Below are positions 1-25,697 of a DNA stretch of 25,697 bases, piece after piece. Numbering within the stretch: position 1 is the first letter of the stretch; each line of letters begins with the position of its first letter. The position numbers were made by a program, and so were the translations under genes. The stretch comes from a virus: positions 1-25,697 of IMG/VR virus record IMGVR_UViG_3300046373_000128. One strand, given 5' to 3'. The notes under the pieces were generated by a model. It saw only the letters and a program-made list of their open reading frames with translations, did not search any database and was not told where the DNA came from.

Positions 1-2
1 AT

Positions 3-731
3 GATTTTGGCGCCCGTACAGTTTTCCTAGAATGGCGCGAGACGATGGCCGACAGGCCGCGCACCGCCGACCTTGCTTGGTCAGTCCTTCAGCGCATCAT
101 GGCGTTTGGAGTAGATAAGGAGAAGATCAAACGGAACCCGTGCGAAAAGGCCGGGAGGCTGGCCGACACAGGTACCCGCCGCGAAAAGGTCTGGTCTCCG
201 TCCGATATAGCTCAATTCAAGGAAGCTGCTCCTACGCAGGTTCTTGAGGCTTTCATGATGGCGCTTTGGACTGGCCAGCGCCAAGGTGATTTGTTGCGTC
301 TGAAATGGTCTGCCTACGATGGCGCTCATATCCGCCTCGAGCAGAGCAAGACGAAAGCCAGGGTAACAATTAAGGTTTCCGATGATCTGAAGAAAATACT
401 GGATGCAAAGCGGGCTGCGTTATTCGGCAAGGAGATTGCCGCGCTGACCATTTTGACCACGCTGCACGGCAAGCCATGGACAAGCGATGGGTTTAGAACT
501 TCTTGGGGGAAGGCTCTCGAGAAGGCGGATATTGAAGGGCTGACATTCCACGACTTGCGTGGAACTTTCATCACCAATGCGCGGAGAGCTGGCGCGTCGA
601 TCGAAGATATTGCCTCAGCGTCGGGTCACAAGATTTCTGACGTAAGAAGCATTCTCGAGATGCACTATCTTGCCGTCGATCATGAGGCAAGCGATGCAGT
701 TATTCTAAAGCTCGAGAGGAAGACAAAGTGA
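3..731 (+). CDS. int: Tyrosine recombinase (phage integrase), 5'-truncated by the window edge
   Basis: Site-specific recombinase that would integrate and excise the phage at the adjacent att core. The frame stays open to the left edge, so the Met codon at 45 is internal and the N-terminal arm-binding domain lies outside the window. Residues before and after position 45 look like the end of the core-binding domain (FLEWRETMAD, then RNPCEKAGRL). The catalytic domain follows with the full set of active-site residues. Numbered from the Met at 45 these are Arg79 in TGQRQGDLL, Lys102 or Lys104 in the beta-hairpin, His169 and Arg172 in FHDLRGTF, His195 in SGHK, and Tyr208 in MHYLA (codon 666-668). 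The gene ends 90 bases before the att core, the usual int-att arrangement. The visible part looks intact and active. Confidence 0.93.
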   Translation, partial: DFGARTVFLEWRETMADRPRTADLAWSVLQRIMAFGVDKEKIKRNPCEKAGRLADTGTRREKVWSPSDIAQFKEAAPTQVLEAFMMALWTGQRQGDLLRLKWSAYDGAHIRLEQSKTKARVTIKVSDDLKKILDAKRAALFGKEIAALTILTTLHGKPWTSDGFRTSWGKALEKADIEGLTFHDLRGTFITNARRAGASIEDIASASGHKISDVRSILEMHYLAVDHEASDAVILKLERKTK

Positions 732-820
732 ACAAAGCTCCAAACCGGCTAGCTTTATTCTCCAAACCGATCTATAATTTCCACCTATCAAAAGTGCCAA
801 ATTATGCAGTAAAATCAAAA

Positions 821-866
821 TGGTGGGTGATGTAGGGTTCGAACCTACGACCCGCTGATTAAGAGT
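821..866 (-). other. Phage attachment core: 3' half of tRNA-Lys(CUU)
   Basis: Read on the minus strand, this is the 3' half of a tRNA. It has the end of an anticodon loop with CTT, the 3' anticodon stem, a T arm (GTAGG, loop TTCGAAC, CCTAC), the 3' acceptor strand ATCACCC, discriminator A and CCA. Beyond about 866 the match to a tRNA is lost and no D arm or 5' acceptor strand follows, so this is not a whole gene. A tRNA 3' end beside an integrase is the standard att core, because recombination restores the host tRNA. The Lys(CUU) assignment comes from the anticodon-loop sequence CTCTTAA. The site lies between int and other phage genes, as attP does in a circular phage genome; attL or attR of adjacent elements is the alternative. 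Confidence 0.82.
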
Positions 867-877
867 TACATGCCATT

Positions 878-892
878 CCCTGTAATATAGGG
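878..892. repeat. Near-perfect 15-bp palindrome beside the att core
   Basis: CCCTGTAATATAGGG has CCCT/AGGG arms and an AT-rich centre, with one non-Watson-Crick pair in the inner part. It starts about a dozen bases past the att core, in the non-coding stretch 732-1002. An integrase arm site, an excisionase site or an operator for the gene at 1003 are all possible, and the sequence does not distinguish them. Apart from the att core and this palindrome I see nothing in 732-1002. Confidence 0.35.
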
Positions 893-1002
893 CAGTTTAT
901 CCAAACCAGAGACGATTTGTGAAGCTCTAAATCAATGGCTTACGGGGCGTTCCCAAACTAAATAAGCTCAATCCACCAGATAATCAACTGTAGGAAAACT
1001 AT

Positions 1003-1497
1003 ATGGCTGATCCTCGAGCAGATAACAGGCTGAAGCAAGTACCTACCTTGGTTGAGACGGAAGCTGGCTGGGAGCTGCAGGGGTTTGTGCCGCTGGCCAC
1101 AGCGTGGAACTACCCATGGGTCAAAGATAAGAAGGCTTTCATATACGCCTTCAGTCACAAGGATATCACAAAGATTGGTCGTTCATCCTGCCCTGAGAAG
1201 CGGCTCGAGGCCATCAAGTTGCAATGGAAGGCTCCGGACCTGAAGCTCGTCCACGCTGTTGAAGTGCCTTACGCCGGGTCGATATATGCCGAGCGAGTGA
1301 TGCACTTGGAATTTGAGGAGATGGAACTTAGCCGCGAATGGTTCCACCTGCCGCCGCAGGAGTTTATTGACTTTGCTCCTTACGTTGAGATTGGAGCCAA
1401 GCTCTATGACGATGCCTGCAGGCGATGGTACGAGGAAGCGCACCCTGAAGGTGATAGTTGGTATGCCTCACCCATTACCCAGGCTGAGACAGCTTGA
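1003..1497 (+). CDS. GIY-YIG-like protein of the T5orf172/Mug113 type
   Basis: Protein of 164 residues. Residues 46-61 carry the shortened GIY-YIG-like pattern of the T5orf172 and Mug113 families: FIYAF, then KIGRS. This is followed by PEKRLEA with Arg67, a helix with YAERVMHLEF (Glu97, His101), and EWFHL at 112-116. Members are predicted nucleases or DNA-interacting proteins, often phage-borne. Catalysis here is inferred, not shown. The start is supported by AGGA seven bases upstream. The gene reads against the late operon and sits between the att core and the lysis module, a typical place for an accessory gene expressed from the prophage. A role in superinfection exclusion or host DNA processing is possible but unproven. 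Confidence 0.75.
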   Translation: MADPRADNRLKQVPTLVETEAGWELQGFVPLATAWNYPWVKDKKAFIYAFSHKDITKIGRSSCPEKRLEAIKLQWKAPDLKLVHAVEVPYAGSIYAERVMHLEFEEMELSREWFHLPPQEFIDFAPYVEIGAKLYDDACRRWYEEAHPEGDSWYASPITQAETA

Positions 1498-1517
1498 ACA
1501 GCAGCCCGATCAAACCG

Positions 1518-2180
1518 TCACTGCCCCATAGGCGTAGGCCGATTGCCAGACAACCGGGACAAGTCACGCTCAAGCCGCTGCTGGTTTTCCTTCAAGTCAA
1601 AAATGATATCGCGAGCGCCGTATGTTGATGCCTGCGCCTGCTTGATCTCATCGATCTGCTTTTGAAGCTGAGCCTTCTGCATATCGTCGGACTGCCAGAC
1701 GCGCTCAAGTTCAGCTCTTGGAACTATCTGATCATTGATCTTGCTGATTGAGAGGTTCACCTGGCTGAATTTGTCGATGTACTCATTGCGGGATACGACA
1801 CGGTTATTTTCATAGGTGGCGCGGAAATCCTGGAAGGCGGCAATCGATACGGCGTCCTTGGAGACCTCCGATATGTTCACGTCAAGCCGGTCCAGGCCTT
1901 TACTGAGGCTGCTATAGAAGAATGCGCCCCCTGTGGCCAAGACGGTGAAGCAGACGCCAGCAGCAGCCCAGATGACGGGCCATTGGGTTTTGGAATTGCT
2001 CCGAAGCTCATTCGACAGGGTGCCAATGGCCGAATTGACCGTCTGGAACCCTGTGTTCATGTTCGACCGGATGTCGATCAGATCCTTGCCTTGGTTCTCC
2101 ACCCTCTCGGAGAGGCGAGCGTAGGAAGCAAGAGGATCGAAGTTGCCATTGCTGGACATATCAGAATTCCCTGATGACAT
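1518..2180 (-). CDS. Membrane-anchored coiled-coil protein, function unknown
   Basis: Protein of 220 residues with one membrane segment at about 67-90 (starting WPVIWAAAGV). It has an N-terminal helical part and a long C-terminal helical region rich in Gln, Glu, Lys and Arg (about 95-210) that is likely coiled coil. No enzyme motif is visible. It is the last gene of the leftward lysis cluster, downstream of the spanins, and ends convergently with the gene at 1003. The start is uncertain: Met1 has only a weak upstream GGG, while Met8 (2159) has AGGG about nine bases before it. Candidate roles are a lysis accessory, holin-associated or superinfection-immunity protein. None can be chosen from the sequence. 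Confidence 0.7.
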   Translation of the reverse strand: MSSGNSDMSSNGNFDPLASYARLSERVENQGKDLIDIRSNMNTGFQTVNSAIGTLSNELRSNSKTQWPVIWAAAGVCFTVLATGGAFFYSSLSKGLDRLDVNISEVSKDAVSIAAFQDFRATYENNRVVSRNEYIDKFSQVNLSISKINDQIVPRAELERVWQSDDMQKAQLQKQIDEIKQAQASTYGARDIIFDLKENQQRLERDLSRLSGNRPTPMGQ

Positions 2181-2317
2181 TTACAGCACCCGAAGCCATG
2201 TGAATTGTAATTAACGCTAGGAGAATGTTTGGCCAGTACAGTCGTGCCAGCCGTAACGAACCCGTATCGTGCGGTCAGGCCGGGGTGCCCTGCTCGAACA
2301 GGACGTTCCGGCCGATC

Positions 2318-2536
2318 TCATTTCATGCAGCCAGACTGCGCATTGCACGTCCTATTATGAGCGGCAACCTCTTCCGAAAATTGCCGATCATTCGAAATGA
2401 TGAACTGTCGAGTAGCTGGAGACGGGTGGAGAAGCGCAAAACCGCTCCCGTCATTCACAGACGTTGTTCTCTGGCACCCAGATACCGCCAAGCTCCCGGC
2501 AAAGAGCACCGTCATTAAGCACGCGTATTTCAGCAT
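2318..2536 (-). CDS. Outer-membrane spanin lipoprotein (Rz1-like)
   Basis: A 72-residue lipoprotein: basic start MLK, hydrophobic stretch, then lipobox AVSGC with the lipidated cysteine at residue 21. Spanin outer subunits are short lipoproteins of this kind that bridge to the inner-membrane subunit and fuse the two membranes in the last step of lysis. The first 86 bases overlap the 3' end of the Rz-like gene in another frame, the known nested or overlapping Rz/Rz1 layout. The start at 2536 was chosen over the upstream in-frame start at 2557 because it opens directly on the signal sequence and follows GGGGAAA at a suitable distance. The mature part is less proline-rich than lambda Rz1, so the call rests on lipobox, size and position. 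Confidence 0.72.
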   Translation of the reverse strand: MLKYACLMTVLFAGSLAVSGCQRTTSVNDGSGFALLHPSPATRQFIISNDRQFSEEVAAHNRTCNAQSGCMK

Positions 2537-2723
2537 TGGTCTTTCCCCGCTGTTCAATGTTTTTCATGGCTTGCTTGAGGACAGCAGCGCGCTCTATGTC
2601 CCTGCCCTCATTCCTTGCGGCTGGAAGCCATACAAACTGATTGACAGCTGCCAGAACGGCCCATGACAGGATGAAGCCGATAACAAGGCCAATGAGGCGA
2701 TCCAGATTGAGGAGGCCCATCAT
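2451..2723 (-). CDS. Inner-membrane spanin (Rz-like)
   Basis: A 90-residue protein with an N-terminal membrane segment at about 9-30 (starting RLIGLVIGFILSW), followed by a charged helix at about 37-70 and a short Cys-containing tail (Cys75, Cys89). This is the type II topology and helical periplasmic domain expected of the i-spanin partner of Rz1. Translation starts at an ATG overlapping the endolysin stop codon (ATGA), so it is probably translationally coupled. Its 3' end overlaps the start of the lipoprotein gene. A longer in-frame start at 2768 would lie inside the endolysin and is less likely. Family similarity to lambda Rz is positional and structural, not by recognisable sequence. Confidence 0.74.
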   Translation of the reverse strand: MMGLLNLDRLIGLVIGFILSWAVLAAVNQFVWLPAARNEGRDIERAAVLKQAMKNIEQRGKTNAEIRVLNDGALCRELGGIWVPENNVCE

Positions 2724-3700
2724 TCTTCGACGGCCTTCTTGATTGATCGGACGCGGTGGATAATCCACTCGCCACCCAACAGCATGACGATGATGACTAC
2801 CACGGCAATACCGCCAACCAGGATGAGAGAGTCCTTATCCATACCGGCAAGCCATGCAGACAGCCCGCCAGCGCCGAACAAGCCGCCGAAGATGCCGGAC
2901 AGCCAGTTGGTCTTCTGCCGGACTTCCTTTTCCACCTTGGCAGGGACAACGGGCTTTTCTTCGACCACAGTCGTCTGCTCGACCACTGGAGCCACCTGCA
3001 CCGAGGGCTTGGACATTTCGCCGGGAACCAGCGCCACAAGCTCACCATGCAGCGCAGCGCGGGTACGCGGCCCCACGTCTCCATCAACCTCCAGCCGCCT
3101 GTCAGCCTGGAACTGGCGCACGTTGTCGGCACGATAGCCGAGGAGGACTAGAGCAATGCGCCCGTAATAGTCGATACGGTCATTGAGGCCGTTCTTGCCG
3201 CCGTTCACTTTTCGGGTGACGCTCTCGATGTCGCCAAGGTCAGCGTATTTGTTGATATCGCGGGAACTCCAGTAATAGATCGGAACAAGGCCTTCGAACG
3301 GGTCGGTATTGATCTTTTCCGGGAATTGCTCAAAATCAGGCGAAGGAATGCCCTGATCCCGGCACCATTTCGTAAACTGACGATAATTGTAGCGGCCAGT
3401 CAGCTGCATTGCCGATCGGCCCATGAAGCGCTTGCCGTCCCCCAGCTTGGTGTTTCCAAGGTCGGAGCGACCCTCGTATCGCTTCTGAGCTTCAGTCGGC
3501 CCCCAAATTTCCTTGTCGTACTTGAACGAGCCGGACTCATGCAGCAGCTGGGCGAGGAAATGAGCCAGGCGGTGTGGCTTATGCAGCCCATAGACGCGGC
3601 CGAACTGATTGAGCGCGACCAGTACGGAATTCATGTTGCTCTCATTCACCTTGCCTTTTGCGGCCGAGCGAAGTTGTTGAGCCGAGATGATCTCGCCCAT
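2720..3700 (-). CDS. GH19-type endolysin with peptidoglycan-binding remnant and C-terminal membrane anchor
   Basis: Peptidoglycan-cleaving lysis enzyme of 326 residues. Residues about 1-190 are a chitinase-like GH19 domain. HESGSF at 54-59 contains the likely catalytic Glu55. FMGRSAMQLTGRYNY at 92-106 is the substrate-cleft motif, and the end is marked by NGGKNGLNDR. Residues about 193-220 resemble part of a peptidoglycan-binding repeat (VRQFQ...DGDVGPRTRAAL). A Pro/Val/Glu linker follows, then a hydrophobic segment at 267-285, a strong membrane helix at 291-310 and a basic tail. There is no N-terminal signal peptide. The start at 3700 has AGGAG five bases upstream; the open frame beyond it runs over the neighbouring small gene. 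The membrane tail is unusual for a soluble endolysin and could be a release-controlled anchor or a fused holin-like part. Confidence 0.86.
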   Translation of the reverse strand: MGEIISAQQLRSAAKGKVNESNMNSVLVALNQFGRVYGLHKPHRLAHFLAQLLHESGSFKYDKEIWGPTEAQKRYEGRSDLGNTKLGDGKRFMGRSAMQLTGRYNYRQFTKWCRDQGIPSPDFEQFPEKINTDPFEGLVPIYYWSSRDINKYADLGDIESVTRKVNGGKNGLNDRIDYYGRIALVLLGYRADNVRQFQADRRLEVDGDVGPRTRAALHGELVALVPGEMSKPSVQVAPVVEQTTVVEEKPVVPAKVEKEVRQKTNWLSGIFGGLFGAGGLSAWLAGMDKDSLILVGGIAVVVIIVMLLGGEWIIHRVRSIKKAVEE

Positions 3701-3726
3701 TGGGTTCTCCTGTGATGTGGGGAAGT

Positions 3727-3870
3727 TTAAGCTGCCTGGGGAATGTCTATCGTGCGGGGCCATCCACCGCCGAAGTTCTCGACCCAAGCCCAAGATAGAA
3801 GCGTCAGCACACCATCATCGGTGTAGACGGAGCCATTGAGGAAGAAATAAGCGCTGGATTTGCTGGTCAT
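3727..3870 (-). CDS. 47-residue protein at the head of the lysis genes
   Basis: Small open frame, MTSKSSAYFFL to DIPQAA, preceded by a strong ribosome binding site: GGAGG four bases before the ATG. It ends 26 bases before the endolysin start and shares its direction, so it is very likely co-transcribed. It is aromatic and glycine rich (SWAWVENFGGGW) and has no clear membrane helix. I do not recognise it. The optimal Shine-Dalgarno sequence and tight fit between neighbours are the reasons to call it a gene. A regulatory or lysis-accessory role is possible. Confidence 0.62.
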   Translation of the reverse strand: MTSKSSAYFFLNGSVYTDDGVLTLLSWAWVENFGGGWPRTIDIPQAA

Positions 3871-3894
3871 TTTGCCTCCAGCGCTATGGTCTAG

Positions 3895-4263
3895 TTAAGC
3901 AGGAATAGCTGCTGGGTCGATCAAGCGAACTACCCCCCAGACATATGAAGGTGGGAAACGAAGCATGCGATCTAGGATAAGTTTTCGCTGCTCTGTCGTC
4001 AGGGATGACACCTGGCCAGACATGATGTGATGCGCTAGTTGCGCGACTTTAAGCATTCCCTCAACAGAGCCTGTCAATTCTTGCTTTGGGTTAGGCCCCA
4101 TCAAAGCGGCATAGCAAACCGCCTTCAAGGTGACTTCGATCATTTTCGGTGGATTTTCGCGGCTGTCCGGGTCCATCTCCTTCAAAGGATTACCATCGGG
4201 AGCAACTATAACGGCGTCAAAGTCAATGTCTGTGGTCGCAAACTTTTGTTTAGGAGTTGCCAT
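3895..4263 (-). CDS. Conserved-looking phage protein, function unknown
   Basis: Protein of 122 residues, acidic in its first third (TDIDFDAVIVAPDG) and helical afterwards (TLKAVCYAALM, GMLKVAQLAHHIMSG), ending with RLIDPAAIPA. No membrane segment or catalytic motif is visible. The ATG at 4263 is preferred over an upstream TTG at 4278 because AAAGG lies seven bases before it. It follows the gene at 4275-4637 with a 12-base gap and precedes the 47-residue gene, so all belong to one leftward transcript from the promoter near 4670-4694. The layout fits a small assembly or packaging accessory, but nothing in the sequence proves it. Confidence 0.6.
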   Translation of the reverse strand: MATPKQKFATTDIDFDAVIVAPDGNPLKEMDPDSRENPPKMIEVTLKAVCYAALMGPNPKQELTGSVEGMLKVAQLAHHIMSGQVSSLTTEQRKLILDRMLRFPPSYVWGVVRLIDPAAIPA

Positions 4264-4274
4264 CTTTGGGCCTT

Positions 4275-4637
4275 TCAATTGTTCGGCAAAGAGCTTGGGA
4301 GCTCCGAAATAAGATGAAGTCGTTCTTCATTGGTCATTTCGTAGGCGCTGGGCTGCAAGGCGAACGCTTCATCAGGGTGCCATGTAGACAGCAGAGGGCG
4401 TGGCTCTATGAATTTCCTGCCTTTTGGAGGCACCTGACCGTTTGAATGGTCACGAAGGGCGAAAGTACCGATTGCAATCAGCCCACTTCCGCCACTGACT
4501 GAGCCGCGTGTTGCATTAACAAACAGGCACCCCCCTTGGTTATGGGAGTTCGCCTCCATGAACTGGATGTTTAAATTGGCAACCAAAGGTCGGTTACCAA
4601 TCAATTTTTTCAGCAGCCATTCCCGAACCGAAATCAT
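4275..4637 (-). CDS. Uncharacterised 120-residue protein, first gene of the leftward lysis-side operon
   Basis: The protein starts MISVREWLLKKLIG and contains a glycine-rich middle (QGGCLFVNATRGSVSGGSG) and a C-terminal part ending MTNEERLHLISELPSS. I do not recognise a family. The start is supported by AAGGG seven bases upstream. It directly follows the predicted minus-strand promoter and divergent operator region, so it is the promoter-proximal gene of the unit running to the spanins. No signal peptide or membrane helix is evident beyond the amphipathic N-terminus. Confidence 0.58.
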   Translation of the reverse strand: MISVREWLLKKLIGNRPLVANLNIQFMEANSHNQGGCLFVNATRGSVSGGSGLIAIGTFALRDHSNGQVPPKGRKFIEPRPLLSTWHPDEAFALQPSAYEMTNEERLHLISELPSSLPNN

Positions 4638-4665
4638 GAGCTTTCCCTTTTTTCATATATACGAA

Positions 4666-4694
4666 ATATGACGTTGTCGCATTGACTATGTCAA
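4666..4694 (-). promoter_or_regulatory. Predicted leftward sigma-70-type promoter
   Basis: On the minus strand, TTGACA (4694-4689) is followed after exactly 17 bases by TCATAT (4671-4666). This is a good -35 and a fair -10 hexamer. It lies 29 bases upstream of the start at 4637 and overlaps the palindrome at 4690-4705, so a repressor bound there would block it. It would drive 4275-4637 and the lysis-side genes beyond. Confidence 0.55.
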
Positions 4695-4705
4695 CTGAAG
4701 TTGAC
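4690..4705. promoter_or_regulatory. Perfect palindrome between divergent genes (operator candidate)
   Basis: GTCAACTGAAGTTGAC has two perfect 7-base arms around a 2-base centre. It covers most of the predicted leftward -35 box and contains a TTGAC on each strand. It is centred between the paired repeats at 4650-4661 and 4715-4726. The symmetry is what a dimeric repressor needs. Confidence 0.55.
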
Positions 4706-4735
4706 TGTTTATCATATATATGAAAAACACCTAGG

Positions 4736-4918
4736 ATGGGAAGAAAAAAGCTTTGGGCAGAACGGATATTAGTCACTCTAGCCGAAGGAGTTTCGTCTAG
4801 GATTGACGGCTATTTAACTGCCCGCGAAACCCGGCTTGATTTTATTCGTGCGGCGATTGACAACGAAATATCTCGCCGCAGAAAAAAGGCTCAACGTAAG
4901 GAAGAGCTGCCAGATTAG
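4736..4918 (+). CDS. Small basic protein, probable ribbon-helix-helix DNA-binding regulator
   Basis: A 60-residue basic protein opening GRKKLWAERILVTLAEG, then RIDGYLTARETRLDFIRAAIDNEI and a Lys/Arg-rich tail. The pattern of one short beta strand (RILVTLAEG) followed by two helices, with a helix like DFIRAAIDNEI, is that of the CopG/Arc ribbon-helix-helix fold, and very similar small proteins are common in rhizobial genomes. Such proteins are usually repressors acting on inverted repeats. It reads against the late genes and is divergent from 4275-4637 across an operator-rich region, so autoregulation is likely. Its stop overlaps convergently with the end of the tailspike gene by four bases. 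The exact target is inferred. Confidence 0.72.
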   Translation: MGRKKLWAERILVTLAEGVSSRIDGYLTARETRLDFIRAAIDNEISRRRKKAQRKEELPD

Positions 4919-7140
4919 GCAGCCTCCTCTAAGCCACTTACACGCAACTCCAGAGCATCCACCCTTTCGACAAGATGCAGGTGATGCTGGTAGCTTTCTT
5001 GAATGGCGCGGGTGACCGGGGCGATAAACTCGTCATAGCCGAGGGACAGGACATCGTTGCCGCCGTTCATCGAATGATCCTGGAAGCCGCCAAAATCATA
5101 GCCGGATGCAGCAATTTCCTGTGCGATGAAGCCATGGTGGAAACGGTTGCGTTTGCGTGAACCGTCCCTCTCAAGATGGACTACCTCGCCATTGTCATTG
5201 GCGGCGATGTAATCTTCGCGCAGATCCAAGCGGTAATCGACAGGACGCAGCGCCATGATGAAATCAAGACCAAGCGCGGTATTACGGATATCGGCTTTAT
5301 CGCGTTCATCAGAACGGTTCTGGACCGTTCCATAAACATACGTTGTGGTTGCAGAGTTGCCCAACTGAACTTGATTGGAACCAGATACGGAGGCTCCATA
5401 TCCAACACCCGTTGTGTTGTTGAACGTCGTCTGGTTTGTCGCAGATTGATCAACCCGTAAGGCTGCTCGCCCAAGTGCGGTGTTCTGGATGCCGGACGTA
5501 TTAAAAATGAGGGCATCACCACCAATCGCGGTGTTGTCTTCCCCGGTTGTTGCCCGACCAGCGCGATACCCAATGAAAGTACCGAAGTTTGTTGTGCTCT
5601 GGAACCGTCCAGCTTCATAACCTACCGCTGTAAGGCCTTGACCAGTGGTAAGCGCTGCCCCTGCTCTTGTGCCGAACGTTGAGTTAAACGATGTGGTTGC
5701 AAGCTCCAAAGAACTTGTTCCCGCAGCGGTATTCCCAGAGCCGGACACGTTCGACCGCAGAGAACCAGCACCAAACGCAACGTTTTCGCTGCCAGTGGTG
5801 TTGGCCGTGAGAGCCTGGTAGCCAACTGCTGTTTGCCCCCCCACAGTTGTCACGGCGGCAAGTGCGCTATGACCGATCGCAACGTTGGATTGACCGGACG
5901 TTAGATTGAGCAATGACGAAACGCCGACAGCCACATTGTAGTCAGCTCCAGCGTGATTTCTTAGGGCAAAGAAGCCCAGACCAACGTTCTCCGTACCGTC
6001 CGAGCCGCCCACGACACCATTGCCGGCGCGATAGCCTGCAAAAAGGTTTTTGTCACCAAAAGCGAAGTCACCCGCGAACACGCCAATAGCAACCGTTTCA
6101 TTCGGTGTTCCACCAATGTCTTCACGCGGGTTCGCAAGTGCACGATGGCCGATCGCGACATTGTAGTTACCGGTCTGGTTCTCCGAAAAAGAAGCGTAGC
6201 CAGCGGCCGTGTTGTATTGGCCGGTTTCAATCTTCGATCCAGACGACCCGCCGTAAAGAGAGTTATATTGTCCTGTGGTTATCCACTCACCGGCGATCGA
6301 TCCAACAGCAGTGTTGCCGTCACCGGTTGCTCGATAAAGCGCCTGGAAACCAAGCGCGGTATTGTTGATGCCGGTCTGCATGGACCGACCCGCACGCGAT
6401 CCGCCAAATGTGTTATTGATACCTGTCGTCAACGCGCTCGGCACACCAACGCCGATCACCCAATTGTTATAGCCCTTCAATGGTTTAAGAGGGTCTGTCT
6501 GATCCGGCGAAAGAGAGGCGGCACGTCCATCAATTGCGTTCTGGGCGCGAACGGACTCAGGCACGGCGCCAAACCCAATAAGCCCATTCTGCACGGTGAT
6601 ATCAACTCGCTGAGTGGCTACAGAGGCGGGGGCCTGTACAGTGAAATTGCCCACCCAAGACGTAGCTTGAAGAACCCCGTCAAAACTGACGGTTACGTCC
6701 GATGTGCTTTCATAGTCATAGAAAAGCGTATATTTTTCAGGCGTACCAGGGCCAGCAGAACCGCCCCGGCGAGACCAGACCGCATTATCGAACCGCAAGA
6801 CACCTGGGCCAAAATAAAGAGCTTTGTACCCCCGGTTTTGAGGTGTTGAAAGCTGGTACACGCCTGAAGGAACGTAGATAGGCCGACCATTAGCTGCAAT
6901 CTCGGCCGCGTCAAAAGCTACTTCATTCTGCGCAGAAGTGTTTGAGGGGGATGCGCCATGTGTGACCACATTGGTGGCTGCCTGCATGGCAGTGTCGGCT
7001 TTGATCCCCTGATTGTACGTGGCAAAAACACCAGCTAGAGAAAAAGGCGTTACTGCTTTATCATCAGAAATTCCTGCGATGACATCAGAGCCAGAAGCGG
7101 TCGGGATCTCAAACTGATGGGTATGATACGAAACAGCCAT
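4915..7140 (-). CDS. Tailspike/tail fibre with YadA-like head repeats and S74 intramolecular chaperone
   Basis: Receptor-binding fibre of 741 residues. The N-terminal part holds a pectate-lyase-like entry (GRPIYVPSGVYQL, about 85-97). Residues about 240-600 are a long run of imperfect repeats of the type NTAxGxxAL, for example NTALGFQAL, NVAIGHRAL and NTAIGGDAL, resembling the trimeric left-handed beta-roll of YadA-type adhesin heads. From about 605 a Peptidase_S74-type chaperone begins with RSDERDKADI (Ser610, Lys615 region), which trims itself off after trimer folding. It ends in a coiled coil (LVERVDALELRVSGLEEAA). AAAGGAG five bases upstream supports the start. It lies last in the fibre cluster. 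Which surface sugar or protein it binds cannot be read from the sequence. Confidence 0.88.
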   Translation of the reverse strand: MAVSYHTHQFEIPTASGSDVIAGISDDKAVTPFSLAGVFATYNQGIKADTAMQAATNVVTHGASPSNTSAQNEVAFDAAEIAANGRPIYVPSGVYQLSTPQNRGYKALYFGPGVLRFDNAVWSRRGGSAGPGTPEKYTLFYDYESTSDVTVSFDGVLQATSWVGNFTVQAPASVATQRVDITVQNGLIGFGAVPESVRAQNAIDGRAASLSPDQTDPLKPLKGYNNWVIGVGVPSALTTGINNTFGGSRAGRSMQTGINNTALGFQALYRATGDGNTAVGSIAGEWITTGQYNSLYGGSSGSKIETGQYNTAAGYASFSENQTGNYNVAIGHRALANPREDIGGTPNETVAIGVFAGDFAFGDKNLFAGYRAGNGVVGGSDGTENVGLGFFALRNHAGADYNVAVGVSSLLNLTSGQSNVAIGHSALAAVTTVGGQTAVGYQALTANTTGSENVAFGAGSLRSNVSGSGNTAAGTSSLELATTSFNSTFGTRAGAALTTGQGLTAVGYEAGRFQSTTNFGTFIGYRAGRATTGEDNTAIGGDALIFNTSGIQNTALGRAALRVDQSATNQTTFNNTTGVGYGASVSGSNQVQLGNSATTTYVYGTVQNRSDERDKADIRNTALGLDFIMALRPVDYRLDLREDYIAANDNGEVVHLERDGSRKRNRFHHGFIAQEIAASGYDFGGFQDHSMNGGNDVLSLGYDEFIAPVTRAIQESYQHHLHLVERVDALELRVSGLEEAA

Positions 7141-7181
7141 GACGGCTCCTTTTCGAAGTCGCTAATATTGACAAGGGGGGT

Positions 7182-7358
7182 TCAGGGAGTTTCGAGGGCC
7201 GAGACGCGAGCTTCGAGGTCGTCAATGCGGGCTATTAAGTCGCTGACGAGAGCAAGCAATGGCACATGAACAAACTGGTTATTGATGAAAAGAACGACAC
7301 GGATATTTTCCGGCTCGGTGATTTCCGAAATGGCTTGGGGAGCTAGGCCGGTGTTCAT
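7182..7358 (-). CDS. 58-residue coiled-coil protein resembling a fibre-chaperone tail
   Basis: Small protein (MNTGLAPQAI to RVSALETP) starting at an ATG that overlaps the stop of the collar fibre gene (ATGA), so it is translationally coupled. Its C-terminal half (VPLLALVSDLIARIDDLEAR) is a short leucine-heptad coiled coil. It resembles the end of S74 chaperones and the last residues of the neighbouring tailspike (RVDALELRVSGLE against RIDDLEARVSALE). It may be a separately encoded trimerisation or chaperone helper for the collar fibre, or the relic of a lost chaperone domain. Neither role is proven. Confidence 0.68.
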   Translation of the reverse strand: MNTGLAPQAISEITEPENIRVVLFINNQFVHVPLLALVSDLIARIDDLEARVSALETP

Positions 7359-8278
7359 GTCTTGATCACAAACAACACAACGCCGTTCCGAGGGCGCGTT
7401 TCTGTGCCGCCAGTGGAGTTCGTTGTGAAAGGGTGGCTATGAGCGCCGGACGACGCAATGTTCACGTCATCTGTGTTCGAGCTTCCACTTAACTTTACCC
7501 ACTCGTTATTTGAAGCATCACCGACTGATCCCCTAACTGGATGTGCGTGGGCACCGGAAGTAGATGTGGTCCCTGTATGGGTGTGACCCTTCAGGTCATC
7601 AGATTGCTTTGTGCCAACCGTGAGCGTTGAACTTGCGCCTCGCAAAAAGTCATTTCGCAAGTCAGGCACATTGAACGTTGTTGAGCCGTTCCCGACGCCC
7701 CAGGTGGTTGAGATGGCCGAGAACAGTGCAGCGTATGTCGATCGTGAAACCGCCGCCCCATTGCACGAGAGGTACCCAGATGGAACTGCAGCACCGCCAA
7801 ACGCCTTGATGACGCCTGTTACTTCCGTCTGGGCGGGCGTGGGGTTTAGCAGCAGCCAAGCACCAGCAGACCCATTCAAGGCTGTCGAATATACAGCCTC
7901 GTAGATACATGCAGGCTGCAGCTCGCCGCCAGAAAGGGGGCCTTCGCCCGCTCCCGTGAATTGAACAATTCGCTTTGCTCCAAGGCTGTTGACGTTCAGG
8001 GTAGCCGTTGTTGTGTTTTTCGTTACCGCTCGAAATGAAACACGCAATCCATCCTGGTAGCTTGTGAAGGCGCTAGAGGCTGCAAGAGTAAGCGCATTAG
8101 CGGTCCCAGAAACGATTGCGATCCCGCCAAGGTCATTCAAGAGTTCCTTGACGCGCTGCATCATCGTGCGTGCGGAATTGTTGACGGTAGATGGCGGCTG
8201 GCCTTCGCTCCAGTTAATAGCGGCATCAGAGTTGCCATTGTCGGCGGAAATCGTGCTCCAGTCATAGACGCTCGACAT
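7355..8278 (-). CDS. Tail fibre protein with tail-collar domain
   Basis: Protein of 307 residues. The middle part (about 175-240) has the phage tail-collar signature: AFGGAAVPSGYLSCNGAAVS, then YAALFSAISTTWGVGNGSTTFNVPDLR and FLRG. It is followed by the His- and Gly-rich segment GHTHTGTTSTSGAHAHP and an end typical of collar fibres (RPRNGVVLFVIKT). The N-terminal part (YDWSTISADNGNSD, PSTVNNSARTMMQRV) is the attachment region seen in many fibres of this type. The His repeats probably bind metal in the trimeric fibre. The ATG shares one base with the stop of the glucosaminidase gene (TAATG). It probably forms a second adsorption device beside the tailspike. Confidence 0.88.
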   Translation of the reverse strand: MSSVYDWSTISADNGNSDAAINWSEGQPPSTVNNSARTMMQRVKELLNDLGGIAIVSGTANALTLAASSAFTSYQDGLRVSFRAVTKNTTTATLNVNSLGAKRIVQFTGAGEGPLSGGELQPACIYEAVYSTALNGSAGAWLLLNPTPAQTEVTGVIKAFGGAAVPSGYLSCNGAAVSRSTYAALFSAISTTWGVGNGSTTFNVPDLRNDFLRGASSTLTVGTKQSDDLKGHTHTGTTSTSGAHAHPVRGSVGDASNNEWVKLSGSSNTDDVNIASSGAHSHPFTTNSTGGTETRPRNGVVLFVIKT

Positions 8279-9033
8279 TAGGCCATCCTATTCGTAAGTG
8301 CTGCAATGAGGGATGAGAGGGCGTTGGCCTGCTCTGGAGATGGACCGGCAATTTGGACCGGCGAGAACTGCGCCTGCTGCTGCGGCTGTGCTGCCATCAT
8401 GCCGAAGATGTTGTTGGCGGATGCTCTAGGGTTGGCGAGCGCTTGCGCTGCGGCCGGTATAGGAGCGGATGCCTGTTGTTGCGGCATAGCTTGCGGCTGG
8501 GGGGAGCCTGCCATCATGGAGCCCATGACGGGAGCCGGGTATGCTTCCTGACCTTTGGGGCCGTCTGGCATGCCCGCGTATGGAGATGCCTGCGGCATTG
8601 TTCCACCGAATGGAACCCTTGCTGCGATCGACGCCACTTTCTGAGCATAGTTTGGGTCTGTTGCGTATCCAGATGACCCAAGGGCGCTTATCTGGGCTTC
8701 TAGGCCCTGCGCAGTTTTCATCCCGCTGTAGCGAGGGTTGCTGTTAATAAAATCAGCGTATCCAAGCGCGCTTTCTCTAGGCCCGCTATAAGCTCTGAAA
8801 CTGTCGTTTATCTTTACCGGCTGGCCATTGATAACTTCTGTGGTCGCCAGATTATTGCCGCCCGACTTGCCATGGCTCTTAATGCCAAAGTAGTTATTGC
8901 CTGGAGCGGATCGGCCATACCCTGTCTCAAGCGCTGATTGAGCGACGATGATGCGAGGATCAATCCCCGAGATTTTTGATGCCTCCATGGCGTAGGGCAG
9001 CATCATATTGATGAATTCTTGAGAGCCAGCCAT
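8278..9033 (-). CDS. Virion-associated glucosaminidase (FlgJ/LytG-type peptidoglycan hydrolase)
   Basis: Protein of 251 residues. Residues about 5-155 form a glucosaminidase domain: IDPRIIVAQSALETGYGRSA with the likely catalytic Glu36, then NNYFGIKSHG, FRAYSGPRESALGYADFI, and GYATDPNYAQKV. The C-terminal part is a Pro/Gln/Ala-rich low-complexity tail. No signal peptide is present. Because it sits among fibre genes and not in the lysis module, and a separate endolysin exists at 2720, it probably acts from the virion, opening the murein layer during DNA entry. It overlaps the start of the collar fibre gene by one base. This is the first gene of the leftward fibre group after the opposite-strand interruption at 9128-9587. 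Confidence 0.87.
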   Translation of the reverse strand: MAGSQEFINMMLPYAMEASKISGIDPRIIVAQSALETGYGRSAPGNNYFGIKSHGKSGGNNLATTEVINGQPVKINDSFRAYSGPRESALGYADFINSNPRYSGMKTAQGLEAQISALGSSGYATDPNYAQKVASIAARVPFGGTMPQASPYAGMPDGPKGQEAYPAPVMGSMMAGSPQPQAMPQQQASAPIPAAAQALANPRASANNIFGMMAAQPQQQAQFSPVQIAGPSPEQANALSSLIAALTNRMA

Positions 9034-9127
9034 TGTTTACCCCACGGCAAAAAGGCGCGGATTGCTCCACACCTTGATTGTTCTGATTTTCTCTGCTTTG
9101 AATGTGGCGTCGGGTTTGGGGACGCCT

Positions 9128-9436
9128 ATGAAAAATATCGCAGTAGTTGCATTGGTCTTGGCTTTATCAAGCTGCCAAGGGTCCGTTGTCGGAGACGCAA
9201 TGGCAGGCAAAGAAGGCCTTGCCAAACAAGATGATCAATATTGCCAATCCATAGGCGCCAAGCCTGGAACAGACGTTTATGTGCAGTGCAGAATGATGGC
9301 AGGGCAAAACCGAGATAATCGCCATGCCAATGCTTGGGCGAACTACAATCGATCAGTGGCCAACATGAACGCTAACCGGCCGCGAAACACCTCATGCAAC
9401 GCTTTTGGGAATACCCTTAATTGCACAACCTACTAG
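9128..9436 (+). CDS. Small lipoprotein on the strand opposite the late genes (candidate lysogenic conversion gene)
   Basis: Protein of 102 residues with a clear lipoprotein signal: MKN, hydrophobic core, lipobox LSSC with Cys17 as the first mature residue. The mature part contains a Cys-bearing segment QYCQSIGAKPGTDVYVQCRM, a pattern I recognise from uncharacterised small lipoproteins of rhizobia, then an Asn/Arg-rich end with two more cysteines (SCN, NCT). The start at 9128 is chosen over 9062 because it opens directly on the signal sequence. The gene reads against all surrounding late genes and is flanked by ejection and glucosaminidase genes, the typical placement of a moron. It could alter the lysogen's envelope or block superinfection, but the function is unknown. 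Confidence 0.78.
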   Translation: MKNIAVVALVLALSSCQGSVVGDAMAGKEGLAKQDDQYCQSIGAKPGTDVYVQCRMMAGQNRDNRHANAWANYNRSVANMNANRPRNTSCNAFGNTLNCTTY

Positions 9437-9446
9437 GATCGTAGTT

Positions 9447-9587
9447 TTGCTAAAAACAGACCCTTACAGCATCATTGGCTATTTTATTGCAGCAGCTATT
9501 TTGCTGCCTTTGAGCTGGTATTTGAAGGCCAACTACGCAAATGATGTTGGCGGCTTCATTCTATCCCTAGGCGGGATGCTTCATTGA
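9447..9587 (+). CDS. Tiny membrane protein downstream of the lipoprotein, TTG start
   Basis: An open frame of 46 residues beginning at TTG, with AGGA eight bases before it, ten bases after the lipoprotein stop. It contains one hydrophobic helix (IIGYFIAAAILLPLSWYL) and a short tail ending GGFILSLGGMLH. An ATG in the same frame at 9405 lies inside the lipoprotein gene and lacks a good ribosome site. The gene ends convergently with, and overlaps by seven bases, the last codons of the ejection-protein gene. The membrane helix and ribosome site make it credible, but a chance frame is not excluded. Confidence 0.45.
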   Translation: MLKTDPYSIIGYFIAAAILLPLSWYLKANYANDVGGFILSLGGMLH

Positions 9588-11591
9588 CCACTCATTACAC
9601 CAGAACTGCGAGCGGGAGCGGCAAGTAGATTGCCCATCTTCTCAATTGCATCCATGTAGGCTGGGTTCTTAGCGGCTTGCTGAACGGCAACGCGCAATGC
9701 GGACTTGTTGTCACTTGTCAGCAGCTTGCCAATTTGCTCCATAACCTTGGCGTCTGCCCGCTGGCCAAGGAACTTGGCAGCACGAGGACCGGCCGCGCCG
9801 AGTAGCGCCCCTTTCCAATCTCCGGTGATGCCAAACCCAGCCGCACCACCAGCACCGGCTCCAATGCCTAGTTCAATGAGTTGACGTGCCGTAGTGGAGT
9901 TGCCCATGGAACCGCGAAGACGATCAGCAATGTCCTCGACGCGCACATACGCTTCAATCTCACGCATCTTCTGGGGCCCAAAGACGAGCGACATAGACTC
10001 TCTACCTGCCTGCGTCTTGAAGACCGAGTTGATGACATTGGTCCGGTCACCAGATGCCTTGATGCGATCGATCAATTCCGAAGCGTAACCTGTCGCAAAT
10101 GCGTCCTTTTCGGCCGGTTTGAACGATTGGAAGGCTTTGACGGCTTCAGGAACTAGCTTAGGAGTGGTCGCAAACTTCTTTCCTGCCTCCAGGGCATCTT
10201 CTGCCCCGAAGAAACCAGCGGCGCCCTGCCGTGCGTTCTTGAATGCAGGAACAGCGCTATCGAGTTCGCCAAGAAGCTCATTCTTCAGGCTGGTGAGTTC
10301 CGCAGCCCGCGTCCTATCGCCCCCGGTGATGAGTTTTCCGATGTCAGAGTCAAGATTGCGCTTGACATGATCCCAAAACTGCAAGGTTGGCGTGACCAAC
10401 GTTCCATCAGCCTTGCGCTGGAGGACGTAAGCACCCTGGCTGTTCTTCGCAAATGGGTTTGCCATCTCCTTGAAGCCATCGATCGCGCCACGGTCAGCAC
10501 TGCGCTGCGGAACCTTGTCTACAGCCCTGCGGAAGGAAGGCTTCCGGCGCCGAATAGGCCGCTGCATAGGCTGGTTTGTTGACCTGCCGAGCCGTGGCGC
10601 GGATAGCCTCTTGATAGGCCAGATCGTCAGCGCGGCCACTGGTCAGCTTGCTTACAAAGTCTGCGGCTCGCTGGCTTTGCGCTCCAAACCGGTCACTGGC
10701 AGTATTTTCAATGACTGCCCGCGCTTCCGGCGACTGATTGGCTACAGAGCGAGCAAGTGCACGCGTCGTCTCGCCGCCCCGATCGGCATTGACCACAGGA
10801 ATGTTATTTGCCGCTGCAGCCGCTTCGTCAGCGCTGTTCATGAGCATGGTGGGGTTTGCTTCGACATCCCTTGTCAAAGCCATGCCCAGACGGCGGGAGG
10901 CCTCTGCTGTTGGGTTTGTCAGAGCGTTGACCGTGGGAGCGATGCGGCTACCAATAGCCTTAGCGCCTGCGCTGATACCTGCGCCAACCAGAGGAATAGC
11001 GCCACCGATGCCAACACCTATAGCACCGCTTCCTGACGCCTCCTGCCCTGTGCCGCCACGCGCCAGACTATCAGCCCCAGAGATTGCACCGCTCGACAGA
11101 GCGGACATGCCAGCACGGGAAAGAAGGTTCGGGCCGGTGATACCGAGCGCACGGGCCCCTATACCTGTAGCGCCAAGTGGGACCAAGCTAGCAACATTAC
11201 CCGCCACCTGCCCCGCCACGTTGGAATACGGGTTGACCTCCTTAGCGTTGGCGACTGCGTTTTGACCCTGCTGGAGGTTTTGGCTGTAGCTTTCACCATC
11301 AATCAGCGAGGACAGGCCAGCAGCAGCACGCTCGACGCCACCGAGAATGGCAGGCCCAGCGATCGGAACGCCCTCAAGAGCGCCCGTCAATGCCGATCCT
11401 GCCATGCCGGATAGGCTGTTCTGCTTTTCCTTGTCGAGCAAAGCAGCGCCTTCCTCAAAACTGAGGTGCTGCCCTTGCGTCTTTGGAACAGACTCGGGGA
11501 ATTTGGCCGCAATGATGCTCTTGATCTGATCGGCTGGCATTGTGTCAGGGAACTGGACCTGAACACCATCGGGCATCTTTACAATCGGCAT
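9581..11591 (-). pseudogene. Internal virion (DNA ejection) protein, split by a frameshift
   Basis: The N-terminal frame begins with ATG at 11591 (MPIVKMPDGVQVQFPDTMPA) and runs to a stop at 10494. The C-terminal frame runs on to 9581 (ending SGVMSGQ) without a convincing start or ribosome site. Protein sense crosses frames near 10520-10560. The first frame reads well to YSAPEAF and then becomes unlikely. The second reads well from about FRRAVDKVPQRSADRGAIDG. The shift is +1, from one extra base or an out-of-phase deletion, near GAAGCCTTCCTTCCGC. The product would be about 670 residues with many Ala/Gly-rich helices and Ala/Gly-rich hydrophobic stretches (about 55-190 and near the C-terminus). 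This fits P22-type proteins that leave the capsid with the DNA. If real, the shift probably destroys an essential virion protein; assembly error is the alternative. Confidence 0.75.
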
Positions 11592-11592
11592 A

Positions 11593-12972
11593 TTATTGGC
11601 CCTTGAAGTATTCTTGATAGTCCACAACGCCGCCCGTTGCTGGTGCCTGCTGACCGCGAACCGGCCCGCCACGACCTTGCATAGCGCTGTCGCGAGTTGC
11701 CTGTATTTCTTGGGCAAGCTGGTCTATCTTGTCACTCAGAGATTTTGCGTCGTCTGTATAGGTCGGCTGATATCGAGCTGCCTTTTCATCAATTTCCACT
11801 TGTGTCATGCCAGCGCCGGACAGCAAGCGGGAGAGCACCTCAACGCCAGACTGGATCTTGCGATAGGTTGTTGCCTGTGGACTGCTCTGGTTATTCCCTG
11901 CTTGATACCGGTCATACCAGCCAGTCACATCGCCCGCCTCTGCACTCTTTTTGACTGCGGGTAAATCATTCTTCAGCCAGCTATCAGCAAGCCCAATACG
12001 GGCTGCGAGCTCGCCGGGAAGCTGCGTGGCAGGCCCGCCAGGGATAGGTTCGACGCCTGCAGCCTGGTTGTTTGGATCAGCCCAACGAAAACCGGACGGA
12101 AGCTTTACGCCAGTATCGACGTTGACCTGGCTGCGGCCTGCCTCCTTCATCTGGCGCTGGTAGTCCACAAAGTTGCCCTTGAACCCCTGATCAACAGCAT
12201 ACTTATATTCTTGCTGGTCGGAGGTGAGCTTTTCTGTGGGGTTGCGCAGTTTTTCAATTTCGAGCTGTGTTTTCTGAAGTTCCAGCGCTTTCTGAGGATC
12301 TGAGCCAGCCGCCATGGTCTTCAAGTACTCATTCAGCGCTGGCGGGCTAGAGGCAAGCATCTTGGCCTGCTGCTCGTCCATACCTTTCCCCTTGAGCCAT
12401 GCCACCGTCTGATTGACGTTTTGGCGAGTGCCACGGTTGGCCGCGACGAGTTGGGCCCCCTTTGCGATGCTTTCCGATGGCGTCGAGCCCATGGCCCAGC
12501 CGGTGAAGATGTCGTTGAGCGCTTCTTTGTTAATCATGCCACCCAGGCCACCAAATGGCGACGGACGTGCAGCGGTGGGTTGGGCCTGCGAAGAACCCGT
12601 AACCATCGGGTCAACACCAGGCTGACGCATGTTGGCCCACTGGTCTGCAGGTACAACGTCACCTTCACGCTTGCCTGCCCAGGGATCAATGCCCGCGCTG
12701 CCCCCCTGCATAGCTTGATTGGCGCCAACACCAGCCGATCCCGATGCGCTCACTTGCATGGGAGGAGCAAGGCGTTCGATCAGTGCTTCGACGCCTACGG
12801 CCGGGGCGCGGTTAGTCTGACCTTGCCCCCCGCCAAAACGATCGGGGTTAAAGAAGCCAGGCTGAGCGGAGCCGGGATTGGCAAGGAAGTTCTGCACGCC
12901 CTGCTGTTGCGCTGGCTGGAGAAGCCTGTTCAACGCGCCGGGGCCAAACAAATCCATGATGTTGAAAGCCAT
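11593..12972 (-). CDS. Putative internal virion/ejection protein
   Basis: Protein of 459 residues without an enzyme motif. The N-terminal third is rich in Gln, Gly, Pro and Asn (starting MAFNIMDLFGPGALNRLLQP). The middle (about 150-290) is helical with charged segments (TVAWLKGKGMDEQQAKML, KTQLEIEKLRNPTEK). The end is again low in complexity (GRGGPVRGQQ). This composition and the position between the S74-bearing protein and the frameshifted ejection protein fit the ejected proteins of P22-like phages (gp7/gp20/gp16 region). It overlaps the previous gene by one base. The role is inferred from position and composition only. Confidence 0.62.
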   Translation of the reverse strand: MAFNIMDLFGPGALNRLLQPAQQQGVQNFLANPGSAQPGFFNPDRFGGGQGQTNRAPAVGVEALIERLAPPMQVSASGSAGVGANQAMQGGSAGIDPWAGKREGDVVPADQWANMRQPGVDPMVTGSSQAQPTAARPSPFGGLGGMINKEALNDIFTGWAMGSTPSESIAKGAQLVAANRGTRQNVNQTVAWLKGKGMDEQQAKMLASSPPALNEYLKTMAAGSDPQKALELQKTQLEIEKLRNPTEKLTSDQQEYKYAVDQGFKGNFVDYQRQMKEAGRSQVNVDTGVKLPSGFRWADPNNQAAGVEPIPGGPATQLPGELAARIGLADSWLKNDLPAVKKSAEAGDVTGWYDRYQAGNNQSSPQATTYRKIQSGVEVLSRLLSGAGMTQVEIDEKAARYQPTYTDDAKSLSDKIDQLAQEIQATRDSAMQGRGGPVRGQQAPATGGVVDYQEYFKGQ

Positions 12973-13934
12973 TAGTTGACCCTTTCCATCGGGAACCCGA
13001 CCTTGGCATAATCGACCGCCAGATAACCGTCAGTGTCCATGACCACGGCATCCGTATCGAGAATGTCTTGGGCCATGACGCCCCGGAATATCTTTTCGCC
13101 GCCGATGTAATTCCACTCGTAGACCACATGGCCATCGCGGACGCCGATCGGGACAATGTTCTCCTTGAGGCGCGCATCGGACTTGGTAAACAGAGACCCA
13201 AGAGCGCCGAGGCCCTGCATGGCATTGAATGGCTGCGTCTGCGTCTGTGTATTGGTGCCATAATTGCCCGCTGAACCGGCTGCAGCGCTCTGCAGCAACC
13301 CAAGCCGGGTCCATGGCTTCATGTCTTCGGACTGCCACTTTGTGAAGTCGGCAGTGAGCTGTGCCTGCTTATTCGCGTCCTGCAGCTGGCCTGCACCAAT
13401 CTGCGCCTGGTTGCCTGCAAGCTGGTTCTGATAGAGATTTGAGTTGGCGGCGTCGATCTGAGATGTGGCAGCGAACTGGTTGGCCTGCTGGCGGTTATAG
13501 TCGTTCTCAAGGCCCTGAAGCAGCATGTTATTCGTATTCTTGGCCAAGACGCCGGTGTTGGCGCCGGAGCCATAGCGGCCGGAACCGGAAAACTGGCTTT
13601 GGATCAGGGAGTTGCTGTCGTTGATCTCGTTGTTCAGCCTCTCCTTGTAATACGGGTTCCCCTCAGCGAGGAATTTGCCAGAAGCGTAGTCCGTGAGGTT
13701 GTTCTGTGCGCTGGTCGAGCTAGGCAAGCCTGCAACGGTATTGCTGATACCCTTAATGCCCTGCTGTGTCGTGTTCCCAAGGCCTGCGACCGTCTGGCCT
13801 TGATATACATTACCGCCTGCGCCAGAGTCATAAATCTTCTGCGCTTCAGATGCGGACTGCTTGAACAGCGGAGTAGCCCAAGCCGGGGGCGAATTCTCTG
13901 TCTTCTGAGTGGTCTCGCCGCCCTTTTTACCCAT
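12972..13934 (-). CDS. Virion protein with C-terminal S74-type chaperone motif
   Basis: Protein of 320 residues. Residues about 1-245 are Gln/Asn/Ser/Ala-rich and helical (QSASEAQKIYDSG, NEINDSNSLIQSQFSGSGRYG, QANQFAATSQIDAANSN), similar to internal or ejected virion proteins. From about 251 the sequence has the S74/endosialidase-chaperone signature KSDARLKENI, followed by GVRDGHVVYEWNYIGG and GVMAQDILDTD. The chaperone is short and lacks the long C-terminal coiled coil present in the tailspike. S74 motifs occur in fibres and in some phage structural proteins, where they assist trimer folding and may be cut off. Whether this protein is a fibre or an ejected protein is unclear; its place between gp10-like and ejection genes favours a tail-hub or ejection role. 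Confidence 0.72.
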   Translation of the reverse strand: MGKKGGETTQKTENSPPAWATPLFKQSASEAQKIYDSGAGGNVYQGQTVAGLGNTTQQGIKGISNTVAGLPSSTSAQNNLTDYASGKFLAEGNPYYKERLNNEINDSNSLIQSQFSGSGRYGSGANTGVLAKNTNNMLLQGLENDYNRQQANQFAATSQIDAANSNLYQNQLAGNQAQIGAGQLQDANKQAQLTADFTKWQSEDMKPWTRLGLLQSAAAGSAGNYGTNTQTQTQPFNAMQGLGALGSLFTKSDARLKENIVPIGVRDGHVVYEWNYIGGEKIFRGVMAQDILDTDAVVMDTDGYLAVDYAKVGFPMERVN

Positions 13935-14367
13935 TTGTCAGATCCTTGCTGAAAAGTACGAATTTCGGCTTATAGCCAGCCTTCGCGAGCGGTTTTCTCC
14001 ACCCATCACGCCCAAGCGGCGTTAATTCATGTGCACCAATGCTTCGCGCCCAATCCTCAATCCTTGAGATGTGCGGAACTAGATCAATGCCGCCATCCCC
14101 TGCCAATTCACCGAGCATGACGGACTTTCGCCCGGTCGTTTCGCTTACCTTGATCTCGCTCGTGACGAAGGCAACGAATTCATCATCTTCATTGAGAAAC
14201 AGCCAAAGCTGATTTTTGCCAGTGATGATGCTCGCTGCCATCGTCTTGACGGACAAATCATCCGGGTATCGATCCGCCAGCTTTTTCATCGCCGCAGTGA
14301 TTTCAGGTCCGTACTTGGCAATCTTCTCGTATGGCCAGTCGAGCGTCAGATGGATACTCAGGCTCAT
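13927..14367 (-). CDS. GNAT-like protein embedded in the tail genes
   Basis: Protein of 146 residues whose pattern fits the GNAT acyltransferase fold: an N-terminal helix, a beta strand KNQLWLFLNEDDEFVAFVTS, then SVMLGELAGDGGIDLVPHI, a helix ISRIEDWARSIGAHELTPLG, and GWRKPLAKAGYKPKFVLFSK. The acetyl-CoA pyrophosphate loop (Q/RxxGxG/A) is not clearly preserved, so activity is uncertain. Small proteins of this kind are found between tail genes in P22- and T7-like phages and are called acetyltransferase or internal virion protein. It overlaps both neighbours by a few bases, so it is coupled to the structural operon, which argues for a virion or assembly role over host modification. Confidence 0.6.
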   Translation of the reverse strand: MSLSIHLTLDWPYEKIAKYGPEITAAMKKLADRYPDDLSVKTMAASIITGKNQLWLFLNEDDEFVAFVTSEIKVSETTGRKSVMLGELAGDGGIDLVPHISRIEDWARSIGAHELTPLGRDGWRKPLAKAGYKPKFVLFSKDLTNG

Positions 14368-15824
14368 CGCAGGCCCGCCGGTGTAAAGTCCACGTCAACG
14401 CCTTGGAAGTGAGCCCATTGCGTTCCTGCCGGTATTCTCACCTTGAAGCGATGAAAGCGCGACCTAGAGCGTTTGCGAACCTGGCCCGTGTTATAGGATG
14501 GTGATTGTTCGGACATCCATGTCGCTGTATCGCTTCGACGGAACCGATTGCCGATGGAGACAAACACTTGGTCCGTGTTGACGACCGGATAAACCCGCGT
14601 GGTGCGCGTCACGCCGCCTGCCGTATCACCAAACTCTTGCGTGACAATCGTTGCCTCTAGATTTTCGCCCAGGAATGACCCCAGCCTATTGGCGGTATCA
14701 AAGGCGCCCAGGACCGGCGCTCCACCCTGCCATGCCTTGCTGTCCAAGGAGAAAGGAAGATCGTCAAGGCTTGAAGAAATCGAGTCCAAAGACTCAAGCG
14801 TGTAGCCAGTTGTGGCGAATGGAAAGATACTTGAGACATTCACTTGAATGGGCGTCCACTTCGACAAATTCCAGTCATAGACCAACATCTGGTCGTAAAT
14901 GCCCGTTCCGGCATAGTCGATGGCCCAGTAAACACGAGAATAAAATGGGTCAACCGCGCCATAGATGCGTGAAATGCTGGTGGCCTGCAGGCGTCTGAAT
15001 ACAGACCTATCCACCTTCTCAAAACCGATAGAGGTCAATGAGCCGTCAGGTGATATCTGAAAGAACCCGCCCTCATCGCAGTAAAAAGCATAAGCTCCCC
15101 GCGTTGCGATCGAATAAGGAGATTTTGCGCCGCGCTTTTCGTGGATTTTCTGGAAGGTGAAAACCTCGATCGATCCTGGAACAAACGTGCCTCGTTGAAT
15201 GGCTGTCTGCAGGAATACGATCGGGTTCGTTGCTTCAGACGAGCCCTGCACGCTCCCGCCGTCTGGAAAATCCTGATAATCGCTGTTCTGGCTTCCTGGC
15301 GTCCAAAACTCCGCATTGTTGAGGCCGGACCACTGAACCCTGTTCGGGTTCCCGGTCAGCTTCATGAGCGCGACGAAATCACCCCAAATCTTGACAACAC
15401 CAGCTCTTGGAGGGCTTCCACCAAGATTGCGGAAGACTGTATCAACGCCGACTTCATAAACCTGCGGGTCATCATTCTGGTTGACGGCAATGACGAAGTT
15501 GCCGAAAGCCACCATTGACCATGGGGCATCCTCGGTGGCCGCATATGTCGTCGCAGCCTTCGAAACGTCCTCAAAAGCCAATGTTGTGTTGTTGAGCAGA
15601 TACAGGTGGCCAGCCGTTCCGGCAAAGAACATGATTGACCCATCCAGAGCGCGCACACTCAATGCACCCAGCGGAGCGGCGGGCAGAGCGCTTGTTAGCG
15701 GTGCCAAGCCAGCGGCCGGGATATAAGAGCCATCAGCGCACAGGACGTTCAAAATCTCGGCGGTATATCCCCCGTTGAGATCACTAACATCCGGGCGATA
15801 TTCAGCATTCTGGACGAGAGGCAT
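14364..15824 (-). CDS. P22 gp10-like packaged-DNA stabilisation / tail plug protein
   Basis: Protein of 486 residues that in P22-like phages caps the portal channel below the gp4 adaptor and keeps packaged DNA in. The sequence shows the expected mainly beta, repeat-like character: short segments such as SIMFFAGTAGHLYLLNN, PWSMVAFGNFVIAVNQND, VPGSIEVFTFQKIHEKRGAK and AYAFYCDEGGFFQISPDGS. The call rests on these and on gene order. The ATG at 15824 overlaps the stop of the adaptor gene (TGATG), preferred over an upstream GTG at 15833. It overlaps the GNAT-like gene by four bases at its end. No catalytic function is expected. Confidence 0.8.
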   Translation of the reverse strand: MPLVQNAEYRPDVSDLNGGYTAEILNVLCADGSYIPAAGLAPLTSALPAAPLGALSVRALDGSIMFFAGTAGHLYLLNNTTLAFEDVSKAATTYAATEDAPWSMVAFGNFVIAVNQNDDPQVYEVGVDTVFRNLGGSPPRAGVVKIWGDFVALMKLTGNPNRVQWSGLNNAEFWTPGSQNSDYQDFPDGGSVQGSSEATNPIVFLQTAIQRGTFVPGSIEVFTFQKIHEKRGAKSPYSIATRGAYAFYCDEGGFFQISPDGSLTSIGFEKVDRSVFRRLQATSISRIYGAVDPFYSRVYWAIDYAGTGIYDQMLVYDWNLSKWTPIQVNVSSIFPFATTGYTLESLDSISSSLDDLPFSLDSKAWQGGAPVLGAFDTANRLGSFLGENLEATIVTQEFGDTAGGVTRTTRVYPVVNTDQVFVSIGNRFRRSDTATWMSEQSPSYNTGQVRKRSRSRFHRFKVRIPAGTQWAHFQGVDVDFTPAGLR

Positions 15825-16531
15825 CAGAAACACGTCACGCGGATAAAGCCAGTAGAAACCCGGCGGGATGTTTCAGCCTTCAATCCGCCCTGCTGGTCGT
15901 TGAAGTCGTTCAATGCCTCTGCAGCCAGAGCAGCATCCTTAAGGGTGTCCTTATATATGATGTATTTAGCTCGCGCCTTGATCATATCGAAGGCCTCGAC
16001 AATCCAGGCGTTGGTGTCTTCCGTGCTGGCAATCTTGGCCAAACGATAGGGTCCCAGCTGCAGCCGGATCGTATACGAGGTATCGAGTGGGATTGGGTAA
16101 ATCCTCACCTGCCGATCGAAGTATGTCCAGGCATAGGGTTCACCCTTGGATGCCGAATTGTCCGACAGCAGTTCGATGTCTTCCGGTGTTTCGCGGCGCA
16201 TCAACGTGCGGCGTCCATCGGAGTATTCGACATATGCCGCAACGATGCGGACAAGCGTCGGGATGGTGGCATTCGCGGCGGCTCCATACCATTGCTGGTT
16301 CGCCACCGTCTGGAAAGTCACATCCCTGGTCTCATTGAAATAGTACAGATCGAGCTCGCAGAAGCGGATGGCGCCTAGAATGGCCTCCTGTATCTGGGCT
16401 GAATATTCAGAGGTGGTGTCGTCAATGTCATCTGCGATTGCCAGCATCATATCCGAAAACGTTGGATCGGCTGTCGTAATCTCAGACTGAATGGAGCTAA
16501 TGGGTCCGCCGGTTGTGACTGTAATGGTCAT
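15824..16531 (-). CDS. P22 gp4-like head-tail adaptor protein
   Basis: Protein of 235 residues that would bind the portal ring and extend it toward the tail plug. Helical N-terminal part with PTFSDMMLAIADDIDDTTSE and IQEAILGAIRFCELDLYYFNETRDVTFQT, then a beta-rich middle (RRTLMRRETPEDIELL, YAWTYFDRQVRIYPIP, YTIRLQLGPYRLAKI) and a helical end. This matches the adaptor family seen next to P22-type portals (gp4). Position just upstream of the gp10-like gene supports it. The ATG shares bases with the stop of the 59-residue gene (ATGA). Confidence 0.78.
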   Translation of the reverse strand: MTITVTTGGPISSIQSEITTADPTFSDMMLAIADDIDDTTSEYSAQIQEAILGAIRFCELDLYYFNETRDVTFQTVANQQWYGAAANATIPTLVRIVAAYVEYSDGRRTLMRRETPEDIELLSDNSASKGEPYAWTYFDRQVRIYPIPLDTSYTIRLQLGPYRLAKIASTEDTNAWIVEAFDMIKARAKYIIYKDTLKDAALAAEALNDFNDQQGGLKAETSRRVSTGFIRVTCF

Positions 16532-16707
16532 TCTTCAGTCTCCGGCTTGTGAAAGTTAGCCCAGCGATCAACGGCCTCTTCCGAGGAGAAGCGGTCGTAA
16601 ATCCAGCCCTTGGAGGTTCTAATCCTCACACGGGATGTACCCTTTTCCTCGCCAAGCAGTTCTGCATTGGCAAAGCCGAGGTCTGCGAGCTTTTCGATGA
16701 TGGTCAT
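16528..16707 (-). CDS. 59-residue protein between decoration and adaptor genes
   Basis: Short frame (MTIIEKLADLGFANAELLGE to HKPETEE) whose stop overlaps the adaptor start. It has a helix-strand-strand look (TSRVRIRTSKGWIYDRF, then SEEAVDRWANF) and no membrane segment. The tight coupling, the lack of free space and sensible residue usage make it a real gene. It lies just after a terminator-like hairpin, so it may depend on read-through. I do not recognise a family; a small head-completion or assembly factor is plausible. Confidence 0.66.
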   Translation of the reverse strand: MTIIEKLADLGFANAELLGEEKGTSRVRIRTSKGWIYDRFSSEEAVDRWANFHKPETEE

Positions 16708-16730
16708 GGATCACCCAGCAAGAGTGGAAA

Positions 16731-16750
16731 GGGGCGAGTTTCCCCGCCCC
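16731..16750 (-). terminator. Terminator-like hairpin after the capsid genes
   Basis: On the minus strand GGGGCG pairs with CGCCCC around an 8-base loop, followed by TTTCC. The stem is strong but the T tract is short, so it may attenuate rather than stop transcription. This would give more capsid and decoration protein than tail proteins. Confidence 0.5.
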
Positions 16751-16756
16751 AACCGG

Positions 16757-17164
16757 TTATTTGTCGTTGTTCGGGACAAACGCGATGACGACATGAGCAA
16801 CGCCGGTTGTCGCGGCAGTGCCGGACAAGTTCACCGTTGCAAGAATTGTCGTATCGCCAGCATACGAGGTGACGTAGCTGGTTGCCTGAGCGACGGGCAC
16901 GAAGTTCTGCGCCGTCAGCGACAGAGCCGAACCGTAAAGGCCAGCCGTGCCGCTAACACCGATGTCCACCGTGTTGGTCGTACCGGCATTGAATACCGTT
17001 TCGACCGTTACGCCGGAAAGTGCCTTCAGAATGACGGCACCCGGAGGAAGGATGCCGACTGCGACTGGCGCTCCCGAATTCGAGAACGTCACGCGGGCCC
17101 GCAAATAGTCGATCTGTTGCGGGGTATTGTACCGAGCCAGACTGCCCTGTTGATTGGTAGCCAT
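16757..17164 (-). CDS. Head decoration-like or virion surface protein
   Basis: Protein of 135 residues directly downstream of the major capsid gene (13-base gap). It is Thr/Ala/Val/Gly-rich and mainly beta: RARVTFSNSGAPVAVGILPP, AVILKALSGVTVETVFNAG, TTILATVNLSGTAATTGVAH. No signal, membrane helix or catalytic motif is present. Position and a compact beta composition fit a capsid decoration or minor head protein. The part after about residue 22 resembles proteins of this slot in related phages, but the assignment is by context. Confidence 0.65.
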   Translation of the reverse strand: MATNQQGSLARYNTPQQIDYLRARVTFSNSGAPVAVGILPPGAVILKALSGVTVETVFNAGTTNTVDIGVSGTAGLYGSALSLTAQNFVPVAQATSYVTSYAGDTTILATVNLSGTAATTGVAHVVIAFVPNNDK

Positions 17165-17177
17165 GTTTCAGACCTCC

Positions 17178-18266
17178 TTAGTGCGGTGCAGCGTAGGTCG
17201 AAACCACGATGGCGCCGAAGTCGTTGCCGTTGAAAACGGTCTTCTTCATGCCAATGACGGTTTGGACGGATACGCCGAGTTCGCGTTGATAGTCGAAGAG
17301 TTCTTCAACCATTTTGTACTTGCTGGGGGCGGTCTTCATGCCGAATGCCGCAACAGCCGACTGCGCACCAAGCAGAACAGCACGGCGAACCGTAGTGATC
17401 TGGGCATTGGTGGAGGAGTTCACACCAGGAACGACGTGTTCAGCTTCGCGCAGGATGACGCCATTGTATTCGCCGATCGACCCGTCATAGATCGGGTTGT
17501 TCTGCTTGGTGCCCTGGTAGACGGCCTTCTGAATGTCCAGCCACTGACCCGTGGAGGTATTCGTGCGAAGGTCGGTGATCTGCGTGGGATGCAGATACAT
17601 GACATACTTGTTCTCGCCGTTGACACGCACAGGGCGGATCTTCGGGTTGGACAGTTTCGCCTGCTCCACCGCGTAGTCGATCAGGTTCAGGTTGAACAGG
17701 TCGGTCGAGATGAGCGACTGATCGTTGGCACGGGCATTCGGCCGAACAACGCGTGTCGGTGCGGTCGGGGCATTGAAGCCGTAGTGCACCGGACGGATGG
17801 CGAGCGTGCGGCCCTCAAACGACATGGTTGTGCCGGTGTAGCCGCCCCATTGCATGAACGCCATGAGGGAGAGCCGGTCGGCATACCAATCCGTAAGGCC
17901 TGCGTTTGCTTCGTCGCGAAGGTCGAACGGGACGCGCTGGGCGTCGATCGTCTGGCCATTCTTGACACGCACGGCGTGAGCAAGCTCGTTGATGACAATA
18001 GCATCCGAGTAGGTCGAGAGGGCTTCTTCGTTGCCTTCCAGAACCTCGTTTTCAGACACACCGTCGCCGATGAGCTGGGTACGAAGGCCAAAGGTGACTT
18101 TATCACCGCTGCCCTTCGAGGTTTCGTCTTTCATCTGGATGATGCTGTTGGAGGAAGTACCGATCAGGGGCGCAATGGCAGTAGCCTTGGACACCTCGAC
18201 CGCAAGTTTCTTCGACCACAGCTTCACCGCCATCGCGTCGTTGACGCCATAGGTAGTAACAGCCAT
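17178..18266 (-). CDS. Major capsid protein, N4-gp56 family
   Basis: HK97-fold shell protein of 362 residues. Features typical of the N4 gp56 family are the opening AVKLWSKKLAVEVSKATAIA, the segment GSGDKVTFGLRTQLIGDGVS, LEGNEEALSTYSDAIVINEL, and NLIDYAVEQAKLSNPKIRPV followed by YVMYLHPTQITDLRTN. The C-terminal part has REAEHVVPGVNSSTNAQ and a YQRELGVSVQTVIGMKKTVF stretch common near the end of this family. It follows the scaffold gene and precedes the decoration-like gene. The non-coding 18267-18414 between it and the scaffold gene holds a hairpin that may set relative expression. This is a high-confidence structural call. Confidence 0.92.
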   Translation of the reverse strand: MAVTTYGVNDAMAVKLWSKKLAVEVSKATAIAPLIGTSSNSIIQMKDETSKGSGDKVTFGLRTQLIGDGVSENEVLEGNEEALSTYSDAIVINELAHAVRVKNGQTIDAQRVPFDLRDEANAGLTDWYADRLSLMAFMQWGGYTGTTMSFEGRTLAIRPVHYGFNAPTAPTRVVRPNARANDQSLISTDLFNLNLIDYAVEQAKLSNPKIRPVRVNGENKYVMYLHPTQITDLRTNTSTGQWLDIQKAVYQGTKQNNPIYDGSIGEYNGVILREAEHVVPGVNSSTNAQITTVRRAVLLGAQSAVAAFGMKTAPSKYKMVEELFDYQRELGVSVQTVIGMKKTVFNGNDFGAIVVSTYAAPH

Positions 18267-18376
18267 TTTTGGTTTCCTTTGAAACGTGGGGGTTTTGGTG
18301 CTGCACTTGACGCCGTGAGCGGGCGAAGAAGGCTATCCGGCCATCGTCGGTGAGATTTGACGCATCATCCTGCGAA

Positions 18377-18393
18377 AGGGCTATAGCGGCCCT
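18377..18393 (-). terminator. Small hairpin with T run between scaffold and capsid genes
   Basis: On the minus strand AGGGC pairs with GCCCT around the loop CGCTATA and is followed by TTCGC. It sits in the 148-base gap between the scaffold stop and the capsid start. It may be a weak terminator or an mRNA-processing hairpin; the stem is short. Confidence 0.35.
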
Positions 18394-18414
18394 GCGCTCA
18401 TTCCTTGCGAGGTG

Positions 18415-19371
18415 TTAGCCCCGCATCAGTGTATCGAAGCGCTTGGCATTCGCTGGATCGCGATACCAAGTTTCGAATTCTGCGTTTGACATGTTGGCGA
18501 TTGCTTCCGCCGACATTGGATCACCAGCATCACGACCAGGAGAGGCAGCGAGCGAGCGGGAGGCATTCTGAGCGGCTTCGATCTTGGCGAGGCTGTCAGG
18601 AAGCTTCAGCGTGTTGGGATCGACAGGCTGCGGCGCGGCTACGGCATATCCATACCCTTGCGCAATCTTGTAGACAGCTTCTGCTGGGCTCATTCCCTGC
18701 TGTTTGGCGGCAAGGACGATCGACTTCAGCTCGTTGTTGATCTGCTGCACCCTGCCCTGCTCATTGGCAAAGCCTGGATTGGCGATGGATAGGGCTTGAA
18801 GCTGCCGGTCTCGGGCCTCGGAGAGGAATTTGACCGCATCGCCAAAGTCCGTCTGCTGGGTGGCGTAGGACTGTGCCGATTGGCTCCATTCACCCCAGAG
18901 CTGCTGTTCTTCCTGCTGCTCCTGCTGGGTTTTCTGTTCCTGCTGCTCGCGGCCATCAACCTTTTCCTGAAGGGCTTTGAGTTGGTCCGCCTGCCACTTG
19001 GAATAGGCAAAGATATCCTCTTCAGGATTTGGGGGGGGAGCTGGCTGTTGCGCCTCGGCTGGCTGGTTTGCCTTGAGAAGCGTGTTCCAGCGATCATCAA
19101 GCACTGCCTGACGCTGCCGGATTTGTTCAAGCTCCGATTTGGTCTTCTTGTGCTCCTCGCGCTCGGCATGGAGCGCCTGGTGCGGGACAAAGCGGCCCTT
19201 TTCGTCGCGCTCGCCGGTCACTTCCGGCTGGGCGGCTGGTTCAGGTGACGCCGCAAGGTCTCCCTGCGGCGCTAGGTCGTTGGACGGTTCAGCGGGCGTT
19301 TCGATAATCTCGGTTTCGCCGCCGGACTCGAAGAACGCCTGTTCCGATGCGGAAAGTGCGCTCTCCATCAA
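18415..19371 (-). CDS. Scaffolding-like protein
   Basis: Protein of 318 residues encoded between portal and capsid, the scaffold position of P22-like phages. It is acidic and helical: N-terminal Ala/Glu/Pro-rich part (about 1-70), a long Gln/Glu/Lys coiled region (about 70-170, including many KTQQEQQEEQQ-like runs), and a C-terminal helical segment with a basic end (NAKRFDTLMRG) that could bind the shell. No protease or other enzyme motif is visible. It overlaps the 65-residue gene by four bases. Low conservation of scaffolds means context carries most of the weight. Confidence 0.78.
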   Translation of the reverse strand: MMESALSASEQAFFESGGETEIIETPAEPSNDLAPQGDLAASPEPAAQPEVTGERDEKGRFVPHQALHAEREEHKKTKSELEQIRQRQAVLDDRWNTLLKANQPAEAQQPAPPPNPEEDIFAYSKWQADQLKALQEKVDGREQQEQKTQQEQQEEQQLWGEWSQSAQSYATQQTDFGDAVKFLSEARDRQLQALSIANPGFANEQGRVQQINNELKSIVLAAKQQGMSPAEAVYKIAQGYGYAVAAPQPVDPNTLKLPDSLAKIEAAQNASRSLAASPGRDAGDPMSAEAIANMSNAEFETWYRDPANAKRFDTLMRG

Positions 19372-19565
19372 TTCATGTCCTCGTTGAGGCCGTTGAGCCA
19401 GTTGGTCAGGTCGTCATCGATCTTGTCCGCGGGGAAGTAGGACTGAAACTCAGTCTTCTTGCCCTTGACCGTCACCAGGAAACGCGGGTCATCACCGGGG
19501 GTGTCAACCGTTGCATCCTTGAAGCCTGCCTTGTGGCACAGCGCGAGAACTTCTTTCTCTGTCAT
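19368..19565 (-). CDS. 65-residue protein between portal and scaffold
   Basis: Small acidic protein (MTEKEVLALCHKAGFKDATV to NWLNGLNEDMN). It has a helix at the start, then a beta hairpin-like RFLVTVKGKKTEFQSYFP and an acidic C-terminal helix. Its stop overlaps the scaffold start by four bases, and it begins 78 bases after the portal stop. Its place inside the head operon suggests an assembly accessory. No family is recognised. Confidence 0.65.
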   Translation of the reverse strand: MTEKEVLALCHKAGFKDATVDTPGDDPRFLVTVKGKKTEFQSYFPADKIDDDLTNWLNGLNEDMN

Positions 19566-19643
19566 GGTCTGCTCCTGCCCGTTACGTGGGCTGACGAAGA
19601 ACGATGCGCTCGTTCGGGCGAAACCATCCGGGGTGGACGGTGT

Positions 19644-21689
19644 TCAGTCTGCCGATGACGTTCGGCGGGAATTGGCGTTCTGGGCTCGGATTTCGTTCTG
19701 CCGCTCCTGGACAGCGATGCGAGAGAGATCCGCGACGAGCTTTGCTTGATCTCGCTGCGCGTCCATCTCGGCTTCACGCTGCTTGATCATCAGATCGATG
19801 CCCTTCATCTGGACATCCATTTCATTCTTCTGCTGGTCAGCAGCCAAATCAGCCTGCTTACCCTGCATTGAAAGCTGCGCCTTCTGCTGTTCAAGCATCA
19901 TCTTCTGCTCTTCAGGTGTCGGAGGCTTGGGCTGCTGTGCTGCCGCGTCAGCGGCTTCCTTGGCCTTGCGCTGCCACTTGCTGACCATAGAGGCAGGGAG
20001 CGGCGAGTATTTCAGGATTTCAAGTCCGATTTCCGGGGTCATGAAGTTCTTGAGCATCGGCAGCATCTGCGAGATGATCTGCCATGTCCGGTCCTTCTCG
20101 TTCGGAGAGGTCGGAGCATCATCCACGATGATATCGTACTGCGAATTGGAAACCGCTTCCTTGGTAAGCGGGACGTATTGCGCCTTGTCATCTCCGACGA
20201 TGCGAACCAGGCGCCCGTCGCTGAGATGGTTCTGAATCAGGAACAGCATTGTCTTGCCCTGACGCTTACGATAGCGGCGCAGGCTGTTGAACAAGGATGC
20301 AAGCAGGTTGAGCGATGACTGACGGCGCTGGTATTCCAATACCCCAGCCTGATCGACCTCACGCGTTCCGATGAACTCAGGTGATAGGCCGGTGACCTGG
20401 CTGATTGCCTCTTTGCTTTCCTGAAAGAGCGTGAAGAAGCCGGTTGGGAACTGGGCTGTTGGCTTGGCTGTGAACAGCGGGCTAGGGCCGGAAAGAGCCC
20501 CCTTCTTTGCCCATGTGATGGCGTCTGTCTTTGCCCAGCTCTCTTCAAACTGGCGCTGATCCTCTGCAAGACCGTGTTCAGCGATAATGCCGCCCTTGGA
20601 CTGGCTGTTGAGCAGGAACTGCGTCTGGCTGAAGAACTTGTTCGACCAACGTTGCGGGTCTTTGGCAGGCCGCACAATGCCGTAGAACGTGCGTTTCAGC
20701 TTATCCCGGTAGCCTGTGATGCATTCCCAGCCGAACATGCCAGGCGGGACCAACGGCTGGTCAGGAGTGGCAAGTACCTCGGCGCCGATGAAGGCGCGCT
20801 TGACAACCTTGCGATACTGACGGACGGCCGGGAAGTCGGGCAGTTCCTTGCGAATGAGCTTAATCTGCTGTTCGCTGTATTCCCGTGGTTCCTGCGTCTG
20901 CAGATCGGGCCCGCGATAGTATGGCACCTTCTCGAACCACCGGCACTCGACCAGCGTGCACATCTTTTTCGAGTAGCTGCTGGCGAACTCATTCTGATCC
21001 CCGGTATAGAGATCGGCCTGATCCTGGTCATGGGGCTGCGACTGGTCATTGCCAACGGTCTTGGCCCAGCCAGCGTTCAGCAACTCCCTGGCGACATGCG
21101 GAAACATCTCCTTGACTTCGGAGTATGGCTTTTCATCCACATACCAGAGGCGTTGAGCGTCCTCCAGGTTGGGCTTTGAAGCATTGCAGTCCCAAGCCAT
21201 CTTGAGCGGGTCAAGGCGCCTGATCTGCGGTGCGCCGTCTGGATCGTCCTCAAAATCAAGGCGCGTATCAGTCCAGCCCATGCCGCAGATCGTGGCATCT
21301 TCGAAGGCGTCAGACTCTTCATCCTCAGCGCCGGTCTGGTCACGGAACCATTCACCAGCTGCCGTGAGGATTTCGTTCGCCTCGGCATCACCCTGCTCAC
21401 GCGGGATGTACTGCACCTCACGGCGGTTGTTGATCTCCGAGCCGACCACAGCGTTAACGAGCGGGCCAATGCGATTGAACGTCAGTGCAGGTCGCTTTTG
21501 CTCACGAAGGACGTTCATGTCCTCCTGCGACCATTGATCCCCGTTATAGAACTCGTAATCCTCACGGGCCACCCGGCGCCAATCGGAAACGTGCTTGATG
21601 TCCTCGGCGTACCAAGCCTTTAGCTTAAGTGTCAGCTCGGCATGCTCACCACGCGGTGCATCATCTGCTGTGTCAGTGTAATCAGCCAT
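19644..21689 (-). CDS. Portal protein, P22-like
   Basis: Ring-forming DNA channel and docking site of the terminase, 681 residues. The N-terminal part shows the pattern of P22-type portals: DWRRVAREDYEFYNGDQWS, LREQKRPALTFNRIGPLVNA, GSEINNRREVQYIPREQGD, GMGWTDTRLDFEDDPDG, then LDPLKMAWDCNASKPNLEDA. The middle has IVRPAKDPQRWSNKFFSQTQ and the C-terminus (about 585-680) is a long Gln/Lys/Glu helix, the barrel of this family. The start at 21689 is an ATG overlapping the terminase stop (TGATG), preferred over an in-frame start at 21704. Length is in the family range (P22 portal about 725). Confidence 0.92.
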   Translation of the reverse strand: MADYTDTADDAPRGEHAELTLKLKAWYAEDIKHVSDWRRVAREDYEFYNGDQWSQEDMNVLREQKRPALTFNRIGPLVNAVVGSEINNRREVQYIPREQGDAEANEILTAAGEWFRDQTGAEDEESDAFEDATICGMGWTDTRLDFEDDPDGAPQIRRLDPLKMAWDCNASKPNLEDAQRLWYVDEKPYSEVKEMFPHVARELLNAGWAKTVGNDQSQPHDQDQADLYTGDQNEFASSYSKKMCTLVECRWFEKVPYYRGPDLQTQEPREYSEQQIKLIRKELPDFPAVRQYRKVVKRAFIGAEVLATPDQPLVPPGMFGWECITGYRDKLKRTFYGIVRPAKDPQRWSNKFFSQTQFLLNSQSKGGIIAEHGLAEDQRQFEESWAKTDAITWAKKGALSGPSPLFTAKPTAQFPTGFFTLFQESKEAISQVTGLSPEFIGTREVDQAGVLEYQRRQSSLNLLASLFNSLRRYRKRQGKTMLFLIQNHLSDGRLVRIVGDDKAQYVPLTKEAVSNSQYDIIVDDAPTSPNEKDRTWQIISQMLPMLKNFMTPEIGLEILKYSPLPASMVSKWQRKAKEAADAAAQQPKPPTPEEQKMMLEQQKAQLSMQGKQADLAADQQKNEMDVQMKGIDLMIKQREAEMDAQRDQAKLVADLSRIAVQERQNEIRAQNANSRRTSSAD

Positions 21690-22993
21690 CAGCCAGCCAT
21701 CCAAGATGCGGAAGAACCGCCGCGTGAGGAATATCGTTTGCGAGAAGAAGGCGCGTAAGGCTCTTCATGATCCACCGCCATGAGACCGAACGAGTCAGCA
21801 CCATGTGAAGCCCAATCGTGCATTGGCCCAAGGCCGACGCCGCGCTCTTCATCTCTCTTTTCGTGATACCAGCCCAGCGCATCCAGGCCTGCCGAGCACT
21901 TCTCTTGATCGAACCACATGTTCGGGAATAGCCGGCGAGCGGCCTCAACACGCTTCATCGCCGCACCCTTGCCCTGGTTGGCAACAGTGCGAACCTCAAA
22001 GCCTGCCGATCGAATGTGATCCTCAAACCGAATTGCCGTTACCGCGTCACGATGTTCGCCGTCATGAGGTAAGACGCATTCGGCACTTCCATGCCCTCTT
22101 GACCGCATCCATTCAAGATGAGCCGACAATGGCTGGTTTTCGACCTCGTAATAATCAACGACCCGAATTTGATGCCCGATGAACTGGACTACCCAAATTG
22201 TGGTCGCGTCACTGACGCCTATGTCCCAATATGCCTTTTTCGGCATGAGCGGGTCTTGGGCGACGGAGCCAATGCGCTTTTCCTGACGAGCGAGCGCCAG
22301 AGCCTTGGCAAAATACGCGCCTTCGACAACAGTGACAAAATCGCCCTCCCAGATGTGGGGGTATTGATCCGGCCGCTTGTGAAAGTCATTCAGCCGCTCA
22401 ATCTCAAGCACGCCAGGGAACCAAGGATTGTCCGTGTAGTTGATCTCGACAATCTTTGAGCCCTCAGGCGGGTCTTCTCTGAAGCGCTTGTGTGTGGCGC
22501 TGTTCTTGCGCTCCGGGTTCCACGTTACCCAGATTTCCGAATTGTGCTCACGAACCGTAGGCGTGATCTTGATCCAGGCCGCGTCAGATACCGGCTCAGC
22601 TTCATCAACCCATAACAGGTGGATTTGCGACTTAGACTTGATGCTGTCCAAGTTATGGCGCAGGCCGATGAACGCGAACGATATTCGGCCATCCAGAGTG
22701 CGGATGTATTTCTCGCCAACATCATAATGAGCAGCAAGCCATGGCTCCGAAGCAATCGCTGCCTTGACCTCGGCCATCGAGCTTTCATCGAGCGAGTTCA
22801 TGAACTCACGCCCGCAGACAATTACGCCATTCTCTCCAGCCTGTGAGAGTTGGTAGCCTTTGACCGCTGCCATCTTGGCGAACGTGCGCGTCTTGCCTGA
22901 TCCTCGACCGCCGTATGCGCCTCTGTACCGCGCTTCACCCATGAATACCGGTATTAGCTTGGGAGGAAGCTCAAGCCTTGCTGTTGTTGTCAT
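21689..22993 (-). CDS. terL: Terminase large subunit
   Basis: DNA-packaging motor and nuclease of 434 residues. The N-terminal ATPase has Walker A GRGSGKT at 29-35 and Walker B HLLWVDEAE with Asp130-Glu131. The coupling segment EIWVTWNPERKNS follows. The C-terminal RNase H-like nuclease has acidic residues in YWDIGVSD (Asp257), LPHDG (Asp311) and HDWASHGADSFG (Asp393, Asp400). The pattern is that of the Terminase_3/PBSX-like lineage common in podoviruses. It begins inside the end of the probable small-subunit gene and its stop overlaps the portal ATG. This is a complete, intact protein. Confidence 0.95.
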   Translation of the reverse strand: MTTTARLELPPKLIPVFMGEARYRGAYGGRGSGKTRTFAKMAAVKGYQLSQAGENGVIVCGREFMNSLDESSMAEVKAAIASEPWLAAHYDVGEKYIRTLDGRISFAFIGLRHNLDSIKSKSQIHLLWVDEAEPVSDAAWIKITPTVREHNSEIWVTWNPERKNSATHKRFREDPPEGSKIVEINYTDNPWFPGVLEIERLNDFHKRPDQYPHIWEGDFVTVVEGAYFAKALALARQEKRIGSVAQDPLMPKKAYWDIGVSDATTIWVVQFIGHQIRVVDYYEVENQPLSAHLEWMRSRGHGSAECVLPHDGEHRDAVTAIRFEDHIRSAGFEVRTVANQGKGAAMKRVEAARRLFPNMWFDQEKCSAGLDALGWYHEKRDEERGVGLGPMHDWASHGADSFGLMAVDHEEPYAPSSRKRYSSRGGSSASWMAG

Positions 22994-23264
22994 GGCCAGG
23001 TGCGACTAGCTCAATTCTCGTAATGAGCTGCAGCGGGTTTTCCGGGTCGCCTACCAGCTGCGTGGGGAGAACCTTGCCGAGAAGGCTCATGAATGGACCT
23101 GGATTGATCCGAGCCTGCTGTGTCAGGTATTCCACCATATCGCCGTCGCCTGCATTCTCAGCAGCTTTCAAGATGGCGTCCTTGAGCAAAGCGGTCGTCT
23201 TGTTCGGTGTCCCCTTCTTGCGGCCGGTCTTAGACCTATCCAAACCTACTTTAGGCATGGCCAA
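22971..23264 (-). CDS. terS: Probable terminase small subunit
   Basis: A 97-residue basic protein overlapping the large subunit start by 23 bases. It opens with a Lys/Arg-rich arm (GRKKGTPNKTTALLKDAILK), a helical middle (ENAGDGDMVEYLTQQARINP) and GPFMSLLGKVLPTQL, a pattern I know from small proteins just upstream of terL in related phages. Its job would be to bind the packaging site and start packaging. Two starts are possible: TTG at 23264 with AGGA eight bases upstream, or ATG at 23258. A known DNA-binding fold is not obvious, so the call rests on position, basic character and pattern. Confidence 0.68.
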   Translation of the reverse strand: MAMPKVGLDRSKTGRKKGTPNKTTALLKDAILKAAENAGDGDMVEYLTQQARINPGPFMSLLGKVLPTQLVGDPENPLQLITRIELVAPGHDNNSKA

Positions 23265-23267
23265 CCG

Positions 23268-23417
23268 TCAGATCCTGCCCATGAGCAGAAGCACAAGCAA
23301 CACGACGAGCAACACGCCCACAATGCCGGACGGGCCCCAGCCTGCCTGATGGAAACCAAATCCTGGGGCGCCGCCAATCAATAGGATGACGAGGATAACG
23401 AGGAGGACTGTGATCAT
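23268..23417 (-). CDS. DUF3309-like mini membrane protein
   Basis: A 49-residue protein with two hydrophobic segments (MITVLLVILVILLIGG and GIVGVLLVVLLVLLMGRI) separated by a short loop with PGFGFHQAGWGPSG. This two-helix pattern with a glycine/tryptophan-rich loop and a GRI end is that of DUF3309, small proteins of proteobacterial chromosomes. The function is unknown. Presence between a virion-associated gene and the terminase genes is unusual. A holin-like role is possible because of the two membrane helices, but nothing proves it. The small size explains why automatic calling may miss it. Confidence 0.75.
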   Translation of the reverse strand: MITVLLVILVILLIGGAPGFGFHQAGWGPSGIVGVLLVVLLVLLLMGRI

Positions 23418-23432
23418 TCTGATATCCAATTC

Positions 23433-23852
23433 CTATGGCTCCAACGCCACAACATGCACCCAAGTCACGCCAGGCTGTGCGGGCAGAGACAATATCGTCA
23501 GCCCGATCAAAGAGACCGTGGAGCGATTGGTGCGGTTTACGAGAAGTTTGCATTGAGTGTTGGTCGGCGTGTCCACGATCTGGACATTCACAACATCGGT
23601 CACACCAGCGGCGACTTCAGCAACGGCGACAACGCGGGGGACGACACCTGCGCCGAATGGCGTTGGGTATGTCCATGTGATCGTGCCATCAGCGGCACAC
23701 TGAACGCGGTCTTTACGAGCTTTGCTGGCGTGGGTGTGATCTTCGAGGGCGTATTTAGAACCTGCCCCTACAGCGCCACTATCAGATACACCTGGAGGCA
23801 TTGTGGTGGCCGGGAGAGGCACAACGGGTGGAGTTGACCAGGGATAGGGCAT
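23433..23852 (-). CDS. Fibre-associated-like virion protein
   Basis: A 139-residue protein, N-terminus Pro-rich (MPYPWSTPPVVPLPATT), then a short EDHTHASKARK stretch typical of fibre joints, and a C-terminal beta domain (QCAADGTITWTYPTPFGAGV, PRVVAVAEVA, QCKLLVNRTNRSTVSLI) like domains at the tips of phage tail fibres. It is preceded by GGAGG six bases before the ATG at 23852; an in-frame GTG three bases earlier is less likely. It lies upstream of the terminase genes, away from the other fibre genes, which is uncommon. It might form head fibres or a separately encoded tip; function is inferred. Confidence 0.62.
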   Translation of the reverse strand: MPYPWSTPPVVPLPATTMPPGVSDSGAVGAGSKYALEDHTHASKARKDRVQCAADGTITWTYPTPFGAGVVPRVVAVAEVAAGVTDVVNVQIVDTPTNTQCKLLVNRTNRSTVSLIGLTILSLPAQPGVTWVHVVALEP

Positions 23853-23865
23853 CACCCACCTCCGT

Positions 23866-24204
23866 TTAGCTGTAGAACAGGCTTTGGAAGGTTCCGCCTA
23901 CCGCAGTCGTGAGAACTGCAGCCGTTGCGGCGAGAGGGAGGATGGTTGACCCAAGCGGGACAAACACAACAAGCGAGCCGCCTCCCGAAAGGGTGACCGT
24001 GATTGTGCCAGCTGTAGTGACGTTGGTGACAAACAGACCGTCACCCGCCGTAGCACCCACAGCCGTAGCACGGCGATATGTGCCAGAAAGCGCGGAACGG
24101 TCAGCGGCGCCTAGCGATGTAGCGCGGGAGAATGACCCGTCTCCCTGGTCAATCCATTTCTCGTTGATGTTCGCAACACCAGAGTAAACAGTTCTGTCTG
24201 CCAT
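23866..24204 (-). CDS. Probable virion protein, unknown role
   Basis: A 112-residue protein: TVYSGVANINEKWIDQGDGS, then Thr/Ala/Gly-rich beta segments (GDGLFVTNVTTAGTITVTLS, GSLVVFVPLGSTILPLAATA). The composition resembles decoration or fibre-type beta proteins. It has AGGA seven bases before its ATG and is followed, after 13 bases, by the fibre-associated-like gene, so the pair is probably made together. No signal peptide or membrane anchor is evident; the hydrophobic stretches are short beta strands. Confidence 0.6.
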   Translation of the reverse strand: MADRTVYSGVANINEKWIDQGDGSFSRATSLGAADRSALSGTYRRATAVGATAGDGLFVTNVTTAGTITVTLSGGGSLVVFVPLGSTILPLAATAAVLTTAVGGTFQSLFYS

Positions 24205-24213
24205 GATGTGATC

Positions 24214-24546
24214 CTATCGATTGCTAGGCGAGTGATTTTGGAATGCCGTGTCTTTGCCCACGAAGGTCGTGTTGATCGCAAAAGCCTGGCCTGGGAGAGG
24301 ATTGCCGCTTATGCCGTCGAGCTGGTCGCATGTGACCGCAAGAGCGACGAGCATCGGGTGGTTCTCTCCACTGTGGATGCTGGCGACCTTTGCCTCAACA
24401 ATTGCGCTGCGGAGCACGGCGAGCTTTGCCCTATCGTCACTCTGTTGCTGCGACATGAAGCGATCCGGCGACCAGTGGCCCTGATTGACCCGGCGCTGGG
24501 CTTCTTCGACAAACTCGTCATCGGAGATGGTGGACCAGTCTGTCAT
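24214..24546 (-). CDS. Hypothetical phage protein
   Basis: A 110-residue protein with an acidic helical start (DWSTISDDEFVEEAQRRVNQ), a helical middle (SDDRAKLAVLRSAIVEAKVA) and a Ser/Asn-rich end. GAGG lies six bases before the ATG. It is co-directional with the following gene (9-base gap). No family is recognised. Confidence 0.55.
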   Translation of the reverse strand: MTDWSTISDDEFVEEAQRRVNQGHWSPDRFMSQQQSDDRAKLAVLRSAIVEAKVASIHSGENHPMLVALAVTCDQLDGISGNPLPGQAFAINTTFVGKDTAFQNHSPSNR

Positions 24547-24555
24547 AGGGTGCCT

Positions 24556-24801
24556 CTAGGCCGCGATCTCGGTGTAGCCTTGCTCGAAAGCTTTTGAGGG
24601 CGACCAAGAGATATAGCCGTCGTCGTACAGCACGTAATATCCGGGGTCCTCTTCCGTGATATGGAAGCGTGACGCCTGCGGGTGCTTGACGCGGTGTGAA
24701 GACCCATCTTCGAACACCACAGACCATTCGCCATCATGATGCTTTTCAGCGGCGACGATCTTTGCAGCCTCGACAGTCTTATGTGACTGGTATTTCCTCA
24801 T
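24556..24801 (-). CDS. Small conserved-looking phage protein
   Basis: An 81-residue protein beginning MRKYQSHKTVEAAKI and ending with PGYYVLYDDGYISWSPSKAF. The first part and the YYVLYDDGYISWSP block recall small proteins widespread in temperate phages of proteobacteria, of unknown function. ATG at 24801 has AAGG eight bases upstream, and is preferred over a GTG at 24810 whose ribosome site would be too near. It is the first protein gene downstream of the tRNA/terminator segment, so it opens the leftward late transcript. Confidence 0.6.
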   Translation of the reverse strand: MRKYQSHKTVEAAKIVAAEKHHDGEWSVVFEDGSSHRVKHPQASRFHITEEDPGYYVLYDDGYISWSPSKAFEQGYTEIAA

Positions 24802-24910
24802 GCGGCTCACCTTCTGGAATGAACGCAGGCGTCACGCGCATCAAAGTCTACCCGCTTTGGCCATTACGCCAGTCTCGGAACCTTAACGCCGTCCAATCGC
24901 TCTGCTTAGC

Positions 24911-24948
24911 TGAAACGAGAAACCCCGCCACCAATGAAGGCGACGGGG
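24911..24948 (-). terminator. Intrinsic terminator-like hairpin after the tRNA segment
   Basis: Read on the minus strand, CCCCGTCGCC pairs with GGCGGGG (24948-24923; one small bulge) around a 9-base loop and is followed by TTTCTCGTTTC. This would end transcription coming from the tRNA-Tyr and separate it from the late genes. The bases 24811-24910 show no gene or clear promoter. Confidence 0.6.
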
Positions 24949-25002
24949 CGAGTGAGGATACTTGCGGAGATCAGACCGCGTAGAGCCTCTGACGTGAATG
25001 AT

Positions 25003-25087
25003 TGGTGCATGGAGAGAGAATTTGCACTCCCACAGCCTAAGACGGGCGCTTTACAGGCGCTTGGGCTCACTCATGCCCAGTCCATGC
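25003..25087 (-). tRNA. tRNA-Tyr (GUA), class II, CCA encoded
   Basis: The minus strand folds as a tRNA. A perfect 7-bp acceptor pairs GCATGGA (25087-25081) with TCCATGC (25013-25007), followed by A and encoded CCA. The D stem is GGGC/GCCC. The anticodon loop CTGTAAA carries anticodon GTA (25054-25052) on a mostly paired stem. There is a long variable region of about 13 bases, as in class II tRNA-Tyr, and a T arm of GGGAG and CTCTC. Total length is 85 bases with CCA. The T loop is odd: it starts TGC, not TTC, and has eight bases in this fold, so function may be reduced. It is phage-borne and upstream of a terminator, on the late strand. Confidence 0.8.
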
Positions 25088-25487
25088 TTAATGTGTTGCC
25101 GAGGACCGTCGTAACGATCGCGCAATAGATGTCATGCTCTCAGCTCAGAACTACTTACCTCATCAGTCTAATGAGGCCACAAACTGACTAGGCTTGCCGG
25201 TTCGCTCTGATATCGTCATCGGCGCTGCAGCGTTACCTCACGATCAGGATACCCCAATCCCTTGGAGCCGATGATGGCTTTGGAATGGCTCAGTAGGCGC
25301 TGAGCTTGGTGGACTAGATTTATATCCCGGAGCCTAAGTTCCGGTGACAATTACCACCGCCACCCCTCAACCGAATGCCGGGTAGGCATTTTTCATCCCA
25401 AACTGAATTCATCCGGGGTCATTGCCACCGGACCAGCCAACAGAGGGCTTCTATCCGCCCGCGTCTCTATGGCTGCACTCTCTTAAA
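25088..25487. other. Non-coding, hairpin-rich segment between the two tRNA elements
   Basis: No convincing protein gene lies here; the short frames lack ribosome sites and sensible composition. Several hairpins stand out: CCTCAT/ATGAGG at 25158-25176 with a 7-base loop, GCTCAG/CTGAGC at 25288-25305 with a 6-base loop, CCGGA/TCCGG at 25327-25344 with an 8-base loop, and GGTG/CACC at 25343-25358. Sizes recall D and anticodon arms, but I could not complete a tRNA with paired acceptor strands. Beyond the tRNA-like element, 25568-25697 holds only the hairpin CAGAC-GGAA-GTCTG (25582-25595). Confidence 0.4.
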
Positions 25488-25567
25488 TGGCTCCCCCGGC
25501 TGGAAATGCACCAACGGCCTCGCTTACTGGTGCACCAGGGCGCGCTCTACTTCTGAGCTACGGGGAA
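25488..25567 (-). pseudogene. tRNA-like element with aberrant anticodon arm
   Basis: The minus strand gives a tRNA outline. Acceptor TTCCCCG pairs with CGGGGGA (one G-T pair), then G and CCA; TA follows at 8-9, D stem GCTC/GAGC with loop AGAAGTA, and T stem GTTGG/CCAGC with loop TGCATTT. The centre does not form a normal anticodon arm. Instead of 17 bases it has about 22, with outer CGC/GCG pairs and the perfect palindrome CTGGTGCACCAG (25527-25538) as an inner hairpin with a 4-base tip. No U33-anticodon-purine loop can be placed, so it is a decayed tRNA or a tRNA-like RNA. The T loop has the same TGC start as the tRNA-Tyr nearby. Confidence 0.55.
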
Positions 25568-25697
25568 TTGAAACTCTTAACCAGACGGAAGTCTGATCAT
25601 GCGATTACGGTAGTCTGCCTCTTTTGATTTGGCAATAGGCCAGATGTAATTAATCCATCTAAACCAAGACGTAACCAGGTTAATTGACGCAAAGGCA

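Follow-up and report, generated by a model that had tools for sequence, protein, structure and literature searches.

Comparison of two sequences leads us to favour, as rather probable, the view that the element described here is a phage-borne, non-decoding tRNA-like RNA, which is descended from an A18/G55 phage tRNA and is common to two nearly unrelated alphaproteobacterial phages. The window, by which we mean the whole stretch of DNA analysed, is a complete IMG/VR record of 25,697 bases that represents part of a tailed phage and may be a fragment. The element occupies positions 25567 to 25488 on its minus strand, and from its sequence was rated as a pseudo-tRNA or tRNA-like RNA. Comparison of its two known copies favours a tRNA-like RNA that does not decode over simple decay of a tRNA.

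Structure of the element and its homologue

The minus strand from 25567 to 25488 forms a complete cloverleaf with a 7-bp acceptor, a 4-bp D stem, a 5-bp T stem and a terminal GCCA, and reads TTCCCCG TA GCTC AGAAGTA GAGC G CGCCCTGGTGCACCAGTAAGCG AGGCC GTTGG TGCATTT CCAGC CGGGGGA GCCA. The acceptor strands (TTCCCCG, 25561-25567; CGGGGGA, 25492-25498) form seven of seven pairs, including one T.G. The D arm (25544-25558) has the stem GCTC/GAGC, and the T arm (25499-25515) forms five of five pairs, GTTGG/CCAGC, again with one T.G. A variable region (25516-25520), a discriminator G (25491) and CCA (25488-25490) complete the body, all on the minus strand. Assignment of the whole as a tRNA-like RNA draws on this sequence, on a homologue in another IMG/VR stretch, L359, and on the match of that homologue to the Rfam tRNA model.

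Where a 17-nt anticodon arm would be expected, the element carries a 22-nt extended hairpin (25521-25542, minus strand) that folds as CGC-C-CTGG-TGCA-CCAG-TAA-GCG, with outer (3-bp) and inner (4-bp) stems on either side of a 1x3 internal loop and UGCA as the tip. The 4-bp stem and tip together form a 12-base palindrome, CTGGTGCACCAG (25527-25538, minus strand), identical in L359. No 5-bp stem with a 7-nt loop and U33 could be drawn in this arm. An earlier reading, made from the sequence of the window alone, had described the acceptor, D and T arms, the CCA, the palindrome and its 4-base tip, and all were present as described, on the minus strand. It was also right that a palindromic hairpin has been substituted, although the change involves the whole arm, at 22 rather than 17 nt, and not the anticodon loop alone.

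The elbow of the cloverleaf is also unusual. In tRNAs these positions are usually G18 and pseudouridine 55. Here, A18/G55 replaces G18-U55, with G19 and C56 present, so that the D loop (AGAAGTA in the window, AGGAGTA in L359) contains A18-G19 and the T loop (TGCATTT and TGCAGTT, respectively) contains U54-G55-C56. These features place the element, as judged from its loops, in a wider class of tRNAs with A18/G55 instead of G18/U55. A58 of the T loop is absent from both copies, position 58 being T in the window and G in L359. A missing A58 that differs between copies would be unexpected for a tRNA body under full constraint, and counts against such constraint.

The letters of the T arm recur in the altered arm of the same molecule (TGGTGCA..CCAG in both; 25499-25515 and 25527-25538, minus strand), and because of this repetition the altered arm may have arisen by copying of the T arm. 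Descent of the arm from any particular tRNA was also considered and was set aside, as no convincing alignment was obtained.

Neither ARAGORN nor Rfam made a call at the element site in the window. Of 400 windows simulated with the dinucleotide composition of this one, 15 contained a perfect 7/4/5 cloverleaf with CCA (mean 0.04 per window), so that on the window alone the element would be no more than suggestive. What confirms it as real, from sequence comparison, is its homologue in L359 (9975-10054, minus strand). This copy reads ATCCCCG TA GCTC AGGAGTA GAGC A CGCCCTGGTGCACCAGTAAGCG AGGAC GGTGG TGCAGTT CCACC CGGGGGT GCCA. It scored 32.7 bits with the Rfam tRNA model (cut-off 29), and received no ARAGORN call. 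With model R1, the two copies scored 110 and 111 bits, against 58.5 bits for the best ordinary tRNA.

Of the 80 positions, 8 are different between the two copies. Half of these changes are compensatory and affect two pairs, with T-A becoming A-T at the end of the acceptor and T.G becoming G-C in the T stem; the other half lie at unpaired positions. Each copy retains all 23 base pairs of the structure as written. When eight random substitutions were simulated two million times, all pairs were kept with P = 0.0068, and all pairs were kept with at least two double changes with P = 1.8 × 10−4 (0.018%). A row-shuffle control, in which the observed value was reached in 118 of 500 shuffles, says little, as there are two rows only. 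The 22-nt arm is identical in both copies (P = 0.066 for remaining unchanged by chance), and it shows no covariation because only two copies are available.

These results bear on the proposal of the sequence-only reading that preservation of the end domains, with loss of the decoding part, reflects selection rather than decay. The sole relative carries an identical altered arm, and the covariation sought in the acceptor and T stems was found as the two compensatory pairs; both support this core of that reading, whereas the roles that it suggested, a decoy for tRNA-cleaving defences or a processing signal, are more tentative. Relatives with an ordinary tRNA and random changes, the case given as contrary to it, were not found, L359 being the only relative known. 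The palindrome recurs in that relative. It is invariant between the two copies, however, so nothing distinguishes selection for a palindrome from selection for simply a hairpin.

Predicted folding was unremarkable relative to shuffled sequences, which did equally well or better in 17 of 200 cases for the window copy and 36 of 200 for the L359 copy. As a monomer, the window copy has its predicted energy minimum in a fold other than the cloverleaf (−30.5 versus −28.5 kcal/mol for the cloverleaf), while for the L359 copy the cloverleaf is the minimum (−30.8 kcal/mol). Homodimer formation through the palindrome was considered, with predicted gains of −12.9 kcal/mol for the window copy and −16.9 kcal/mol for the L359 copy. 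The former gain was reached by 36 of 474 ordinary tRNAs and 58 of 300 shuffles, and the latter by 1 of 474 and 8 of 300. Dimerisation is not claimed, since ordinary tRNAs reach the predicted gains. The idea that the palindrome is a repeated DNA operator was likewise dropped, since the window contains it exactly only once; allowing for as many as two mismatches gave two matches, the exact one included, against 1.44 expected. The exact palindrome occurs in 5 of 521 loci (L001, L358, L359, L479 and L488). These are accounted for by the window and L359, each counted twice, and two chance matches, less one duplicate count.

Genomic setting and distribution

The window encodes a partial integrase (45-731), an endolysin, a major head protein, a portal and a terminase, the best named matches of the terminase being in Microcystis phage Mae-JY35 (71%) and Rhizobium phage RHph_Y1_10 (70%). 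The element lies at the right end, within about 0.9 kb without convincing genes. The phage of L359 is close to Rhizobium phage RHph_I3_18 (terminase 73%, major capsid region 85%), and its element is internal, between an HNH endonuclease gene and a presumed small terminase gene. In both phages the element is in non-coding DNA ahead of packaging genes. When open reading frames of at least 90 aa were compared, the window matched the L359 phage only in the terminase (27% over 204 aa) and portal (41% over 78 aa), and by this protein comparison the two phages appear almost unrelated.

The 130 nt upstream of the element could be aligned between the phages (score 3.0 versus −19.2, s.d. 5.3, for 100 shuffles), while the 130 nt downstream could not (−18.5 versus −22.4, s.d. 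5.1, for shuffles). Within the aligned part is a promoter-like sequence (25607-25635, minus strand), TTGCCA (25630-25635) and TACCGT (25607-25612) separated by 17 nt, which has the same spacing in L359 (TTGCAA, 17 nt, TACCGT; about 10091-10120, minus strand). Scans for consensus promoters did not call these sites, and we infer a promoter from the alignment. In each phage, 36 nt separate the end of the 10-mer CTACCGTAAT (25604-25613 in the window) from the element; 7 of 486 loci contain this 10-mer, which is about the chance level. Between the promoter-like sequence and the element, a small inverted repeat, CAGAC-GGAA-GTCTG (25582-25595), was read from the sequence, and at the corresponding place L359 has a different inverted repeat, GCTGA-8-TCAGC. 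Because the upstream sequence aligns and the promoter-like spacing is common to both phages while the downstream sequence is not alignable, the upstream sequence and the tRNA-like RNA would form a unit that either moved between phage groups or was kept while the genes diverged.

Two further features of this non-coding DNA were noted. A 13-mer, CCATTCCAAAGCC, is common to the stretch ahead of the late genes in the window (about 25276-25288, minus strand), L359 (9875-9887, minus strand) and RHph_I3_18 (L481, 42530-42542, plus strand), and is absent from all the others among 486 loci; in the window and L359 it is 3′ of the element. The corresponding stretch of RHph_I3_18 (L481, 42366-42520, plus strand) contains a long inverted repeat, AGTTGGGCGG ... 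CCGCCCAACT, without an Rfam match.

The element is rare. An IMG/VR scan for the D arm followed by the palindrome returned two stretches, L358 and L359, and across the IMG/VR pattern scans L359 was the sole true relative. No cloverleaf accompanies the palindrome or arm fragment present in L358 and L479, which were rejected as chance matches. Searches of phages and plasmids with blastn returned tRNAs, none with the altered arm among the matches examined (L002-L005 and L483-L486 were fetched and scanned with model R1). Model R1, applied to 93 sources, identified the two copies, after which came tRNAs and low-scoring matches (17.1 bits in L018, 16.5 in L483); applied to 98 of the 119 loci of L086-L204, it identified ordinary tRNAs only, the best at 58.5 bits. 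It found no copy in L480, L481 and L482, the nearest named relatives of each phage, with no match in RHph_I3_18 or in the examined regions of RHph_Y1_10 and ppBjS10J-1. ARAGORN called no genes in 60 of at least 80 terminase relatives. Finally, with up to three mismatches allowed, no copy was found in alphaproteobacterial genomes, in samples that overlap in part: 0 of 385 in a class sample (searched with a longer pattern), 0 of 39 in one family and 0 of 397 in an order sample. Comparison of groEL across 40 genomes, intended to pick out Rhizobiaceae, set no family apart.

The A18/G55 class and a second RNA in the window

The elbow found in the element also occurs in many phage tRNAs and some bacterial ones. 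Scans of IMG/VR gave at least 119 stretches for A18 with G55 (L086-L204; 83 distinct sequences among the matches listed, not all of them tRNAs), 37 for A18 with U55 (complete) and at least 120 for G18 with G55. Among full cloverleaves in the loci examined, there were 67 distinct A18/TGC, 16 A18/TTC, 168 G18/TTC and no G18/TGC sequences. A cloverleaf finder with no prescribed D-arm letters identified 474 distinct tRNAs in 488 loci, of which 77 were A18/G55, 386 G18/U55, 4 A18/U55, 1 G18/G55, 3 G18/C55 and 3 others. On this comparison positions 18 and 55 covary, with 5 mismatched among 474; as many loci were fetched for A18 and G55, the table shows dependence and not frequency. Loci not fetched for A18 gave 222 G/U, 1 A/U, 0 A/G and 1 other. 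The 77 A18/G55 tRNAs have 29 anticodons, as read by position.

In a scan of bacterial and archaeal genomes (L360-L478), 94 of the 119 loci listed hold an A18/G55 tRNA, and 68 of the 95 matches among them have the anticodon loop CTGAAAA of tRNA-Phe. In a SAR11 draft genome, the sole tRNA-Phe called by ARAGORN around 27 Rfam tRNA matches is at the site of an A18/G55 tRNA, so the A18/G55 elbow is compatible with decoding. The suggestion that A18/G55 marks a non-decoding RNA is opposed by this tRNA-Phe and was rejected. Invisibility of A18/G55 tRNAs to annotation was rejected as well, since ARAGORN calls one in 47 of 53 loci (the exceptions being L103, L116, L117, L118, L121 and L127).

Combinations of D and T loops have reportedly been examined in suppressor-tRNA studies. 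An A18-G55 tRNA elbow was not found in the literature searched, which covered few subscription papers, and the single whole-word match concerned transposases. Both A18 and G55 are absent from PMC7912444, and A18 from PMC7566577. The accessible portion of PMC4810234 describes only G18 with pseudouridine 55, and its reference list includes work on the 18-55 pair in translocation.

A second RNA with this elbow, a tRNA-Tyr (GUA) with an 8-nt T loop, was identified in the window about 400 nt downstream of the element (25003-25087, minus strand), from an alignment of 10 sequences and pair counts. Its D loop is ATGAGTGA and its T loop TGCAAATT. Of the ten aligned sequences (the window, L002-L004 and L489-L494), nine have an elbow of this kind; these nine come from the window, Rhizobium phages X66 and TM16, a Sinorhizobium plasmid, Caulobacter phages SC, PW and Colossus, Brevundimonas phage Kabachok and Sphingobium phage Lacusarx, the T loop in TM16 being CGCACATA. 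The tenth, from Mesorhizobium phage Cp1R7A-A1, has canonical loops. In the alignment, 90% of 230 cells are paired and 23 of 230 unpaired, two rows having a shifted acceptor, and 15 of 23 pairs are changed on both sides, a value reached by 0 of 500 shuffles. ARAGORN called only the canonical Cp1R7A-A1 sequence among the ten, and Rfam at cut-off missed the window tRNA-Tyr and the eight others with this elbow (nine were submitted). A group of tRNA-Tyr from alphaproteobacterial phages and one plasmid thus escapes the annotation tools tried. After the tRNA-Tyr there is a terminator-like stem with a T-rich tail (24922-24949, minus strand), a weak signal with one found against 0.7 expected in shuffles, which is a possible end of a transcript of the two RNAs.

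Interpretation and comparison with known systems

Given ends that are kept by compensation and an arm with no 7-nt loop with U33, the simplest reading is that of a non-decoding RNA that uses a tRNA body. Transcription would probably start at a putative promoter immediately before the element, within the non-coding DNA that precedes the packaging genes. The ends of the transcript would probably be trimmed like those of a tRNA, which would leave a stable product already bearing CCA; both the trimming by tRNA enzymes and the stability are what general tRNA biology would predict. With an extended arm that has no way of presenting a normal anticodon loop, the RNA would act through a partner that binds the tRNA body, either a protein or a second RNA that recognises it. 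Provided that the RNA is made, the phage has kept a tRNA body whose decoding part is gone, and the body itself would then be useful to the phage. This would also offer a way to ask which functions, other than decoding, phage tRNAs have.

What that use might be can be stated only tentatively; candidates are a decoy, a processing tag or a scaffold. One special case of the favoured reading is that the RNA is a decoy or inhibitor of host defences that target tRNA, in which the body would bind a nuclease and the absent anticodon loop would make it uncleavable. We hold this to be unlikely. Phage tRNAs that counter tRNA-cleaving defences are reported in the accessible parts of PMC11555353 and PMC10264068, the altered arm is without the part cut by anticodon nucleases, and a tRNA-Tyr, named in the accessible part of PMC11555353 as the target of retron-Eco7, is in the same stretch. 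The phage tRNAs described in those parts of the two papers are, however, supplied or mutated and not anticodon-less, and neither phage is linked here to a defence system. Less likely again is a second special case, a processing or stability signal of a transcript at the early/late junction, with ends cut by tRNA-trimming enzymes and a passive arm. The position ahead of the packaging genes in both phages would fit this, as would the promoter-like sequence close upstream together with the kept tRNA ends; yet an unchanged 22-nt arm is left unexplained, and in the window more than 2 kb, several open reading frames and the weak terminator-like site separate the element from the terminase. More boldly, promoter and anticodon-less tRNA-like RNA together may be a mobile module that passes between unrelated alphaproteobacterial phages and stably mimics a tRNA body. 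It might, for instance, compete in uncleavable form for host proteins which bind tRNA or cut it, possibly as an arm-to-arm dimer joined by the palindrome. Such a module is speculative, though we give it slightly more credence than the decoy.

Three other explanations depart from a functional non-decoding RNA. An A18/G55 tRNA gene in decay, with an anticodon arm damaged once and inherited by both phages through recent exchange, would account for the loss of A58, for 90% identity and for rarity, with no copies in three alphaproteobacterial genome samples. Against it, all eight differences avoid breaking a pair and four of them compensate, and the flanking 130 nt are strongly diverged downstream while alignable upstream; we regard decay as improbable to about the same degree as the decoy. 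That the element is a decoding tRNA with an unusual anticodon arm is very unlikely: A18/G55 tRNAs do decode, as the SAR11 tRNA-Phe indicates, but the arm allows no 5-bp stem with a 7-nt loop and U33, and A58 is missing. The least credible explanation is that the element serves for phage attachment, its sequence having been copied from a tRNA of the host as a target for the integrase. tRNA genes are common integrase targets, according to the accessible text of PMC3399842, and the window carries the partial integrase gene. This gene is at the opposite end of the window, however, and so not beside the element; the integrase of RHph_I3_18 is about 17 kb from the corresponding stretch, and the L359 element is internal, between phage genes.

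Among the known systems closest to the element are the A18/G55 tRNAs of phages and bacteria, identified here in public contigs, with which it shares the cloverleaf, A18-G19 and U54-G55-C56, and which gave the best ordinary matches to model R1 (58.5 bits for L182, 56.3 bits for the tRNA-Thr of L486). These tRNAs have a normal 17-nt anticodon arm and A58, and the element has neither. The tRNA-Asn of MT838259 (L005) is similar in the acceptor, D arm and T stem, as found by blastn and alignment, but differs in its normal anticodon arm (GTT), G18/U55 and A58. The tRNA-Other of Bacillus cereus, as described in the accessible text of PMC3399842 and compared by that description, is likewise a tRNA-like RNA that adjoins mobile DNA, and is non-functional in translation; unlike the element, it is bacterial and keeps a Trp anticodon. 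Phage tRNAs that evade anticodon nucleases, as presented in the accessible part of PMC10264068, resemble the element in having an altered anticodon region, though there the alterations are single loop changes in working tRNAs, whereas in the element the whole arm has been replaced.
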